Part shown: positions 1-64,000 of the stretch, piece after piece
Position numbering within the stretch: position 1 is the stretch's first letter
Layout: every line of letters starts with the position of its first letter
Notes under the pieces: model-generated
Database searches by the model: none
What the model saw: only the letters and a program-made list of their open reading frames with translations
Told to the model about the DNA's origin: nothing
Position numbers and translations under genes: made by a program
Assembly (NCBI RefSeq): GCF_001874145.1
Contig: NZ_MPCX01000004.1
Location: 62,001 to 126,000 of the forward strand
DNA length: 64,000 nucleotides
Direction: 5' to 3'
Source of the DNA: Lacinutrix sp. MedPE-SW
Lineage (GTDB): Bacteria > Bacteroidota > Bacteroidia > Flavobacteriales > Flavobacteriaceae

Positions 1-268
1 ATTGTAATTATTTTTATGTTTTAGTCTTCTCTAAAACTGAGCGCAAATATACAACGACTTTTTAATTTCACAAACCTTATTTAAAAAATATTTTACTAAG
101 TTTTAAATTTAGCTCGAAATTAAAGCTATTTATAATAAAATTAGGCTAACCGAAAGTACAAAACAGATTTTTAACACAGTTTATTTAAGAAAAATTGAGT
201 TTCTTTGCAGTCTAATTTAACAAACTAAATGCCTATTTACGTTAGGTGGTAATTAAAAATAATATAAA
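1..268. other. Intergenic region at left edge
   Basis: No open reading frame of note is present. The region holds the leftward promoter at 44-73 and otherwise A+T-rich sequence. A TTTCTTTG element near 200-207 is a weak -7 candidate for the rightward gene that starts at 269. Confidence 0.5.
44..73 (-). promoter_or_regulatory. Bacteroidota sigma-A promoter for a gene beyond the left edge
   Basis: On the minus strand this reads TTG (71-73), 19 bases, then TATATTTG (44-51), a full match to the TTG-N19-TAnnTTTG consensus of Bacteroidota housekeeping promoters. It points left, so it should drive a minus-strand gene whose start lies outside the window. Confidence 0.6.
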
Positions 269-853
269 ATGTATAATAAAGTATTTAAATTAATAATAGC
301 TGGTTTAATTTTAGCAACTGCAGTTTGGCAGTTTATAGAAGGTAACATTGGAAATGGTATTATGCTTATTTTCTTAGCCTTAATTTTTGTGTTTTTATAT
401 TTTAAAAATGAAATGATTTTATTGGCTTTTTTAAAGTTAAGAAAACAAGATTTTCCAGGAGCACAAAAATGGTTAAATAAAATTTCTAATCCTGAAGCTG
501 CGTTAGTTACTAAACAACAAGGTTATTATAATTATTTACAAGGTATTATGGTATCTCAAACCGATATGAATAAAGCTGAAAAGTTTTTTAAAAAAGCGGT
601 TGCTCTTGGCTTAAATATGGACCAGGATATGGCAATGGCAAAACTAAACTTAGCAGGAATTGCTTTCTCTAAACGAAGAAAACAAGAAGCAACAATACTT
701 ATTAATGAAGCTCAAAAACTAGACAAGCAAGGTATGCTTAAGGAGCAAATTAAAGAAATGAAAGCTAATATGAAACGTGCACAAGGCGCTCCAAACCAAC
801 ATTTTGGTCAAGGTGGAAGTATGCGTGCTCAACGTAGAGCTTCAAGAAGATAA
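269..853 (+). CDS. Small TPR-like membrane protein
   Basis: A 194-residue protein with two hydrophobic segments at about residues 6-24 and 29-47, so it is probably anchored in the inner membrane. A soluble helical region follows (about 55-170) in which pairs of helices resemble degenerate tetratricopeptide repeats, for example around the LQGIM and AKLNLAGIAF stretches. The tail is Gln/Arg-rich and basic. I know similar Flavobacteriaceae proteins only as uncharacterised TPR proteins, so no function is assigned. It is a single gene, with a strong terminator just downstream and the convergent permease gene behind that. Confidence 0.75.
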   Translation: MYNKVFKLIIAGLILATAVWQFIEGNIGNGIMLIFLALIFVFLYFKNEMILLAFLKLRKQDFPGAQKWLNKISNPEAALVTKQQGYYNYLQGIMVSQTDMNKAEKFFKKAVALGLNMDQDMAMAKLNLAGIAFSKRRKQEATILINEAQKLDKQGMLKEQIKEMKANMKRAQGAPNQHFGQGGSMRAQRRASRR

Positions 854-871
854 TAAGGAATTCTAGTAAAG

Positions 872-901
872 AAAAAAGGCTCACAAATGTGAGCCTTTTT
901 T
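872..901. terminator. Bidirectional intrinsic terminator
   Basis: Stem GGCTCAC / GTGAGCC closes an AAAT loop and is flanked by A and T runs on both sides. It lies between the convergent genes ending at 853 and 908 and can serve both. Confidence 0.9.
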
Positions 902-907
902 ATGCCT

Positions 908-1294
908 TTATTTACTAAAAAACATTTTTATAGCAACTAATATAAGTAAAATACTAAAGATTTTTTTTAATAAAGATTCACTTATTGAAATGGCTAATTT
1001 TGTACCAAAGTAACCACCTAAAACAAAACACACTGCAATAATTAATGCATATTTAAAATTTATAGGGTTTTCTCCTGTTTTATGATAAGTATAAGCTGCT
1101 AAAAAGGTAACAGGTACTGCCAAAACAGCTAAACTAGTACCTTGTGCCTGATGCTGTGTATAACCAAGAGCAAACACCATTAATGGTACCATAATTACGC
1201 CACCACCAACACCAAACATACCACTAAATAAACCTGCTAAAAGTCCAACAACTATTAATATTAATATTATTTGTAAATCCATTTTTACTTTCAT
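908..1294 (-). CDS. TauE/SafE family permease, half-size
   Basis: A 128-residue protein with four hydrophobic segments. The glycine-rich signature GLFSGMFGVGGGVIMVP at about residues 21-37 is typical of the TauE/SafE (sulfite exporter / anion permease) family. Usual family members are about 250 residues with two such repeats. This is one repeat, a form also known from small bacterial proteins that presumably dimerise. The substrate cannot be inferred. A second Met at residue 5 is an equally possible start. It lies 37 bases after cls on the same strand and may be co-transcribed with it. Confidence 0.85.
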   Translation of the reverse strand: MKVKMDLQIILILIVVGLLAGLFSGMFGVGGGVIMVPLMVFALGYTQHQAQGTSLAVLAVPVTFLAAYTYHKTGENPINFKYALIIAVCFVLGGYFGTKLAISISESLLKKIFSILLILVAIKMFFSK

Positions 1295-1331
1295 TGATTT
1301 TAGTTTTGCAACAGTATTAGTGTTTTGTAAC

Positions 1332-2792
1332 TTATAATAATGGTGCCCATAATTTGCAAAAAGCTTCTTTTAATTTTTCAAGATTAGACCTATTTTGCCA
1401 TTCTTGTGGGTTCATTTCTTCAGCATTTTTTAAATCTTCAAAAAATATCGATTTTAATTCTTTACTTGTTTGTTTGTGGTAGATAACGGCATTAATTTCA
1501 AAATTAATATTAAAACTTCTATAATCTGTATTTGCTGTACCAATGGTAGAAAAAATATCGTCTATTACCATGGTTTTAGCATGTATGAAACCTTTAGTAT
1601 AGCGATATACTCTTATGTTAGCATTAAATAAACGTTGTAAATAAGAATTTGTGGCGTATTTAGCTATTTTAGAGTCACTTTCGTCTGGAATTAATATTCT
1701 TACATCTATACCACTTCTAGAGGCTATTTGTAAAGCCATAATAATTTCATCATTTGGTATAAAATACGGTGTAGTTAAATATATATAATCGTCTGCAGAT
1801 GAGATTGCGCTAAACATAGCATCCATAATATTTGCCCAATCTGTATCTGGGCCACTTGCTGCTATTTGTACGGCAACATCATCTTCACAAGGTTTATTAG
1901 GAAAATAGTCTTTAGAAATGTTTTTAATTTTAGAATTTGATACAAATTGCCAATTGGTTAAAAATTGAACTTGCAGTGTAACAACTGCCTCACCTTCTAG
2001 CCTAATACTTGTGTCTCTCCAATAAAAATCTCTTTCGGCTTTGTTTACATAATTATCTGATATATTTATACCACCAAGGTAACCAATAACACCATCTATT
2101 ACAGCAATTTTTCTATGGTTACGATAATTCATTCTTCCAGTAAATTTTGGAAACATTACTGGCATAAAAGAATAAAATTCTACTCCGCTATCTTTTAACT
2201 TTCGTTTCATTTGGCGCGAAATATCTGCTCCAACATCATCTACACTTAGCCTAACTTCTAATCCTTCTTTAGCTTTATCACATAATATATTTAAAAGCTC
2301 TGTCCCTATAGTATCGTCTTTAATTATATAATACTCTATATGCAAATGGTGCTTTGCTTTTTTTAAATCTTCAAAAAGGCGTTTAAATTTTACTTCTCCA
2401 TTTTTTAGTATTTCTACTTGATTACATCGTGTTAAAGGTGCTTTATCGCTTTTTTGAAGCAATCTTACAAGCCTAATTTTATCGCTTAAAAAATTATCTT
2501 CTAACTCGTCTAATTCTTGTTTAGTTTTTTCTAAATCTTCGTTTAATTCTTTTATTATACTTTGGTTTAAAATGTTTTTTCTATTAAACATTTTATTTTT
2601 TCTATACTCTTGCCCAAAAAAGTAATAAACTAGTAAGCCTAAAAAAGGAAAAAACACTAACGCAATTATGTAGGTTAGTGTTTTTGTAGGGTTTATGTTT
2701 CTAAATAAAATTGTAATTACTGCAGAGATTGCAAGGAGATAATTAACTCCTATTAAAATTACAAACCAATTGTTTTTTATAAATGTTATCAT
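1332..2792 (-). CDS. cls: Cardiolipin synthase
   Basis: A 486-residue phospholipase-D superfamily enzyme that condenses two phosphatidylglycerols (or related lipids) to cardiolipin at the inner membrane. Two N-terminal transmembrane segments (about 8-30 and 38-60) precede two HKD motifs: HRKIAVIDG at roughly residue 227 and HAKTMVIDD at roughly residue 405. Each carries the H-x-K-x4-D catalytic pattern. Length and order fit bacterial ClsA-type enzymes. The start codon directly abuts the stop of the upstream lytic transglycosylase gene, so the two are probably translated from one message. Confidence 0.95.
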   Translation of the reverse strand: MITFIKNNWFVILIGVNYLLAISAVITILFRNINPTKTLTYIIALVFFPFLGLLVYYFFGQEYRKNKMFNRKNILNQSIIKELNEDLEKTKQELDELEDNFLSDKIRLVRLLQKSDKAPLTRCNQVEILKNGEVKFKRLFEDLKKAKHHLHIEYYIIKDDTIGTELLNILCDKAKEGLEVRLSVDDVGADISRQMKRKLKDSGVEFYSFMPVMFPKFTGRMNYRNHRKIAVIDGVIGYLGGINISDNYVNKAERDFYWRDTSIRLEGEAVVTLQVQFLTNWQFVSNSKIKNISKDYFPNKPCEDDVAVQIAASGPDTDWANIMDAMFSAISSADDYIYLTTPYFIPNDEIIMALQIASRSGIDVRILIPDESDSKIAKYATNSYLQRLFNANIRVYRYTKGFIHAKTMVIDDIFSTIGTANTDYRSFNINFEINAVIYHKQTSKELKSIFFEDLKNAEEMNPQEWQNRSNLEKLKEAFCKLWAPLL

Positions 2793-3728
2793 TTATGGTT
2801 GTGTAGTATAATAACCTTTTTCAGGAATTTCTATATAATACTGTTTTCTTGAAGCATTATTAAGTTTATTTTCTCTCAACCAAGGATTATGAATTTTTAA
2901 TATTTTGTAATTTATATCGAATTTTTTGGCGAATGAAGCAAAGTCTGAAACTGCGGTATCTACAGCAACCTTATATGTTGGAATATTTGAATATAAATCT
3001 TTACTTCTAAAATTAAAACCATATTTAGTAGGGTTAGATAAAATTTCTTTTAAAGCTATAATTCTAAATACATAACGTCCTGTTTCTTCGCCCAAAAGTA
3101 AATCGTAATAATTATTTACTTGTTGAGCTTCTAATCGTCTTGAAATACCATAATTCCCAGCATTATAAGCTGCTGCTGCATTTGTCCACGAACCCAAACG
3201 TTCTTTAGATTTTTTTAAATAATCGCAAGCTACTTGAGTTGCCATTTCTAAATTGTAACGTTCATCTACATTACTATTTACTTCTAATCCATTTTCTTTA
3301 CCAGTAGCTTTCATAATTTGCCAAAAACCACTTGCTCCTGCAGGAGATTTAGCATTTGTTAAACCACTTTCTATTACTGCTAGGTATTTAAAATCGTCTG
3401 GTATACCGTTTTTTGCTAAAATAGGCTCTATAATAGGAAAGTACTTTTGGGCGCGTTTAAACATTAATAAACCATTAGATTGCCAATAGGTATTTACTAA
3501 AAGTTCTTTATCCATACGTTCTAAAATATCTGGATTTTCTAATGGTACAGGTTCGCCAGCAAAATCTAAGTAATCTGGAACTTGTAGTGCATAAACATTA
3601 TAATCGTTAATTATTTTTTTTTGAAGGTTTTCATCTGTTGGAGCTTCTTGAAAAGCATTAATAAATAGTGCTGCTAAGCATAATAAACCTATTCCTGCTA
3701 ATACTTTTTGAATATTTTTCATCATCAT
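2793..3728 (-). CDS. Lytic transglycosylase (SLT domain), MltD-like
   Basis: A 311-residue exported protein. The first about 25 residues form a signal peptide or anchor. The SLT/goose-lysozyme-like domain lies at about residues 100-225, with the catalytic Glu in AVIESGLTNAKSP and the downstream GFWQIMKATG and AAAYNAGNYG motifs. It should cleave peptidoglycan glycan strands in the periplasm. The C-terminal part (about 245-305) resembles one LysM-type segment but is not clear. It is the first gene of a probable operon with cls. Confidence 0.9.
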   Translation of the reverse strand: MMMKNIQKVLAGIGLLCLAALFINAFQEAPTDENLQKKIINDYNVYALQVPDYLDFAGEPVPLENPDILERMDKELLVNTYWQSNGLLMFKRAQKYFPIIEPILAKNGIPDDFKYLAVIESGLTNAKSPAGASGFWQIMKATGKENGLEVNSNVDERYNLEMATQVACDYLKKSKERLGSWTNAAAAYNAGNYGISRRLEAQQVNNYYDLLLGEETGRYVFRIIALKEILSNPTKYGFNFRSKDLYSNIPTYKVAVDTAVSDFASFAKKFDINYKILKIHNPWLRENKLNNASRKQYYIEIPEKGYYTTQP

Positions 3729-3775
3729 TTTCTTTTTTTATAAAATTAAAATAATTTACTTAATTACAGTTAATA

Positions 3776-4438
3776 TTATTCTAAAATTAATTTAGGTAAA
3801 TTCTTGTTAAACCACTTATACTTATCAATAATCATTATATGTGTTCCGTTTTTTATTGTAATACATTCACCTAAATATTGATGCGGGAAAACAATATCTT
3901 TATCTCCATGAATATGTATTGCTTGTTCCATTACTTTGTCTTGATTCCAGTTAATTATTTGCTCTATAGACCAATCTAGATAATACTTATCGTTAACCGA
4001 TAGGTATTTTTTATAAAGTTCTATTCTTCTTTTAATTAAATTTCCAAAAGCAAATTTTGCTAATAAATCTAAATTTCCAGCTAATTGTGTTGGTAGTAAT
4101 TTATAGGCTTTTGTTGCTTTTAAAACTTTAAACCGTTTTGGTAATTCGTGTTTAGTTTTCACACTAGATACTACAAAAAGTTTTCTCACTTTTATATGTT
4201 TACTCATCTCTTGAACTAAAATACCTCCAAATGACACACCTAATAACACTACATCTTTATGTTTAATTTTTTGGGTCATACGTAAAGCATAATCACTAAG
4301 CGTTTCGTTTTTAAAAGGAATTTCCCAGGATAAAGCATGTAACTTAAATATATTCTCGTCTAATGAAAGATTATCAAAAATTGATGGATTTGCTGCCATT
4401 CCTGGCATTAAATAAACATGTATTACTTCTTGAATCAT
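3776..4438 (-). CDS. Alpha/beta hydrolase
   Basis: A 220-residue cytosolic protein with a compact alpha/beta-hydrolase fold. The nucleophile elbow is GVSFGG (Ser at about residue 69). The acid is probably the Asp in HGDKDIVFP, and the catalytic His is in NGTHIMI near the C-terminus. There is no signal peptide. The substrate is unknown. It is transcribed divergently from the small acetyltransferase-like gene at 4561. Confidence 0.85.
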   Translation of the reverse strand: MIQEVIHVYLMPGMAANPSIFDNLSLDENIFKLHALSWEIPFKNETLSDYALRMTQKIKHKDVVLLGVSFGGILVQEMSKHIKVRKLFVVSSVKTKHELPKRFKVLKATKAYKLLPTQLAGNLDLLAKFAFGNLIKRRIELYKKYLSVNDKYYLDWSIEQIINWNQDKVMEQAIHIHGDKDIVFPHQYLGECITIKNGTHIMIIDKYKWFNKNLPKLILE

Positions 4439-4482
4439 AAGGTTTTAACAATAAATAGAAACTTAATAACGTTTAATTGTCG

Positions 4483-4490
4483 TACTTTTG
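4483..4490 (+). promoter_or_regulatory. Predicted -7 element for the gene at 4561
   Basis: TACTTTTG matches the Bacteroidota -7 consensus TAnnTTTG. No good TTG box is visible at the expected distance. It lies 70 bases before the ATG. Confidence 0.45.
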
Positions 4491-4560
4491 TAATGTGTAA
4501 AGCTATAAAATAGTTGGCACTATTTTTGAATCCCTTAGAATAAATTAAAACCCATAAATT

Positions 4561-4857
4561 ATGATTGATGCTGCCGAGCTAGTTGACAATGAATTTCAAC
4601 GTCAATTTGAGATTAAGACCGAAGATCATTTTGCTAAAATTGAATATTCTCTTCAAGAACGAAAAATTTTTTTAACAAAGCTTATAATTCCTGAAGCAAT
4701 AAGTGATGAAAATTTTACGAGTGATTTTTTAAAAGTTGTATTTCAACATATTGAGGAGCGTAATTTAAGTATTGTTCCTACCAGTCCAGAAATTGCAAAG
4801 TTTATAAGACGCAATAGACAGTATAAAAAATTACTTCCTGTTGGTTTAAGAATTTAA
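4561..4857 (+). CDS. Small GNAT-like N-acetyltransferase (YjdJ type)
   Basis: A 98-residue protein resembling the short Gcn5-related acetyltransferase domain family of the YjdJ kind. The pattern is a beta hairpin (about 22-45) followed by a helix and the segment LSIVPTSPEIAKFIRRN (about 75-90), matching the usual vPtCpyv...p.y..lv ending. The family probably binds acetyl-CoA, but substrates are unknown. It is a stand-alone gene followed by a strong terminator. Confidence 0.75.
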   Translation: MIDAAELVDNEFQRQFEIKTEDHFAKIEYSLQERKIFLTKLIIPEAISDENFTSDFLKVVFQHIEERNLSIVPTSPEIAKFIRRNRQYKKLLPVGLRI

Positions 4858-4860
4858 TTA

Positions 4861-4892
4861 AAAAAAAGCCGAAACAAATGTTTCGGCTTTTT
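4861..4892. terminator. Bidirectional intrinsic terminator
   Basis: Stem GCCGAAAC / GTTTCGGC with an AAAT loop, flanked by A7 and T8 runs, between the convergent genes ending at 4857 and 4895. Confidence 0.9.
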
Positions 4893-4894
4893 TT

Positions 4895-6217
4895 TTATGC
4901 TAATACATTTTCAAATTCAAAACGCACTAAACCATCATCATCAATCTTGGTTAAATTAACTTGATGTATTGTATTTACTAATTCTGGATTCCAAGGCGCT
5001 TTTACCTTTACGTAGTTTTCTGTAAAACCGTGTATATAACCTTCTTTATTTTCACCTTCAAATAACACACTTCGTGAAGTTCCTATTTGTTTTTCGTAGT
5101 AAGCACGACGCTTTTTAGCACTTAAGCCACGTAACATTTTACTTCGCTTGCTTCTTATATTTTTTGGCACGACGTTTTTAAAACTTGCTGCCTCTGTATT
5201 ATCTCTTTCAGAGTATGTAAACACATGTAAATAAGAAATATCTAAAGTGTTTAAAAAATTATAAGTTTCTAAAAAGTGCTCATCTGTTTCTCCTGGAAAA
5301 CCAACAATAACATCTACTCCAATACATGCATGTGGCATAACCTCTTTAATTTTTGCAACACGATCTACATACAATTCTCGCATGTAACGGCGTTTCATTA
5401 ATTTTAAAATATCGTTATGACCGCTTTGTAAAGGAATATGAAAATGTGGTACAAATGCTCTAGATTTACTTACCACTTCTATGGTTTCGTTTTTTAATAA
5501 ATTTGGCTCTATAGACGAGATACGTAAACGCTCTATTCCTTCTACTTTATCTAAAGCTTCTACGAGCTCTAAAAAGGTATGCTCGTGTTTTTTATTTCCA
5601 AATTCACCTTTACCATAATCACCAATATTTACACCAGTTAGTACTATTTCTTTTATACCTTTTGCTGAAATTTCTTTAGCATTATTAAGTACATTGTCTA
5701 ACTCATCACTTCTTGAAATTCCTCTTGCTAATGGAATAGTACAGTATGTACATTTATAATCACAGCCATCTTGTACTTTTAAAAACGCTCGCGTTCTATC
5801 GCCTATTGAGTAACTACCAACATAAAAATCTGCATCATTAATATCACAAGAGTGTACTTCTCCAAAATCGTTTTTTGTAAGATCGTTAAGGTAATCTGTA
5901 ATTTTAAATTTTTCGGTTGCGCCTAATACCAAATCTACACCATTAACATCTGCTAATTCTTCTGGTTTTAATTGCGCATAACAACCAACTGCTGCCACAA
6001 AAGCTTCAGGATTTGCTTTTTGAGCTTGTTTTACTATAGTTTTAAAACGTTTGTCGGCATTTTCTGTAACAGAACATGTGTTAATAACATAAATATCTGC
6101 CGTTTCATTAAATTCAACACGGCTAAATCCTTCTTCTTTAAAACTTCTAGCAATAGTAGATGTTTCAGAAAAATTTAGCTTACAGCCTAAAGTGTAAAAT
6201 GCGACTTTTTTATTCAT
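4895..6217 (-). CDS. mtaB: tRNA t6A37 methylthiotransferase MtaB
   Basis: A 440-residue radical-SAM methylthiotransferase that converts t6A to ms2t6A at position 37 of ANN-decoding tRNAs. The N-terminal UPF0004 domain has three cluster cysteines (in TLGCKLN, NTCSVTEN and VGCYAQL). The radical-SAM cluster motif CDYKCTYCTIP is at about residues 150-160, and a TRAM-like domain lies at the C-terminus (about 375-435). The HIPLQSGHNDIL and GVDVIVGFPGET motifs are typical of the MiaB/MtaB family. The TLGCKLN start favours MtaB over MiaB or RimO. A -7 element lies at 6293-6300. Confidence 0.95.
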   Translation of the reverse strand: MNKKVAFYTLGCKLNFSETSTIARSFKEEGFSRVEFNETADIYVINTCSVTENADKRFKTIVKQAQKANPEAFVAAVGCYAQLKPEELADVNGVDLVLGATEKFKITDYLNDLTKNDFGEVHSCDINDADFYVGSYSIGDRTRAFLKVQDGCDYKCTYCTIPLARGISRSDELDNVLNNAKEISAKGIKEIVLTGVNIGDYGKGEFGNKKHEHTFLELVEALDKVEGIERLRISSIEPNLLKNETIEVVSKSRAFVPHFHIPLQSGHNDILKLMKRRYMRELYVDRVAKIKEVMPHACIGVDVIVGFPGETDEHFLETYNFLNTLDISYLHVFTYSERDNTEAASFKNVVPKNIRSKRSKMLRGLSAKKRRAYYEKQIGTSRSVLFEGENKEGYIHGFTENYVKVKAPWNPELVNTIHQVNLTKIDDDGLVRFEFENVLA

Positions 6218-6292
6218 TTTATAGTTTTATCTTTTCCTTACAGAAAGAAATCTCATTATATTTACCAATTAACTCTCTTTTAAAAGGAAGCG

Positions 6293-6300
6293 CAAATTTA
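6293..6300 (-). promoter_or_regulatory. Predicted -7 element for mtaB
   Basis: The minus strand reads TAAATTTG followed by CG, matching TAnnTTTG. No clear TTG at the ideal spacing. It lies just before the start of the divergent lipoprotein gene, which argues against that gene starting further upstream. Confidence 0.45.
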
Positions 6301-6315
6301 CAACTAAATTACAAA

Positions 6316-7956
6316 ATGATAAAATTGAAAAACAAGCAATATTCTAGTTTAATTAACTATTTACCAATAGCTTGCCTTTTATTTTTGTTTTTTTCATGTT
6401 CTAACAAAAAAAATACGATTGATGATACCCTTGTTTTTAGATACAATGAACATAAAAACATTGGTTCTTTAGATCCTGCTTTTGCAAAAGACAACGCAGA
6501 TATTTGGGCTGTAAATCAACTTTTTGATGGTTTAGTGCAAATGGACGATAGTTTAAATGCACAACCAAGTATTGCAAAACGCTGGAGTATAAGTAACGAT
6601 GCACTTACCTACTCGTTTTCATTGCGTGATGATGTTTATTTTCATAAACACAAATTGTTTGGAAAAGATTCTACACGTACAGTGACTGCAAGAGATTTTG
6701 AGTATAGTTTATTTAGAAATTGTGACGAAAAGCTAGCTTCTCCTGGTAGTTGGGTTGTAAATAACATTTGGGATATTAAAGCAGTAAAAAAAGACTCTTT
6801 AGTTATTATTTTAAAATCAACAGATCCTTCTTTTTTAGGTAAACTATCTATGAAATATTGCGCTGTTGTACCACAAGAAATTGTTGAACATTATGGTACT
6901 GCCTTTAGGGCAAACCCAATTGGAACTGGTCCTTTTAAATTTAAACGTTGGGAAGAAAATATTAAATTGGTTTTTAGAAAAAACAACCATTATTTTGAAT
7001 ATGATGAAAATGGTGTACAATTGCCATATCTCGAGGCTATTGCCATTACCTTTTTACCAGATAAACAGAGTGAGTTTTTACAATTTATACAGGGTAATTT
7101 AGACTTTTTAAACTCGCTTGATGCTTCTTATCAAGATGATATTTTAACAAGTAGCGGTATACTTAGAAAAAAGTATTCAAATAATATAAATATGCTTCGC
7201 GGCCCTTATTTAAATACAGAATATTTGGCATTTTATTTAGATTCTAATATCCCAGAGGTACAATCGCAACTTATAAGACAAGCGATTAATTATGGGTTTG
7301 AAAGAAAAAAAATGATGACTTATTTGCGAAACGGTATAGGCATACCTGCAAATGGTGGTTTTATACCAAAAGGTTTACCTGGGCACAATGCCAATATTGG
7401 TTTTAAATACAATCCTGAAAAAGCAAAACTATTAATTAATCAATACAAAAAGGAGAGTAATAATAAAACTCCAGAGATAACTATTACAACTACTGGTAAT
7501 TATTTAAATTTTTGTGAATATATACAACGTGAATTACAAAAAACGGGACTTATAGTAAATGTAGACGTTATACCTGCTTCTACTTTAAAAAGTGCTAAAG
7601 CTAACGGTAAATTAGATTTTTTTAGAGCAAGTTGGGTTGCAGATTATCCTGATGCTCAAAATTATTTATCGCTTTATTATAGTGACAATTTTGCTCCAAA
7701 CGGTCCAAATTACACACATTTTAAAAACACTACTTTTGATAGATGGTATGCACAATCTTTTTTAGAAACTAACACTAAAGAAAGAGAGTTACTATATACT
7801 AAAATGGATAGTTTAATAATGAGTAAAACACCTATTGTACCTTTATATTATGATGAAGTTATACGGTTTACTAGTAAAGACATACACGGTTTAACTAACA
7901 ACCCAATTAATCTTTTAAATTTAAAATCTGTTAAAAAGCAACTACCTAAAAACTAG
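6316..7956 (+). CDS. Peptide/nickel-type ABC transporter substrate-binding lipoprotein
   Basis: A 546-residue exported protein of the SBP_bac_5 (OppA/DppA) family. The start chosen at 6316 gives a short N-region, a hydrophobic core (LPIACLLFLFF) and the lipobox FSCS. The frame stays open upstream to 6160, but that extension would overlap mtaB and its promoter and bury the signal peptide. Family features include LDPAFAKDNAD, QLFDGLVQMDD, and GTGPFKFKRW at mid-protein. It should bind oligopeptides or a similar ligand. No permease or ATPase genes are adjacent, so its transporter, if any, is elsewhere. The 3' end overlaps the convergent YhhN gene by 11 bases. Confidence 0.9.
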   Translation: MIKLKNKQYSSLINYLPIACLLFLFFSCSNKKNTIDDTLVFRYNEHKNIGSLDPAFAKDNADIWAVNQLFDGLVQMDDSLNAQPSIAKRWSISNDALTYSFSLRDDVYFHKHKLFGKDSTRTVTARDFEYSLFRNCDEKLASPGSWVVNNIWDIKAVKKDSLVIILKSTDPSFLGKLSMKYCAVVPQEIVEHYGTAFRANPIGTGPFKFKRWEENIKLVFRKNNHYFEYDENGVQLPYLEAIAITFLPDKQSEFLQFIQGNLDFLNSLDASYQDDILTSSGILRKKYSNNINMLRGPYLNTEYLAFYLDSNIPEVQSQLIRQAINYGFERKKMMTYLRNGIGIPANGGFIPKGLPGHNANIGFKYNPEKAKLLINQYKKESNNKTPEITITTTGNYLNFCEYIQRELQKTGLIVNVDVIPASTLKSAKANGKLDFFRASWVADYPDAQNYLSLYYSDNFAPNGPNYTHFKNTTFDRWYAQSFLETNTKERELLYTKMDSLIMSKTPIVPLYYDEVIRFTSKDIHGLTNNPINLLNLKSVKKQLPKN

Positions 7957-8689
7957 AGTTATTTAACCCAAATGGGTCCGGAAGCTTCTGTTCATTTACT
8001 AAACCTATAATAATAAAATATTGTGCTAAACCGTATGTAAGCATAATTAAAGTTTGATTATATGGAATTGGAATATAAAATGTTTTTATTAAAAATATGG
8101 TCTCTGAAAGTAAAAAAATAAACATTCCTAAAAATACTTGATAGTAACTTTTAGCATTAACATCACTTTTTCGCAGGTAAGCAAATAAAAACATTAATAA
8201 GGTAATAAAAAAGTATAACAATACTGGTAAAAAATAGTCTCCTAGGTTATCTATAACTAATATTAAAACAGATACCATTAGTATAAAACTAAATAAACAA
8301 AATGGCAACAGTCTAGTTAAATTAAAATCTCTATTATTAGAAAAATTAATACAATACATAATTTTACCAATAACAAATAAAATCATTGCTGAAGTAAAAA
8401 AAACTGGATTTAAATGATTAATAATTAATAAATCTCCTATTAAAAAAAAGACCAAAGAAATTACTATAGTATTAAACTTAAACGCATTTAGGCTTCCAAA
8501 TTTATTAATACAATAGAATAAAAAAAGAGAAATTATAACTAAACTTTTAGAGAAGTAACGGTATGATAAATCTTCGACATTTGTTTTTATAAAAATATCA
8601 ATAAAAAGTATAGTAAGAAATAGTATAGTAAAGTATACCTTATTCTTAAAAATTTTTAAAGCGAAGTTTTTAATTGTAATAGATCTCAT
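7946..8689 (-). CDS. YhhN family membrane protein
   Basis: A 247-residue protein with about seven to eight transmembrane segments. It fits the YhhN family (the family of eukaryotic TMEM86 lysoplasmalogenases): KSLVIISLFLF near residue 48, FFLIGDLLII near 81, FVIGKIMYCINF near 105, and the C-terminal LIMLTYGLAQYFIIIG. Lysoplasmalogenase activity is known for TMEM86 proteins, but the bacterial role is less clear. The gene follows the GlmU-like gene by 15 bases, probably in the same operon, and overlaps the end of the convergent lipoprotein gene. Confidence 0.8.
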   Translation of the reverse strand: MRSITIKNFALKIFKNKVYFTILFLTILFIDIFIKTNVEDLSYRYFSKSLVIISLFLFYCINKFGSLNAFKFNTIVISLVFFLIGDLLIINHLNPVFFTSAMILFVIGKIMYCINFSNNRDFNLTRLLPFCLFSFILMVSVLILVIDNLGDYFLPVLLYFFITLLMFLFAYLRKSDVNAKSYYQVFLGMFIFLLSETIFLIKTFYIPIPYNQTLIMLTYGLAQYFIIIGLVNEQKLPDPFGLNNSSF

Positions 8690-8704
8690 TTTTATAAAAT
8701 GATA

Positions 8705-9880
8705 TTACTGTCTTCTATATTTTTTAGTATCTTCAAATATATACTCTAGAATTTTTTTATCAACCTCTGTAAATTCTATTGCTCTTCTAGCCATAACTAC
8801 TTTGCAAACCTCAAAAGCTTTTTTAGTTAGATACGTAGTAAACCCATTGCTTCCACCCCAACTATAACTTGGCACAAAATTTCTTGGAAAACCACTACCA
8901 AAAATATTAGCATTTACACCAACAACAGTTCCAGTATTAAACATAGTATTTATTCCACATTTACTATGGTCGCCCATCATTAAGCCACAAAACTGTAGGC
9001 CAGTTTTTGCAAATCCTTCAGTTTCATAATCCCATAATCTTACTTCTGCATAATTATTTTTAAGATTTGAATTATTAGTATCTGCGCCTAAATTACACCA
9101 TTCACCTAAAACAGAGTTCCCTAAAAACCCATCATGACCTTTATTAGAGTATCCAAATATAACAGAATTATTAACTTCTCCTCCAACTTTACTATGTGGA
9201 CCAACAGTTGTTGGACCATAAATTTTTGCTCCTAACTTTAAAGTTGCATTATCACATAATGCTAATGGACCTCGCACTATAGCGCCTTCCATTATTTCAG
9301 CATTTTTTCCAATATAAATGGGCCCGTTTTTTGCATTTAAAGTGGCAAACTCTAAAGTTGCACCTTCTTCTACAAAAATATTTTCTGCACCTAATATATT
9401 ATTAGTATTAGAAATTGGTTGAGATTTTCTATCTCGTGTTATTAAATCAAAATCTTGGGTAATAGCTTCTCCATTTTTTGAAAAAATATCCCAGGTATTT
9501 TCTATTTTTAAAATTGCTTCGTTATACTCTATCGCTTCAAACTCATCAAAATTTATATCTTCTTGAGCTTCTTTCGCGTAAAAAGCAATTAAATCTTCAC
9601 CATTAAATACTGCTTGTTTATTTTTAAGCGCTTTTATAATATCAACTAAATTTTCATTAGGACAAAAAGAAGCATTAATCATTATATTATCTTCCAATTC
9701 AACCATTGGCCATTTTTCAGATAAATAATCTTCAGTCACTGTAGTTGTAGTCGCTTGTAAATATTTCTCCCATTTCTCTCTTATAGTTAAAATACCAACT
9801 CTAATATCTGCTACAGGTCTAGTATATGTAAATGGTAAAAGTTGATTTCTTGCAGGCCCATCAAAAAGAATATAATTCAT
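8705..9880 (-). CDS. GlmU-like putative sugar nucleotidyltransferase / hexapeptide protein
   Basis: A 391-residue protein with an N-terminal region resembling a nucleotidyltransferase (FDGPARNQLLPFTYTRPVADIRVG at the start gives a pattern rather than the classic pyrophosphorylase motif) and a C-terminal left-handed beta helix of hexapeptide repeats (about residues 165-350, for example AEIMEGAIVRGPLALCDNA). Bacteroidota genomes carry this as a 'GlmU family' protein distinct from true GlmU. The reaction is not established. A minus-strand TATTTTTG -7 candidate is at 9935-9942. Confidence 0.85.
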   Translation of the reverse strand: MNYILFDGPARNQLLPFTYTRPVADIRVGILTIREKWEKYLQATTTTVTEDYLSEKWPMVELEDNIMINASFCPNENLVDIIKALKNKQAVFNGEDLIAFYAKEAQEDINFDEFEAIEYNEAILKIENTWDIFSKNGEAITQDFDLITRDRKSQPISNTNNILGAENIFVEEGATLEFATLNAKNGPIYIGKNAEIMEGAIVRGPLALCDNATLKLGAKIYGPTTVGPHSKVGGEVNNSVIFGYSNKGHDGFLGNSVLGEWCNLGADTNNSNLKNNYAEVRLWDYETEGFAKTGLQFCGLMMGDHSKCGINTMFNTGTVVGVNANIFGSGFPRNFVPSYSWGGSNGFTTYLTKKAFEVCKVVMARRAIEFTEVDKKILEYIFEDTKKYRRQ

Positions 9881-9934
9881 GAGAACTTTTGGGTTTAAGT
9901 GGTTAAGTTTTATTGGTTATTGCGATTATTAAGA

Positions 9935-9942
9935 CAAAAATA
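9935..9942 (-). promoter_or_regulatory. Possible -7 element for the GlmU-like operon
   Basis: The minus strand reads TATTTTTG, a match to TAnnTTTG. The nearest upstream TTG is only 15 bases away, so this is a weak call. Confidence 0.35.
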
Positions 9943-9956
9943 AGATAATTGACTAA

Positions 9957-9994
9957 ACAAAAAAAAGCCTTTCAATTATATATTGAAAGGCTTT
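9957..9994 (-). terminator. Intrinsic terminator of rpmE2
   Basis: Stem AAAGCCTTTCAAT / ATTGAAAGGCTTT. On the minus strand the stem is followed by eight Ts. It lies about 20 bases downstream of the bL31 stop codon. Confidence 0.85.
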
Positions 9995-10014
9995 AAATAT
10001 TATAACAAGCTAAA

Positions 10015-10266
10015 TTACTTCTTGAATTTAGCATATTTGTTCTTAAATTTATCAATACGACCAGCCGTATCAATTAATTTAGATTTACCTGTGTAGAAAG
10101 GATGAGATGTACGAGATATTTCCATTTTTACTACTGGATACTCAACACCATCAACTTCAATAGTTTCACTTGTATTAGCAGTAGATTTTGTTAAAAAAAC
10201 ATCGTCATTAGACATGTCTTTAAATGCTACTACTCTGTAATTTTCTGGATGTATATCTTTTTTCAT
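10015..10266 (-). CDS. rpmE2: 50S ribosomal protein bL31, type B
   Basis: An 83-residue ribosomal protein of the large subunit. [19 protein letters not shown] is the typical opening, and [21 protein letters not shown] the core. It has no cysteines at all, so it is the zinc-free type B (C-minus) form often associated with low-zinc conditions in other bacteria. Here it is monocistronic with its own consensus promoter and terminator, so it may simply be the main bL31 copy. Confidence 0.97.
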
Positions 10267-10303
10267 CGCTAATTGCTTTATAATGTATTCTATTTTCGAG
10301 GTG

Positions 10304-10333
10304 CAAATTTAACCAAATTTTATAAATGAGCAA
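10304..10333 (-). promoter_or_regulatory. Promoter of rpmE2
   Basis: On the minus strand: TTG (10331-10333), exactly 19 bases, then TAAATTTG (10304-10311). This is a full Bacteroidota housekeeping consensus 38 bases before the rpmE2 ATG. Confidence 0.75.
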
Positions 10334-10379
10334 TCTTTTTTATTAAAAATATTAAAACTTATTTTATGTAACGTTTTTC

Positions 10380-10387
10380 TATATTTG
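10380..10387 (+). promoter_or_regulatory. Predicted -7 element for the DUF4199 gene
   Basis: TATATTTG matches TAnnTTTG and lies 39 bases before the ATG at 10427. No clear TTG box at the right spacing. Confidence 0.45.
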
Positions 10388-10426
10388 AATACTAACAATA
10401 GTAATTAACAAATTAAACCAATATTT

Positions 10427-10957
10427 ATGGAAACTTCAACAAAATCTTCAGCTATTAATCACGGGCTTTATTTAGGTGGTTTTTTAGCACTTGTAACAAT
10501 TTTAGGCTATGCGCTATACCTTGATCTACTTACTAAATGGTGGCTTGGTATCATATTTTTAATCGTAATAATTATTGCAGGAATAGTATCTGCTATTAAA
10601 TCTAAAAAAATGCAAGGAGGATTTATTACTTTTAAAGAAGCTTTTAGCTCTTATTTTATAACAGTTGCAATTGGTATATTAATTAGTATGGTTATTAGCA
10701 TAGTAATTTTCAATTTTATAGATCCTGAAGCTGCTATTACTTTAAAAGAAAAAACAATTGAAACCACAGTACAAATGATGCGTAACTTTAACGCTCCAGA
10801 AGATGCTGTTGCTCAAACTGTAGAACAAATGGAAGCTCAAAAAAATCAATTTTCTATTGGACCACAATTACAATCTAACGTTATATTTTTAGTAATTCAG
10901 GCAGTAATTGGACTAATTGTAGCTTTAATAGTGAAAAGAAACCCAGAAAACGCATAA
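10427..10957 (+). CDS. DUF4199 family membrane protein
   Basis: A 176-residue protein with four predicted transmembrane segments (about 13-32, 37-54, 71-92 and 150-168). The motif MQGGFITFKEAFSSYF between segments two and three, and a loop of about 50 residues before the last helix, match the DUF4199 family found mainly in Bacteroidota. The function is unknown. In this clade it commonly sits directly before a family 2 glycosyltransferase, as here (36-base gap). Confidence 0.85.
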   Translation: METSTKSSAINHGLYLGGFLALVTILGYALYLDLLTKWWLGIIFLIVIIIAGIVSAIKSKKMQGGFITFKEAFSSYFITVAIGILISMVISIVIFNFIDPEAAITLKEKTIETTVQMMRNFNAPEDAVAQTVEQMEAQKNQFSIGPQLQSNVIFLVIQAVIGLIVALIVKRNPENA

Positions 10958-10963
10958 TAGTTT

Positions 10964-10971
10964 TATATTTG
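10964..10971 (+). promoter_or_regulatory. Possible -7 element before the glycosyltransferase
   Basis: TATATTTG lies 22 bases before the ATG at 10994. It could give the glycosyltransferase its own transcript in addition to read-through from the DUF4199 gene. No TTG partner is visible. Confidence 0.35.
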
Positions 10972-10993
10972 AATTTCATTTTGAAATAATAAT

Positions 10994-11938
10994 ATGAATA
11001 TATCAGTAGTCATACCACTACTTAACGAAGAAGAATCTCTTACAGAATTACACGATTGGATTGCAAAAGTTATGCAATCCAATCGTTTTTCTTATGAAAT
11101 TATTTTTATAGATGATGGTAGTACCGATGCTTCTTGGCAAACCATACAAGACTTATCTCAAAAAGATAGTAACGTAAAAGGTATTAAATTTTTAAAAAAC
11201 TTTGGAAAATCACAAGCACTTCATGCGGGTTTTGAAAAAGCAATTGGAGAAGTTGTAATTACCATGGATGCAGACTTACAAGACAATCCTGAAGAAATAC
11301 CAGAACTCTATAAAAAAATAACTCAAGACAATTTCGATTTAATCTCTGGATGGAAAAAGAAACGTTTTGATAATAAACTCACAAAAAACCTACCATCTAA
11401 ACTCTTTAATTGGGCAGCAAGAAAAACTTCTGGCGTAAAACTTAACGACTTTAATTGTGGTTTAAAAGCTTACAAAAATAACGTTGTTAAAAATATAGAT
11501 GTAAATGGCGAAATGCACCGTTACATTCCCGTACTAGCAAAAAATGCAGGTTTTACAAATATAGGTGAGCAAGTGGTGCAGCACCAAGCAAGAAAATATG
11601 GCGAAACAAAATTTGGAATGGATCGATTTATAAATGGTTTTTTAGACTTAATTACCATTTGGTTTATAACTAAATTTGGAAAACGCCCAATGCATCTTTT
11701 TGGTGCACTTGGAGTTATAATGTTTGCTACAGGCTTTATTTTTGCAGCTTACCTAGGTATAGACAAGTTATTTTTTAACATTGATGGTAGACTAATTACA
11801 CAACGACCACAATTTTATATCGCTTTGGTAACCATGATTATAGGTACGCAATTTTTTATTGCTGGATTTTTAGGAGAAATAGTTTTACGATCTAAGCAAA
11901 ACAAAAAACGCTACCTTATAAAAGAAGAATTAAATTAA
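10994..11938 (+). CDS. Family 2 glycosyltransferase (DPM1/ArnC-like)
   Basis: A 314-residue membrane-bound glycosyltransferase. The GT-A domain starts with SVVIPLLNEEESL, has IFIDDGSTDASW and the metal-binding DADLQD (about residues 93-98), and is followed by two C-terminal transmembrane segments (about 232-254 and 270-292). This is the architecture of enzymes that load a sugar onto a polyprenyl phosphate (ArnC, GtrB, dolichol-phosphate mannose synthase). The sugar is unknown. It could supply glycan precursors for envelope polymers. Confidence 0.92.
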   Translation: MNISVVIPLLNEEESLTELHDWIAKVMQSNRFSYEIIFIDDGSTDASWQTIQDLSQKDSNVKGIKFLKNFGKSQALHAGFEKAIGEVVITMDADLQDNPEEIPELYKKITQDNFDLISGWKKKRFDNKLTKNLPSKLFNWAARKTSGVKLNDFNCGLKAYKNNVVKNIDVNGEMHRYIPVLAKNAGFTNIGEQVVQHQARKYGETKFGMDRFINGFLDLITIWFITKFGKRPMHLFGALGVIMFATGFIFAAYLGIDKLFFNIDGRLITQRPQFYIALVTMIIGTQFFIAGFLGEIVLRSKQNKKRYLIKEELN

Positions 11939-11968
11939 GTTACTTTATTTAGCCTTTTTAATAATCCG

Positions 11969-11976
11969 TATTTTTG
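11969..11976 (+). promoter_or_regulatory. Predicted -7 element for the phosphohexomutase gene
   Basis: TATTTTTG matches TAnnTTTG and lies 23 bases before the ATG at 11999. No TTG at the right distance. Confidence 0.4.
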
Positions 11977-11998
11977 TATTTAAATACCAGTTTATAAT

Positions 11999-13726
11999 AT
12001 GATTTATATAGAACCAAAATTACTAGAACGTGTTAACACATGGTTAACTCCTGCTTTTGATCAAGACACTCAATCTCATATTAAAGATTTAATTGGTACA
12101 AATCCAGAAGAATTAAAAGAAAGTTTTTACAAAGATTTAGAGTTTGGTACAGGTGGCATGCGCGGTGTTATGGGTATTGGAACTAACAGAATAAACAAAT
12201 ATACATTAGGTAAAAACACACAAGGACTTAGCGATTATATGCACAAAGTGTTTCCTGGTGAAAAACTAAAAGTCGCTATCGCTTTTGATTGTAGACATAA
12301 TAGTAAAACACTTGCAAAAGTGGTAGCTAACGTATTTTCTGCAAATAATATAGAAGTCTTTTTATTTGAAAACTTACGTCCTACTCCAGAATTATCTTTT
12401 GCTTTAAAACATCTTAATTGCCATTGTGGCATTGTGTTAACAGCATCACATAATCCACCAGAATACAACGGTTATAAAGTATATTGGCAAGATGGCGGAC
12501 AATTAGTACCACCACAAGATGCCGAAATAATAGAAATGATTAATAATTTAGATTATGCTGAAATTAAATTTACAGCAAACAACAATTTAATTAATTATAT
12601 AGGTAAAGAAGTTGATGATGTTTTTATAGATGCATCAGTAAAAAATGGAAGTTTTAATACGCCAAAAGAAGCAAGAGAAAATTTAAACATTGTTTTTACA
12701 TCCTTACACGGCACATCGATTACAACAATACCTGAGACTTTTAAGCGCGCTGGTTATACAAACGTAAATATTGTTGAAGAGCAACGTGAACCCAATGGCG
12801 ATTTCCCAACAGTTGTTTCTCCAAATCCCGAAGAACCAGAAGCTTTAAAAATGGCAATAGAACTGGCCAACAAAGTTAATGGAGATATAGTAATTGGTAC
12901 AGATCCAGATAGTGATCGTGTTGGTATAGCCGTTAGAGATTTAAATAACGAAATGGTTATTTTAAACGGTAATCAAGCCATGCTTTTAATGACCAATTTT
13001 TTATTAAAACAATGGAAAAACAATAATAAAATTAACAACAACCAATTTATAGGCAGTACCATTGTATCAACTCCAATGATGTCTGTATTAGCGCAAGCCT
13101 ATAAGGTAGAATGCAAAATTGGCTTAACCGGTTTTAAATGGATAGCCAAAATGATAAAAGATTTTCCAGAGCTTGATTTTATTGGTGGTGGCGAAGAAAG
13201 CTTTGGTTTTATGGTTGGCGATTTTGTACGCGATAAAGATGCAAATACATCTGCTTTATTAGCTTGCGAAATTGCTGCACAGGCAAAAGCTAATAATAGC
13301 TCTATGTATCAAGAATTAATAAATTTATATATAGAACATGGCTTTTATAAAGAACGTTTAATATCTATTACAAAAAAAGGAATTGAAGGCGCTAAAGCAA
13401 TAAAACAAATGATGGTTGATGCACGAGAAAACCCTTTAAAAGAAGTGAATGGCTCTAAAGTTACTTTAATAGAAGATTACCAACTATCAACCTCTAATAA
13501 TATAACTACAGGAGAAATTTCTAAAATCAACATCCCAAAATCTAATGTTTTAATTTATTATACGCAAGATGGAAGCAAAATTGCGTTAAGACCTAGCGGA
13601 ACAGAACCAAAAATTAAATTCTACATAAGCGTAAATACAACTTTAGACAATGTGGCAGACTTTACTGCTACGGAACAACAATTGGAAGCTAAGATTGATG
13701 CTATTATTAAAGATATGCAGTTATAG
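11999..13726 (+). CDS. Phospho-sugar mutase (phosphoglucomutase/phosphomannomutase)
   Basis: A 575-residue alpha-D-phosphohexomutase that interconverts hexose 1- and 6-phosphates in the cytosol. The signature parts appear in order: the phosphoserine loop [13 protein letters not shown] (about 150), the metal-binding loop DPDSDRVG (about 304), the sugar-binding loop GGGEESFG (about 398) and the phosphate-binding loop [12 protein letters not shown] (about 531). Length and the [11 protein letters not shown] motif near the N-terminus match the PGM2-like group of Bacteroidota and Firmicutes. It is 3 bases upstream of the exporter gene, so they are co-transcribed. Confidence 0.95.
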
Positions 13727-13729
13727 TAA

Positions 13730-15559
13730 ATGAATTATTTAAAAAAAATTTTAACCTACGCCTTACCGTATAAAAAGTATGCCTTTTTAAATATTATAAG
13801 TAATATATTTTACGCACTATTTGGAGCACTATCATTCTTTGCTTTAATGCCAATGCTTAATGTATTATTTCCTAAAGATGGCGAAGTAAAAGTTGTAAAC
13901 AAACCCGTTTATACCGGAATAAGAACTTTGGGCGATTATTTTAATGATACGCTAGCCTACCAAATTCAATCTTTTGCTCAAGATGATAAATCTAAAGCAT
14001 TAGTTTTTGTTATAGTTTTAGTAGTAGTTACATTTTTACTAAAAAATTTATTTAACTATTTAGGCTTATATTTTGGTACATTTTTACGTAACGGTATTTT
14101 AAAAGATTTACGAGACGATTTATACGATAAAACTATAAACCTACCTATTTCATTTTATTCTGAAAAACGAAAAGGGGATATTATTGCCAGAATTTCTAAT
14201 GATGTGGCTCAAGTAAAAAATTCCTTTTTAGCTGTTTTAGAAATGATAATTAAAGAACCTTTAAGTATTGTTTTTAGTATTGGAGGCATGCTAATTATAA
14301 GCGTAAAACTTACCATTTTTGTTTTTATATTTATTCCTGTGTCTGGTTTTATAATTTCGGCAATAGGTAAGCGCTTAAAGCGCCAATCGGCAGCTGTACA
14401 AAACGAGCAAGGTATATTTCTTTCTACTGTTGAAGAAACTTTAAACGGACTTAAAGTTATAAAAGGATTTAATGCAGAAGGTATATTTAACAGCAAATTT
14501 CAAGACTCTACCAAACGTTACTTTCATTTTTCAAATATTCTACTAAACAGGCAAAACCTATCTTCTCCAGTTAGTGAAATTTTAGGTATTGTAACCATTT
14601 CTGTATTATTATGGTTTGGAGGCCGTATGGTATTATTAGAAAACTCTCTAGACAGTGCTTCATTTTTAACTTTTATGGGTTTAGCCTATAATATTTTAAC
14701 TCCTGCCAAAGCCATAAGCAAAGCATCTTATGCAGTAAAACAAGGTAACGCAGCAGCAGAACGTGTTTTAGAAATTATTGAAACTAAAAGCCCAATTGAA
14801 GATGCTCCAAATGCAAAAACTTTAAATGGTTTTAATGAAGCTATATCTATAGACAATATTTATTTTAAATATGAAGACGAGTACGTACTAAAAGACTTTT
14901 CTATAAAAGTACCTAAAGGAAAAACTGTAGCATTAGTAGGCCAATCTGGAAGTGGAAAAAGTACAATAGCAAACCTAGTAACACGCTTTTACGATGTAAA
15001 CAAAGGAAGTATAAGTATTGATGGACAAAATATTAAAGACCTCACTAAAAACTCTTTAAGAAGCACAATGGGATTGGTTACGCAAGACTCTATACTATTT
15101 AACGACTCTATAAAAAATAATATATTAGTTGGAAAACCAAACGCTACAGATCAAGAAATAATTGAAGCCTTAAAAATTGCAAATGCCTGGGAATTTGTAA
15201 AAGATTTACCTAAAGTTCTAGAAACAAACATTGGTGATTCTGGAAACAAACTTTCTGGCGGACAAAAACAACGTTTAAGTATTGCTAGAGCTGTACTTAA
15301 AAATCCTCCAATTATGATATTAGATGAAGCAACTTCTGCTTTAGATACAGAAAGCGAAAGACTAGTACAAGACGCATTAGAAAACATGATGAAAAACAGA
15401 ACATCAATTGTAATTGCGCATAGATTATCTACTATTCAAAATGCAGACGAAATTATTGTTATGCAAAAAGGAGAAATTGCCGAGCAAGGTAAACACGAAA
15501 CACTAATTGCTAAAAACGGAATCTATAAGAAACTTGTAGACATGCAAAGTTTCGAGTAA
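13730..15559 (+). CDS. MsbA-like ABC exporter, fused permease and ATPase
   Basis: A 609-residue half-transporter. About six transmembrane segments occupy residues 20-330, and the nucleotide-binding domain about 365-605. Walker A is GQSGSGKST, the signature LSGGQKQR, Walker B IMILDEAT, and the H-loop IAHRLST. Type IV exporters of this kind flip lipids or export drugs or peptides. The MsbA/lipid-flippase role is the most likely but is not proven. It shares an operon with the phosphohexomutase and is closed by a terminator. Confidence 0.93.
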   Translation: MNYLKKILTYALPYKKYAFLNIISNIFYALFGALSFFALMPMLNVLFPKDGEVKVVNKPVYTGIRTLGDYFNDTLAYQIQSFAQDDKSKALVFVIVLVVVTFLLKNLFNYLGLYFGTFLRNGILKDLRDDLYDKTINLPISFYSEKRKGDIIARISNDVAQVKNSFLAVLEMIIKEPLSIVFSIGGMLIISVKLTIFVFIFIPVSGFIISAIGKRLKRQSAAVQNEQGIFLSTVEETLNGLKVIKGFNAEGIFNSKFQDSTKRYFHFSNILLNRQNLSSPVSEILGIVTISVLLWFGGRMVLLENSLDSASFLTFMGLAYNILTPAKAISKASYAVKQGNAAAERVLEIIETKSPIEDAPNAKTLNGFNEAISIDNIYFKYEDEYVLKDFSIKVPKGKTVALVGQSGSGKSTIANLVTRFYDVNKGSISIDGQNIKDLTKNSLRSTMGLVTQDSILFNDSIKNNILVGKPNATDQEIIEALKIANAWEFVKDLPKVLETNIGDSGNKLSGGQKQRLSIARAVLKNPPIMILDEATSALDTESERLVQDALENMMKNRTSIVIAHRLSTIQNADEIIVMQKGEIAEQGKHETLIAKNGIYKKLVDMQSFE

Positions 15560-15571
15560 ATATTAAATAAA

Positions 15572-15601
15572 AAAAAGGATAAACAAATGTTTATCCTTTT
15601 T
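15572..15601 (+). terminator. Intrinsic terminator
   Basis: Stem GGATAAAC / GTTTATCC with an AAAT loop and flanking A and T runs, 12 bases after the ABC exporter stop codon. Confidence 0.88.
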
Positions 15602-15700
15602 CAGTTCTATAAATAGATTTGGGGCTAAATCTAATAACATATAGTATTTTGTTACATCAAATTTATTTAAAATAATTGTAGTAAACAAATAAAAAACACA

Positions 15701-15733
15701 TTTAATCGATATAAAAATACACTTTATCGATAT
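15701..15733. repeat. Direct repeat TTTA(A)TCGATAT before an ECF sigma operon
   Basis: ATCGATAT occurs at 15705-15712 and 15726-15733, offset 21 bases (two helical turns), each preceded by TTTA or TTT. The second copy runs into a TATTTTTG -7-like element at 15731-15738, so a bound protein would sit on this promoter. The arrangement suggests an operator. Confidence 0.45.
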
Positions 15734-15738
15734 TTTTG
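15731..15738 (+). promoter_or_regulatory. Possible -7 element for the first ECF sigma operon
   Basis: TATTTTTG fits TAnnTTTG but is about 100 bases before the GTG start at 15841. No -33 box is clear. Confidence 0.35.
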
Positions 15739-15840
15739 AGTATAAATCACTGTTGATGAGCGCTTTAACGTTTTAGCATTTTTTTAATAAAATCGCATTA
15801 AACTTTACAATAAAACTATGGTCTAAATAAAAAACAATAA

Positions 15841-16383
15841 GTGGTAGACGATAAAAAACTTATATTAAAACTACAATCGCCAGATTATAAAGATGCAGCC
15901 TTCAAAGAATTAGTTGCGCTCTATAAAGAGCGTTTGTATTGGCATATAAGAAATATTGTAAAATCTCATGACGATGCAGATGATGTTTTACAAAATACAT
16001 TTATAAAAGTCTACAAAGGTATTAGTGGTTTTAAAGGCGATAGTAAATTATATTCATGGTTATATAGAATTGCAACTAACGAAGCCATTACCCAAATAAA
16101 TAAAAATGCTAAACGCTTACAAATTACAAACGAAGAAGCACAGAATATAGCAATAAACAATCTAGAATCTGATGTTTATTTTGAAGGTGATGCCATACAA
16201 ATAAAGCTACAAAAAGCCATAGCAACATTACCAGAGAAACAACAGTTAGTTTTTAATATGAAATATTTTCAAGATATTAAATACAAAGACATGGCAGAGA
16301 TTTTAGAAACTAGCGAAGGTGCATTAAAGGCATCATACCATATAGCAGCAAAAAAAATTGAATCCTATTTAAAAGAGAATTAA
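15841..16383 (+). CDS. ECF-type RNA polymerase sigma factor
   Basis: A 180-residue group 4 sigma factor. Region 2 spans about residues 25-90 (DDADDVLQNTFIKVYKGISGFKGDSKLYSWLYRIATN) and region 4 about 120-178 (LPEKQQLVFNMKYFQDIKYKDMAEILETSEGALKASYH). The start is GTG. No in-frame ATG gives a full region 2. Two genes follow closely, a membrane protein and a secreted Spy-like protein, so this looks like a sigma / anti-sigma / sensor set. A direct repeat lies upstream at 15701-15733. Confidence 0.93.
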   Translation: MVDDKKLILKLQSPDYKDAAFKELVALYKERLYWHIRNIVKSHDDADDVLQNTFIKVYKGISGFKGDSKLYSWLYRIATNEAITQINKNAKRLQITNEEAQNIAINNLESDVYFEGDAIQIKLQKAIATLPEKQQLVFNMKYFQDIKYKDMAEILETSEGALKASYHIAAKKIESYLKEN

Positions 16384-16416
16384 ACCATTTAAGGTTTTTA
16401 CAGTCAAAGTATTAAG

Positions 16417-16887
16417 ATGGAAAACAAAAACTTACATAATATTAAAGAAACAGGATTTAAAGTACCTCAAGACTATTTTGAAGCACTTGAAGATACTATT
16501 TTAAATGAGGTAAAATTAAAAAGTATTGTTAGCGAATCTGGTTTAAAAATACCAAAAGGCTACTTAGATAATTTTAATGTTTCTGTTAAAGAAGAGACAA
16601 AAGTCATTTCTATATTTAACAAAAAAAATATAATATTTGTATCTAGTATTGCTGCTGCAATTGTATTATTTTTTAGTTTAAATATTTTTAATACCTCAAC
16701 AACAACTTTAGATGATATAGATACAGCATCTGTAGATGATTATATATTAAATGAAACAGAAATTAGTGAACTAACAACCTTATTTCAAGATTCAGATTTA
16801 AGTGAAGCACAATTTATAGATTACACATTAAGTGATGAAGCTTTAGATAGCTTTATAGAAGATGTAGATGATTTATATTCAGAATAA
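16417..16887 (+). CDS. Single-pass membrane protein, probable anti-sigma factor
   Basis: A 156-residue protein with one transmembrane segment at about 70-88. The cytoplasmic side holds two copies of a short motif: GFKVPQDYFEALED (about 13) and GLKIPKGYLDNFN (about 46). The outer part is strongly acidic. This layout is common in Bacteroidota directly after ECF sigma genes and fits an anti-sigma role, but it lacks a recognisable ZAS domain. Inference rests on position, 33 bases after the sigma gene. Confidence 0.65.
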   Translation: MENKNLHNIKETGFKVPQDYFEALEDTILNEVKLKSIVSESGLKIPKGYLDNFNVSVKEETKVISIFNKKNIIFVSSIAAAIVLFFSLNIFNTSTTTLDDIDTASVDDYILNETEISELTTLFQDSDLSEAQFIDYTLSDEALDSFIEDVDDLYSE

Positions 16888-16905
16888 ACATTTAAAAAAA
16901 TTACA

Positions 16906-17352
16906 ATGAAAAATATAAAACACATACTTGTCCCTATTTTTATTTTTCTTTTATCGGCAAATATAAATGCACAAAAACACGATAAGGAAAAGATAAATGC
17001 TCTAAAAGTAGCTCATATTACAGAAGAGTTAGATTTAACAGCTAAAGAAGCACAAGCCTTTTGGCCAATTTACAACCATAAAGAAGAAGCTGAAGATAAT
17101 ATTAGAGAAAACTCTGGCTTAAAACGTATAAATGATTTTGATGCCATCTCTGAAACTGAAGCAAAAGACTATTTAGATACGCTTATTAAAATGGAATTAT
17201 CTAAACAGAAAATACAAAAAGAATACTATACAAAACTTAAAAATGTACTTTCTGCTAAAAAGATTTTAAAACTCATGAATGCAGAGCGTTCTTTTAGACG
17301 CAAAATGATACAGGAGTTTAAACAAAGACACCGTGGGAAATCTAAAAAATAA
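16906..17352 (+). CDS. Secreted Spy/CpxP-like helical protein
   Basis: A 148-residue protein with a signal peptide (about 1-22, ending NINAQ). The rest is helical and charged, with LDLTAKEAQAFWPIYNHKEEAE, a pattern seen in Spy/CpxP-like and LTXXQ-type periplasmic proteins, and a basic tail. Third gene of the ECF module, 18 bases after the probable anti-sigma gene. It may sense or buffer an envelope stress. The ligand is unknown. Confidence 0.7.
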   Translation: MKNIKHILVPIFIFLLSANINAQKHDKEKINALKVAHITEELDLTAKEAQAFWPIYNHKEEAEDNIRENSGLKRINDFDAISETEAKDYLDTLIKMELSKQKIQKEYYTKLKNVLSAKKILKLMNAERSFRRKMIQEFKQRHRGKSKK

Positions 17353-17380
17353 AAAAAGCAGCTTTATAGCTGCTTTTTTT
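17351..17380. terminator. Bidirectional intrinsic terminator
   Basis: Stem AGCAGCT / AGCTGCT with a TTAT loop, flanked by A7 and T7 runs, between convergent genes ending at 17352 and 17384. Confidence 0.9.
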
Positions 17381-17383
17381 GTT

Positions 17384-18484
17384 TTATCTAAATAGTAATT
17401 TAGCTATCCTTTTATTTCCAGCCACATAGGCAATACTATCATTAACAAATCTAATTGTATAAAAACCTTCATCGCTTAAATGTGTCCAGCTTTCGCCCGC
17501 ATCGCTAGAATAGTCTATACCTTTAAAACCAACAGCTACTAATGCCTTTGCATTGCTGTTTGGTACATATTGCACACAACTTCTATAGCCAGGGTTTTCA
17601 TTTTCAGCTACTAATTCCCAAGTTTTCCCACCATCATTTGTTCTAATTTTATTAGCAGTACTATCTTCTGGTTTTGTATAATCACCACCAATTGCAAAAC
17701 CGTTATTCTCATCATAAAAATCTAAAGAATACATACCAGCAGTTTCTATACCTTGAGTTATTGGTGTATTAAAAACTTCCCAAGTTTTCCCTTTATCTGG
17801 AGAGAATAATATTCTACTTGCTTTTCCACCAGTAGCAATCCAAGTTTTATCTCCTACAATAGCAATATTAGTATCGCTTGCTGCAAACGCTGCTTCGCCT
17901 TCTATAACTTCTGGCAATATATTGCAAGGCACTTTAGTCCAGTTTTTTCCTCTATCTCTTGTAATTACAATACTTATGCAATTATCTGTTGGATCTCCCA
18001 TTGCAATACCTTCTTCATCATTCCAAAATTCTATTGCATCGTAAAATGCTTTTTCATGATTTTCTTGGTAGACTACTTTATTTCTATGTGCATCATTATC
18101 TAAATTAAATATTAAACCAGGCGAACCAATACTTACACCAAACGCTCTATTACTTGTAAGCGCTAACGCTCTAAAATTTGGAACTATTGTATCATGCTTT
18201 ATATTAATTGGAAATTGTTTTTTAACACCTGGCAACACATTAGCTTCTTCATTAAAAAGCATACCAAACTCTCCCATTGAAGTTAAATAGGCTAAACCTA
18301 CATTTTTAAAGACCTCTATAGCGCGAACGTTTAAATCATTTTTTTCTACTAGAGTTTCAATTTCTATTTTAGAAAAAGTTTTTACCGAAGCCTTTGTTTT
18401 TAATGTTTGTTCTTGAGTACTTCCACAATTATATAAAGTTATAATTACAAGTAAGCAGAGTAAAGTAATAGTTAGTTTTCTCAT
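17384..18484 (-). CDS. YCF48/sortilin-like beta-propeller lipoprotein
   Basis: A 366-residue protein with a lipoprotein signal (LYNCGS, Cys at about 20). The mature part has beta-propeller repeats with Asp-box-like motifs, such as TRDRGKNWTKV, SPDKGKTWEVF, TNDGGKTWELV and SSDAGESWTHL, as in plant photosystem II factor YCF48/HCF136 and bacterial 'oxidoreductase'-labelled relatives. A binding or assembly role on the cell surface or periplasm is plausible. No catalytic site can be assigned. It is separated from the SCO gene by a terminator, so it is not part of the upstream ECF regulon. Confidence 0.8.
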   Translation of the reverse strand: MRKLTITLLCLLVIITLYNCGSTQEQTLKTKASVKTFSKIEIETLVEKNDLNVRAIEVFKNVGLAYLTSMGEFGMLFNEEANVLPGVKKQFPINIKHDTIVPNFRALALTSNRAFGVSIGSPGLIFNLDNDAHRNKVVYQENHEKAFYDAIEFWNDEEGIAMGDPTDNCISIVITRDRGKNWTKVPCNILPEVIEGEAAFAASDTNIAIVGDKTWIATGGKASRILFSPDKGKTWEVFNTPITQGIETAGMYSLDFYDENNGFAIGGDYTKPEDSTANKIRTNDGGKTWELVAENENPGYRSCVQYVPNSNAKALVAVGFKGIDYSSDAGESWTHLSDEGFYTIRFVNDSIAYVAGNKRIAKLLFR

Positions 18485-18506
18485 GAATTTAATTTTTTAT
18501 AAAAGT

Positions 18507-18541
18507 AAAAAAGCTTTACGACAAAATCGCAAAGCTTTTTT
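18507..18541 (-). terminator. Intrinsic terminator after the SCO gene
   Basis: Stem AAAAAAGCTTT / AAAGCTTTTTT with an inner CGA/TCG pairing. It lies 20 bases downstream of the SCO stop on the minus strand and closes the YHYH-MORN-SCO unit. Confidence 0.8.
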
Positions 18542-18561
18542 CCAAATCAAACAAACCAAAT

Positions 18562-19257
18562 TTAACCTTGTTCCTTCAAGGTTTTAACATCAACAATCAA
18601 TTGTGCCATTGAGGCTCTATTTAAACCATTATAGATACCTCTAATGTGTTTATTTTTGTCTATAAGTAGGAAGTTTTCGGTATGTAAAAAATCATTAATA
18701 GTTTTGGGTTCTCCTAAATCGTTTTCTATGAAATATTGTGCTCTACCAAGGTTATAAATCACCTGTTTATCTCCTGTTACTAAATGCCATTTGTTATCTA
18801 TTACACCATTTTTTTTGGCATAATTTTTTAAAACTGGAACAGAGTCTTTTGTTGGTGTTACGGTGTGCGATAAAAACAACACCTCATCATCGTTTAAAAA
18901 CTCTTCTTGTAATTTAAACATGTTTCCCGTCATTTGCGGACAAATACCAGGACAACTAGCAAAAAAGAAATCGGTGATATATATTTTATTTTCAAACGTT
19001 TTTTGCGACACTTCATTACCTAGTTGGTTTATTAACGAAAAGTCTGGTATTTTATGAAACGTTTTTTCTTCTTCTGTTCCTGGTGTTAACCATTTTGGTG
19101 TAAAAGACTCTTCGTTATAATATGGTAAATACTCTACTCTACTGGTTTCTTCTGCTTTACTAATTTCTTTTGTTACAGTTTTTTTACAACTAGCTAGCAC
19201 TAAAGCAAAACACAGTAAACCCAATAACGTTTTATTTTGTTTTAATAACTTTTTCAT
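18562..19257 (-). CDS. SCO family copper chaperone-like lipoprotein
   Basis: A 231-residue thioredoxin-fold protein of the SCO1/SenC family. The lipobox is VLASC (Cys at about 23). The copper/redox motif CPGICP is in FFASCPGICPQMTGN (about 105), and the partner His lies in FLHTENFLLID (about 192). SCO proteins deliver copper to cytochrome oxidase CuA or act as thiol oxidoreductases at the membrane surface. Its start overlaps the end of the MORN-type gene by 26 bases, which implies translational coupling. Last gene of the unit driven by the ECF-type element at 20643-20673. Confidence 0.92.
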   Translation of the reverse strand: MKKLLKQNKTLLGLLCFALVLASCKKTVTKEISKAEETSRVEYLPYYNEESFTPKWLTPGTEEEKTFHKIPDFSLINQLGNEVSQKTFENKIYITDFFFASCPGICPQMTGNMFKLQEEFLNDDEVLFLSHTVTPTKDSVPVLKNYAKKNGVIDNKWHLVTGDKQVIYNLGRAQYFIENDLGEPKTINDFLHTENFLLIDKNKHIRGIYNGLNRASMAQLIVDVKTLKEQG

Positions 19258-19852
19258 TTTCTAATTTATAACATGAGTTTGCTCGCATTAAACCAAAGAT
19301 TCTACCGTTTTTAGCTTCGTAATTAACATAAAGTTTTCCTGTTGGCAACCAAGCTTTTTGAATACCATTTTCTTTTCCATCCTTTAACAGTCTTAACTTT
19401 GATAGTTTTCCGTTAGAATACCATTGTTTTTCTTCTCCCTGCTTTTTTCCATTTACATAATTAACCTCTAAAGCTAAGTTTCCATTTTCCCAAAAACTTC
19501 TATAAGAACCAACCAATTTGTTTTGGTTATAATATGATTCTATACGAAGTACTCCATGCTCTGACCATGTTTTGGCTACACCTTGACGTTTTCCGTTATA
19601 AAAACCAAGTTTTTCTTTTATAGTATTATTTTCATGATACTTTAAAGCATAACCGTTGTAAGGTTCCTCTTTATAATACCAAACACCTTGTAGCTGATTT
19701 AAAATCAATTCAGACTTTGGTACTTCAACATTTTTAATATTTATAGCATTTTCGGTTTTAGTTACTTTATTTTCTTCGGAAGTATTTGTTTCTGAAGATT
19801 GCTTACAACTCAAAAAGAAAATAACGATTATAACAGTTAAAAATGCTTTCAT
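19232..19852 (-). CDS. MORN/YwqK-like repeat lipoprotein
   Basis: A 206-residue exported protein with a lipobox (FFLSCKQS, Cys at about 16). It has at least four repeats of the form Y..NG...W...G.L..E..Y.NGK..G (about 55-185), the MORN-variant fold of the YwqK family. Databases often label these 'toxin-antitoxin YwqK antitoxin', but no toxin gene is present and the protein is secreted, so that label is not supported here. It lies between a YHYH gene (4 bases upstream) and the SCO gene (overlapping), so it probably works in the same surface process. Confidence 0.75.
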   Translation of the reverse strand: MKAFLTVIIVIFFLSCKQSSETNTSEENKVTKTENAINIKNVEVPKSELILNQLQGVWYYKEEPYNGYALKYHENNTIKEKLGFYNGKRQGVAKTWSEHGVLRIESYYNQNKLVGSYRSFWENGNLALEVNYVNGKKQGEEKQWYSNGKLSKLRLLKDGKENGIQKAWLPTGKLYVNYEAKNGRIFGLMRANSCYKLENEKVIKTK

Positions 19853-19856
19853 AATT

Positions 19857-20615
19857 TTAGTACCCTTGATATGGTCCTGCGAATGCTAAGTAAGATCCTG
19901 TATTAGAATATACTTCGTTTATTATATGATAGTGGTATTCTTCTTCTCCATCTGTATATTGTGTTGTAGAAGTATGACCTCCTGAAGCATCTAAATCGTC
20001 TGGGTATGTACCAGTTGTATTACATTTTCTTCCGTAAAGGAAAACACCATCTAATAATACACCTACTAAGGCATCATCATCATTAGAAAAAGCTTTGGGC
20101 TCTAAATGATAGTGATAGACACCTGGCCCAATATGTGCACCTGTATAATCTAAACTTGCTGCTGCTTGGTCTAAAGGTCCGCCACCTTCTTGATCATTAA
20201 AAATTGAAGCACCACTAACTGCTATACCAATAGTATTAAATGTTGTAGATACTGTATTGCCGGTTAAATTTGGTGTAGCATCTACTGTGATAGTTACAGC
20301 ATTATTATTACTTGACATTATACTAGGTGTTACTTGTACATCTGGCTCTTCTATGTAAAGCGGATGTCCTTCTCCCCAATAAACGGTTTGGTGATCTGGT
20401 AAACCTGTAGTTTCTATTACAACATTTGTTCCCGTATTGTCTATATAAATTGTTGTAGCATCTGTATTAAAAGCCGAGTATGCTGCATGAAGCTCTGTTA
20501 CAACTTCGTCTTCTGTAACAGTTGTTGTGCTTGCAGCATCATCATTTGAAGTACAAGCGATACTTAATGTAAACACCGCTACCATTAATAATATTAGTTT
20601 AAATAGGTTTTTCAT
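19857..20615 (-). CDS. YHYH domain lipoprotein
   Basis: A 252-residue protein with a lipobox (IACTS, Cys at about 21) and a YHYH domain. The defining tyrosine/histidine motifs are VYHYHLEP (about 168) and EYHYHIIN (about 229), joined by the conserved GVLLDGVFLYGR and DLDASGGHTSTT stretch. The YHYH family is uncharacterised. The alternating His residues suggest metal binding, which is inference. First gene of the unit with the MORN and SCO genes, preceded by an ECF-type promoter element 28 bases upstream. Confidence 0.88.
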   Translation of the reverse strand: MKNLFKLILLMVAVFTLSIACTSNDDAASTTTVTEDEVVTELHAAYSAFNTDATTIYIDNTGTNVVIETTGLPDHQTVYWGEGHPLYIEEPDVQVTPSIMSSNNNAVTITVDATPNLTGNTVSTTFNTIGIAVSGASIFNDQEGGGPLDQAAASLDYTGAHIGPGVYHYHLEPKAFSNDDDALVGVLLDGVFLYGRKCNTTGTYPDDLDASGGHTSTTQYTDGEEEYHYHIINEVYSNTGSYLAFAGPYQGY

Positions 20616-20642
20616 TTTTTATATTTTTAATGTGTTTATCTC

Positions 20643-20673
20643 TTTAGATGCTTATTAAAAAATAAACTTGCGC
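20643..20673 (-). promoter_or_regulatory. ECF-type promoter element A (YHYH-MORN-SCO unit)
   Basis: The minus strand reads GCGCAAGT, 15 bases, CATCTAAA, ending 28 bases before the ATG at 20615. It matches sites B-E in both halves and in exact spacing. No TAnnTTTG housekeeping element is nearby. Confidence 0.75.
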
Positions 20674-20683
20674 TTTTTTTAAA

Positions 20684-21814
20684 TTAATTATGTTTTGATG
20701 GTTTTTGCTTGTTTTTTTCTCCTCCTTTTTCTAATTCTTCTTTAGAGAGAAAACCATTGTTATTGGCATCGATTTTAGAAAAACCTTCTTTTAAAGGTCC
20801 TTTAACTTCGGTTTTAGATAATTTTCCATCATTATTAGCATCCATTTCTTTTATTATTTGAGCTGCATTAGGTCTTCCTCCTGGTCTATTTTGTGGTCTA
20901 CCTTCTCCACTACCTTGCATTCCCAATGCTCTTTTTTCACTCTCATTAACTTCTCCCATAAGGCAACGGCTTATGTATGGAAACTCTTTTGTTACTAAAT
21001 ACATATAGTTTCCGTTTATGGTAATCCCGTTACATTCATCTAAATCTCCATAACCATCAATAAACTCAAAATCTGAACCATAGGTACCATCGTGGTGTCC
21101 TCCAACCGAAATGTCTATAGATTGGTGCGGATTCTCATAACTACAATCTTCGCCTTCACGATTTCCATCTAATAGCTTATAGCTTGGTTTATATTTTCCG
21201 CTTTTAGAATAATACATTGGGAATCCGTCGTGCGCAAAACCTACATGAATTAAATCTTCTCCAGAATCGAAGTTTTGTATAACAGATGTTGGAGTGCCGT
21301 GATAATGGTAAGCTCCTGTTGGTTGTACGTGAGCGTGATTAAAATCTAAACCTAAATTAATAACATCCTGCAAAGCTTCTACTCGATAATTTTCTCCAGT
21401 TTCACATTGTACTACCTCTGCTGTTCCTGGCTCAAATTTAATACCGTTGAGCGCTACTCCTGGTTCTCTAATCCATTGTGCTTTTTCTCCTTTTTTAGGA
21501 TGTAATGGAAATGTATATGTTCTATTTTGAGCTTTTATGGTATTTGGGTTACCAGGATTTGGAAATGTTCCTGTTTCATGATTTGGCAACGCATTAGTTT
21601 CCATTTTACGCGAGTTTGAATCTACAGTTACCACTGTTTTTGTACCGTATTCTTCATTTATTAAAGAATAGTTCCCAAAATAATTGTTTGTTGTATTAGC
21701 AGCTTCGTGGTCATGATTATGTGCCACAGAGCCATCATGACTGTGAGACTTATTGTTACTTTTACAGCCAACAAAAACAGTAACAAGTAAAGTTATAATT
21801 AATCTATTTTTCAT
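20684..21814 (-). CDS. YHYH protein with C-terminal EF-hands
   Basis: A 376-residue lipoprotein (VFVGCKSN, Cys at about 17). A His-rich segment follows the lipobox (SHSHDGSVAHNHDHEA), then a YHYH domain (TGAYHYHGTPTSVI at about 170, VGFAHDGFPMYYS, and the late DLDECNG...GNYMYLVT stretch). Two canonical EF-hand loops are at the C-terminus, DANNDGKLSKTE and DANNNGFLSKEE. The combination suggests a surface protein binding a transition metal plus calcium (inference). The EF-hand block is nearly identical to that of the 94-residue protein at 22482. Its start is 3 bases from the upstream EF-hand gene, so both are read from element B. Confidence 0.88.
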   Translation of the reverse strand: MKNRLIITLLVTVFVGCKSNNKSHSHDGSVAHNHDHEAANTTNNYFGNYSLINEEYGTKTVVTVDSNSRKMETNALPNHETGTFPNPGNPNTIKAQNRTYTFPLHPKKGEKAQWIREPGVALNGIKFEPGTAEVVQCETGENYRVEALQDVINLGLDFNHAHVQPTGAYHYHGTPTSVIQNFDSGEDLIHVGFAHDGFPMYYSKSGKYKPSYKLLDGNREGEDCSYENPHQSIDISVGGHHDGTYGSDFEFIDGYGDLDECNGITINGNYMYLVTKEFPYISRCLMGEVNESEKRALGMQGSGEGRPQNRPGGRPNAAQIIKEMDANNDGKLSKTEVKGPLKEGFSKIDANNNGFLSKEELEKGGEKNKQKPSKHN

Positions 21815-21817
21815 AAT

Positions 21818-22345
21818 CTAGTTTTTTCTTTTAGGTTTTAAATGTTCTTCATTTGCATAAAAAGCTTCCAGTTCTTCCAAATCTAATTCACCATCTGCAT
21901 TTCGATCAATTTTACTAAAATCTTTCATTAATCGACGGTTATCTTTTGCCGCTATTTCGAGTTCATTTAAAGTTTCATCTCCATTATCGTCTATTTGCTT
22001 TATTAACTTTTTAGGAGCTATTTTTTTTACTTTCTTTTTAGAGCTTTTATTATTTAATGAATCGCTTAATTCTTCTAAATCGATAAAACCATCTGCGTTA
22101 CTATCTATCTCATCAAAATCTTGAGATATTTTTCCTCTTTGATCTTGAGAAGCTTCTTCTGCAGAAATTTTATCATCGTTATCGGTATCTAACTTTGATA
22201 ATATTTCTGATGCGTCTGGCTGTGCTCTTTGTTGACCTCTTCCGCCACCTTGACCTCTTCCGCCACCACGACCTTGTGCATAAACACTTGTTGTTAATAG
22301 TAAAATAAATATTGAGAATACTAATTTTAAGTTTTTGTTTTTCAT
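21818..22345 (-). CDS. Secreted protein with four EF-hand loops
   Basis: A 175-residue protein with a signal peptide ending at SVYAQG and a Gly/Arg/Gln-rich linker. Four EF-hand loops follow: DTDNDDKISAEE, DSNADGFIDLEE, DDNGDETLNELE and DRNADGELDLEE. The first and third lack the usual Gly at loop position 6, so they may bind calcium weakly. Role unknown. It is co-transcribed with the YHYH/EF-hand gene and has element B 24 bases before its start. Confidence 0.85.
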   Translation of the reverse strand: MKNKNLKLVFSIFILLLTTSVYAQGRGGGRGQGGGRGQQRAQPDASEILSKLDTDNDDKISAEEASQDQRGKISQDFDEIDSNADGFIDLEELSDSLNNKSSKKKVKKIAPKKLIKQIDDNGDETLNELEIAAKDNRRLMKDFSKIDRNADGELDLEELEAFYANEEHLKPKRKN

Positions 22346-22368
22346 ATTTATATGGTTTTGATTTAATG

Positions 22369-22399
22369 TTTAGATGACTTTTTTTATAAATACTTGCGA
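22369..22399 (-). promoter_or_regulatory. ECF-type promoter element B (EF-hand / YHYH unit)
   Basis: The minus strand reads TCGCAAGT, 15 bases, CATCTAAA, 24 bases before the ATG at 22345. Confidence 0.75.
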
Positions 22400-22413
22400 T
22401 TTTAAAGTTTGAA

Positions 22414-22452
22414 ACTTGAAAAAAGCCTCATGACTTTTACATCACAAAGCTT
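22414..22452 (-). terminator. Possible terminator after the 94-residue EF-hand gene
   Basis: On the minus strand AAAAGC pairs with GCTTTT around an interrupted TGA/TCA stem, followed by Ts. It is weak, with internal mismatches. Confidence 0.35.
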
Positions 22453-22481
22453 TTAACTACTAACCAACCAAAAATTTTATT

Positions 22482-22766
22482 TTATCTTCTTTCTCTTCTT
22501 TTAGGCTTTGGTGCTTTTTTAAACTCTTCTTCACAAATAAAACCATCTTCATTTGTATCAATTTCAGAAAAACCTTCTTTCAATGGACCTTTAACTTCTG
22601 TTTTAGAAAGTAAGCCATCTTCATCCTTATCTAGTTCTTTTAATAACTCACTAAATGTTGGCGGCGTTTTTTGTTCTCTTTTTTCAGATTGACCAAATGA
22701 ACTATTTGAAACTAATACTGCTATTCCAAATGTTAATATTGCTGTTTTGATTGTGTTGCTTTTCAT
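22482..22766 (-). CDS. Small secreted protein with paired EF-hands
   Basis: A 94-residue protein with a signal peptide (about 1-25, ending SSFGQS), one EF-hand pair (DKDEDGLLSKTE and DTNEDGFICEEE) and a basic tail. The 15 residues LSKTEVKGPLKEGFS across the first loop and linker are identical to the C-terminal EF-hand block of the YHYH protein at 20684-21814, which points to recent duplication or recombination. It is a stand-alone unit under element C, 35 bases upstream. Confidence 0.85.
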   Translation of the reverse strand: MKSNTIKTAILTFGIAVLVSNSSFGQSEKREQKTPPTFSELLKELDKDEDGLLSKTEVKGPLKEGFSEIDTNEDGFICEEEFKKAPKPKRRERR

Positions 22767-22800
22767 AATCTATATTTTTAAAATTATTTTGTTATATAAT

Positions 22801-22831
22801 TTTAGATGATGTTATTGAAAATAACTTGTGC
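22801..22831 (-). promoter_or_regulatory. ECF-type promoter element C (94-residue EF-hand gene)
   Basis: The minus strand reads GCACAAGT, 15 bases, CATCTAAA, 35 bases before the ATG at 22766. One base differs from the GCGCAAGT form. Confidence 0.72.
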
Positions 22832-22851
22832 TTTGTTTTGTTAAATAAAAC

Positions 22852-22887
22852 ACAAAAAAAAGACCTTAATTACTTAAGGTCTTTTTA
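22852..22887 (-). terminator. Intrinsic terminator after the Spy-like gene
   Basis: Stem GACCTTAA / TTAAGGTC with a TTAC loop, flanked by A and T runs, 22 bases downstream of the stop at 22909. It separates the anti-sigma/sensor unit from the next EF-hand gene. Confidence 0.85.
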
Positions 22888-22908
22888 TAAAATTATTTGC
22901 TATTTTTT

Positions 22909-23385
22909 TTAAGGTCTATCAGGTCTATCAGGTCTTCTTGGTCCGTTTGGCCTATTACCATCAAAACGTCTTGCTTTTTTTAAAATGTCTGTAAATTGTT
23001 TTTTTTGATTTTCGTTACAAATCTCATAAATACCTCTAAGTTTATTAAAAAGTTCTTTTTCTCTTAACACATCTGTTTTAGAAATTTCATGAATTAAACT
23101 ATCTACCTTAACGCGATCAATTGTAGGTGCTGTAATTTTTTTAAACAATTTATCTTTATTTACTTTTATATCATCTCCAATGCTTTGCATAGCTATATGA
23201 TGATTTTCTTCCAACTTTTTAAATTCCGCTAATTGAGACTCGTTAAAATTTAACTCTTTTACAATAAAATTACTAGACTCCTTTGCTGCATTATGCTGTG
23301 GTCGTCCTAAATAGTTGAATAAAAAAAATCCATTTATTACTATTAAAACAATAAGCAATACATATAAAACTGTATTTTTTTTCAT
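22909..23385 (-). CDS. CnrX/Spy-like periplasmic heavy-metal sensor
   Basis: A 158-residue protein with an N-terminal membrane anchor (about 5-25, VLYVLLIVLIVINGFFLF). A helical periplasmic domain follows, with LNFNESQLAEFKKLEENHH (about 48) and NENQKKQFTDILKK (about 128), the paired LTXXQ-like motifs of the Spy/CpxP/CnrX group, and a Pro/Arg/Asp-rich tail. In Cupriavidus, CnrX senses metal and controls the anti-sigma CnrY and sigma CnrH. The gene order here (sigma, small membrane protein, sensor) is analogous. No metal ligand set can be assigned from sequence alone. It lies 3 bases after the membrane protein gene. Confidence 0.82.
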   Translation of the reverse strand: MKKNTVLYVLLIVLIVINGFFLFNYLGRPQHNAAKESSNFIVKELNFNESQLAEFKKLEENHHIAMQSIGDDIKVNKDKLFKKITAPTIDRVKVDSLIHEISKTDVLREKELFNKLRGIYEICNENQKKQFTDILKKARRFDGNRPNGPRRPDRPDRP

Positions 23386-23388
23386 CTC

Positions 23389-23697
23389 TTAAAAATTGAA
23401 AATTGATGTTTCTTGCTCTGTAGAAATCCCATAATCTGACGCAAAAGTTGAAATTGATGATTCATATTCAGAATTATTTATTTCTTTGATGGCATAAAAA
23501 TTAACCAATACCACACATACTAAAGTAGCCAGTTGTAATTGTGGTGTAAACCAACTCCAAAAAGATGCTGCCACTTTTTCTTCTTTCTCTGTAAATAAAA
23601 TCTGCATGGTTTTATCCTTAAAAAAAGGAGGAGTTTTTACAGTGTCCATTGTGTCAAAGGCTTCTAAAGTCTTTGATACCTTTTCGTCTATGTTCAT
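23389..23697 (-). CDS. Small single-pass membrane protein, probable anti-sigma factor
   Basis: About 102 residues from the preferred start at 23697. A cytoplasmic N-terminal half (about 1-45) is followed by one transmembrane segment (WFTPQLQLATLVCVVLVNFYAI) and a short outer tail. This resembles the tiny anti-sigma factors of CnrY type in topology. An ATG four codons earlier (23709) is possible, but it would leave almost no leader after element D. The start at 23697 gives a 22-base distance, like the other four units. The role is inferred from position between the sigma and sensor genes. Confidence 0.7.
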   Translation of the reverse strand: MNIDEKVSKTLEAFDTMDTVKTPPFFKDKTMQILFTEKEEKVAASFWSWFTPQLQLATLVCVVLVNFYAIKEINNSEYESSISTFASDYGISTEQETSIFNF

Positions 23698-23718
23698 ATT
23701 TATTTTCATTTGTATTAT

Positions 23719-23749
23719 TTTAGATGCAAATTCTCAACAAAACTTGCGC
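23719..23749 (-). promoter_or_regulatory. ECF-type promoter element D (anti-sigma / sensor unit)
   Basis: The minus strand reads GCGCAAGT, 15 bases, CATCTAAA, 22 bases before the ATG at 23697. The element starts at the stop codon of the sigma gene. Confidence 0.75.
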
Positions 23750-24327
23750 TAAATATTATTCTTATAAAAGTTCTCTAATATTTTCTGTAGATTTTTTTTA
23801 GATCTAAACATTAAAGATTCTACAGATGATAAACTTTTATCTATAATTTCACTTATTTCATTATAACTTTTACCATCTATTTTATGCAACGTAAAAACAG
23901 TGCGTTGTGCTTCTGGTAATTGATTTATTGCATAAAAAAGCGTTTTACTTGTTTCTTTATTTTCTAGTAATACACCAGGATGATTCATCTCTGTAAAATA
24001 ATTTGTCATATCCATAGGAATAACATTTCCTGTTATAGACTGTAGAAAAGCAAAACGTTTTTTAGTATTTTTTTTACGTATAAATTCCAAACATTTATTT
24101 GTTGTAATTTTATAAATCCAGGTTGATAGTTTAGACTGTCCTTTAAATTTATGTATAGCATTAAACACTTCAACAAAAACGTCTTGTGCAATATCTTCGG
24201 CATCCTCGGTATTTGGCACAAAAGAAATACATGTAGCATAAACTTTCTGTTGAAAATCATCTAGTAATTTACTATAAGCTTTTTCACTTTTACTTTTAAG
24301 TTCTTCTATAAATTCGGTTTCCGACAA
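23749..24327 (-). CDS. ECF-type RNA polymerase sigma factor
   Basis: A 192-residue group 4 sigma factor. Region 2 is at about residues 20-85 (NTEDAEDIAQDVFVEVFNAIHKFKGQSKLSTWIYKITTNKCLEF) and region 4 at about 130-185 (LPEAQRTVFTLHKIDGKSYNEISEIIDKSLSSVESLMFRSKKNL). It heads a block with its probable anti-sigma and a CnrX-like sensor. The same promoter-like element precedes this gene (27 bases upstream) and the four units that follow. The likeliest reading is that this factor recognises the element and controls its own synthesis. Confidence 0.93.
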   Translation of the reverse strand: MSETEFIEELKSKSEKAYSKLLDDFQQKVYATCISFVPNTEDAEDIAQDVFVEVFNAIHKFKGQSKLSTWIYKITTNKCLEFIRKKNTKKRFAFLQSITGNVIPMDMTNYFTEMNHPGVLLENKETSKTLFYAINQLPEAQRTVFTLHKIDGKSYNEISEIIDKSLSSVESLMFRSKKNLQKILENFYKNNI

Positions 24328-24353
24328 AAATTCTAAATTTTATTCTAATATAA

Positions 24354-24384
24354 TTTAGATGCCAATTATATTAAAAACTTTCGT
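24354..24384 (-). promoter_or_regulatory. ECF-type promoter element E (sigma factor gene)
   Basis: The minus strand reads ACGAAAGT, 15 bases, CATCTAAA, 27 bases before the sigma ATG at 24327. Its -35-like half is the most diverged of the five. Confidence 0.65.
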
Positions 24385-24475
24385 TTATTTTGAAATATTT
24401 TTAAAAAGATAGCATTTTACTGTTAACAAATGAATATCTCACTCCATTTATACCAAATTATTCTATATAAAACCG

Positions 24476-24483
24476 TACCTTTG
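24476..24483 (+). promoter_or_regulatory. Predicted -7 element for the rRNA methyltransferase gene
   Basis: TACCTTTG matches TAnnTTTG and is followed by CACGC. It lies 56 bases before the ATG at 24539. No clear TTG box. Confidence 0.5.
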
Positions 24484-24538
24484 CACGCCGAATTATGGGT
24501 CATAATAAGTTGATTTATAATTCAATTAAATACATAAA

Positions 24539-25759
24539 ATGAGATTACATAGAAATTTATGCTTTGCCACAGTTGATGGATTATTACTAATCTTTAACGA
24601 AGGTAATTATGCAGATAAAGTAGTACAGCAATTACTTAAACGCGATAAACGTTGGGGAAGCCGAGATAGAGGTTTTGTTGCCGAAACAACTTACGACATT
24701 GTACGATGGAAACGATTATATGCTGAAATTGCAAACGTAAAAGAACCTTTTTCAAGAGATGACATTTGGCGTTTATTTGCTGTTTGGGCAACTTTAAAAG
24801 GTATAAAATTACCAGACTGGAAATACTTTGAAAACACACCTACTAGAAAAATTAAAGGTCGTTTTGATGAGTTATCAAAAATTAGAAAAATTAAAGAATC
24901 TTTTCCAGATTGGATAGATGAATTAGCTGCAAAAGAATTAGGAGAAAACGTATGGAATAAAGAAGCGGCTGCACTTAACGAACAAGCTGATGTTATTTTA
25001 AGAACAAATACTCTTAAAACTACAAAAGAAAAATTAAAATCAGAATTATTTGATTTAGATTTTGATACTGAAGAAATTAAAGGCTATCCAGAGGCACTAA
25101 AACTAAAAGAAAGAGCTAATGTTTTTACAACAGATGCCTTTAAAAAAGGATGGTTTGAAGTACAAGACGCTTCATCTCAACTAGTTGCAGAGTTTTTAGA
25201 CGTAAAAAGCGGAATGAAAGTTGTAGATACTTGCGCAGGTGCTGGTGGTAAAACATTACACATTGCAGCTTTAATGGAAAATAAAGGGCAAGTAATTGCT
25301 ATGGATATTTATGAAAATAAATTAAGAGAACTAAAACGACGTGCAAAACGTGCTGGTGCTCATAACATAGAAATGAGAACTATAGATTCTACAAAGCCAA
25401 TTAAAAAATTATACGACAAAGCAGATCGTGTACTTATAGATGCACCATGTTCTGGTTTAGGCGTTTTACGTAGAAATCCAGATGCTAAATGGAAACTTGA
25501 AGCTTCATTTTTAGACCGTATTAAAAATACGCAACGTGAGATTTTAAGCAGCTATTCTAGAATGGTAAAACCAGGAGGACAATTAGTTTATGCAACGTGT
25601 TCTATATTACCATCAGAAAACCAAGAGCAAGTTAAACATTTTTTAACATCAGAATCAGGAAAAGACTTTACCTTTGTTAAAGAGAAAAAAATACTGTCTC
25701 ACGAATCTGGATTCGACGGATTCTACATGGCTTTATTAGAAAGAAAAACCTCAAATTAA
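24539..25759 (+). CDS. RsmB/NOP family 16S rRNA m5C methyltransferase
   Basis: A 406-residue cytosolic RNA methyltransferase. The N-terminal NusB-like/PUA-type region (about 1-210) precedes a class I SAM domain. Motif I is VDTCAGAGGKTLHIA (about 230), and the two catalytic cysteines are in DAPCSGLGVLRRNPDAKW (about 300) and YATCSILPSENQEQV (about 350). The double-Cys arrangement is characteristic of RsmB/NOL1/NOP2/sun enzymes. It is RsmB-like by length. The precise target base is not proven. Confidence 0.93.
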   Translation: MRLHRNLCFATVDGLLLIFNEGNYADKVVQQLLKRDKRWGSRDRGFVAETTYDIVRWKRLYAEIANVKEPFSRDDIWRLFAVWATLKGIKLPDWKYFENTPTRKIKGRFDELSKIRKIKESFPDWIDELAAKELGENVWNKEAAALNEQADVILRTNTLKTTKEKLKSELFDLDFDTEEIKGYPEALKLKERANVFTTDAFKKGWFEVQDASSQLVAEFLDVKSGMKVVDTCAGAGGKTLHIAALMENKGQVIAMDIYENKLRELKRRAKRAGAHNIEMRTIDSTKPIKKLYDKADRVLIDAPCSGLGVLRRNPDAKWKLEASFLDRIKNTQREILSSYSRMVKPGGQLVYATCSILPSENQEQVKHFLTSESGKDFTFVKEKKILSHESGFDGFYMALLERKTSN

Positions 25760-25769
25760 ATATATTAAT

Positions 25770-26759
25770 ATGAAACACATTTACTTACTTTTATTACTTT
25801 CAATATCTACTTTTAGTTTTGCCCAGCTTACGCCACCAGCAAACTTACAAGCATATTATAGTGATGTAGACTTTTCTGCAACAGGAACAACTTTGTACGA
25901 TGACTTAGCGGTTGAAACCATTGCTAAACATTCACCAATGCTTTCATATTCTCAACGTCATAATTTTTTATATGATGCAGATGAGAACCTTAGTGACAAT
26001 TCTGAAGTTGTTTTAATGTATACTGGCGAAATAAGAAATGATAACGAATGGTTATCGGGTAGTAACCCTAACTCAACACAAACTTATAATACAGAACATG
26101 TATACCCACAATCTCTAATTGGTAGTACAGCACGTGGCGATTTACACCATCTAAGAGTTTGCGATATTACGGTAAATGGAGACAGAGGAAATAATCCTTT
26201 TGCAGATGTTTCTAGCCCTAGTGGTTACCAAGACCTTGGTACAAGTTGGTTTCCTGGAGATGAATGGAAAGGTGATGTTGCACGTATGATTTTATATTTA
26301 AATTTAAGATACAATGAGCCATTTACAGATGTTGGTTCCCTAAGTCTATTTTTAGAATGGAATGCAGAAGATCCTGTATCTCCTTTTGAAGACAATAGAC
26401 AAAGTGTGATTTCTGGAGCTCAAGGAAACAGAAATCCTTTTATAGACAACCCATATATAGCAACTGTTATTTGGGGTGGTCCAACTGCAGAAAATCGTTG
26501 GGAAAATTTATCTGTCAATGAGTTTTCTAAAGATACTTTTAAAATTTATCCAAATCCAGTACAAGGTAACCTATTAACTATTGAAAACAAACAAAATACT
26601 ACATACGAAATTTACAATGTATTAGGTAAAAAAGTATTAAAAGGAAACATTACACCTAGCGACAATAAAGTTAACGTATCAAACTTATCTAAAGGTGTTT
26701 ACATTCTTAAATTACAGTCTAAAAATGGTACTGTAACTAAAAAATTAATTAAAGAATAA
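25770..26759 (+). CDS. Secreted endonuclease I with T9SS sorting domain
   Basis: A 329-residue exported nuclease. The signal peptide ends at TFSFAQ. The endonuclease I / extracellular ribonuclease (BsnA-like) domain spans about residues 55-235, with NTEHVYPQSLIGSTARGDLHHL and the VNGDRGNNPF stretch carrying the His/Asn metal-site residues. The C-terminal about 75 residues (FKIYPNPVQGN ... GVYILKL ... TKKLIKE) are a type A type-IX-secretion sorting domain. It probably degrades extracellular DNA or RNA for nutrients. A 10-base gap to the methyltransferase suggests co-transcription. Confidence 0.93.
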   Translation: MKHIYLLLLLSISTFSFAQLTPPANLQAYYSDVDFSATGTTLYDDLAVETIAKHSPMLSYSQRHNFLYDADENLSDNSEVVLMYTGEIRNDNEWLSGSNPNSTQTYNTEHVYPQSLIGSTARGDLHHLRVCDITVNGDRGNNPFADVSSPSGYQDLGTSWFPGDEWKGDVARMILYLNLRYNEPFTDVGSLSLFLEWNAEDPVSPFEDNRQSVISGAQGNRNPFIDNPYIATVIWGGPTAENRWENLSVNEFSKDTFKIYPNPVQGNLLTIENKQNTTYEIYNVLGKKVLKGNITPSDNKVNVSNLSKGVYILKLQSKNGTVTKKLIKE

Positions 26760-26781
26760 ATTTAAAATCTTTAAAATTTGT

Positions 26782-26814
26782 AAAAAGCGGCTTTAATTAA
26801 AGTCGCTTTTTTTT
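26782..26814 (+). terminator. Intrinsic terminator
   Basis: Stem AGCGGCTTT / AAAGTCGCT (one G-T pair) with an AATT loop and T8 run, 22 bases after the endonuclease stop. Confidence 0.85.
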
Positions 26815-26885
26815 AGTTAATAACCACGTGAATAACTATAGAATTATAGCTTGATTTTATATGTTATTATTAGATTAAAAAAACT

Positions 26886-26893
26886 TAAATTTG
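26886..26893 (+). promoter_or_regulatory. Predicted -7 element for purL
   Basis: TAAATTTG followed by TGG, 33 bases before the purL ATG. The nearest upstream TTG is too far away. No purine riboswitch-like fold was noticed in the leader. Confidence 0.45.
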
Positions 26894-26925
26894 TGGTTTA
26901 AAAACAACACACAAACTATAATAGA

Positions 26926-29900
26926 ATGATTCATTTCTTCGGAAACCAAAACAGTAAGGTTTTTGCTGTTCAAGCAACAAAAGAATTATCAACCCAAACC
27001 ATCTCTAAATTGATATGGTTATTTGGCAACCAGCCAAAAATAGAACAAGCATCGTTAGATGCTTTTTTTGTTGGACCAAGAGCTGCAATGATAACGCCTT
27101 GGAGTACAAATGCTGTTGAAATCACCCAAAATATGGGAATTGAAGGCATTATTAGAATTGAAGAATTTATTGCTTCAACTAAAGATTTCAAGGACTACGA
27201 TCCTATGATTTCTGAAAAATATAACGGTTTAAATCAAGAATCATTTACTATTGAAATTAAACCAGAATCTATTCTTAACATCGAAGATATTTCGGCATAT
27301 AACCAACAAGAAGGTTTAGCTTTAAACGATGAAGAAATTGAATATTTAGAAGGAGTTTCAAAAAAAATAGGAAGACCGTTAACAGACTCAGAAGTTTTTG
27401 GATTTTCACAAGTAAACTCAGAGCACTGTCGCCATAAAATTTTCAACGGTACATTTATAATTGATGATGAAGAAAAAGAAACCTCTCTTTTTAAATTAAT
27501 AAAAGAAACCTCAAAACAACATCCTAACGATATTGTTTCGGCATATAAAGATAATGTTGCTTTTATAAAAGGTCCTAGAGTAGAGCAATTTGCACCTAAA
27601 ACCGTAGATAAACCAGATTTTTACGAAACTAAAGATTACGATTCTGTAATCTCTTTAAAAGCAGAAACTCATAATTTTCCAACAACTGTAGAGCCTTTTA
27701 ACGGAGCTGCAACTGGTTCTGGTGGAGAAATAAGAGATAGATTAGCTGGAGGAAAAGGATCTTTACCATTAGCAGGAACAGCTGTTTACATGACCTCGTA
27801 TTCTCGTTTAGAAGAAAATAGACCTTGGGAACAAAAAATGGAAGCCAGAGATTGGTTATACCAAACACCTGTAGATATTTTAATAAAAGCGAGTAATGGA
27901 GCTTCAGACTTTGGAAACAAATTTGGGCAACCTTTAATTTGCGGTTCGGTATTAACTTTCGAGCACGAGCAAGATGCACGCAAATTAGGTTTCGATAAAG
28001 TAATTATGCAAGCCGGCGGAATTGGTTATGGTAAAGCAGAACAAGCTATAAAAGCAACTCCAGAAGCTGGAGATAAAATTGTAATTCTTGGTGGTGAAAA
28101 TTACCGTATTGGAATGGGTGGCGCTGCTGTATCTAGTGCAGATACTGGAGAATTTGCTTCTGGCATCGAGCTTAATGCAGTACAACGTTCTAATCCAGAA
28201 ATGCAAAAACGTGCTGCAAATGCAGTTCGAGGTATGGTAGAAAGTGATGAAAATTATATTGTTTCTATCCACGATCATGGTGCTGGCGGACATTTAAATT
28301 GCTTAAGCGAACTTGTCGAAGATACTGGTGGAAATATAGATTTAGATAAACTTCCTGTTGGTGATCCAACCTTATCGGCAAAAGAAATTATTGGTAACGA
28401 GTCTCAAGAACGCATGGGATTAGTAATTGCCGAAAAACACTTAGAAACTTTAAACAAAATAGCAGACCGCGAACGTTCTCCAATGTATACTGTTGGAGAT
28501 GTAACAGGAAACCATCGCTTTACTTTCGAGTCTAAAACCAAAGGAGATAAACCTATGGATTTAGCTCTGGAAGATATGTTTGGAAGCTCTCCAAAAACAA
28601 TAATGAACGATGTTACTGTAGATAGAAACTACGGAGGCATTTCATATAATACCGATAATTTTTATAACTATTTAGACCAAGTATTACAATTAGAAGCTGT
28701 TGCTTGTAAAGATTGGTTAACAAATAAAGTAGACCGTTGTGTTGGCGGAAAAGTAGCCAAACAACAATGTGTTGGTCCATTACAAATACCACTTAATAAT
28801 GTTGGTGTAATGGCGTTAGATTATAATGGTAAAGAAGGTGTTGCAACCTCAATTGGCCACTCGCCTATTTCTGGATTAATTAATCCTGTTGCCGGAAGTC
28901 GTAATAGTATTACAGAAGCTTTAACCAATATTATTTGGGCGCCATTAAAGGATGGTTTACAAAGTGTTTCACTATCTGCAAACTGGATGTGGCCTTGTAA
29001 AAATGAGGGCGAAGACGCACGATTATACGAAGCAGTACAAGCCATTTCAAAATACGCTATAGATTTAGGAATCAATGTTCCAACAGGAAAAGATTCGTTA
29101 TCGATGAAACAAAAATATCCTAACGAAGAGGTTATTTCTCCTGGAACAGTAATTATTTCTGCAGCAGGAAACTGTAATGCAATCTCTAAAGTTGTAGAGC
29201 CATTATTTAAGAAAAATGCTGGAGATATTTATTACATAAACCTATCTCAAGATCATTATAAGTTAGGCGGAAGTTCTTTCGCTCAAATTTTAAATAAAGT
29301 TGGTAATGATGCACCAAATGTAAACGATTCGGCATTTGTTAAAACGGTTTTTAATACTATTCAAAAATTAATAAAAGACGAGCAGATTGTTGCAGGACAT
29401 GATGTTGCTTCTGGTGGTTTAATTACTACTTTATTAGAGTTATGTTTTGCAGATACTAATATTGGAGCAGAATTAGATATTACTGCTTTAAACCAAAAAG
29501 ACTCACATAAAGTATTATTTGCAGAAAACGCAGGTATTGTTTTTCAGTCAAAAGATGCATCAATAGAAGCCGTTTTAAAGGAAGCGAATATTGAGTTTTT
29601 CAACATAGGAAAAGTTACAGATACAGATGTTTTAAGCGTTATTAATAATGCTGAAGTATTTACTATGACGGTTTCTCGTTTACGAGATGTATGGTACAAA
29701 ACGTCTTTTCTATTAGACCAAAAACAAACAGCAAATAATCTTGCCGAAGCACGTTATAAAAACTACGCTATTCAGCCTTTAAAATATACATTCCCAAAAC
29801 ATTTTACAGGAAAACTACCAGCATTAGGAAACACAAGACCAAAAGCAGCAATACTTCGTGAAAAAGGAAGTAACTCTGAACGCGAAATGGCAAATGCTAT

Positions 29901-30582
29901 GTATTTAGCTGGTTTTGATGTTAAAGATGTACACATGACCGATTTAATTTCTGGTCGTGAGGATTTAAAAGACATTCAATTTTTAGGTGCTGTTGGTGGA
30001 TTTTCAAACTCTGATGTTTTAGGCTCTGCAAAAGGTTGGGCTGGAGCTATTAAATACAACGAAAAAGCGAATAAAGTAATAAACGATTTCTTTAATCGTG
30101 AAGATACACTTTCGGTTGGTATTTGTAATGGTTGCCAATTATTTATGGAATTAGACCTTATAAATCCAGACCATGATGTGCATGGAAAAATGATTCATAA
30201 CGATTCTAAAAAACACGAAAGTTCTTTTACTTCTGTAAAAATTCAAGAAAACAACTCTGTAATGCTTTCTACTTTAAAAGATACAGAATTGGGTGTTTGG
30301 ATTTCGCATGGAGAAGGTAAATTTAACTTACCAAAAACCGAAGACCAATATAATATTGTAGCAAAATATGGTTACGAAGGTTACCCAAACAATCCAAATG
30401 GATCTGACTTTAACACGGCAATGCTTTGCGATAAAACAGGACGACATTTAGTAACTATGCCACATATAGAACGTTCAACTTTTCAATGGAATTGGGCAAA
30501 CTATCCTGAAGGTAGAAAAGATGAAGTATCACCTTGGCTTGAAGCTTTTGTAAATGCGAGACTCTGGATAGAAAAACAGTAA
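26926..30582 (+). CDS. purL: Phosphoribosylformylglycinamidine synthase
   Basis: A 1218-residue single-chain FGAM synthase, fourth step of purine synthesis (FGAR + glutamine + ATP to FGAM). The N-terminal PurS-like part and linker precede two AIRS-like ATP domains. SEHCRHKIFNG (about 167) and KAETHNFPTTVEPFNGAATGSGGEIRD (a long conserved block at about 245) identify the synthase. The C-terminal glutaminase has the nucleophile in VGICNGCQLFMEL (about 1067) and the His/Glu pair near the end (PHIERSTFQWNW). This is the large type used by Bacteroidota and Proteobacteria rather than the split PurSLQ. Monocistronic, with a terminator. Confidence 0.97.
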   Translation: MIHFFGNQNSKVFAVQATKELSTQTISKLIWLFGNQPKIEQASLDAFFVGPRAAMITPWSTNAVEITQNMGIEGIIRIEEFIASTKDFKDYDPMISEKYNGLNQESFTIEIKPESILNIEDISAYNQQEGLALNDEEIEYLEGVSKKIGRPLTDSEVFGFSQVNSEHCRHKIFNGTFIIDDEEKETSLFKLIKETSKQHPNDIVSAYKDNVAFIKGPRVEQFAPKTVDKPDFYETKDYDSVISLKAETHNFPTTVEPFNGAATGSGGEIRDRLAGGKGSLPLAGTAVYMTSYSRLEENRPWEQKMEARDWLYQTPVDILIKASNGASDFGNKFGQPLICGSVLTFEHEQDARKLGFDKVIMQAGGIGYGKAEQAIKATPEAGDKIVILGGENYRIGMGGAAVSSADTGEFASGIELNAVQRSNPEMQKRAANAVRGMVESDENYIVSIHDHGAGGHLNCLSELVEDTGGNIDLDKLPVGDPTLSAKEIIGNESQERMGLVIAEKHLETLNKIADRERSPMYTVGDVTGNHRFTFESKTKGDKPMDLALEDMFGSSPKTIMNDVTVDRNYGGISYNTDNFYNYLDQVLQLEAVACKDWLTNKVDRCVGGKVAKQQCVGPLQIPLNNVGVMALDYNGKEGVATSIGHSPISGLINPVAGSRNSITEALTNIIWAPLKDGLQSVSLSANWMWPCKNEGEDARLYEAVQAISKYAIDLGINVPTGKDSLSMKQKYPNEEVISPGTVIISAAGNCNAISKVVEPLFKKNAGDIYYINLSQDHYKLGGSSFAQILNKVGNDAPNVNDSAFVKTVFNTIQKLIKDEQIVAGHDVASGGLITTLLELCFADTNIGAELDITALNQKDSHKVLFAENAGIVFQSKDASIEAVLKEANIEFFNIGKVTDTDVLSVINNAEVFTMTVSRLRDVWYKTSFLLDQKQTANNLAEARYKNYAIQPLKYTFPKHFTGKLPALGNTRPKAAILREKGSNSEREMANAMYLAGFDVKDVHMTDLISGREDLKDIQFLGAVGGFSNSDVLGSAKGWAGAIKYNEKANKVINDFFNREDTLSVGICNGCQLFMELDLINPDHDVHGKMIHNDSKKHESSFTSVKIQENNSVMLSTLKDTELGVWISHGEGKFNLPKTEDQYNIVAKYGYEGYPNNPNGSDFNTAMLCDKTGRHLVTMPHIERSTFQWNWANYPEGRKDEVSPWLEAFVNARLWIEKQ

Positions 30583-30605
30583 TAAAAAACTATTAAAATT
30601 ATTAG

Positions 30606-30641
30606 GGAAGTTTCGGTAAAACGTTACTTCCTTTTTTTTTT
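30606..30641 (+). terminator. Intrinsic terminator of purL
   Basis: Stem GGAAGT / ACTTCC with a 14-base loop and a T10 run, 24 bases after the purL stop. Confidence 0.8.
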
Positions 30642-30721
30642 GCAAAACATTTAAATTTTTAAAACAATTACAAGTTATTGTAAGAAAAATCATATTTTGC
30701 AAAGCTATAAATTAAACCAAC

Positions 30722-31522
30722 ATGACTTACAAAGCTTATAAAAGCTCTAATTCATCAAAATTAATAGATGAATATTTTGAATTTAAAGTCTCAAATAAAG
30801 CATTACCTTTTCAAAGCATAGTACTTCCTTTAGGCAAACATTCTTTAGCATATACATATAAAGGAGAAAATAAATTAACAGTTAATAATAAAAATTATAG
30901 CGGTAAAGGTCTTATTGTTACAGGACAAACAACAAGATCTTATAAGTTAAATGTAGACGAAAACACAAAATGTTGTGGTGTACTCTTTCACCCAACAACA
31001 TTTTATAAACTTACACATTTAGATGTTTCTAAAATTAACGATAAGCACCTACCATTAAACGAAGTATCTCAAGCGCTTTTTAATATTTTAAATCCATTTT
31101 TTCAACAAAAACATAAAGGAAAAAAAGCACTTCATACTTTAGAAGAACTTATCAATACACTACCTTTAAAAATAGATAATCATACAGAGAATATTGATAA
31201 AGCAATTAGTATAATAAACAAAAAACAGGGACAAATTTCTATTAATGAATTAATTGAAAAAATACCAACTTCTCAAAAAACTTTAGAAACAAGATTTAAA
31301 CAAATAGTAGGTTTAACTCCTAAAAAATACGCTCGCCTATACAGGTTTAGTTTATTAATGAGAAAGTACCATGAAAAAGAACTTAAAATTATAGACTTAG
31401 TGCGTATGTATAACTTTCATGATAGTTCGCATTTTTCAAAAGAATTTAAATATTTTATGAAAAAGTCGCCTAAAAGTTACTTTAGTGACGAAAGTGAATT
31501 CATAAAAAAATACTTAAAATAG
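30722..31522 (+). CDS. AraC family transcriptional regulator
   Basis: A 266-residue regulator. The N-terminal ligand-type domain (about 1-140) is like the cupin-type sensor of DUF6597-containing AraC proteins. The C-terminal AraC DNA-binding domain (about 170-262) has ISINELIEKIPTSQKTLETRFKQIVGLTPKKYARLYRF and the second helix-turn-helix ending FHDSSHFSKEFKYFMKKSPKSYF. Target genes are unknown. The neighbours (purL, fadD) give no firm clue, though fadD lies downstream on the same strand. Confidence 0.9.
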   Translation: MTYKAYKSSNSSKLIDEYFEFKVSNKALPFQSIVLPLGKHSLAYTYKGENKLTVNNKNYSGKGLIVTGQTTRSYKLNVDENTKCCGVLFHPTTFYKLTHLDVSKINDKHLPLNEVSQALFNILNPFFQQKHKGKKALHTLEELINTLPLKIDNHTENIDKAISIINKKQGQISINELIEKIPTSQKTLETRFKQIVGLTPKKYARLYRFSLLMRKYHEKELKIIDLVRMYNFHDSSHFSKEFKYFMKKSPKSYFSDESEFIKKYLK

Positions 31523-31661
31523 TAGATATTACGATTTTTTACATCAATTATTAACATAATCTAATTATATTTACATAGAATTTATGCCAATTATTTATTT
31601 AATTAAATGAAAGTTAAGGGATTCATTTAAAAATAGTTAGTTATTAAATAAACTTAGGTAA

Positions 31662-31677
31662 AGCATAAATTTATGCT
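31662..31677. repeat. 16-base perfect palindrome upstream of the acyl-CoA synthetase gene
   Basis: AGCATAAA / TTTATGCT is perfectly self-complementary and lies 112 bases before the fadD-like ATG, before an orphan terminator. It could be an operator or part of an RNA hairpin. Its parts (GCATA, TATGC) recall the MarR palindrome at 33616 but are in the opposite arrangement. Confidence 0.4.
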
Positions 31678-31691
31678 ATCAATCAATTAGC

Positions 31692-31722
31692 AGAGGAGCT
31701 GTTTTTAACAGCTCCTTTTTTA
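31692..31722 (+). terminator. Orphan intrinsic terminator
   Basis: Stem GGAGCTGTT / AACAGCTCC with a TTT loop and T6 run. It is 170 bases after the AraC stop, unusually far for a 3' terminator, so it may end a small RNA or act in the fadD leader region. Confidence 0.75.
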
Positions 31723-31788
31723 TTTGGGTATTTGAATTACACATAAAAATTCATACTTTGCAAGACTTTTAACTCCCACATAAAGAGA

Positions 31789-33564
31789 ATGACAGAAATC
31801 ACACGCCTTTTCGATTTTCCATATTATCAGCTAGAAAAACATAATCTAGAAGCAGCATTAGTTACTAAATACGACGGTAAATGGAGACCAATGTCTACTA
31901 AGGAATATTTAGATAAAGCAAATGCAGTAAGTCGTGCCTTATTAAAAATGGGAGTTCAAAAAAATGATAAAATTGCAGTAATTTCATCTACAAATAGAAC
32001 CGAATGGAATATCATGGATATAGGTATTCTTCAACTAGGAGCCCAAAATATTCCAATATATCCAACAATATCTTCAGAAGATTATCAATATGTTTTAAAT
32101 CATAGCGAATCTATTTATTGCTTTGTTAGTGATGAAGAAGTATTAGCTAAAGTAAATAAAATTAAAGCGAATACTAGTATTAAAGAAGTTTATTCTTTTA
32201 ACCATATAGAAGGCTGTAAACATTATTCAGAACTATTTGAAATAGGTAAAGATGAAAGCAATCAAAATGAAGTTCAAGCCAGAATGGATGCTGTATCGCC
32301 TCACGATTTAGCAACAATAATCTATACATCTGGAACAACAGGTAAGCCAAAAGGTGTAATGTTATCGCATAATAACATTACAAGTAATGCACTAGATGCA
32401 TCGCATCGTTTACCATTTATTAACGAAAAAGATAATAGAGTACTAAGTTTTCTACCAATATGCCACGTATTCGAACGTGTATTAATATATATCTACCAAT
32501 ATGCAGGAGCATCAATTTATTTTGCAGAAGGCATTGATAAAATTGGTGATAACGCAAAAGAAATAAAACCTCATTTAATGAGTGTTGTCCCTAGACTACT
32601 TGAAAAGGTTTACGATAAAATTATAGCTAAAGCCGAAGAACTTTCCGGTATAAAAAAAGCCTTATTTTTCTGGGCAGTTAAACTTGGAGAACAATGGGAG
32701 CCTTATGGTGCTAATGGCGCATGGTATGAGTTTAAATTAAAAATTGCCAATAAACTTATTTTTAGTAAATGGAGAGAAGCTCTTGGCGGCGAATTAAATA
32801 CTATGGTTTCTGGGTCTGCAGCATTACAAGTAAGACTATCTAAAATTTTCTGTGCAGCACAAATGAATGTTATGCAAGGTTATGGTTTAACAGAAACATC
32901 TCCAGTAATCTCTGTAGAAATGCTACGCGATAATCATTTTAGATTAGGAACAGTAGGAAAACCAATAAAAAATGTAACTGTAAAAATTGCAGAAGATGGA
33001 GAAATTTTAGCAAAAGGACCAAACATCATGATGGGTTACTATAAAGATCCTGAAAGAACAGATAGTGTTATGACTGGTGAATATTTTCATACGGGAGACA
33101 AAGGAGAAATTGATGAAGATGGCTTTTTAAAAATCACTGGACGTAAAAAAGAAATGTTTAAAACATCTGGTGGAAAATATGTAATTCCTACTCTATTAGA
33201 AAATCAATTAAAACAATCACGCTTTATAGAACAAGTAATGGTCATTGGCGAAGGCGAAAAAATGCCAGCAGCAATTATACAGCCTAATTTTGAATTTATA
33301 GAAGATTGGATAGATAGAAAAAAGAAAAATATTGGAAAATCTGGAGATGCAATTGCCAACTCTGAAGAAATCATTCAACGCATTCAAAAAGAAGTAGATG
33401 CTTGTAATAAACATTTTGGTAAATGGGAGCAAATTAAACGTTTTGAACTTACGCCAGACATTTGGTCTATTGATGGCGGACAATTAACACCAACAATGAA
33501 AATGAAACGTACCGTTATAAAAGACATCTACAAAGAGCTTTACAACAAGATTTACAGAAAATAA
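31789..33564 (+). CDS. Long-chain acyl-CoA synthetase (AMP-forming)
   Basis: A 591-residue adenylate-forming enzyme that activates fatty acids to acyl-CoA with ATP. The P-loop-like motif IIYTSGTTGKPKGVMLSH is at about 179, the adenylation motif QGYGLTETSPVIS at about 362, and the hinge region GDKGEIDEDGFLKITGRKKEMFKTSGGKYV near 430. It lacks signal or membrane segments and resembles the FadD15 type. It feeds the adjacent beta-oxidation operon, but it has its own terminator at 33569. Confidence 0.93.
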   Translation: MTEITRLFDFPYYQLEKHNLEAALVTKYDGKWRPMSTKEYLDKANAVSRALLKMGVQKNDKIAVISSTNRTEWNIMDIGILQLGAQNIPIYPTISSEDYQYVLNHSESIYCFVSDEEVLAKVNKIKANTSIKEVYSFNHIEGCKHYSELFEIGKDESNQNEVQARMDAVSPHDLATIIYTSGTTGKPKGVMLSHNNITSNALDASHRLPFINEKDNRVLSFLPICHVFERVLIYIYQYAGASIYFAEGIDKIGDNAKEIKPHLMSVVPRLLEKVYDKIIAKAEELSGIKKALFFWAVKLGEQWEPYGANGAWYEFKLKIANKLIFSKWREALGGELNTMVSGSAALQVRLSKIFCAAQMNVMQGYGLTETSPVISVEMLRDNHFRLGTVGKPIKNVTVKIAEDGEILAKGPNIMMGYYKDPERTDSVMTGEYFHTGDKGEIDEDGFLKITGRKKEMFKTSGGKYVIPTLLENQLKQSRFIEQVMVIGEGEKMPAAIIQPNFEFIEDWIDRKKKNIGKSGDAIANSEEIIQRIQKEVDACNKHFGKWEQIKRFELTPDIWSIDGGQLTPTMKMKRTVIKDIYKELYNKIYRK

Positions 33565-33568
33565 TTTC

Positions 33569-33595
33569 AAAACGCCTTATTTAAGGCGTTTTTTA
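33569..33595 (+). terminator. Intrinsic terminator of the acyl-CoA synthetase gene
   Basis: Stem AACGCCTT / AAGGCGTT with an ATTT loop and T run, directly after the stop codon at 33564. Confidence 0.85.
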
Positions 33596-33615
33596 TTTTA
33601 TAAAAAACTTTCCCT

Positions 33616-33641
33616 AATTTATTATGCATGCATAATAAATT
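33616..33641. promoter_or_regulatory. 26-base perfect palindrome, probable MarR operator
   Basis: Each 13-base arm is AATTTATTATGCA and its complement, centred on ATGCAT. It lies 42 bases before the marR-like ATG and covers the place of the -33 box for the -7 element at 33647. MarR proteins bind such palindromes as dimers and often repress their own operon. Confidence 0.65.
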
Positions 33642-33646
33642 TTTAT

Positions 33647-33654
33647 TATCTTTG
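33647..33654 (+). promoter_or_regulatory. Predicted -7 element for the MarR-fadNAE operon
   Basis: TATCTTTG matches TAnnTTTG, 28 bases before the ATG at 33683 and just right of the palindrome. Confidence 0.6.
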
Positions 33655-33682
33655 GAATTCAAATTATTGATTTCCCAATTTA

Positions 33683-34132
33683 ATGAAAGACAAAACAATT
33701 GATTATTTACTTAGAACCACATGGTTAGCAGTAAATAAAATGTATAACGAAGAAGCTGCCAAATTCGATACCACAATGGCAACTGGTTTTACATTATTAA
33801 GTATCGATCCAGAAACCGGTACACCTTCAACTTCTCTTGGCCCAATAATGGGTATGGAAGCAACAAGTCTTTCTCGTATTTTAAAAAAAATGGAAGAATT
33901 AGGGTTAATAGAACGTAAACCAAATCCAGAAGATGGTCGTGGTGTACTTATTCATTTAACCGAATTTGGACGAGAAAAAAGAGAGTTTTCACGCGATCGT
34001 GTACTAACCTTTAATAATAAAATTAAAGAGCACGTCTCAGAAGAAAAGTTAAAACACTTCCAAGAAGTTACAGAAACAATTAACGAGTTGATTTCAAATA
34101 AAAAAATATACAATCAAAAACAATCTGTTTAA
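33683..34132 (+). CDS. MarR family regulator of fatty-acid degradation
   Basis: A 149-residue winged-helix regulator. The DNA-binding helix region reads GPIMGMEATSLSRILKKMEELGLIERKPNPEDGRGVLIHLTEFG (about 53-97). It is the first gene of the operon, 4 bases before fadN, and has a perfect palindrome over its promoter. A model in which it represses the operon until acyl-CoA or a fatty acid binds is reasonable but is inference. In Bacillus the equivalent fadNAE operon is instead controlled by the TetR-type FadR. Confidence 0.9.
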   Translation: MKDKTIDYLLRTTWLAVNKMYNEEAAKFDTTMATGFTLLSIDPETGTPSTSLGPIMGMEATSLSRILKKMEELGLIERKPNPEDGRGVLIHLTEFGREKREFSRDRVLTFNNKIKEHVSEEKLKHFQEVTETINELISNKKIYNQKQSV

Positions 34133-34136
34133 TATA

Positions 34137-36545
34137 ATGAGCACACGTAGAATTAAAAAAATAGCAATTATAGGTTCTGGTATTATGGGATCTGGTATTG
34201 CATGTCATTTCGCAAACATTGGTGTTGATGTCTTACTATTAGATATAGTACCAAGAGAACTAAATGCAAAGGAAAAAGCTAAAGGCTTAACATTAGAAGA
34301 CAAAGTGGTTAGAAACCGCTTAGTAAACGATGCTTTAACAGCATCTTTAAAATCTAAGCCATCACCAATTTACCATCCATCATTTGCCAATAGAATTACT
34401 ACTGGTAACCTAGAAGATGATATTGCTAAAGTAGCGGATGTAGATTGGATTATGGAAGTTGTAGTAGAAAGACTTGATATTAAACAACAAGTTTTCGAAA
34501 AACTAGAACAATATAGAACACCAGGAACATTAATTACATCAAATACTTCTGGTATTCCTATTAAATTCATGAGTGAAGGAAGAAGTGAAGATTTCCAAAA
34601 ACATTTTTGTGGAACACACTTTTTTAATCCAGCACGTTATTTAAAATTATTTGAAATCATACCAGGACCAAAAACAGATGCATCTGTTTTAGAGTTTTTA
34701 AATGGTTACGGTGAAAAATTCTTAGGTAAAACTTCGGTCGTAGCTAAAGATACTCCTGCATTTATAGGAAACCGTATTGGTATATTTAGTATCCAAAGTT
34801 TATTTCATACAGTTAAAGATTTAGACTTAACTATAGAAGAAGTAGATAAACTTTCTGGACCAGTAATAGGTAGACCAAAATCGGCAACTTTCCGTACGGT
34901 AGATGTTGTAGGGTTAGACACTTTAGTTCACGTAGCAAACGGGATTAGAGAAAACTGCCCAAAAGATGAACGTTTAGAGTTGTTTGAATTACCAGATTTC
35001 ATCAATACAATGATGGAAAACAAATGGTTAGGAAGCAAAACAGGTCAAGGTTTTTACAAAAAACAAGTATCTGCCGATGGTAAAAAAGAAATTTTATCAC
35101 TAGATCTAAATACCTTAGAATATAGAGCTGCTCAAAAAGCAAAATTTGCAACTTTAGAACTTACGAAAACGATTGATAAAGTCGCAGACCGTTTTAAAGT
35201 ATTAATTAAAGGAAAAGATAAAGCCGGAGAATTTTACAGAAAAAGTTTCTCTGCCCTATTTGCATACGTTTCAAACCGTATTCCTGAAATTACTGACGAG
35301 TTATATAAAATTGACGACGCCATGAAAGCTGGTTTTGGTTGGGAACATGGACCATTCCAAATTTGGGACGCCATTGGTGTAGAAAAAGGTATTGAAATGA
35401 TGCAAGCCGAAGGTTTAAAACCTGCAGATTGGGTTGCAGATATGTTAGAATCTGGTAGCGATAGCTTCTACTCTATTAAAGATGGTGCAACATACTTTTA
35501 CGATATTCCTAAAAAAGAACAAGTAAAAATACCAGGACAAGATAGCTTTATCATATTAGATAATATTAGAAAAACTACCGAAGTCTTCAAAAACTCTGGA
35601 GTATCTGTTCAAGATTTAGGAGATGGTATATTAAACTTAGAATTCCAATCTAAAATGAACACTATTGGTGGCGATGTTTTAGCAGGAATTAATAAGGCTA
35701 TCGATATGGCAGAAAAAGATTTTGCCGGTTTAGTAGTAGGTAATCAAGGACCAAATTTCTCTGTAGGAGCAAATATTGGTATGATTTTTATGATGGCTGC
35801 AGAACAAGAATACGATGAGCTAAATATGGCTATTAAGTATTTCCAAGACACAATGATGCGTATGCGTTATTCTGCAATACCAACAATTTCTGCACCTCAC
35901 GGTATGGCACTTGGTGGTGGTTGTGAAATTTCATTACATGCAGATAAAATTGTAGCAGCAGCAGAAACTTACATGGGACTTGTAGAGTTTGGTGTAGGTG
36001 TTATTCCTGGTGGTGGTGGTTCTAAAGAAATGGCCTTAAGAGCATCAGATACTTTCAAAAAAGGAGACGTACAATTAAATACACTACAAGAATACTTTCT
36101 AACAATTGGTATGGCTAAAGTATCAACTTCAGCCTACGAAGCTTTCGATTTAGGAATAATGCAAGAAGGTAAAGATGTAGTTGTAGTAAATAAAGATCGC
36201 CAAATAGCAACAGCAAAAGCGCATGCTAAAATAATGGCAGATGCTGGATACACACAACCTGTAAAAAGAAACGATGTATTAGTACTTGGTAAACAAGCAT
36301 TAGGTATGTTTTTAGTAGGAACAGATTCTATGAAAGACTCTAATTACATTAGTGAACATGACATGAAAATTGCTAATAAGTTAGCTTACGTTATGGCTGG
36401 TGGAGATTTATCTGAACCAACTAAAGTAAGCGAACAATACTTGTTAGACTTAGAACGTGAAGCATTCCTTTCGCTTTGTACAGAACGTAAAACATTAGAA
36501 AGAATTCAACACATGTTAACAAAAGGTAAACCTTTAAGAAACTAA
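34137..36545 (+). CDS. fadN: 3-hydroxyacyl-CoA dehydrogenase / enoyl-CoA hydratase (FadN type)
   Basis: An 802-residue bifunctional beta-oxidation enzyme. The NAD-binding domain comes first (GSGIMGSGIACHFANIG at about 13), then the dehydrogenase C-terminal domains (about 200-430), then an enoyl-CoA hydratase-like domain at the C-terminus (about 490-720, with NQGPNFSVGANIG and GMALGGGCEISLHAD). This order is the reverse of FadB/FadJ and matches Bacillus FadN. It hydrates enoyl-CoA and oxidises 3-hydroxyacyl-CoA. It is followed 6 bases later by fadA. Confidence 0.93.
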   Translation: MSTRRIKKIAIIGSGIMGSGIACHFANIGVDVLLLDIVPRELNAKEKAKGLTLEDKVVRNRLVNDALTASLKSKPSPIYHPSFANRITTGNLEDDIAKVADVDWIMEVVVERLDIKQQVFEKLEQYRTPGTLITSNTSGIPIKFMSEGRSEDFQKHFCGTHFFNPARYLKLFEIIPGPKTDASVLEFLNGYGEKFLGKTSVVAKDTPAFIGNRIGIFSIQSLFHTVKDLDLTIEEVDKLSGPVIGRPKSATFRTVDVVGLDTLVHVANGIRENCPKDERLELFELPDFINTMMENKWLGSKTGQGFYKKQVSADGKKEILSLDLNTLEYRAAQKAKFATLELTKTIDKVADRFKVLIKGKDKAGEFYRKSFSALFAYVSNRIPEITDELYKIDDAMKAGFGWEHGPFQIWDAIGVEKGIEMMQAEGLKPADWVADMLESGSDSFYSIKDGATYFYDIPKKEQVKIPGQDSFIILDNIRKTTEVFKNSGVSVQDLGDGILNLEFQSKMNTIGGDVLAGINKAIDMAEKDFAGLVVGNQGPNFSVGANIGMIFMMAAEQEYDELNMAIKYFQDTMMRMRYSAIPTISAPHGMALGGGCEISLHADKIVAAAETYMGLVEFGVGVIPGGGGSKEMALRASDTFKKGDVQLNTLQEYFLTIGMAKVSTSAYEAFDLGIMQEGKDVVVVNKDRQIATAKAHAKIMADAGYTQPVKRNDVLVLGKQALGMFLVGTDSMKDSNYISEHDMKIANKLAYVMAGGDLSEPTKVSEQYLLDLEREAFLSLCTERKTLERIQHMLTKGKPLRN

Positions 36546-36551
36546 GAAAAA

Positions 36552-37745
36552 ATGAAAACAGCATATATAGTAAAAGCATATAGAACAGCAGTTGGTAAAG
36601 CACCAAAAGGCGTGTTCCGTTTTAAAAGAACAGATGAATTGGCAGCAGAAACCATCAAATATATGATGAAAGAATTGCCAAACTTAGACCCTAAACGTAT
36701 TGACGATGTTATTGTTGGAAATGCGATGCCAGAAGGATCTCAAGGATTAAATATGGCACGTCTAATCTCTTTAATGGGATTAGATGTTGTAGATGTTCCT
36801 GGAGTGACTGTAAACCGTTTTTGCTCTTCTGGAGTAGAAACTATTGGTATGGCAACTGCAAAAATACAAGCTGGAATGGCAGATTGTATTATTGCCGGTG
36901 GAGCAGAAAGCATGAGTAGTGTTCCTATGACAGGTTTTAAACCAGAATTAAATTACGATGCCATTGTAAAAGCTGGTCATGAAGATTACTATTGGGGAAT
37001 GGGAAACACTGCTGAAGCAGTAGCAAAGCAATTTAATGTATCTCGTGAAGACCAAGATGAATTTGCTTACAATTCACACATGAAAGCTTTAAGAGCTTTA
37101 GCCGAAGACCGTTTTCAAGATCAAATTGTACCTATAGATGTAGAACAAACATACATAGATGCTAATGGTAAAAAAGCAACAAAATCTTATACTGTAACTA
37201 AAGACGAAGGACCAAGAGCAGGAACAAACAAAGAAGCACTAGCAAAACTAAGAGCAGTATTTGCTGCTGGAGGAAGTGTTACCGCAGGAAACTCATCTCA
37301 AATGAGTGATGGCGCTGCATTTGTAATGGTTATGAGCGAAGATATGGTTAAAGAGTTAGGCCTTGAACCAGTAGCAAGAATGGTAAATTATGCCGCTGCA
37401 GGAGTTGAACCTCGTATCATGGGAATTGGACCAGTAAAAGCAATCCCTAAAGCATTAAAACAAGCTGGTTTAAAACAAGACGATTTAGCATTAATAGAAT
37501 TAAACGAAGCTTTTGCTTCACAATCTTTAGCAGTAATTCGCGAATTAGACCTTAACCAAGATATTATAAATGTAAATGGAGGAGCTATTGCACTTGGTCA
37601 CCCATTAGGATGTACTGGAGCAAAACTTTCTGTCCAGCTTTTTGATGAAATGCGTAAGCGAGACATGAAAGGAAAATATGGAGCAGTAACTATGTGTGTT
37701 GGTACAGGTCAAGGTGCTTGTGGAATATTCGAATTTTTAAATTAA
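36552..37745 (+). CDS. fadA: Acetyl-CoA acyltransferase (3-ketoacyl-CoA thiolase)
   Basis: A 397-residue thiolase that cleaves 3-ketoacyl-CoA to acetyl-CoA plus a shortened acyl-CoA. The acyl-accepting Cys is in VNRFCSSGVETIGMA (about 94). The GGAESMSSVPM, NGGAIALGHPLGCTGAK (about 345) and CVGTGQGACGIFE (Cys at about 384) motifs complete the active site. Second structural gene of the operon, between fadN and fadE. Confidence 0.95.
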   Translation: MKTAYIVKAYRTAVGKAPKGVFRFKRTDELAAETIKYMMKELPNLDPKRIDDVIVGNAMPEGSQGLNMARLISLMGLDVVDVPGVTVNRFCSSGVETIGMATAKIQAGMADCIIAGGAESMSSVPMTGFKPELNYDAIVKAGHEDYYWGMGNTAEAVAKQFNVSREDQDEFAYNSHMKALRALAEDRFQDQIVPIDVEQTYIDANGKKATKSYTVTKDEGPRAGTNKEALAKLRAVFAAGGSVTAGNSSQMSDGAAFVMVMSEDMVKELGLEPVARMVNYAAAGVEPRIMGIGPVKAIPKALKQAGLKQDDLALIELNEAFASQSLAVIRELDLNQDIINVNGGAIALGHPLGCTGAKLSVQLFDEMRKRDMKGKYGAVTMCVGTGQGACGIFEFLN

Positions 37746-37773
37746 TTAAAAGAACTTAATACAATACTATAAA

Positions 37774-39582
37774 ATGGCAGATACAGAAAAAGATATCCTA
37801 CGTGGAGGTCAATTCTTAGTAAAAGAAACAAAATGCGAAGATGTTTTTACTCCTGAAGATTTTTCAGAAGAGCAAAACATGATGAAAGAATCCGTAATGG
37901 AATTCAACGAACGTGAAATTATTGCACACAAACCAAGATTTGAAGCTAAAGATTATGCTTTAACCGAAGAAGTTATGCGTAAAGCTGGAGAAATGGGATT
38001 TTTAGGCGTGGCCGTACCTGAAGCTTATGGCGGTTTAGGAATGGGCTTTGTTTCTACCTGTTTAACTTGTGATTATATTTCTTCTGGTACAGGATCTTTT
38101 AGTACTGCTTTTGGAGCTCATACAGGTATTGGTACTATGCCAATTACTTTATATGGTACAGAAGCTCAAAAACAAAAATACGTACCTAAATTAGCCTCTG
38201 GAGAATGGTTTGGCGCTTATTGTTTAACAGAGCCAGGCGCAGGATCTGATGCTAACTCTGGAAAAACAACTGCAGAATTAACAGAAGATGGTAAGTCTTA
38301 TAAAATTAACGGTCAAAAAATGTGGATCTCAAATGCAGGATTCTGTAGTGTGATGATTGTTTTTGCCCGTATTGAAGATGATAAAAACATTACTGGTTTT
38401 ATAGTTGAATACGATCCTGAAAACGCTAATGGAATAACATTAGGTGAAGAAGAGCATAAATTAGGTATTCGTGCAAGTTCTACGCGTCAAGTATTTTTTA
38501 ACGATACTGTAGTACCTGTAGAAAATATGCTAGCTGGTCGTGGTGAAGGTTTTAAAATCGCAATGAATGCATTAAACGTTGGTCGTATTAAATTAGCTGC
38601 TGCTTGTTTAGATTCTCAAAGAAGAATTTTAACAACTGGCGTACAGTATGCAAACGAAAGAAAACAATTTAAAACACCTATTTCAGATTTTGGTGCAATT
38701 AAAGTTAAGTTAGCCGAAATGGCAACTAATGCTTATGCTGGAGAATCTGCAACATATAGAGCTGCTAAAAACATTGAAGATCGTATTGCAATGCGTGAAG
38801 CTGCTGGAAATACGCACCAAGAAGCAGAACTTAAAGGTGTAGAAGAATATGCAATTGAGTGTTCTATTTTAAAAGTTGCTGTATCTGAAGATGTACAAAA
38901 CTGTGCAGATGAAGGTATACAAATTTTTGGTGGTATGGGATTCTCAGAAGAAACTCCAATGGAAGCTGCATGGAGAGATGCTAGAATTGCTCGTATTTAT
39001 GAAGGTACAAACGAAATTAACAGAATGCTTTCTGTTGGTATGCTTGTTAAAAAAGCAATGAAAGGTCATGTAGATTTATTAAATCCTGCACAAGCCGTAC
39101 AGCAAGAATTAATGGGTATTCCTTCTTTTGAAACACCAGATTACTCTGAGTTATTTTCTGAAGAGAAGGCAATGATAGCTAAACTTAAAAAAGTATTTTT
39201 AATGGTTGCTGGAGCTGCTGTTCAAAAATTTGGACCAGATTTAGAAAAGCACCAACAGTTATTAATTGCAGCTGCAGATATCTTAATTGAAATCTACATG
39301 GCAGAATCTACAATTTTAAGAACCGAGAAGAACGCTAAACGTACAAGTGAAAAAGAACAAGCTGTACAAATTGCGATGTCTAAATTATACTTATACAATG
39401 CAGTAAGTATTGTTGAAGGTAAAGGAAAAGAAAGTATCATTTCTTTTGCTGAAGGCGATGAACAACGCATGATGCTAATGGGACTTAAACGTTTCACGAA
39501 ATATACAAATTACCCTGATATTGTTGATTTACGTAACGAAATCGCGGAAAAAGTAAAAGCAGAAAATAAATACTGTTTTTAA
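37774..39582 (+). CDS. fadE: Acyl-CoA dehydrogenase (FadE type)
   Basis: A 602-residue FAD enzyme, first oxidation step of beta-oxidation. The ACAD core spans about residues 25-440: YCLTEPGAGSDANSG (about 150), WISNAGFCSVMIVFARI, and the catalytic-base region ending RDARIARIYEGTNEINRMLSVGM. The roughly 150-residue helical extension at the C-terminus is typical of the larger ACAD10/VLCAD-like bacterial group, as in Bacillus FadE. Last gene of the operon, followed by a terminator. Confidence 0.94.
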   Translation: MADTEKDILRGGQFLVKETKCEDVFTPEDFSEEQNMMKESVMEFNEREIIAHKPRFEAKDYALTEEVMRKAGEMGFLGVAVPEAYGGLGMGFVSTCLTCDYISSGTGSFSTAFGAHTGIGTMPITLYGTEAQKQKYVPKLASGEWFGAYCLTEPGAGSDANSGKTTAELTEDGKSYKINGQKMWISNAGFCSVMIVFARIEDDKNITGFIVEYDPENANGITLGEEEHKLGIRASSTRQVFFNDTVVPVENMLAGRGEGFKIAMNALNVGRIKLAAACLDSQRRILTTGVQYANERKQFKTPISDFGAIKVKLAEMATNAYAGESATYRAAKNIEDRIAMREAAGNTHQEAELKGVEEYAIECSILKVAVSEDVQNCADEGIQIFGGMGFSEETPMEAAWRDARIARIYEGTNEINRMLSVGMLVKKAMKGHVDLLNPAQAVQQELMGIPSFETPDYSELFSEEKAMIAKLKKVFLMVAGAAVQKFGPDLEKHQQLLIAAADILIEIYMAESTILRTEKNAKRTSEKEQAVQIAMSKLYLYNAVSIVEGKGKESIISFAEGDEQRMMLMGLKRFTKYTNYPDIVDLRNEIAEKVKAENKYCF

Positions 39583-39604
39583 TGTAGTTTTAATTATTTA
39601 GTAG

Positions 39605-39643
39605 TAAAAAAAGTCAATACTCCCAAAGTGTTGGCTTTTTTTT
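39605..39643 (+). terminator. Intrinsic terminator of the fad operon
   Basis: A 15-pair stem of AAAAAAGTCAATACT against AGTGTTGGCTTTTTT (two G-T pairs) with a CCCAA loop and T run. Confidence 0.8.
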
Positions 39644-39669
39644 ATTAACTAAACTTTAGTTTTTAAGAA

Positions 39670-39700
39670 TTGATATACATTACTCAAAATTGTAAATTTG
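39670..39700 (+). promoter_or_regulatory. Promoter of the DUF421 gene
   Basis: TTG at 39670-39672, 20 bases, then TAAATTTG at 39693-39700. A good Bacteroidota housekeeping match, 38 bases before the ATG at 39738. Confidence 0.65.
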
Positions 39701-39737
39701 AGTAAAACCACTAATAATAATCTAAAAACCAAATATT

Positions 39738-40265
39738 ATGAAATGGCTATACAGTACTAGTGACCCAATTTTGCAAACCCTTATAGGTTGCTTTTTACTT
39801 TTTATTATAATTATAGTCCTTACCAGGATAATAGGCTTAAGATCATTTGCAAAATTTACAGCATACGATTTTGCCTTTACAATTGCGATAGGTAGCATAA
39901 TTTCATCTACTCTAACATCCTCTACTTCTATTACTCATGGCTTTACTGCTATTGCAGGTTTATTGGCATTAACTTATATATTTTCTGTATTACAACGTAA
40001 AATAAAACCGTTAAGTAAATTAATATCTAATGCACCATTACTTTTAATGGACGGTAATACTATTTTAGAAGAAAATTTAAAACATGCTCGTGTAGAAAAA
40101 AAACAACTAATAGCTAAACTTAGAGAAGCTAATGTATTAAACTATGATCAAGTAGTAGCAGTTGTTTTAGAATCTACAGGTGCCATTTCAGTACTTCATA
40201 AAACAGCCAATAGTGATGAGCAATTTAATAACGATTTACTATCAGGAGTTAGAAGAACACCATAA
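39738..40265 (+). CDS. DUF421 / YetF-like membrane protein
   Basis: A 175-residue protein with three N-terminal transmembrane segments (about 12-30, 38-58 and 64-82). A small cytoplasmic domain follows (about 88-160, with LLLMDGNTILEENLKHARVEKKQLIAKLREANV), typical of the DUF421/YetF family. The function of the family is not settled; some members are linked to spore or envelope stress. Monocistronic by its own promoter. Confidence 0.87.
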   Translation: MKWLYSTSDPILQTLIGCFLLFIIIIVLTRIIGLRSFAKFTAYDFAFTIAIGSIISSTLTSSTSITHGFTAIAGLLALTYIFSVLQRKIKPLSKLISNAPLLLMDGNTILEENLKHARVEKKQLIAKLREANVLNYDQVVAVVLESTGAISVLHKTANSDEQFNNDLLSGVRRTP

Positions 40266-40332
40266 TTTTTAATTATATAGAAACACTATGCTGTGTTTCA
40301 TAATTTCATTATTTTAGTTAAAAACATTTTTT

Positions 40333-41661
40333 ATGAAACTACTAATATTTCCACTTTTCCTTTTAACAACTTTTTTGTCTGCACAAACCAATCAAAAAAT
40401 TTATGATATTATTGATGCTGTATCAGCAGAACGTATTGAAAAAGATATAAATACATTAGCTAATTTTGGAACCAGAAACACATTTAGCGATACCATTTCA
40501 AATACAAGAGGTATAGGTGCAGCAAGACGTTGGATAAAAAAGGAATTTGAAACTATTTCTAAAGAATGTAATAACTGCTTAAACGTTTTTTATCACAAAA
40601 ATTTTGTTACAAAAGAAGGTAATAATCGCGTACCACATGACGCTTGGATTGTAAATGTAGTAGCCATACAAAAAGGAACTAAATATCCTAATCGATACGT
40701 AATAATGAGTGGAGATATAGATTCTCGTGCCAGCGATACTATGGATTTTACAACAGATGCTCCTGGTGCAAACGATAATGCATCGGGAATGGCAGGAACT
40801 ATTGAAGCAGCTCGAGTGCTTTCAAAATATAAATTTGAAAGTAGTATAATTTATGTTGGATTATCTGGAGAAGAACAAGGCTTATTTGGTGGTGCCGGAC
40901 TAGCAAAATATGCAAAAGATAATAATTGGGATGTTATTGGTATTTTAAACAACGATATGATAGGAAATATTAAAGGTGTTGATGGTGTTATTGACAATCG
41001 CACTTTTAGAATATTTTCTGAACCTGTGCCACCAACCGAAAGTGAACGTCAACGCAAATTACGTCGTTTTTATGGTGGTGAAGTCGATGGTATTTCTAGA
41101 CAATTAGCAAGATACATACACAAAAATGTAAAAACATATATGCCAGAAATGAATCCAATGATGGTGTATAGATTAGATCGTTTTGGTCGTGGTGGTCACC
41201 ATAGACCGTTTAACGATTTAGGTTTTGCAGGTATTAGAATTATGGAAGCTCATGAAAACTACACACAGCAACATCAAGATATTCGCGAAGAAAACGGTAT
41301 TAAATATGGTGATGTTGTTGAACATGTAAATTTCGATTATGCAAAAAAACTTACTGCCGTAAACGCAATAAATTTAGCTAGTTTAGCCTCTGCTCCACCT
41401 GCACCAAAAACTGTTGCTATTGGTGGTATTGTAGAACCATCTGCAAAATTTAAATGGGATAAGGTTAATGGAGCTAAAGGCTATAAAATTTATTGGAGAG
41501 ATACCACTTCACCAACTTGGGACAATAGTCGTTATGTTGGTGATGTTAATACGTTTACATTAAAAGGCATTGTTATAGATAATTTCTTTTTTGGTGTGGC
41601 TTCAGTGGCGCAAGATGGAACCGAAAGTATGGTTGTGTTTCCAAATAAAATATTTAGATAA
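40333..41661 (+). CDS. M28 family metallopeptidase with fibronectin-like tail
   Basis: A 442-residue secreted peptidase. The signal peptide ends at TFLSAQ. The M28 catalytic domain (about 60-350) has APGANDNASG (zinc/catalytic Asp), LSGEEQGLFGG (catalytic and metal Glu), NNDMIGN and a late His in MEAHENY. In the first metal-ligand motif, usually H-x-D, the His is replaced by Asp (SGDIDSRASD). A fibronectin type III-like domain (about 365-440) follows. Aminopeptidase activity is likely if the Asp can replace the His. Confidence 0.88.
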   Translation: MKLLIFPLFLLTTFLSAQTNQKIYDIIDAVSAERIEKDINTLANFGTRNTFSDTISNTRGIGAARRWIKKEFETISKECNNCLNVFYHKNFVTKEGNNRVPHDAWIVNVVAIQKGTKYPNRYVIMSGDIDSRASDTMDFTTDAPGANDNASGMAGTIEAARVLSKYKFESSIIYVGLSGEEQGLFGGAGLAKYAKDNNWDVIGILNNDMIGNIKGVDGVIDNRTFRIFSEPVPPTESERQRKLRRFYGGEVDGISRQLARYIHKNVKTYMPEMNPMMVYRLDRFGRGGHHRPFNDLGFAGIRIMEAHENYTQQHQDIREENGIKYGDVVEHVNFDYAKKLTAVNAINLASLASAPPAPKTVAIGGIVEPSAKFKWDKVNGAKGYKIYWRDTTSPTWDNSRYVGDVNTFTLKGIVIDNFFFGVASVAQDGTESMVVFPNKIFR

Positions 41662-41672
41662 TAGTTTAAAAT

Positions 41673-42251
41673 ATGCCATTTACAAAGCAGGAACTTTACT
41701 TTAAAACTCACATAGAATGGCGAGAATGGTTACATACTAATCATGATAATAATGAAGGTATCTACCTCATCTTTTATAAAGTAAGTCACGAAAAGCAAAG
41801 TATGCGTTGGGAAGAAGCGGTAAAAGTTGCCTTATGCTATGGTTGGATTGATAGTACAGTTAAAAGCTTAGGCGACGGAAAACGTAGACAATACTTTTGT
41901 AAACGAAAACCCAAAAGTATGTGGAGTGCCGTAAATAAAAAGCATATAGAAGTTTTAATTGCTAAAAATTTAATGCATAAAACAGGTTTTGATAGTATTA
42001 AAATAGGAAAACAAAATGGTAGTTGGACAGCTTTAGACGCTGTTGAAAAAGGTATTATTCCAGAGCAACTACAAACAGCATTTAATAACAATCCTAATGC
42101 CTTTAAAAACTATAAAAACTTTGCGCCTTCTTACAGAAAAAGCTACTTATATTGGTTAAACCAAGCGAAAAGAGAAACCACTAAACAAAAAAGAATTACT
42201 GAAATTATAAAACTATGCGAAGCAAATATCAAATCAAGAGATAACTGGTAA
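41673..42251 (+). CDS. YdeI/OmpD-associated family protein
   Basis: A 192-residue cytosolic protein. EWREWLHTNHDNNEGIYLIFYK at the start, WEEAVKVALCYGWIDSTVKSLGDGKRRQYFCKRKPKSMWS (about 48-90) and the C-terminal YLYWLNQAKRETTKQKRI match the YdeI (DUF1905-related, 'bacteriocin-protection') family. The function is unknown. It lies 11 bases after the peptidase gene, probably co-transcribed. Confidence 0.85.
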   Translation: MPFTKQELYFKTHIEWREWLHTNHDNNEGIYLIFYKVSHEKQSMRWEEAVKVALCYGWIDSTVKSLGDGKRRQYFCKRKPKSMWSAVNKKHIEVLIAKNLMHKTGFDSIKIGKQNGSWTALDAVEKGIIPEQLQTAFNNNPNAFKNYKNFAPSYRKSYLYWLNQAKRETTKQKRITEIIKLCEANIKSRDNW

Positions 42252-42307
42252 ACATACTTTTATGAAAGGCTGCTTCATTATTACGACTGATTATAAAAAC
42301 AAAACAA

Positions 42308-43519
42308 ATGAACATTCAAAAAGTAACCTTTAATAACGCTAAAAACGATACTTTAGTTGGGCGCTTAGAGCTTCCTGTAAATCAACATCCTCATAACTTT
42401 GTAATTTTTGCACATTGTTTTACATGTAATAAAAACTTATCTGCTGTAAAAAATATTAGTCGAGCACTTACAGCAAATGGTTTTGGAGTATTACGTTTCG
42501 ATTTCACAGGTTTAGGTGATAGTGAAGGTGATTTTGAAAATACTAATTTCTCTGGTAATGTTGACGATTTAATTCATGCTTCAAATTATTTAGAAAAAAA
42601 TTATAGTGCTCCAACACTAATTATTGGACATTCCTTAGGTGGCGCCGCTGCAATTTTTGCTGCATCAAAAATAGAGTCTATAAAAGCAGTTGCTACAATT
42701 GGTGCGCCTTCAAATCCAAAACATGTTCAACATTTAATAGAAAGTAGTGTCGATGAAATAAAAACTAATGGTATTGCTAAAGTTAATATTGGTGGACGAC
42801 CTTTTACAATTAAAAAACAGTTTCTAGACGATATTGAAACAAAATCTTTGCCAGACGTTGCACAAAAACTTCGTAAACCATTATTAGTAATTCACTCTCC
42901 ACAAGATACAACTGTAGGCATTCAAAATGCTGAAGAAATATATGTTGCAGCAAGACACCCAAAAAGTTTTGTTTCTATAGATGGTGCAGATCACTTATTA
43001 ATGAAAAAAGAAGATTCTAATTATGTCGGTAAAATTATTTCTAGTTGGGCTATACGTTATGTAAATATTCCTAAAACTGAAATTATAAATACACAACATG
43101 ATGTGGTTGCAAGTTTAGATGCTTCTGAAGGATTTACAACTAAAATGAAAGTAGGAAATCACTATATAACAGCAGACGAACCAACGAGTTTTGGCGGAAA
43201 TGATTTTGGTCCTTCACCATACGAGCTTGTATCTGCAGGACTATCTGCTTGTACAGCAATGACTATTCAAATGTATTCTAAACGAAAAGGTTGGGATATT
43301 GAAAATGTTGAAGTACATACTAAATACTCAAAAACTCATGCTGAGGATTGTGAAAATTGCGAATCAACTTCAGCAAAAATCGATACTTTTCATAGAGAAA
43401 TAAAACTTACTGGTAATATAGATGAAAAACAAATAAAACGTGTACTTCAAATTGCAGATAAATGTCCTGTTCATAAAACATTACATAGCGAAACACAGGT
43501 TATCACTAAGTTAATTTAA
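42308..43519 (+). CDS. Alpha/beta hydrolase-OsmC fusion protein
   Basis: A 403-residue fusion. An alpha/beta-hydrolase domain fills about residues 1-255 (nucleophile in GHSLGGAAA at about 108; acid in HSPQDTTV; His in GADHLL). An OsmC/Ohr-like domain fills about 265-400, with the paired cysteines in SAGLSACTAMT and ADKCPVHKTL. OsmC proteins reduce organic hydroperoxides via these Cys residues. The fusion is a known bacterial architecture, so it may link acyl hydrolysis with peroxide removal. Confidence 0.92.
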   Translation: MNIQKVTFNNAKNDTLVGRLELPVNQHPHNFVIFAHCFTCNKNLSAVKNISRALTANGFGVLRFDFTGLGDSEGDFENTNFSGNVDDLIHASNYLEKNYSAPTLIIGHSLGGAAAIFAASKIESIKAVATIGAPSNPKHVQHLIESSVDEIKTNGIAKVNIGGRPFTIKKQFLDDIETKSLPDVAQKLRKPLLVIHSPQDTTVGIQNAEEIYVAARHPKSFVSIDGADHLLMKKEDSNYVGKIISSWAIRYVNIPKTEIINTQHDVVASLDASEGFTTKMKVGNHYITADEPTSFGGNDFGPSPYELVSAGLSACTAMTIQMYSKRKGWDIENVEVHTKYSKTHAEDCENCESTSAKIDTFHREIKLTGNIDEKQIKRVLQIADKCPVHKTLHSETQVITKLI

Positions 43520-43533
43520 ATACATTTTATATA

Positions 43534-43566
43534 AAAAAAAGCGCAATTAAAATTAACTGCGCTTTT
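43534..43566. terminator. Bidirectional intrinsic terminator
   Basis: Stem AAAAGCGCA / TGCGCTTTT with an inner TTAA pair, between convergent genes ending at 43519 and 43578. Confidence 0.85.
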
Positions 43567-43577
43567 GTATTTAATAT

Positions 43578-45044
43578 TTATAAACCGCTTATAAAACTTC
43601 CGTATGGATCTTTAAATTGGATACCTTCGGTATAACGGTATTTACTTAGTTGTTTATATTCTACTAAAGCCCATAAAACAAATTCTTTTACAAAATAGCT
43701 TTCAGTTTTATCTAAATTTGGTTGGTATTCTCCAAGTAAATCATCTAATGGAGCAATAGCATCTAATAAATGTCTGTACTCTTTATCTCTTAAATCGTCT
43801 AAAAGTTCAAAACCATCACGATTATTAAAAAACCATGATACTACATCGTCATAAGGACTTTCTTCTCCTTGTTTTTGTAGCTTTTCGATTTTAGGAAAAA
43901 ACTCTGGAAATAAGCTTTTTACTGCTTCACCTATTAAATTAAATGCAACTTTTGCAGCTCCTTCTTGTTCTCCTTCATAAACTAATTCTACTTTTCCTGT
44001 AATTGCAGGAATAATACCTAAAAAGTCACTTAAACGTACCATTGTTTTTGTGTCTCCTGTTTTTAAAGCACGAAGTTCTGCTGTACTCAATAAATTTTCG
44101 AATGCAGTAATACTTAATCTTGCACTTACACCACTTTTAGTATCTATATATTCGCTTTCTCTGGCTTCAAAAACAATTTGTTCTAGTAAATCTTTAGCCA
44201 ACTCTGGAATAGCTACATTATTTGTTTGTCTTTTATCTAGTTTTGCTTCTTGTTCTGTAATTATTTTTGCAGTTTCAATATCTTCTGGATAATGCGTTAA
44301 AATTTGAGAACCAATTCTATCTTTTAAAGGCGTTACAATACTACCACGATTGGTATAATCTTCAGGATTTGCAGTAAATATAAACTGCATATCTAAGTTT
44401 AACCTAAGTTTAAAACCTCGAATTTGTATATCGCCTTCTTGTAGAATATTAAATAAAGCCACTTGAATTCTGGCTTGTAAATCTGGTAATTCATTTATAA
44501 CAAAAATACAACGGTTGGCACGCGGAATCATACCGTAATGTATTACACGATCGTCTGCATAACTTAGTTTTAAATTAGCTGCTTTTATTGGGTCTACATC
44601 ACCTATTAAATCTGCCACTGTTACATCTGGAGTTGCTAATTTTTCGGCAAAACGTTCACTTCTATGTAACCAACTTATTGGTGTTTTTTCTCCTTTTTCT
44701 TTTATTAATTCTATTGCAAATCGTGAAATAGGCTGTAAAGGATCGTCATTAATTTCGCTGCCTTCAACTACAGGAATATATTCGTCTAACAAATTTAGCA
44801 TTAAGCGTGCTAAACGTGTTTTTGCTTGACCACGTAAACCTAATAAATTAATATTATGTCTAGATAAAATTGCGCGCTCTAGCTCTGGTATTACGGTATT
44901 TTCGTAACCATGAACACCTTTAAAAGTAGTTTCTTTATTCTTAATTTTCTCTATTAAATTATCTCTAAGTTCATCTTTAATAGACTTACTTTTATATCCA
45001 GCGTTTTTTAACTCGCCTAAAGTTTTTATATTTTTTATTTCCAT
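43578..45044 (-). CDS. MoxR/BchI-like AAA ATPase
   Basis: A 488-residue AAA+ ATPase of the MoxR / magnesium-chelatase (BchI) type. Walker A is unusual, GLRGQAKTR (about 84). The Walker B region reads CIFVINELPDL (about 180), with Asn in place of the usual Asp. The sensor region follows (FTANPEDYTNRGSIVTPLKDRI). Proteins of this type pair with a VWA protein and remodel or insert metals or cofactors in client enzymes. The VWA partner is 72 bases upstream in the same direction. The client is not identified. Confidence 0.88.
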   Translation of the reverse strand: MEIKNIKTLGELKNAGYKSKSIKDELRDNLIEKIKNKETTFKGVHGYENTVIPELERAILSRHNINLLGLRGQAKTRLARLMLNLLDEYIPVVEGSEINDDPLQPISRFAIELIKEKGEKTPISWLHRSERFAEKLATPDVTVADLIGDVDPIKAANLKLSYADDRVIHYGMIPRANRCIFVINELPDLQARIQVALFNILQEGDIQIRGFKLRLNLDMQFIFTANPEDYTNRGSIVTPLKDRIGSQILTHYPEDIETAKIITEQEAKLDKRQTNNVAIPELAKDLLEQIVFEARESEYIDTKSGVSARLSITAFENLLSTAELRALKTGDTKTMVRLSDFLGIIPAITGKVELVYEGEQEGAAKVAFNLIGEAVKSLFPEFFPKIEKLQKQGEESPYDDVVSWFFNNRDGFELLDDLRDKEYRHLLDAIAPLDDLLGEYQPNLDKTESYFVKEFVLWALVEYKQLSKYRYTEGIQFKDPYGSFISGL

Positions 45045-45116
45045 AGTTTTTTAAAATCTTTTTCATTTTAGTGATTAAAACTTTTCACGTTATAGCTCTA
45101 CACTTTTTATTTGTTC

Positions 45117-46244
45117 CTATCCTTTAATTCGTTTCTTTCTATTGGTTTCATAATCTTCAAAAATCATTTCACCAAGGCCTTTTAATCCTGTATAAAATGC
45201 TTTTCCTTGATTTGCACGTGTAAACTCTTGAACAAATTGCATCAAATAATTATCCTGAGCAATCATAAATGTTGTAATTGGTATGTGCAATTTTCTGGCC
45301 TGTTGTGCCATAGCATAACATTTGTTTGTAATGTGCGGATTTAAACCATTACTGTCTTTATAGTAAGTACCATCTGGTAAGCGTAAACAACTTGGTTTAC
45401 CATCGGTTATCATAAATATTTGTTTATTAGTGTTTCGTTTTCTTCTTAACAAATCCATAGCTAACTGTAAGCCTGCTACAGTATTTGTGTGGTATGGCCC
45501 AACATTTAAATATGGCAAATCTTTAATTTTAATTGGCCAAGCATCGTTTCCAAATACCAAAATATCTAAAGTATCTTTTGGGTAGCGTGTGGTTATTAAC
45601 TCGGCTAAAGCCATTGCCACTTTTTTTGCAGGTGTAATTCTATCTTCACCATACAAAATCATACTGTGACTAATATCTATCATTAATACCGTACTCATTT
45701 GAGATTTATGTCTTGTTTCCTCAACTACTAAATCGTCTTCAGTAATAGTAAAGTCACCAATACCATTATTTATTTGGGCATTACGAAGGCTTTCTGTCAT
45801 AGAGACTTTATCCAATCCGTCACCGTATTGATAATTTCTAAAATCTCCTGTGTGTTCATCTCCTATTCCAACACCTTTACTTTTATGGTTTCCGCTTCCG
45901 CTTCGTTTTATTTTTCCAAAAATTTGATCTAAAGCAGCTTGACGTATTGCACGCTCGGTTTTGGCAGTAATACCAATACCTTTGTTACCATCTGGCTTTA
46001 TTTCTTCTCTTATAAAACCTTTGGCTTTTAAATCTTCAATAAAATCATCTATTGTATAATCTGGTGTAGTAAGTTTATATTCTTTATCTAATTCTCTAAG
46101 CCAATCTATGGCTTCGTCAAAATCACCCGAAGTATGTGTAATTAACTCTTTAAAAATATCAAAAAGTTTCTCGAAAGGCGATTGTGAAGGTGCTTCATAT
46201 TCTTTAAATATAAATCCTTTTCTAGTTAATTTCTCTTTTTTCAT
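45117..46244 (-). CDS. VWA domain protein, partner of the MoxR-like ATPase
   Basis: A 375-residue protein from the preferred start at 46244 (MKKEKLTRKG). An upstream in-frame Met at 46286 adds 14 hydrophobic-aromatic residues and is less likely. The von Willebrand A domain is in the C-terminal half: MIDAS motif DISHS in VLMIDISHSMILYG (about 190), and TDGKPS (about 280). The N-terminal part is helical and basic. Together with the ATPase at 43578 this is a BchI/BchD-like or MoxR/VWA pair, a chaperone system. Confidence 0.87.
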   Translation of the reverse strand: MKKEKLTRKGFIFKEYEAPSQSPFEKLFDIFKELITHTSGDFDEAIDWLRELDKEYKLTTPDYTIDDFIEDLKAKGFIREEIKPDGNKGIGITAKTERAIRQAALDQIFGKIKRSGSGNHKSKGVGIGDEHTGDFRNYQYGDGLDKVSMTESLRNAQINNGIGDFTITEDDLVVEETRHKSQMSTVLMIDISHSMILYGEDRITPAKKVAMALAELITTRYPKDTLDILVFGNDAWPIKIKDLPYLNVGPYHTNTVAGLQLAMDLLRRKRNTNKQIFMITDGKPSCLRLPDGTYYKDSNGLNPHITNKCYAMAQQARKLHIPITTFMIAQDNYLMQFVQEFTRANQGKAFYTGLKGLGEMIFEDYETNRKKRIKG

Positions 46245-46330
46245 TGTACTATAAAAATACGATATTTTAAAATGAAAATATTGCACTTAACATCTATTTA
46301 AGATTTTGTGCTTAACTTTAAGGCAAACTA

Positions 46331-49300
46331 ATGATCAAAAAAATGAAAAAACTATTATTCCTTTCTTTCTTATGTATTTCAATTACAACATTTTCGCAAG
46401 ATTTCTCCATGAATTTGGTTAAAAATATGACTCCAAGAAATATTGGTCCTGGAGGAATGTCTGGACGTGTTACGGCAATTGATGCTGTGCATTCTAATCC
46501 AGATATTATGTATGTTGGTACAGCTTCTGGTGGTTTATGGAAATCTACTTCTGGCGGTATTAAATGGGATCCAATTTTTGATAATGAAGTTACCGCATCT
46601 ATTGGTGCTGTTGCTATACAACAATCTAACCCAAGTGTTATTTGGGTAGGAACTGGAGAAGGCAACCCAAGAAATAGTTTAAATGGTGGTTATGGTATTT
46701 ATAAATCTTTAGACGCTGGAAAAAGCTGGAAATCTATGGGTTTAGAAAAAACACGACATATTCATAGAGTTGTAATAGACCCAACAAATCCAGATATTGT
46801 TTATGCTGCTGCTATTGGTAGTCCTTGGGGAGAACACAGTGAGCGTGGCGTTTACAAAACTACAGATGGTGGTAAAACATGGAAAAATATATTATTTGCA
46901 AATAATAAAACTGGAGCTGCAGATTTAGTAATGGATCCTACAAACCCTAACAAATTAATTGCTGCAATGTGGGAACACAAACGTGATCCATGGTTTTTTA
47001 ATTCTGGTGGTGAAGGCTCTGGATTACATATAACTCACGATGGTGGAAAAACATGGAAAAAAATTACAGAAAAAGATGGTTTTCCAAAAGGTAATTTAGG
47101 TAGAATTGGTGTAGCAATTGCTAGAAATAAACCAAATATAATTTATGCTTTAGTTGAAGCTAAAAAAAATGCTCTTTACAAAAGTGAAGATGGCGGATTT
47201 TCATGGAAAAAAATAAACGATAAAAGTGATATTGGAAACAGGCCGTTTTACTATTCTGAAATTTATGTAGATCCACAAAACGAAAATCGCGTGTACTCTG
47301 TATTCACTTATATTAATGTAAGTGAAGATGGCGGAAAAAGCTTTAAACAACTTATGCCGGCTTATGGTGCAAACAACGGTGTACACCCAGATCATCACGC
47401 CTGGTGGATACATCCTGAAAACGGAAATTTCATGATAGATGGAAATGATGGCGGAATGAATATTACCAAAGATGGCGGAAAATCTTGGCGTTTTATTGGT
47501 AACATGCCTGTGGCACAATTTTACCATATAAATGTAGATAACGAGTTCCCGTATAATGTTTACGGCGGTATGCAAGATAACGGTTCTTGGCGTGGCCCAG
47601 CTTATGTTTGGAAAGCGCAAGGTATTAGAAATAGCTATTGGCAGGAAATAAGCTTTGGCGATGGTTTTGATGTTATTCCAGATCGCGACAATTCTCGTTA
47701 CGGTTGGACTATGAGCCAGCAAGGTTATGTAAGCCGTTACGATTGGCAAACAGGCAATAATTATATGGTTAGGCCAACACATCCAGATGCTAATGTATTA
47801 CTACGTTTTAACTGGAATTCTGCAATAAATATAGATCCGTTTGACAATAGTACAGTTTACTTTGGAAGCCAATTTGTACATAAATCTACAGATAAAGGTG
47901 ACACTTGGAAAATTATATCGCCAGACTTAACTACCAACGATCCAGAAAAACAAAAACAACGTGATAGTGGCGGATTAACAATAGATGCTACAGGAGCAGA
48001 AAATCACTGTACAATACTAGTTATTGAGCCATCTCCAGTAGAAAAAAACATGCTTTGGGTTGGTACAGATGATGGTCGTGTACATGTAACTAAAAACAAT
48101 GGCGATACTTGGGAAGATGTTAGTAATGGTTTAAGTGGCTTACCTAAAGGAAGTTGGATTGTACAAATAAAAGCTAGTAATAAAAATAAAGGCGAAGCAC
48201 TTTTAGTTGCTAATGATTATAGAAGATTTAATTACGAACCTTACGCTTACAGAACAAAAAACTATGGTAAAACTTGGCAACGTATTGTAGATGCTAATGA
48301 TGTTGAAAGTTACACGCTTTCTATAATTGAAGATATTGAAGAACCAAATCTTATGTTTTTAGGTACCGATGACGGACTTTATATATCTACAAACGCAGGC
48401 AACAAATGGACAAAATGGACAGAAGGATTCCCAACAGTTCCTGTAAAAGATTTAGTAATTCACCCAAGAGAACACGATTTAGTTATTGGCACTTTTGGTC
48501 GTGCTGCGTGGGTTTTAGATGATATTAGACCTTTAAGAGCCATAGCTAAAAACGAAATTTACAATAATAAACTAAAATTATTTACGCCACCAACAGCCTA
48601 CAAAGCAGCATACCAACAACCAACTGGTAGCCGTTTTGGTGCAGACGCTATGTATAATGGCGAAAACAGAGGTTCTGGAGCAAGATTTAGGTATTTTGTA
48701 AAAATAGATAAGCCAGTAAAAAAAGAAAAAGAAGCTAAAAAAGATAATAAAAATGAAGAAGAAGATTTAAATGAAAATAAAGTAAAATGGGATTCTATAA
48801 GTCTTAAGATTTATGATAACGATAGACTTATTAGAACTTTAAAACGAAAAACTCCAGATACAACAGGTATTTACAATTGGACATGGTATATGCGTGAAAG
48901 CGGAAAAGATAGACCATCAAAATCATTACGAAAAAGAAAAAGTGAGCCACGAGGCGTAGAAGTAAAACCAGGAACTTACAAAGCTGTAATGCATTATGGT
49001 GATTTAACTTCGGAAGAATTTATTACTGTAAAAGAAGATCCAAGACTTGAAGTTTCAGCACAAAACACCAATGAAATATATACAGCCTTAAAATCAATTG
49101 AAGATTTAAGACAAACCATGGCAAATGCAACAAAGCAATTAGCCGAAAGTAAAAAAACAGCTGAAAAATTTAAGAAAAACCTTAGCAGTTTAGATAAAAA
49201 GAAATATAAAGAAGAAATAAAAGCATCTAAAGAAATTATTAAACAAATAGACGAACAATTTGCTATTTACTTTGGTAAAGAAGACGACAGGCAAGGTATT

Positions 49301-49543
49301 ACCCGTAGTAACTTACCTACTGTAAATTCTAGAATTGGTAACGCAAGTAGCTACATTAGTTCAAGACAAAACGGTTTAACCAGTACAGAAACAACATTAC
49401 TAAACCATGCAAAAACAGCTTTAAAAAATGCCTTAAAAGAAACAAACACATTTTTTAATACAAATTGGAAAACATATAGAAGCACTATAGAAAGTTTAGA
49501 AATTTCTGAGTTTAAAGCTGTTGAAAATTTTTCAATTGATTAA
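46331..49543 (+). CDS. Large sortilin/VPS10-type beta-propeller protein
   Basis: A 1070-residue exported protein with a signal peptide ending at TTFSQ. The first about 750 residues form sortilin-like beta-propeller repeats with many Asp-boxes (S-x-D-x-G-x-T/S-W: SLDAGKSWKSM, TTDGGKTWKNI, THDGGKTWKKI, SEDGGFSWKKI). The C-terminal part (about 800-1060) is Lys-rich and helical. Related Bacteroidota proteins are annotated as VPS10 or glycosyl hydrolase-like, without proven activity. There is no sorting tail I recognise. Confidence 0.85.
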   Translation: MIKKMKKLLFLSFLCISITTFSQDFSMNLVKNMTPRNIGPGGMSGRVTAIDAVHSNPDIMYVGTASGGLWKSTSGGIKWDPIFDNEVTASIGAVAIQQSNPSVIWVGTGEGNPRNSLNGGYGIYKSLDAGKSWKSMGLEKTRHIHRVVIDPTNPDIVYAAAIGSPWGEHSERGVYKTTDGGKTWKNILFANNKTGAADLVMDPTNPNKLIAAMWEHKRDPWFFNSGGEGSGLHITHDGGKTWKKITEKDGFPKGNLGRIGVAIARNKPNIIYALVEAKKNALYKSEDGGFSWKKINDKSDIGNRPFYYSEIYVDPQNENRVYSVFTYINVSEDGGKSFKQLMPAYGANNGVHPDHHAWWIHPENGNFMIDGNDGGMNITKDGGKSWRFIGNMPVAQFYHINVDNEFPYNVYGGMQDNGSWRGPAYVWKAQGIRNSYWQEISFGDGFDVIPDRDNSRYGWTMSQQGYVSRYDWQTGNNYMVRPTHPDANVLLRFNWNSAINIDPFDNSTVYFGSQFVHKSTDKGDTWKIISPDLTTNDPEKQKQRDSGGLTIDATGAENHCTILVIEPSPVEKNMLWVGTDDGRVHVTKNNGDTWEDVSNGLSGLPKGSWIVQIKASNKNKGEALLVANDYRRFNYEPYAYRTKNYGKTWQRIVDANDVESYTLSIIEDIEEPNLMFLGTDDGLYISTNAGNKWTKWTEGFPTVPVKDLVIHPREHDLVIGTFGRAAWVLDDIRPLRAIAKNEIYNNKLKLFTPPTAYKAAYQQPTGSRFGADAMYNGENRGSGARFRYFVKIDKPVKKEKEAKKDNKNEEEDLNENKVKWDSISLKIYDNDRLIRTLKRKTPDTTGIYNWTWYMRESGKDRPSKSLRKRKSEPRGVEVKPGTYKAVMHYGDLTSEEFITVKEDPRLEVSAQNTNEIYTALKSIEDLRQTMANATKQLAESKKTAEKFKKNLSSLDKKKYKEEIKASKEIIKQIDEQFAIYFGKEDDRQGITRSNLPTVNSRIGNASSYISSRQNGLTSTETTLLNHAKTALKNALKETNTFFNTNWKTYRSTIESLEISEFKAVENFSID

Positions 49544-49566
49544 AAAAAATAATTTTATAAAAGACC

Positions 49567-49603
49567 ATAAAAGGCAAGAACTTTCTTGCAAAAATCCTTT
49601 TAT
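49567..49603. repeat. Nested inverted repeat upstream of sodC
   Basis: ATAAAAGG (49567-49574) pairs with CCTTTTAT (49596-49603), and GCAAGAA (49574-49580) pairs with TTCTTGC (49583-49589) inside it. It lies between the sortilin-like gene and sodC. There is no T run, so it is not a clear terminator. It may be part of the sodC leader or an operator. Confidence 0.45.
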
Positions 49604-49644
49604 AACCTTAACTTTCTAAAATTGTAACAAAAAAAACTATAAAG

Positions 49645-50202
49645 ATGAAAAAATTAGTATTACTCACACTGTTAGCAGTTTCGGTATGTACAATAAGCTG
49701 TAAAAAAGACGCAAAAGATAAAGTTGAACCTATAACCGAAGCAGAAAAAGCGGTTAAAGTTAAATTTGCTTTATCACCAAAAAGCGATAGTAATGTAAAA
49801 GGTAATGTTGTTTTCACACAAGAAAAAGGTAAAGTTGAAATGACAGCTATTTTAGAAGGCTTAGAACCTGGAGAACATGCTATACACATTCATGAAAAAG
49901 CAGATTGCTCTTCTAGCGATGGGAAATCTACTGGTGGTCACTGGAACCCAACAGGAAAACCTCATGGTAAATGGGGAGACGCCGCTGGATACCATAAAGG
50001 TGATATTGGAAATTTTAGTGCAGACGAAAAAGGTTTTGCTGCAGTAAATTTTTCTACAGATGAATGGTGCATAGGTTGTGAAGACAAAACAAAAGATATT
50101 TTAGGAAAAGCCATTATTGTACACCAAGGCACAGATGATTTTACATCTCAACCAAGTGGCGCTGCAGGAAGCAGAATAAGCTGTGGTGGTATAATTCAAT
50201 AA
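49645..50202 (+). CDS. sodC: Cu/Zn superoxide dismutase, lipoprotein
   Basis: A 185-residue envelope enzyme converting superoxide to peroxide and oxygen. The lipobox is CTISC (Cys about 19). All metal ligands are visible: HIHEKADC (two copper His), GGHWNP, KPHGKW and YHKGDIGNF (zinc His and Asp), and IVHQGTDD (last copper His). The Cys pair for the structural disulfide is present (ADCSSS and ISCGG). It is 9 bases upstream of an ECF sigma gene, so it may be co-transcribed with its stress regulators. Confidence 0.95.
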   Translation: MKKLVLLTLLAVSVCTISCKKDAKDKVEPITEAEKAVKVKFALSPKSDSNVKGNVVFTQEKGKVEMTAILEGLEPGEHAIHIHEKADCSSSDGKSTGGHWNPTGKPHGKWGDAAGYHKGDIGNFSADEKGFAAVNFSTDEWCIGCEDKTKDILGKAIIVHQGTDDFTSQPSGAAGSRISCGGIIQ

Positions 50203-50211
50203 TTTTAAATA

Positions 50212-50742
50212 ATGCAATTAGAGCAATTAATAGAAAAGTTTAAAGCAAAGGATGAAAAAGCATTCGAAGCCTTATACAATATGTATAGTGAAAGCATGCA
50301 TGGTGTAATTTATAACATAGTAAGAGATCACGACATTGCAGAAGAAATTATGCAAGATGTTTTTATTAAAGTATGGAACAAGTCTGATTCTTACAACGCT
50401 TCAAAAGGACGCTTTTTTACATGGATTTTAAACATTGCAAGAAATGCAGCTATAGACAAAACACGTTCTAAAAGCTTTAAAAACAGTTCTAAAAACCTTA
50501 ACTCAGATTTTTTCGTAGATATCATACCAACTCGAGATAACTTAGACCAATCTACAGATGCGATTGGTATTGCCAAGTTTGTTAACAAATTAGCAGAAAA
50601 GTGTATAAAAGTTATTGAGCTCCTTTACTTTAAAGGTTTCACACAAAAAGAAGCATCTGAAACGTTAGACATGCCTATTGGAACAATAAAAACGCACAAT
50701 AGAAATTGTATTAAGGAATTAAGAGAAATGGTATTAGAATAA
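50212..50742 (+). CDS. ECF-type sigma factor (SigK-like)
   Basis: A 176-residue group 4 sigma factor. Region 2 includes HDIAEEIMQDVFIKVWNKSDSYNASKGRFFTWILNIARN (about 40-78), and region 4 has ELLYFKGFTQKEASETLDMPIGTIKTHNRN (about 138-168). It is followed 2 bases later by an RskA-like anti-sigma gene and preceded by sodC. The arrangement suggests an envelope or oxidative-stress regulon including sodC itself (inference). Confidence 0.93.
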   Translation: MQLEQLIEKFKAKDEKAFEALYNMYSESMHGVIYNIVRDHDIAEEIMQDVFIKVWNKSDSYNASKGRFFTWILNIARNAAIDKTRSKSFKNSSKNLNSDFFVDIIPTRDNLDQSTDAIGIAKFVNKLAEKCIKVIELLYFKGFTQKEASETLDMPIGTIKTHNRNCIKELREMVLE

Positions 50743-50744
50743 TT

Positions 50745-51548
50745 ATGAATACACAAACTTACATAGATTCTGGAATATTAGAACTCTACGTTGCCGGCGC
50801 ACTTACAGCTAAGGAAAACGAAGAAGTTTATAATATGATGTTAAAACATCCTGAGGTTACTCAAGAGGTTTTGGCCATAGAAACTGCTGTACTTAAATTA
50901 ACTAAAGAAGTCGCTCCAAAAAATAGAGTTATTTCTTTTGAAACAATTTTAAGTAAGTTAAGAAACAGCAATAACAACGATGCCAAAATAATTGCATTAA
51001 ATAAACCAAAAAATAATTGGTTTACTTATACTGGTTGGGCAGCCACAATTTTATTAGCAGCTGGATTATTATGGACTATAAATGAGAAAAATAATTTAGA
51101 GTCTGAAATTAATACAGTACAAACTGAAAAAGAGTTTTTTGAAAATCGTGTAAACACTATAAATACAGATTTAGCAGAGACTAAAACACTTTTAAATGCT
51201 TTAAGAGCTAAAGATATTATTACTATACCTTTAGCAGGACAAGCAGTTTATCCTGAAGCCTATGCAAAAGCATATTGGGATAAAGAAAGTAATACGGTTT
51301 ATTTAGATTTACAAGGTTTACCAGAACCTCCAGAAGGAAAAGTTTACCAAGCCTGGTCGTTAACTTTAAACCCATTAACACCAACGAGTTTAGGTACAAT
51401 AGATAATTTTAAATCTAATGAAAATAAGATTTTTAAATTAACAAATGCCAACGAGTCACAAGCCTTTGGTATTACATTAGAACCAGCTGGCGGTAGTGCT
51501 TCTCCTACTCTAGAACAACTTTATACATTAGGTGCTTTACAATCTTAA
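50745..51548 (+). CDS. RskA-like anti-sigma factor
   Basis: A 267-residue single-pass protein. The N-terminal cytoplasmic domain (about 1-85, ILELYVAGALTAKENEEVYNMMLKHPEV) resembles the anti-sigma domain of RskA. One transmembrane segment lies at about 92-110, and a coiled coil at about 115-150. The C-terminal anti-sigma-K domain contains LQGLPEPPEGKVYQAWSL (about 200) and ends GTLGALQS-like (YTLGALQS). It should bind and hold the sigma factor encoded just upstream until released by proteolysis. Confidence 0.9.
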   Translation: MNTQTYIDSGILELYVAGALTAKENEEVYNMMLKHPEVTQEVLAIETAVLKLTKEVAPKNRVISFETILSKLRNSNNNDAKIIALNKPKNNWFTYTGWAATILLAAGLLWTINEKNNLESEINTVQTEKEFFENRVNTINTDLAETKTLLNALRAKDIITIPLAGQAVYPEAYAKAYWDKESNTVYLDLQGLPEPPEGKVYQAWSLTLNPLTPTSLGTIDNFKSNENKIFKLTNANESQAFGITLEPAGGSASPTLEQLYTLGALQS

Positions 51549-51564
51549 TAACAATTTATATTTT

Positions 51565-51598
51565 AAAAAAGCCTTAGTTAATTAACTAAGGCTTTTTT
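51565..51598 (+). terminator. Intrinsic terminator after the anti-sigma gene
   Basis: A 22-base perfect palindrome at 51571-51592 (arms GCCTTAGTTAA / TTAACTAAGGC) flanked by A6 and T8, 17 bases after the stop codon at 51548. Confidence 0.88.
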
Positions 51599-51602
51599 TT
51601 AC

Positions 51603-51636
51603 AAAAAAAAGAGCTTATAAATTTCTTTATAAGCTC
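51603..51636 (-). terminator. Minus-strand intrinsic terminator
   Basis: Stem GAGCTTATAAA / TTTATAAGCTC with a 4-base loop. On the minus strand it is followed by eight Ts. It would end transcripts of the TonB-receptor operon, but 230 bases after the stop codon. Confidence 0.8.
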
Positions 51637-51865
51637 TATTAAAAGTTATTATTTTCCCTTAAAAAATAATAACTAATTTAAAAAAGAAAGCCCTTGCTAA
51701 ATTATTAGGGAAATAACAAGGAACTTTCCTTACAACCAACAAAAAACAAACAAAACTTTTACTATAAAATAGTTAAAGGATTTGTTGGTTAAACAATCAA
51801 CTAATTTAATTTTTTCATTATTCTATAATACATACGAAGTAAATATGTAAATGGTTTTAAAAAAA

Positions 51866-54115
51866 TTAAAATTTATAGGTTAATATCATTTTTGCATTAA
51901 ATGGTGTACCTGGAGTAAAGTGAATTTCTTCTACTGGTGCAGCTTCGTTTTGTAATCTTGACTCGGTTAAAAATTGTGTTTCATTCCATTCTACATCAAA
52001 TAAATTTTCTATTGAAACACCTAAGTTTAAGTTTTTATTAAATTGATAATTTATATTCAAATCTGAAACAAAATAACCTTCAGCTGTTACAGAATAATCT
52101 TCATTTGCTGGTCTATCATCAATATATCTGTATCTAAAACTTCCTGAAAAATTATTAAAATCTTTTAACGCCAATCCTCCAACTAATGTAAAGCTAGGTG
52201 CTAAAGGTATATGATCTTCACCATCAACCTCATCTATAGCTCGTGCTTGTGTTAAGGTTGCATCGGTATTTAAATACAAATACTCGTTTAACTCATATCT
52301 TAATCCTAAATCTAAACCTAACCTTTTTGTTTTTCCGCTAGGTTCTACTATTCCTGCATCTCCAACGTAAACAAATTCTTGGTCTAAGTGTAAATACCAA
52401 ACCGTTGCATTTAAAAATAGTTTTGAAAATGGTTTATAAATTGTACCAAAATCTACACCGTAAGCTTTTGGTAAAATATCTTCTCCTTCTTGTGCTACTA
52501 CTACTCTAGCATCATTAGAATGAAAACCAATACCAGATTTTAAAAACCATTGTAAATTTTCATTTTGCCTAAACACTATATTTAGCTTAGGTAGTAATGC
52601 TGTTTTTGTTTCAGATTGGGTATTATAAGTTTCAAGTAGTTTATCGTTATATAAAAACTTAAAGTACTCTAAACGTAATCCTGGAGTGATTTCAAATCGC
52701 CCAAAATCGAATTTAGCTTTATAAAAAGCAAAAGCATTAGTTTGGTTTATATCTCCTAATTGAATGTTTTCTAGTGTAGTGTTTCTGTTTAAAGTATGTG
52801 ACAATTCTACATCATCATTTTTATCGTGACGCAAACCTATACCTGCTGTTGTTTCAACATCGAAAGCATCTTTATTATAAAACTTATCTATTTGAGCATT
52901 AAAACCAAATATGTTTCGGTTTTCCTTTTGTTTTATCTGGTCGCCATTAATTGGATCTTCTAAAAAGAATGTAAAATTAGAGTACAATTCAAAATCATAA
53001 TGCGAGTAAAAAACGTTTGATTTTAATGTTGTATTTTCATTTATCTCTGAAAGAAATTCTACATTTAAATTTGTACGGCTTGTGTTACCACCTTCGGTAT
53101 CATCTATAGCTCCAAATCTATCTATGGTTCCATCATCTACTTTTCGCTGTGGTATTTGGCCAGATGCATCCCATCTACTTGTAAAATGCGAAGCTGTAAT
53201 TGCCAATCTATCACTACTATTTATAAAAGTGTTGTATTTACCAAATAGGTTTAAACGATTAAAGTTTTGCGAGGTATTAAATGGCCCATCGGTTTCGATA
53301 TATTCTATACCTACATAGGCATTATCGCTTTTAGATTTATCTATTATATTAAATAAACCTAATGTTCTAATACTATTAAATTGACCGTATGATAATTTTA
53401 TTACATTACTGTTTAAATAATTTTTTGTCTTAAAATTTACATAACCTGCTGTTGTAAAGTCTCTAGCATCTGCATAATACGGACCTTTACCAAAATCTAT
53501 ATTTTTAATTGTTTCTGGTATAAGAAAGTGTAAATCGCTATAACCTTGACCATGTGCATGAGAAACATTGTTAACTGGTATACCATCTACATTTATAGAA
53601 ACATCTGTACCATGATCTATATCGAAACCTCTTAAAAAAAGTTGCTCGGCCTTACCTCCACCAGCATGTTGACCTATAATTAATCCAGGTACTTTTTGTA
53701 ATATTTCTTGTGATGAATTTATTGGATTATTGTCTACATCTATTTTAAGTAAAGCGTTTAAAACTTCTACTTCTTGATTTAAAACCAGTTCATTTAACCT
53801 AAAAATTTTACGTTCTAGACTTATGTTTAGACCTTGGTTAAAGTCTTCTTTTTTTAAAACAATGTTTAATTTTTTAAAACCTAATAAACTTACAGACAAA
53901 GTATCTTCTGGTTTTGTATTTTCTATTACAAAGGCACCATTATCTAAAGTATGTGCGTGAGCTTCGCTATTTAAGTTATATATATAAACACCACTTAAAG
54001 GTTGTGAGTAAATGTCTTCTACAACGCCTTTTAATTGCTGCGCAGAGAGAGAAAGTGTAAATACTAGAAATAATGCTGTTAAAGCATAATTAATTTGGTG
54101 GCTAATTTTTTTCAT
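51866..54115 (-). CDS. TonB-dependent outer-membrane receptor
   Basis: A 749-residue receptor. The signal peptide ends at SLSAQ. A carboxypeptidase-like (CarboxypepD_reg) domain follows (about 28-100), then the plug (about 115-220, GQHAGGGKAEQLFLRGFDIDHGTDVSINVDGIPVN) and a 22-strand-type barrel to the end (NAKMILTYKF). The substrate is unknown. A conserved operon with a TPR lipoprotein and DUF4331 proteins suggests they process or bind the same ligand. It starts 8 bases after the TPR gene. Confidence 0.93.
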   Translation of the reverse strand: MKKISHQINYALTALFLVFTLSLSAQQLKGVVEDIYSQPLSGVYIYNLNSEAHAHTLDNGAFVIENTKPEDTLSVSLLGFKKLNIVLKKEDFNQGLNISLERKIFRLNELVLNQEVEVLNALLKIDVDNNPINSSQEILQKVPGLIIGQHAGGGKAEQLFLRGFDIDHGTDVSINVDGIPVNNVSHAHGQGYSDLHFLIPETIKNIDFGKGPYYADARDFTTAGYVNFKTKNYLNSNVIKLSYGQFNSIRTLGLFNIIDKSKSDNAYVGIEYIETDGPFNTSQNFNRLNLFGKYNTFINSSDRLAITASHFTSRWDASGQIPQRKVDDGTIDRFGAIDDTEGGNTSRTNLNVEFLSEINENTTLKSNVFYSHYDFELYSNFTFFLEDPINGDQIKQKENRNIFGFNAQIDKFYNKDAFDVETTAGIGLRHDKNDDVELSHTLNRNTTLENIQLGDINQTNAFAFYKAKFDFGRFEITPGLRLEYFKFLYNDKLLETYNTQSETKTALLPKLNIVFRQNENLQWFLKSGIGFHSNDARVVVAQEGEDILPKAYGVDFGTIYKPFSKLFLNATVWYLHLDQEFVYVGDAGIVEPSGKTKRLGLDLGLRYELNEYLYLNTDATLTQARAIDEVDGEDHIPLAPSFTLVGGLALKDFNNFSGSFRYRYIDDRPANEDYSVTAEGYFVSDLNINYQFNKNLNLGVSIENLFDVEWNETQFLTESRLQNEAAPVEEIHFTPGTPFNAKMILTYKF

Positions 54116-54123
54116 TAGTAATT

Positions 54124-55404
54124 TTATAGTTGCTTAATTTTAGTTTCCATTATTGGTCCTAACTCATAAGACGCACCTAAAAGTTCTTCTTTTAGCGGTT
54201 TTAATTCGTCTTCCATATTGTTAGCTTTATAAATTTCTGCTAAATGGTATAAAACTGTTGGTTCGTAAGTTTTATTTACAACGTGTTCTTTTGCTATTTT
54301 TAAAGCTTCGGCTGTGTTTCCTTTTTGCAAATGCGCCCAAGATAATAAATCGTAAGTTTGAGCAGTTGCTCTATTTTCAATTTCTTTTTTAGATAATACC
54401 AAAGCAGAATCTGGATTGGTTTCTGCTAATAATTCTATATTATAAGCATTGTACATATCGCCATAATTAGAGTCTTTTACAGCTTCTTTATATTGGCTCA
54501 AATATTTTGTATTTGCTGTTTCATCTTTCATAAACTCAGCAATTTCAGCTTTTAACAAATAATAATCTGGTGCTTTATAGTTTGTAGTAATAGTGTTTAA
54601 AATTCTTAGAGCTTCTTCTGGATTTCTTTCGTAAGAATATATTATCCATGCAATACCTTTTTTCGCATAGGCATCGTTAGGGTTTAACTCTAAAGCTTTT
54701 AAAAAATAATTATAGGATTTTTGTATTTGGCCATCGTGCCCATAAAAATCTGCAATGTTAGTGTAAGACCATTGCATAGATGATTTTATTTTAGAAGATT
54801 CGGTTTTAGCCATTGCTTGCTCCATATATTTTATGGCTGCATCAAGATTACCTTTATGGTCATTCCATTTTGCTGTTCTAATTAAATAATCGAAACTATT
54901 TAAATCTACAACTTGTTCTAGGTAATGTTTTGCTTTATCATTATTACCTAATTCCATGTGCACATCAAATAACATTTTTTGTGTGCCTGCTAAATTTTCA
55001 CCATTAGTTTCGGCTTTTTTTAATAGCAATAAAGCTTCTTTAAATCTATGTTGAGATATATAGTTTCTGGCTAATGCTCTTAAATATCCTGCTTCATTGT
55101 AGTTTGTAGTTTTGTTTACTTCAATTAAGTAATTTTCGGCATTAATTAAATGTTGAATATCTCCTGTTATGCCAAATAATTGAGTTTCGGCAGAAGCTTT
55201 TTTTGCAAGATATGGAAATTGGTTTGGTGTGGCTTCTAGTTTATTTTCCCAAAATGCCAACTCATCTTGTGCTGTTTTTAAATTTTTATTTTCTGAATTT
55301 AAATAAGCATTATAATCTTCGGGATTCGAAATTTGTTTTTTAGATTCTGTATTACATCCTAACAGAAATACAGTAATTAAAAGTGTGAATATTTTGGTTT
55401 TCAT
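54124..55404 (-). CDS. TPR-repeat lipoprotein
   Basis: A 426-residue lipoprotein from the start at 55404 (lipobox FLLGCNT, Cys at about 16). The upstream in-frame Met at 55464 would put 20 residues before the signal peptide and is rejected. The mature part is a chain of tetratricopeptide repeats (for example SYNYFLKALELNPNDAYAKKGIAW). It is a scaffold-type protein between the DUF4331 genes and the TonB receptor, all on one strand. Confidence 0.88.
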   Translation of the reverse strand: MKTKIFTLLITVFLLGCNTESKKQISNPEDYNAYLNSENKNLKTAQDELAFWENKLEATPNQFPYLAKKASAETQLFGITGDIQHLINAENYLIEVNKTTNYNEAGYLRALARNYISQHRFKEALLLLKKAETNGENLAGTQKMLFDVHMELGNNDKAKHYLEQVVDLNSFDYLIRTAKWNDHKGNLDAAIKYMEQAMAKTESSKIKSSMQWSYTNIADFYGHDGQIQKSYNYFLKALELNPNDAYAKKGIAWIIYSYERNPEEALRILNTITTNYKAPDYYLLKAEIAEFMKDETANTKYLSQYKEAVKDSNYGDMYNAYNIELLAETNPDSALVLSKKEIENRATAQTYDLLSWAHLQKGNTAEALKIAKEHVVNKTYEPTVLYHLAEIYKANNMEDELKPLKEELLGASYELGPIMETKIKQL

Positions 55405-55493
55405 GTTGTTTGTTTTTGTTTGTTTTCTTGGTTTTTGGGTAAAAAAATAGAGCGCTAATAACATAATTAACGCTCTATAATTAATTTAGACTT

Positions 55494-56048
55494 CTAGTGA
55501 GGAGAAGCTAAATATGGAAAAGAGGCTAAAAAAGCTTTATCGTTAGAAGGTACATTATCACTTGTTAAACCTGGATTTTCTGATCCGTCTGGTCCTCCAA
55601 ATATTAATGTTAATTCTATATCAATTACATCGTCCATTAAAGTTCTACCAGTTAAAACAGTAGATAAATCTGCACTTGCAAAAGTTGTTTCTCCATCTAA
55701 ATCTACAGTTAAAACATCTGTAGCTAAGGCTGTAGTAAATTGAGTTGCTGTAAAACCTAAGGCATTTGTTGTGTACCCAGGATTTAAGGCTAATAATTTA
55801 TCTTCAAAAGCTGTTTGAAATGCAGCACCTTGCGCAGAAGGAACTGTAGTATTAAACATGTCCTTACTTCCGTCATTTACAAAAACGGTATTTATAGCAG
55901 GCCTTGCCATTTGGTCATCTTGTGTGTAAGTTCCAGAGAAATCTGGACCTGGTGCTACTGTAATAAGAGCAGCATCATCGTCGTTAGAACAGTTAAAAGA
56001 TACAGCCGAAACTAGTATCGCTAACATGTATATTTTTATATTTTTCAT
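55494..56048 (-). CDS. DUF4331 protein, C-terminal half type
   Basis: A 184-residue lipoprotein (VSFNCSN, Cys at about 20). It carries the later DUF4331 motifs: GRPAINTVFV-like MARPAINTVFVNDGSKDMFN and the C-terminal RTLMDDVIDIELTLIFGG and SNDKAFLASFPYLASPH. It complements the following upstream gene, which carries the first half of the domain. DUF4331 has no proven function. It lies 27 bases after that gene. Confidence 0.85.
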   Translation of the reverse strand: MKNIKIYMLAILVSAVSFNCSNDDDAALITVAPGPDFSGTYTQDDQMARPAINTVFVNDGSKDMFNTTVPSAQGAAFQTAFEDKLLALNPGYTTNALGFTATQFTTALATDVLTVDLDGETTFASADLSTVLTGRTLMDDVIDIELTLIFGGPDGSENPGLTSDNVPSNDKAFLASFPYLASPH

Positions 56049-56075
56049 AATATTAAGTTTATTTTTTGTTAGTTA

Positions 56076-56738
56076 TTATTTAGACTTAGTTTCTACCCAA
56101 GTATTTATTGTTCCTGTTCCTCCTATTAAACTTTTAGGAACCTCAACTACTAATGATAATACGTTAGTACCTGCAAATAAATCTGTACCAGGATCGTTAA
56201 AACTAGTTGCATTTCCTGCAATAATTTCAGAATACTGAGCAAAATCAAAATAAAATGGATCGTCTCTTAATCCTGCAAAGGCAGTAATTCCAGATGCATT
56301 TGTTGCAGAAATAGCATTAGACCCATAAGGTGTAATATCTACTACAGTTATTACTGCATCTGTGTTTATTGTACTATTTAAATCTGTAGATGTTGATGCA
56401 AACGGCCCAAAAACATACATTTTTCCATCTCTAGGTATTGCTTGCATTACCATATCTTGTATTGCATCTCCATTGGTGTCGATATTAATTTCAATTAAAA
56501 CATTCTCATCAAAATCTACCGATGATGATGCTGAAGGACTAATTAAACCTCTAACATTTGCTACAAAAGCAATATTATCTGTGTTTTCTGCTCTAAAAGC
56601 ATAAAAGTCTGTAATATCTGTAGACGAACTAGCTCCGCCACCACTTACAGCTGGCGCATCAATGTGATCGGCAGCTACCATTAGAAATCCAGCAACTGTA
56701 ATTACTGCGACTCCAAGTAAAATTTTCATTTTTTTCAT
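56076..56738 (-). CDS. DUF4331 protein, N-terminal half type
   Basis: A 220-residue exported protein. The signal peptide ends near MVAADHIDAP. The start of the DUF4331 domain is clear (ADHIDAPAVSGGGASSSTDITDFYAFRAEN), and it runs to LAGLRDDPFYFD-like ITAFAGLRDDPFYFDF and a last stretch ending VETKSK. In other bacteria DUF4331 is one chain of about 450-500 residues; here it is split over two genes, each with its own export signal. First gene of the DUF4331-TPR-TonB operon. Confidence 0.87.
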   Translation of the reverse strand: MKKMKILLGVAVITVAGFLMVAADHIDAPAVSGGGASSSTDITDFYAFRAENTDNIAFVANVRGLISPSASSSVDFDENVLIEINIDTNGDAIQDMVMQAIPRDGKMYVFGPFASTSTDLNSTINTDAVITVVDITPYGSNAISATNASGITAFAGLRDDPFYFDFAQYSEIIAGNATSFNDPGTDLFAGTNVLSLVVEVPKSLIGGTGTINTWVETKSK

Positions 56739-56801
56739 AATAATGAGATTTTTTGTTTATTAATTTTTGGTTCTCACCTATATTTACGGAAATAAAGAAA
56801 C

Positions 56802-56840
56802 ATAGGTTTTGTTAAAATTGTGTTAACAATTAAAACCTAT
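56802..56840. repeat. Inverted repeat between divergent DUF4331 and LETM1-related genes
   Basis: ATAGGTTTT (56802-56810) pairs with AAAACCTAT (56832-56840), with an inner AATTGT / ACAATT pair. A further ACCTATAT copy at 56776-56783 repeats the one at 56835-56842. It may be a regulatory site for either or both genes. Confidence 0.5.
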
Positions 56841-56888
56841 ATAAACTACTATTAATTACAGATAGTTAATAGCTCAAAAAATAAAAAA

Positions 56889-58079
56889 GTGAACCCATCT
56901 ACTAAAGGTTGGATTAAAAAGTTTGGCAGTCTTGTAGACTCAGAGTCTCTGGTTTATAAAGATTATAACGATTTGTATTTTAAACTTAGAAGTACAGGCT
57001 TAGTTTATGGTTTAAGCGATACCGTGCCAGACCACTTTAAACATGATACGCAGTTTTCATTAGATGAATTAGTGAAAATTAATTTTATTGATGCTTTGTT
57101 TCATTGTTATTGTTTTAAAAATGAACATCCAAAATTTGAAGATTTTATTCCTTCAATTTTAAAATTTTACAAAACTTTAGAATTGTCTGAACTTTCTGTT
57201 TGGGATAAGCTTTTAATAGGAAAAGATAATTTTTCGGTATTAGAACGCCTTATTAACGATCGTGTTTTAGCAGATAATAACATACTTACACGTAACTTTA
57301 ATAAAACCATTGTAAACTCGTTAATATTTATAGATGTAATTGCTTATGAAAGGTATTTAAGAAGCGATTATAATATTAAAGACTATGTTTCTAACTTAGA
57401 ATCTATGGTTATGAATATTACTTATGATGCTTTAAGTTTTAAAGACAAGAAGAAGAAAGCAGATACCGAAATACTTAGTACCATACAAGAATCTACTTCA
57501 TTTATAGAAACTGATAGAGCCGATTTAAATCAATTTTACCATCGTGAAATTGAAACCAAATATTCTTCTACTGAAAAAAAATATTTTATAGACATGGCTT
57601 GTCTCTCGGTTTGGGAAGACCAGTTTGTAGATGATAAAGAATATAATTTTATAAAAGCTTTAGGTGCAGATATGAATCTCTCTGAAGAAAATGTAAACGA
57701 CTCTTTATCTCACATAGCAACGTTTTATAAAAAGCATAAAAACAACTTTTTAATATTTAAATCGTCAAGTCAATTTAGTGTTTTTTACGAGAACTCATCA
57801 CAATATGTAGCCAAACTAATTAAACGAAACAGTAAACGTATTTTTAGAGAATTAAACCAAAGTAAAGACCTTATGTTATTACTAACTCAGGCAACAACTA
57901 GAGAGTTAACTAAAGAGGAACAAAATAAAGTGCAAGCCCAATTAAAAGATATTTTTAAAACTATACCAAGTTTGGCTATTTTTATATTACCTGGTGGTGC
58001 TATTTTATTACCAATTGTTGCTAAGCTTATACCTAATATGTTACCTTCTGCCTTTGATGACAATAAAATTGAAGAGTAA
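56889..58079 (+). CDS. LETM1-related biofilm-associated protein
   Basis: A 396-residue protein from a GTG start (MNPSTKGWIKKFGSL). The end matches the LETM1-like membrane segment (LKDIFKTIPSLAIFILPGGAILLPIVAKLIPNMLPSAF, with conserved Pro residues). The rest is helical and charged. Flavobacterial homologues are annotated as LETM1-related biofilm-associated proteins. In mitochondria LETM1 handles ion exchange and ribosome binding; the bacterial role is unproven. Confidence 0.85.
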   Translation: MNPSTKGWIKKFGSLVDSESLVYKDYNDLYFKLRSTGLVYGLSDTVPDHFKHDTQFSLDELVKINFIDALFHCYCFKNEHPKFEDFIPSILKFYKTLELSELSVWDKLLIGKDNFSVLERLINDRVLADNNILTRNFNKTIVNSLIFIDVIAYERYLRSDYNIKDYVSNLESMVMNITYDALSFKDKKKKADTEILSTIQESTSFIETDRADLNQFYHREIETKYSSTEKKYFIDMACLSVWEDQFVDDKEYNFIKALGADMNLSEENVNDSLSHIATFYKKHKNNFLIFKSSSQFSVFYENSSQYVAKLIKRNSKRIFRELNQSKDLMLLLTQATTRELTKEEQNKVQAQLKDIFKTIPSLAIFILPGGAILLPIVAKLIPNMLPSAFDDNKIEE

Positions 58080-58085
58080 TTTTTA

Positions 58086-58841
58086 TTATTCTAACCAATT
58101 TTTAAAATCTTTTACACGTTCTCTGGCTACTATAACATCTTGCTCATTATAACTATTTAATTTTATTTGAAGTCTTGAATTGGTGTAACTCACCATATCG
58201 TTTATAGCTTGAATGTTTACAAAAAACTTTCTATTTATTCTATAAAACAGTTTAGGTTCTAACTCGTTTTCTAAACTATCTAAAGTTGTGTCTAGCAAAT
58301 AGTTTCTACCATCGGTTGTATGCAAATAGGTTCCTTTGTTTTCACTATAAAAACATTCAATTTCATCTACATTAATTAGCTTTAAATGTTGCCCAACTTT
58401 AACCGAGAACCGTTTTTTGTACTCTCTTTCAATTGGGTTAACCAACAGCTTTTTAATATCGTTAAAATCTAAAGTTACTTTTTGTTTTTCTGGCAATCTG
58501 GTTTTAAACTTTGAAACCGCTTGGTCTAATTCTTCATCATCAATAGGCTTAAGTAAATAATCAATACTGTTTAATTTAAAGGCTTGTAATGCGTACTCAT
58601 CATAAGCAGTGGTAAAAATTATAGCAGACTGTATTTCTACAGCATCAAATATTTCGAAAGATAAGCCATCACTTAATTGAATGTCTAAAAAAATTAAATC
58701 TGGATGTTCATTATTTTGAAACCATCCTATAGCTTCTTCTACAGAGTGCAACATTGTTTCTGCTTCAATACTTAAAGCTTGTAACATACGCTGTAAACGT
58801 CTTGCAGATGGTTTTTCGTCTTCAATTATTATTACTTTCAT
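58086..58841 (-). CDS. LytTR family response regulator
   Basis: A 251-residue regulator. The receiver domain has IIIEDEKPSARRL, the phospho-Asp in IFLDIQLSDG (about 55), TTAYDEYALQ and LLKPIDDEE. The LytTR DNA-binding domain (about 145-248) has ECFYSENKGTYLHTTDG and FYRINRKFFVNIQAI. It partners the LytS-like kinase at 59234-60577, with a 2TM protein gene in between. A LytTR-type direct repeat lies ahead of the operon (61723-61752), suggesting autoregulation. Confidence 0.94.
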   Translation of the reverse strand: MKVIIIEDEKPSARRLQRMLQALSIEAETMLHSVEEAIGWFQNNEHPDLIFLDIQLSDGLSFEIFDAVEIQSAIIFTTAYDEYALQAFKLNSIDYLLKPIDDEELDQAVSKFKTRLPEKQKVTLDFNDIKKLLVNPIEREYKKRFSVKVGQHLKLINVDEIECFYSENKGTYLHTTDGRNYLLDTTLDSLENELEPKLFYRINRKFFVNIQAINDMVSYTNSRLQIKLNSYNEQDVIVARERVKDFKNWLE

Positions 58842-58877
58842 TTAAAAATAAATTGACTATTAATATTTATAATGTAA

Positions 58878-59225
58878 TTATTCCCAACGGTTTTTATCTT
58901 TTTCCATATACTTTTCTATCTGGCGTTTTTCCCAAGTTTTACCAAATATTAAATTTGGTCCAAATACACCCATAAAATGAAAAAACAAGCCAATACCCCA
59001 AAAAATAGGTGTTGAAAATACTTCTATGCTCCAAAAATCACCACCCTTAAGGTTTCTAGAAATTATAAACACAATAAAAATATTTACAATTACATACCAA
59101 AATAAATGCCAGTAAAATCCAACTATTTTTTCTACACGTTTTTGCGCTCTTATATAGGCTTCTTCTCGCTCATAATCGCGTTGTGATTCATTTTCAAGAT
59201 AAGGTTCTATATTTTTATTTTCCAT
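58878..59225 (-). CDS. 2TM domain protein
   Basis: A 115-residue protein with a basic-acidic N-terminal helix (REEAYIRAQKRVEKI), two transmembrane segments (about 42-60 and 72-92) and the tail GKTWEKRQIEKYMEKDKNRWE. This is the 2TM domain found next to LytS/LytTR systems in Bacteroidota. The neighbouring kinase carries a second copy of the same domain fused to its C-terminus. It may help membrane association or signalling. Unproven. Confidence 0.85.
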   Translation of the reverse strand: MENKNIEPYLENESQRDYEREEAYIRAQKRVEKIVGFYWHLFWYVIVNIFIVFIISRNLKGGDFWSIEVFSTPIFWGIGLFFHFMGVFGPNLIFGKTWEKRQIEKYMEKDKNRWE

Positions 59226-59233
59226 GATTATTT

Positions 59234-60577
59234 TTATTTATAACGATTATTAGCTTGCTCTTCTTCCATAAACTTTTCTATTTGGCGTTGCTCCCAATTG
59301 CGCCCTAAAACACCATCGTTTACAAATACTTTATAAGCATGAAATGCAATACCTAATCCCCAACCAAATACTGGAAATAGAAACCATTTAAACTCCCAAT
59401 AGGTTTGATAATTTATAAATATTAAAAACGGGATTACAAAGCAGTAAGAGATTATGTTGTAATAAAATTCTTTTATTTCTTCTACTCGTTTTCGCGCTCT
59501 TACGTAGCGATCGTCAAATTGTTTTTGTGGTAATTGTCTCATTGTTTTTATTTGTTTTGTAAGCATTGGAATGGTTACTCTAAAATTAGTTTTAGACTCA
59601 TTTATACTTACTAATTTGTTTGTTAATAATTGATAGCGTTGTTTTATATTATTTAAACCTACGCCACTACTCTTTTTTACTACTTGTTTGGTTTGCAAGT
59701 TATTTTCTACAACTAGATTGCCGTTTTTCTCATAAATTTTAATGTGTAATGGCTTACTAGCTGTTACAGTGTTATGCTTTACAGCATTTTCTAAAAGTAA
59801 TTGTAATGATAATGGTACTACTTTACTTTCTGGATTTGAGGCTTGCTCAGGTATGTCAAAAATTATACTGTCTTCAAACCTCATTTTTAATAACGACATG
59901 TAGGTTTTTGCAAATTTTAATTCTTCGTCTACAGTTACTAAATCCTTATTTTTTTGTTCTAAAACGTAACGGTAAACTTTAGATAGGCTCGTGGTAAACT
60001 TTTGTGCGCTATTTGGGTTTTCTTCAATTAAACTGGTTAATACATTTAAACTATTAAATAAAAAATGAGGATCTAATTGGTTTTTTAAAGCGTCAAACTT
60101 TGCACTTGCTGTTCCTGCAATTACCTTTTGCTCTTTTATTTTATTTTTTTGATAGCGATTGTAAAAATATATGGCATGAAATACAAACACTATAAGCATA
60201 GTAATTACAAAACCAAACTCGTAAGCTTCTAAGCTTTCATTTTGTAAAAAACTACTAAATGAATTGCCGTAATATATAACCGATGTGAATGCACGTAAAA
60301 AAAATAAACCTATAAGCGTTATTAAAATAGAACCTACAATACCTATTATTATTCTTTTTTTGCCATCTGTATCTTTCCAACTTCTGTTTTCTAAATAGCC
60401 AAAGTAAAACATATTACTAAAGCCTAACACAAATGCATAAAGTTGATAGAACCCAAAAGCAATTAAAAATTGTGTTGTTGATTTGTGCTGGTAATCTTCA
60501 AAAAACACAGTACCAATAATAAAAACTAAAGTTCCTATTAAAAAAGTGATTAATAATTGTTTGGTTACTCTATGCAT
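59234..60577 (-). CDS. LytS-like sensor histidine kinase with C-terminal 2TM domain
   Basis: A 447-residue kinase. Four N-terminal transmembrane segments (about 7-140) are followed by a His_kinase domain with LKNQLDPHFLFNSLNVLTSLIE (phospho-His, about 172), the N-box LLLENAVKHN (about 261) and the G-box GVGLNNIKQRY (about 315). The C-terminal about 95 residues are a 2TM domain (RARKRVEEI, two membrane segments, WEQRQIEKFMEEE), parallel to the stand-alone protein encoded next. It should phosphorylate the LytTR regulator at 58086. Confidence 0.92.
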   Translation of the reverse strand: MHRVTKQLLITFLIGTLVFIIGTVFFEDYQHKSTTQFLIAFGFYQLYAFVLGFSNMFYFGYLENRSWKDTDGKKRIIIGIVGSILITLIGLFFLRAFTSVIYYGNSFSSFLQNESLEAYEFGFVITMLIVFVFHAIYFYNRYQKNKIKEQKVIAGTASAKFDALKNQLDPHFLFNSLNVLTSLIEENPNSAQKFTTSLSKVYRYVLEQKNKDLVTVDEELKFAKTYMSLLKMRFEDSIIFDIPEQASNPESKVVPLSLQLLLENAVKHNTVTASKPLHIKIYEKNGNLVVENNLQTKQVVKKSSGVGLNNIKQRYQLLTNKLVSINESKTNFRVTIPMLTKQIKTMRQLPQKQFDDRYVRARKRVEEIKEFYYNIISYCFVIPFLIFINYQTYWEFKWFLFPVFGWGLGIAFHAYKVFVNDGVLGRNWEQRQIEKFMEEEQANNRYK

Positions 60578-60592
60578 AATTATACAAATTAA

Positions 60593-61231
60593 TTATAGTT
60601 TACATTCTGCTAATGCTTTTTTAGCACCATCCATTCCCCATTTAGGATGTAAACTTGTTTCTGGTTTAAAGTTAGTAAAAAGTTCTATCGCCTTTTCTAT
60701 ATCCTTGCAAAAAGGTTTTGTATCCTGACCAAAGAATTTTGCTGCTCCCATATCCCATTGTGTTTTACTTAATAATACACGTGGGTTTTTAGGTGACAAT
60801 TTATAAGCTTCTTCATAAATTTTTACAATTTTTGGTGATAATGTCATACCATATTTTGCGCCATCTTTTGCAACATATACTGTATGCAACATGGCTTGAA
60901 GTACCATAATCTCACTATTCTCTTTAGAAATTGCTGTGGCGTCGTTTAAAAAATTTTGTGCACGGTTTAAATTAGCATGCACGGTTTCCATATTATTTTC
61001 AGAAAATCCGCCAGTAATTAAAACCATTGCCGCATAATATGGCGGTAACCAATTGTCTGGTTCTGCACTTGCTATACGTTCAAAAAGGTTTACAGCATCG
61101 GCTGGATTACTTTCCCATAGTGCTAAGGCTTTTGTCATACCTTTTTCAAAGTTTGTATTTGTTTTAGTTTCGGTTTGTGCATTTAACTGTGACGTTAAAA
61201 ACATAATAATTAATAGTGCTAGTTTGTACAT
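60593..61231 (-). CDS. Secreted TPR-like protein
   Basis: A 212-residue protein with a signal peptide ending at QLNAQT. The rest is helical and TPR-like (LFERIASAEPDNWLPPYYAAMVLITGG, then RAQNFLNDATAISKENSEIMVLQAMLH and KIYEEAYKLSPKNPRVLL). Function unknown. It lies in the five-gene operon, 15 bases upstream of the kinase gene, and could be an extracytoplasmic partner of that system. Confidence 0.75.
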   Translation of the reverse strand: MYKLALLIIMFLTSQLNAQTETKTNTNFEKGMTKALALWESNPADAVNLFERIASAEPDNWLPPYYAAMVLITGGFSENNMETVHANLNRAQNFLNDATAISKENSEIMVLQAMLHTVYVAKDGAKYGMTLSPKIVKIYEEAYKLSPKNPRVLLSKTQWDMGAAKFFGQDTKPFCKDIEKAIELFTNFKPETSLHPKWGMDGAKKALAECKL

Positions 61232-61243
61232 AATTTGTGTTGT

Positions 61244-61657
61244 TTAAAGTGAAATATTTTGTGTTACATTTTTAGAATCTACTGTAAAAACAGCATCTTC
61301 CCATTTTGGTGGTCCCATAAAACCTTTAGCGTTATTAGATGTTCCATAATCTTCCTTTGGAATTCCAAATACGTAAGTGTCTAATTTTTTATTATCGTTA
61401 ACATCATGAAATAAAGACACTGCATAATCTCCAGGTTCTACATCTTGAAATACAACCGTAGCTGTATTTTTAGTTACTTTTTTAAGCTTCCCTTTTACAG
61501 TTTTCTTTAAAAATTGTGATTCGTTATCGTAAAGTCCAATAACTAAAGTGCCTTTATACGTGTCTATATTAGAAATATTAACCGTAATGTTTTGTGCCTG
61601 CGCAGTTATAAACTGAAAAGAAAATAAAACTGCTAAAATTAAAAGTGAACGTTTCAT
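61244..61657 (-). CDS. DUF2141 secreted protein
   Basis: A 137-residue protein with a signal peptide ending at FITAQA. The mature domain (ITVNISNIDTYKGTLVIGLYDNESQFL ... VFQDVEPGDYAVSLFHDVNDNKKLDTYVFGIPKEDYGTSNNA) matches DUF2141, a beta-sandwich family of unknown role. First gene of the LytS/LytTR operon, directly downstream of the LytTR-type repeat. Confidence 0.9.
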   Translation of the reverse strand: MKRSLLILAVLFSFQFITAQAQNITVNISNIDTYKGTLVIGLYDNESQFLKKTVKGKLKKVTKNTATVVFQDVEPGDYAVSLFHDVNDNKKLDTYVFGIPKEDYGTSNNAKGFMGPPKWEDAVFTVDSKNVTQNISL

Positions 61658-61681
61658 AAGTATTGGTTTTTAATGTTGATA

Positions 61682-61689
61682 CAAATATC
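61682..61689 (-). promoter_or_regulatory. Possible -7 element for the DUF2141-LytTR operon
   Basis: The minus strand reads GATATTTG, one base off TAnnTTTG, 25 bases before the ATG at 61657. It has no good -33 box, as expected for an activator-dependent promoter. Confidence 0.4.
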
Positions 61690-61722
61690 TTATAGAACAC
61701 GTGTTTTAAAAAAAGCAACTTA

Positions 61723-61752
61723 CCGAACTGTCATTTTTTAATACCGAATTGT
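61723..61752 (-). promoter_or_regulatory. LytTR-type operator (direct repeat)
   Basis: The minus strand reads ACAATTCGG, 12 bases, ACAGTTCGG. The second half fits the LytTR consensus [TA][AC][CA]GTTN[AG][TG] in full, and the first has one mismatch. The 21-base offset is the known spacing. It sits 34 bases upstream of the -7-like element. Confidence 0.65.
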
Positions 61753-61830
61753 AACAACTAAGCAAAACCTTGATTTTTATAGGTTTATTTTAATTGAATA
61801 TTAGTAACTTTAAAACATCATTTTTAAAAT

Positions 61831-62265
61831 ATGTCGCAATTTTTTACACCTAAATTAGTTTGGACAATCGTTTTAGTTTGCATTGGTATTATTGTATTTT
61901 TAAATGCTCTACTAAACCTTAACACTGTTAAAAACGATACCGTTAATAACCGGTTGAGCTTTTGGGCAAATGGTAAATATTTTTTTATCACTTTTCTTTG
62001 GGGAGTTTTAGGTGGGCATTTTTTTATGGGTACTGTAAAGCCTTTATTTTGCTGTAACTGGTGGTTACCCGTTTTACTTTTAATTATAATTTGTGTTGTA
62101 TTAATATTACTTAAAAAAAAAATTAAACCTAAACCTTACCTACAAGCATTTCTATTAATTTCTGGTTTATTATATGGGCATATTATTTGGTCTCAACGTC
62201 ATGAAGCTACTATTTTTCAAGATGGTGAATGTTTAAACACTAATATTTTTTGTAGCAATGAGTAA
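61831..62265 (+). CDS. Small membrane protein of unknown function
   Basis: A 144-residue protein with four hydrophobic segments (about 9-27, 50-66, 75-92 and 100-120). No family recognised. Notable residues are the cluster KPLFCCNWW after the second segment and a Cys-containing C-terminal tail (GECLNTNIFCSNE). The 3' end overlaps the next gene by 8 bases, so the two are translationally coupled. Confidence 0.65.
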   Translation: MSQFFTPKLVWTIVLVCIGIIVFLNALLNLNTVKNDTVNNRLSFWANGKYFFITFLWGVLGGHFFMGTVKPLFCCNWWLPVLLLIIICVVLILLKKKIKPKPYLQAFLLISGLLYGHIIWSQRHEATIFQDGECLNTNIFCSNE

Positions 62266-62677
62266 GTTTATTTCATTTATAAATAATGACACCGTTATTA
62301 AATGGTTAGAGTATTTTTTAATTGCTCTTTTTGTAATACTTATAATCTGGGATTTTTATTTAGCCTTAGATGATTTAAACGATAATACTATTAGTAAGGT
62401 AATACAAAACAATGTAGACAGTGGCTTGTTTATACTCATTTATTTTTGGGGAGCAATATGTGCAAATATATTTTTTCCTGTTCGCCATAAACCACGAATA
62501 AATCCAACAGTTGGAACTGCCATATTATATATTGTAGCTATTTTAATTTGGATTGTTGATGCTGGAAAAAAGGTAGACGATATTGTTACTGTAGACTTAT
62601 ATAAAAATCTTCTTGGTATGGCTTTTGGCTTTATTATAGGTTTTATTTTTTGGAGACAAAGACAACTTTTACAATAG
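62258..62677 (+). CDS. Small membrane protein of unknown function
   Basis: A 139-residue protein with about four transmembrane segments (about 15-35, 50-70, 88-103 and 115-132). GAICANIFFPVRHKPRINPTVG in the middle resembles the loop region of the preceding protein. The two share the overall layout (hydrophobic start, polar loop with short segment, C-terminal pair) and may be a divergent pair. Function unknown. Confidence 0.65.
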   Translation: MSKFISFINNDTVIKWLEYFLIALFVILIIWDFYLALDDLNDNTISKVIQNNVDSGLFILIYFWGAICANIFFPVRHKPRINPTVGTAILYIVAILIWIVDAGKKVDDIVTVDLYKNLLGMAFGFIIGFIFWRQRQLLQ

Positions 62678-62721
62678 TTTAATCTAAAAATTATAAAATA
62701 TTTAAATGAAACTATAATATT

Positions 62722-63225
62722 ATGAAATTGCAAAAAACCTTTTCACAAAAGCTTATTCTTATTACCTTAAGCTTATGCTTGCTATCAAGTTGTCGTGCAG
62801 CATTAGCTCCAGAATATGATAAAGCGATTGTCCAGAATTTAACCGAAACCACAAGCAAAACTTTACAATTTTTAGCATCTGTTTCTATTGGTACTAATGC
62901 CGAAACATTTAGCTCACGCGAAAACAAATACAACGAACTCATTGGCGAGTTTGAAATGCTAAAACTTTTAGCAAGAGCACGACCTTTGCCTAAAAATAAT
63001 GTTACTCAAAAAATAAATAAAATATTAGCTTCTAAAAACGGACCAACAAATACAGACGATTATCCAAGTGCTTTTGCTTTTAATCGCATTGTACAAAACC
63101 TAAATAAAATGAAAGCTACAGACAAAAAAACAGGACTTAACACTACAGTTGTTCAAGCTTTTAAAGGAGAAATAGTTATTTTTTTAGATCAAGCCGTTAC
63201 TTACGAAAGTTTTTTAAAACGTTAA
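62722..63225 (+). CDS. Lipoprotein of unknown function
   Basis: A 167-residue lipoprotein (LLSSCRAA, Cys at about 24). The rest is soluble and helical, with EYDKAIVQNLTETTSKTLQFLASVSIGTNAE at the start and a last helical stretch KGEIVIFLDQAVTYESFLKR. No family recognised. It is 4 bases upstream of the last small gene, so the two are likely one unit. Confidence 0.65.
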   Translation: MKLQKTFSQKLILITLSLCLLSSCRAALAPEYDKAIVQNLTETTSKTLQFLASVSIGTNAETFSSRENKYNELIGEFEMLKLLARARPLPKNNVTQKINKILASKNGPTNTDDYPSAFAFNRIVQNLNKMKATDKKTGLNTTVVQAFKGEIVIFLDQAVTYESFLKR

Positions 63226-63229
63226 TACC

Positions 63230-63550
63230 ATGAATGCAACAACAGCAAATTTAATAGACGAGATTAAAAAAATTGTATCTGCAATAATAGAAAAAGATAT
63301 TACTACTGTTAGTGGTTTTAGTGAACGCCAATTAGAAGCCATTTCTAAACAAACACTTATTATTAAAGGCGGCATTGCTACAGGAGATATTGATGACGAT
63401 TTAATAGATTTTTTTCTTGAAGGTCTTCATGCTATGACTACCAATTTTGTAAATACTCTTAAAGGCATTTTAAAGGTTGTTCTAGAAAAAGTATGGAATG
63501 CTGTAATTAGTGTTTTATATCAAGCTATTGGTATTTTAGGTTTCAATTAA
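63230..63550 (+). CDS. Small helical protein of unknown function
   Basis: A 106-residue protein, largely helical, with an acidic middle (GDIDDDLIDFFLEGLHAMTTNF) and a hydrophobic C-terminal end (WNAVISVLYQAIGILGF). No signal peptide. No family recognised. It may associate with the lipoprotein encoded just upstream. Confidence 0.6.
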   Translation: MNATTANLIDEIKKIVSAIIEKDITTVSGFSERQLEAISKQTLIIKGGIATGDIDDDLIDFFLEGLHAMTTNFVNTLKGILKVVLEKVWNAVISVLYQAIGILGFN

Positions 63551-63553
63551 TTT

Positions 63554-64000
63554 TTATAAATCATTTAATTGGTTGTCTGTTCCGTTGTCACTTATAGTCC
63601 AAAAGAAACCTACAAAAAAGAATTGATCTGCAGCTGGACGTAATGTTTGTCTTGCAAAATTATTATTTACATCTGGTGTGTTTGCATATTGATAACCATT
63701 AATGTTTTTAAAGCCTAATACATTATTTACAGAAAAATATAATATTTTTTGCTGACTTAATAAATACGCCCAATTTAAACTTAAGCTGTTATAACTTTTT
63801 GTTTTTTGATTTAAAAAACCACCTTGATTTGGGTTAGTATATGTTCTACCAGATGCAAATGCATAACTTAATCCTACTTGACTTTTCCACTTGTTAATCC
63901 AATATTTACCAACTATACTTACGTTGTGTTTATTTGCAAAATTAGGTTGTGCAGCTACTGGATAATTACGGTAATCACGCTTAGTATCTAAAAAAGAATA
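63554..64000 (-). CDS. TonB-dependent receptor, C-terminal part (runs off right edge)
   Basis: A minus-strand reading frame ends at 63554-63556 and is open to the right edge. Its translation has beta-barrel strand patterns, NVLGFKNINGYQYANTP and LRPAADQFFFVGFFWTIS near the C-terminus, the usual end of outer-membrane TonB receptors, followed by a short tail. The start lies outside the window. Confidence 0.8.
   Translation of the reverse strand, partial: YSFLDTKRDYRNYPVAAQPNFANKHNVSIVGKYWINKWKSQVGLSYAFASGRTYTNPNQGGFLNQKTKSYNSLSLNWAYLLSQQKILYFSVNNVLGFKNINGYQYANTPDVNNNFARQTLRPAADQFFFVGFFWTISDNGTDNQLNDL

What the first reader, a model, noticed from the sequence alone, without database searches (positions are those of the whole stretch)
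18562..24384. Five copies of an ECF promoter-like element define an autoregulated regulon
On the minus strand, GCGCAAGT-N15-CATCTAAA (sites at 20643, 22369, 22801, 23719 and 24354) precedes all five transcription units of this block, 22-35 bases before the start codons. CATCTAAA is identical in all five and the spacing is exactly 15 bases each time. I found no copy elsewhere in the window with both halves. The natural reader is the ECF sigma factor at 23749-24327, which would also drive its own gene. This would place the anti-sigma, a CnrX-like sensor, three EF-hand proteins, two YHYH domains, a MORN-type protein and a SCO protein in one regulon.
Basis: partly seen in the sequence, partly recalled or inferred. 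Interest (0 to 1): 0.87.

Follow-up and report, generated by a model that had tools for sequence, protein, structure and literature searches.

The report
ECF sigma regulon of secreted metal-binding proteins
In a group of marine bacteria, one alternative sigma factor appears to switch on its own small set of exported, probably metal-binding proteins from an unusually well-conserved promoter, giving a testable handle on several protein families whose job is unknown.

Summary
In detail: five sites at the stated places, exact 15-base gap, no other copy in the window at up to 3 mismatches. In 249 family genomes the exact form CRCAAGT-N15-CATCTAAA occurs in 29 (reversed control 5) and tracks orthologs of this sigma gene: both 27, sigma only 4, site only 2. 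In the genus, sites occur in exactly the 6 of 12 genomes with the sigma gene. In 80 named loci a weight matrix finds 224 sites, its reversed control 0, mostly before anti-sigma, YHYH, EF-hand, sigma and CotH genes; the housekeeping -7 box is depleted there. The window's second ECF is ruled out as sole reader (220 of 249 genomes). Corrections: the most conserved site precedes the anti-sigma gene (70 of 79), not the sigma gene (29 of 79); the sensor shows the Spy/CnrX fold but not CnrX's metal ligands. The job is inferred: envelope metal handling, leaning to copper through SCO and MbnH/MbnP-like partners. No transcript data were available.

The parts
24354..24384 (-). promoter element before the sigma gene (ACGAAAGT-N15-CATCTAAA; weakest -35 half)
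   Evidence: matrix score 29.7; close relative G010 reads ACGCAAGT at the same place
23749..24327 (-). ECF sigma factor (TTG start), proposed reader of the element
   Evidence: Pfam Sigma70_r2 6e-17 and Sigma70_r4_2 4e-15; best solved relatives SigW, RpoE/sigma-E, sigma-H
23719..23749 (-). promoter element before the anti-sigma gene, overlapping the sigma stop codon
   Evidence: conserved in 70 of 79 relatives
23389..23709 (-). proposed anti-sigma, 106 aa, short N-terminal part, one hydrophobic segment, short tail (read by eye)
   Evidence: no Pfam or NCBIfam match; conserved between sigma and sensor (family found in 73 of 80 loci); role inferred from place and layout
22909..23385 (-). periplasmic sensor of the Spy/CpxP/ZraP/CnrX fold
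   Evidence: LTXXQ 6e-06; model pLDDT 86.5; Foldseek Spy, ZraP, CpxP, CnrX at probability 1.00 but E 0.007 or worse
22857..22886 (-). terminator-like hairpin after the sensor gene
22801..22831 (-). promoter element before the small EF-hand gene
22482..22766 (-). exported EF-hand protein, 94 aa (export inferred from its N-terminus)
   Evidence: EF-hand_1 1.3e-10
22369..22399 (-). promoter element before EF-hand 175 / YHYH 376
21818..22345 (-). exported EF-hand protein, 175 aa (export inferred)
   Evidence: EF-hand_7 2.1e-12
20684..21814 (-). YHYH lipoprotein with C-terminal EF-hands, 376 aa
   Evidence: YHYH 6.9e-56, EF-hand_5 1.7e-10
20643..20673 (-). promoter element before YHYH 252 - MORN - SCO
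19857..20615 (-). second, divergent YHYH lipoprotein, 252 aa
   Evidence: YHYH 2.5e-07; two invariant YHYH motifs in an alignment of 39
19232..19852 (-). MORN_2-repeat lipoprotein, 206 aa
   Evidence: MORN_2 1.3e-12
18562..19257 (-). SCO1/SenC protein, 231 aa, copper ligands kept
   Evidence: SCO1-SenC 1.3e-22; C102, C106 and H192 in 31 of 31 members
18507..18541 (-). terminator-like hairpin ending the block; the next gene (17384-18484) lies beyond it

Best explanation
The repeated element is the target promoter of the ECF sigma encoded at 23749-24327: -35 core CRCAAGTTTT, a T-rich spacer, -10 core GCATCTAAA, fixed 15-base gap. In the resting state (inferred) the 106-aa membrane protein holds the sigma, and the Spy/CnrX-fold periplasmic protein next to it sets whether it lets go. 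On a signal the sigma is freed and transcribes its own operon, the anti-sigma/sensor pair (a built-in brake, the most conserved target) and the effector units: EF-hand proteins, YHYH proteins, MORN lipoprotein and SCO. Supported here by comparison: promoter, reader and membership. Inferred: the anti-sigma and sensor roles, and the physiological job, which I take to be metal handling or cuproprotein upkeep in the cell envelope, most likely copper (about 0.4), with calcium or general envelope stress as alternatives.
For: (a) Five exact-gap sites, none else in the window. (b) Sites in all 8 loci of the close orthologs first fetched, and in loci of 80 named genomes 224 sites at score 20 or more against 0 for the reversed matrix in 1.45 Mb (some of these genomes also supplied matrix seeds). 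(c) Co-occurrence in 249 genomes, own included: 27 both, 4 sigma only, 2 site only, 216 neither (the weak match G111, E 1.4e-44, counted as lacking sigma); Fisher p about 1e-29. Within the genus 6 of 6 genomes with the sigma gene have sites and 0 of 6 without (in one, G008, the sigma frame is broken by stops). (d) The other ECF in the window occurs in 220 of 249 genomes. (e) 6 of the 10 distal sites (other contigs or far away) precede the same gene families: sulfatase, di-haem peroxidase (MbnH-type), VTC-DUF4956-DUF2490-CotH, CotH, YHYH, MbnP-peroxidase-YHYH. (f) Sites lie 26 bases (median) before start codons; 183 of 197 sites of score 25 or more have a same-strand gene start within 300 bases. 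The housekeeping -7 box TAnnTTTG is depleted upstream of site-bearing genes (8 of 77 against 165 of 618, p 0.001; 0 of 5 in the window). (g) 7 of the 9 most distant sigma loci (49-56% identity) still hold a matrix site of 20 or more. (h) Copper lean: SCO keeps both Cys and His in 31 of 31; an MbnH-type peroxidase lies in 6 of those 9 distant loci, MbnP in 3 and SCO in 1 more.
Against: No transcript, binding or mutant data. The sigma's own site here has A at a position that is C in 225 of 225 relatives' matrix sites, and 50 of 79 relatives show no site before sigma. Two genomes have the exact pattern without the sigma and four have the sigma without the exact pattern, although those four loci hold matrix sites (L060 22.7, L073, L074, L078). 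Of the ten loci, the two most distant (L050, L051; sigma 44% and 38% identical) show no site within 3 mismatches. 4 of the 10 distal sites do not fit: 3 (L081, L084, L088) fall below the matrix threshold and L089 precedes an unrelated gene; two of these four lie in genomes without the sigma. One further distal exact site (G006 contig C26) was not looked at. The genomes share ancestry, so the Fisher p overstates independence. YHYH genes are not tied to this sigma alone: they occur in 74 of 249 genomes, 44 of them without it. CnrX metal ligands are not conserved in the sensor. Copper rests on partner genes only, and a 2013 study saw no data tying close MbnP homologues to copper (passages of PMC3621798).
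Confidence: 0.88

Rival explanations
1. The element is the binding site of a different activator that helps the housekeeping RNA polymerase, and the sigma is only a passenger of the same cluster.
For: The element was found by conservation, not by a transcription start; cluster genes travel together, which by itself gives co-occurrence.
Against: The housekeeping -7 box is depleted at these genes; the element sits about 26 bases before start codons with a fixed 15-base gap, and 183 of 197 strong sites have a same-strand gene start within 300 bases. The only other regulator I recognised among recurrent neighbours is the second ECF; several recurrent neighbour families were not annotated. The element persists at distal genes in genomes that have the sigma (6 of 10 distal sites).
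Confidence: 0.07
2. The element is read by another ECF sigma, such as the second one at 15841-16383, or by several ECFs with overlapping specificity.
For: The second ECF gene and its two neighbours lie 1.2 kb beyond the block and often adjoin it in relatives (its sigma family in 29 of the 80 named loci); ECF regulons in flavobacteria may overlap (passages of PMC9723704); two genomes have a site without this sigma.
Against: The second ECF occurs in 220 of 249 genomes, the sites in 29.
Confidence: 0.05
3. This rival concerns the job only, not the promoter: the regulon serves calcium or cell-surface/envelope stress rather than copper, with EF-hands, CotH, VTC, sulfatase and a Spy-fold chaperone-like sensor as main actors.
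For: EF-hand genes in 41 of 71 closer loci and CotH in 22 of 71; the sensor profile's best solved matches are Spy.
Against: SCO in 55 of 71, with all ligands kept in 31 of 31 aligned members; MbnH/MbnP-type genes in the distant relatives.
Confidence: 0.4
4. Chance similarity of AT-rich upstream regions.
For: At 3 mismatches the genome-wide count equals the control.
Against: 0 of 100 shuffles reach five; 79 sites against 5 in 249 genomes; 224 against 0 in relatives' loci.
Confidence: 0.001

Closest known systems
CnrYXH / NccYXH of Cupriavidus metallidurans (ECF sigma, small membrane anti-sigma, periplasmic metal sensor; layout recalled)
   Same: Same three-gene logic; sensor model matches CnrX chains (TM normalised by target 0.71-0.84) and the Roseivirga homologue in L163 matches NccX/CnrX by sequence (E 2e-4 and 5e-4).
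   Different: CnrX ligand columns not conserved; own near-invariant His62 and Cys123. The window's own sensor alone finds no significant solved relative (best Spy, E 0.06). The targets seen are not an efflux pump; the anti-sigma profile matches no solved structure (best E 0.61), so kinship with CnrY is untested.
Spy/CpxP/ZraP periplasmic proteins
   Same: Fold and LTXXQ motif.
   Different: Here with an N-terminal hydrophobic helix and encoded with an ECF sigma and its proposed anti-sigma.
ECF promoter SM6 of Flavobacterium psychrophilum (PMC9723704, passages read)
   Same: Flavobacterial ECF promoter found by sequence plus start-site mapping.
   Different: SM6 has a CGT box at -10 and drives several type IX secretion genes; here the -10 is CATCTAAA and the targets differ.
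MbnP with its di-haem peroxidase partner (MbnH), and SCO genes
   Same: Beside the sigma or under this promoter in relatives. Pfam calls the peroxidase CCP_MauG and the partner MbnP; the label MbnH follows passages of PMC3621798.
   Different: The window block has SCO only; methanobactin genes were not looked for.
YHYH domain (PF14240)
   Same: Two members in the window; a jumbo-phage survey predicts a metal-dependent hydrolase with three His and an Asp (passage of PMC7824862).
   Different: Here chromosomal lipoproteins in a regulon with SCO; the moderate model (pLDDT 69.9) has no solved-structure match.

Membership tests
ECF sigma factor | sigma regions 2 and 4 only, about 190 aa | tested here: met
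ECF sigma factor | gene next to a membrane anti-sigma | tested here: inconclusive
   conserved 106-aa neighbour with one hydrophobic stretch, no family match
ECF target promoter | conserved -35 and -10 with fixed spacing, upstream of own operon and targets | tested here: met
ECF target promoter | transcription starts just downstream and needs the sigma | not testable with these tools
   no transcript data
CnrX metal sensor | CnrX/Spy-type helical hairpin with N-terminal membrane helix | tested here: met
   (probability 1.00, but no Foldseek match at E 0.001 or better)
CnrX metal sensor | Ni/Co ligands E63, H119, M123 (E63 and M123 also in entry titles; H119 recalled; the two N-terminal His recalled and not tested) | tested here: not met
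   aligned columns hold E in 5 of 36, H in 20 of 36 (window K), M in 1 of 36
SCO1/SenC | CxxxC and distal His | tested here: met
   C102, C106, H192 in 31 of 31
YHYH PF14240 | profile match over cut-off | tested here: met
   189.7 and 31.3 bits against cut-off 25
Lanmodulin | curated profile cut-off | tested here: not met
   the three EF-hand proteins score 16.8-29.6 bits against 135

The most novel reading that the evidence does not exclude
A dedicated ECF pathway of Flavobacteriaceae that governs an undescribed copper-handling programme of the cell surface and periplasm, in which YHYH proteins (with EF-hand, MORN, CotH and SCO partners) are the working parts and a Spy-fold sensor with a His/Cys site, not the CnrX site, reads the metal; feedback runs mainly through the anti-sigma rather than the sigma.
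Probability: 0.35. Interest if true: 0.68.

Novelty: new member of a known kind. Interest (0 to 1): 0.5.

Why it matters
It gives a precise, testable promoter and a single likely regulator for several secreted families with no settled job (YHYH, the MORN_2 lipoprotein, short EF-hand proteins, and in relatives CotH and VTC-DUF4956-DUF2490). A reporter under this promoter would reveal the cue, and the cue would point to the function. It also shows a regulon that can be traced by its promoter across many genera (27 of 235 sampled) and to distal loci.

Tried and rejected
Loose genome scan: at up to 3 mismatches the own-genome count equals the reversed control (32 and 32), so it was dropped as evidence.

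Second ECF of the window as reader: rejected.

Lanmodulin or XopAW membership of the EF-hand proteins: far below cut-offs.

CnrX membership of the sensor by its ligands: not met. Whether His62 and Cys123 form one site is open; I had no coordinates of the model.

YHYH function by fold: the model is moderate and the solved-structure search gave nothing (best E 1.9).

Literature: 'YHYH' as a whole word occurs in 26 held papers (25 listed). I opened only PMC7824862 (passage); another phage paper in the list (PMC7029224) was not opened; the other listed titles are on unrelated subjects. Searches for YHYH/SCO1/EF-hand/sigma factor and CotH/EF-hand/Flavobacteri/sigma factor/copper listed no title on this regulon. 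The ECF reclassification paper is not held, so I cannot say whether its groups already include this promoter.

Sixth own-genome site before a DUF4197 gene: kept as a weak candidate only. It scores 25.0 here and 23.7, 18.1 and 19.8 in three relatives (G010, G008, G006), and is absent in the other 9 of the 12 genomes scored, five of which have the sigma (G002, G005, G012, G029, G031) (two further partial matches in G001 were not scored).

Rows dropped: one of 80 loci (L165) was left out for lack of upstream sequence; the 79 kept include L158, whose contig ends at the sigma gene and so cannot show the anti-sigma site.

Full report
What was checked. The five elements are real, with exact CATCTAAA and exact 15-base gap in all five, and nothing else in the window comes within three mismatches. 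The upstream half varies: exact in two, one mismatch in two, two in the copy before the sigma gene. Site-to-start distances are 27, 23, 34 and 26 bases; for the anti-sigma gene 9, or 21 if the next in-frame ATG is used. In the own genome (3.04 Mb) four sites lie within one mismatch, all in the window; at two mismatches three are added, of which one is the fifth window site; at up to three the count equals the control.

Gene content. Pfam confirms sigma regions 2 and 4, an LTXXQ-type protein, EF-hands in three proteins, two YHYH proteins (189.7 and 31.3 bits), MORN_2 and SCO1-SenC; the 106-aa anti-sigma candidate matches nothing. Terminator-like hairpins follow the sensor gene and the SCO gene, so the block probably ends before the BNR-repeat gene at 17384-18484 (7 such hairpins in the region against 3.1 expected).

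Conservation. Among 60 genomes (own plus 59 relatives) 11 match the sigma at E 1e-30: the own genome, 8 close orthologs (E 1e-94 or better) and two weak ones (G040, G046). In all 8 close loci the element recurs with the 15-base gap before the anti-sigma, EF-hand and YHYH units, and in 7 of 8 before sigma (L049 lacks it); the two weak loci, L050 and L051, show none. 115 seed sites from 36 sigma-bearing loci plus the window give the consensus (A)GCRCAAGTTTTT-N10-GCATCTAAA, with an A peak six bases further on (the core CAAGT was required in choosing seeds, so its invariance there is built in). In the matrix scan of the 80 named loci, which penalises but does not forbid other letters, the first C and A of CAAGT and the AT of CATC are the same in 225 of 225 sites.

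Who reads it. In 249 family genomes (own included) the exact pattern occurs in 29 (79 sites), the reversed control in 5 (5 sites). The sigma occurs in 31 at E 1.4e-76 or better; a thirty-second, G111, is a partial match at 1.4e-44 and I count it as absent. Both occur in 27, sigma only in 4, site only in 2, neither in 216 (Fisher p about 1e-29; the genomes are related, so this is not a true probability). The four 'sigma only' genomes do carry imperfect matrix sites at the locus. In the genus, the 6 genomes with the sigma gene are exactly the 6 with sites, out of 12; in one of them, G008, the sigma frame is broken by stops. The neighbouring ECF occurs in 220 of 249. YHYH occurs in 74 of 249: in 30 of the 31 genomes with the sigma and in 44 of the other 218 (counts). 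Of the ten distal sites, all fetched, six precede regulon families (sulfatase; di-haem peroxidase; VTC-DUF4956-DUF2490-CotH; CotH; YHYH; MbnP-peroxidase-YHYH), three fall below the matrix threshold, and one precedes an unrelated gene in a genome without the sigma. A distal site in G006 was not fetched.

Named loci. From genome contigs 80 loci were taken (more existed than the limit), largely Winogradskyella, Polaribacter, Lacinutrix, Olleya, Kordia, Maribacter, Muricauda/Flagellimonas and unnamed Flavobacteriaceae, plus nine distant ones at 49-56% identity. Over 1.45 Mb the matrix finds 224 sites at score 20 and the reversed matrix 0. Some of these loci are the same genomes that supplied the seeds. 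The site between sigma and anti-sigma is present in 70 of 79, the site before sigma in 29 of 79 (one locus dropped for lack of upstream sequence; one kept locus ends at the sigma gene). For the 197 sites at score 25 or more the first gene within 300 bases is anti-sigma 58, YHYH 45, EF-hand 34, sigma 26, CotH 8, unnamed 8, VTC 2, sensor 1, BNR 1; 4 run off the contig and 10 are further away. Seven of the nine distant loci hold a site of 20 or more.

Promoter rather than operator. Upstream regions of site-bearing genes hold the flavobacterial housekeeping -7 box TAnnTTTG (motif from passages of PMC9723704) in 8 of 77 cases, against 165 of 618 without a site (p 0.001), and in 0 of 5 in the window. 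With the fixed gap and short leader, this favours a sigma promoter over an activator site.

The switch. The sensor model (pLDDT 86.5) matches Spy, ZraP, CpxP and CnrX at Foldseek probability 1.00, though none at E 0.001 or better (best 0.007). By sequence the family profile matches Spy best and NccX next; the window's sensor alone finds nothing significant, while a Roseivirga member (L163) matches NccX and CnrX best. CnrX ligand columns are not conserved, while His62 (34 of 36) and Cys123 (35 of 36) are. So it probably works like a CnrX/Spy-type sensor but is not a CnrX by its ligands. The site in front of the anti-sigma and sensor genes is the most constant target, which makes a brake on the response the most conserved part of the wiring.

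What it does. Inferred. SCO keeps its two Cys and His in 31 of 31. In the 71 closer loci YHYH occurs in 61, MORN in 57, SCO in 55, EF-hand in 41, CotH in 22; in the nine distant loci an MbnH-type peroxidase occurs in 6, MbnP in 3, and SCO in one further locus (family labels from profiles built here, with representatives checked). Copper is therefore the leading guess, at about 0.4. YHYH proteins stay unexplained: a survey of jumbo phages predicts a metal-dependent hydrolase (passage of PMC7824862), and the model here found no solved relative.

Verdict. A well-conserved ECF regulon, predicted with high confidence; ordinary in kind, and not described in the listings (listings, with passages of three papers read), with the standard ECF classification paper unread.

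Noticed in passing
window 15841-17352, + strand: A second ECF sigma (best guess by look: followed by an anti-sigma and a Spy-like protein, neither scanned) just beyond the block; its sigma occurs in 220 of 249 family genomes.
   Followed up: partly
L043 about 4188-4757 and L090 (Lacinutrix venerupis): The sigma frame is broken by three in-frame stops while four promoter sites are kept; a natural loss or an assembly fault.
   Followed up: no
L006 1501-1531 (own genome contig C3:52711-52741): An intergenic site of score 25.0 (variant CATCTTAA) 33 bases before a DUF4197 gene, shared by 3 of 12 relatives scored.
   Followed up: yes
window 22482-22766 and 20684-20840: In the 94-aa protein and the C-terminus of the 376-aa one the two EF-hand loops lie 12 residues apart (read by eye), a short spacing as recalled for lanmodulin, though the lanmodulin profile is far below cut-off.
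   Followed up: partly
L044 6046-8366 and relatives: A CotH kinase gene and a gene for an unnamed 249-aa protein follow the small EF-hand gene, between two promoter sites, in several relatives.
   Followed up: partly
L089 3154, minus strand: A strong site (31.2) in a genome without the sigma, before a 233-aa protein of unknown family.
   Followed up: no
G006 contig C26:446825-446854: An exact distal site in a genome that has the sigma; the gene next to it was not looked at.
   Followed up: no
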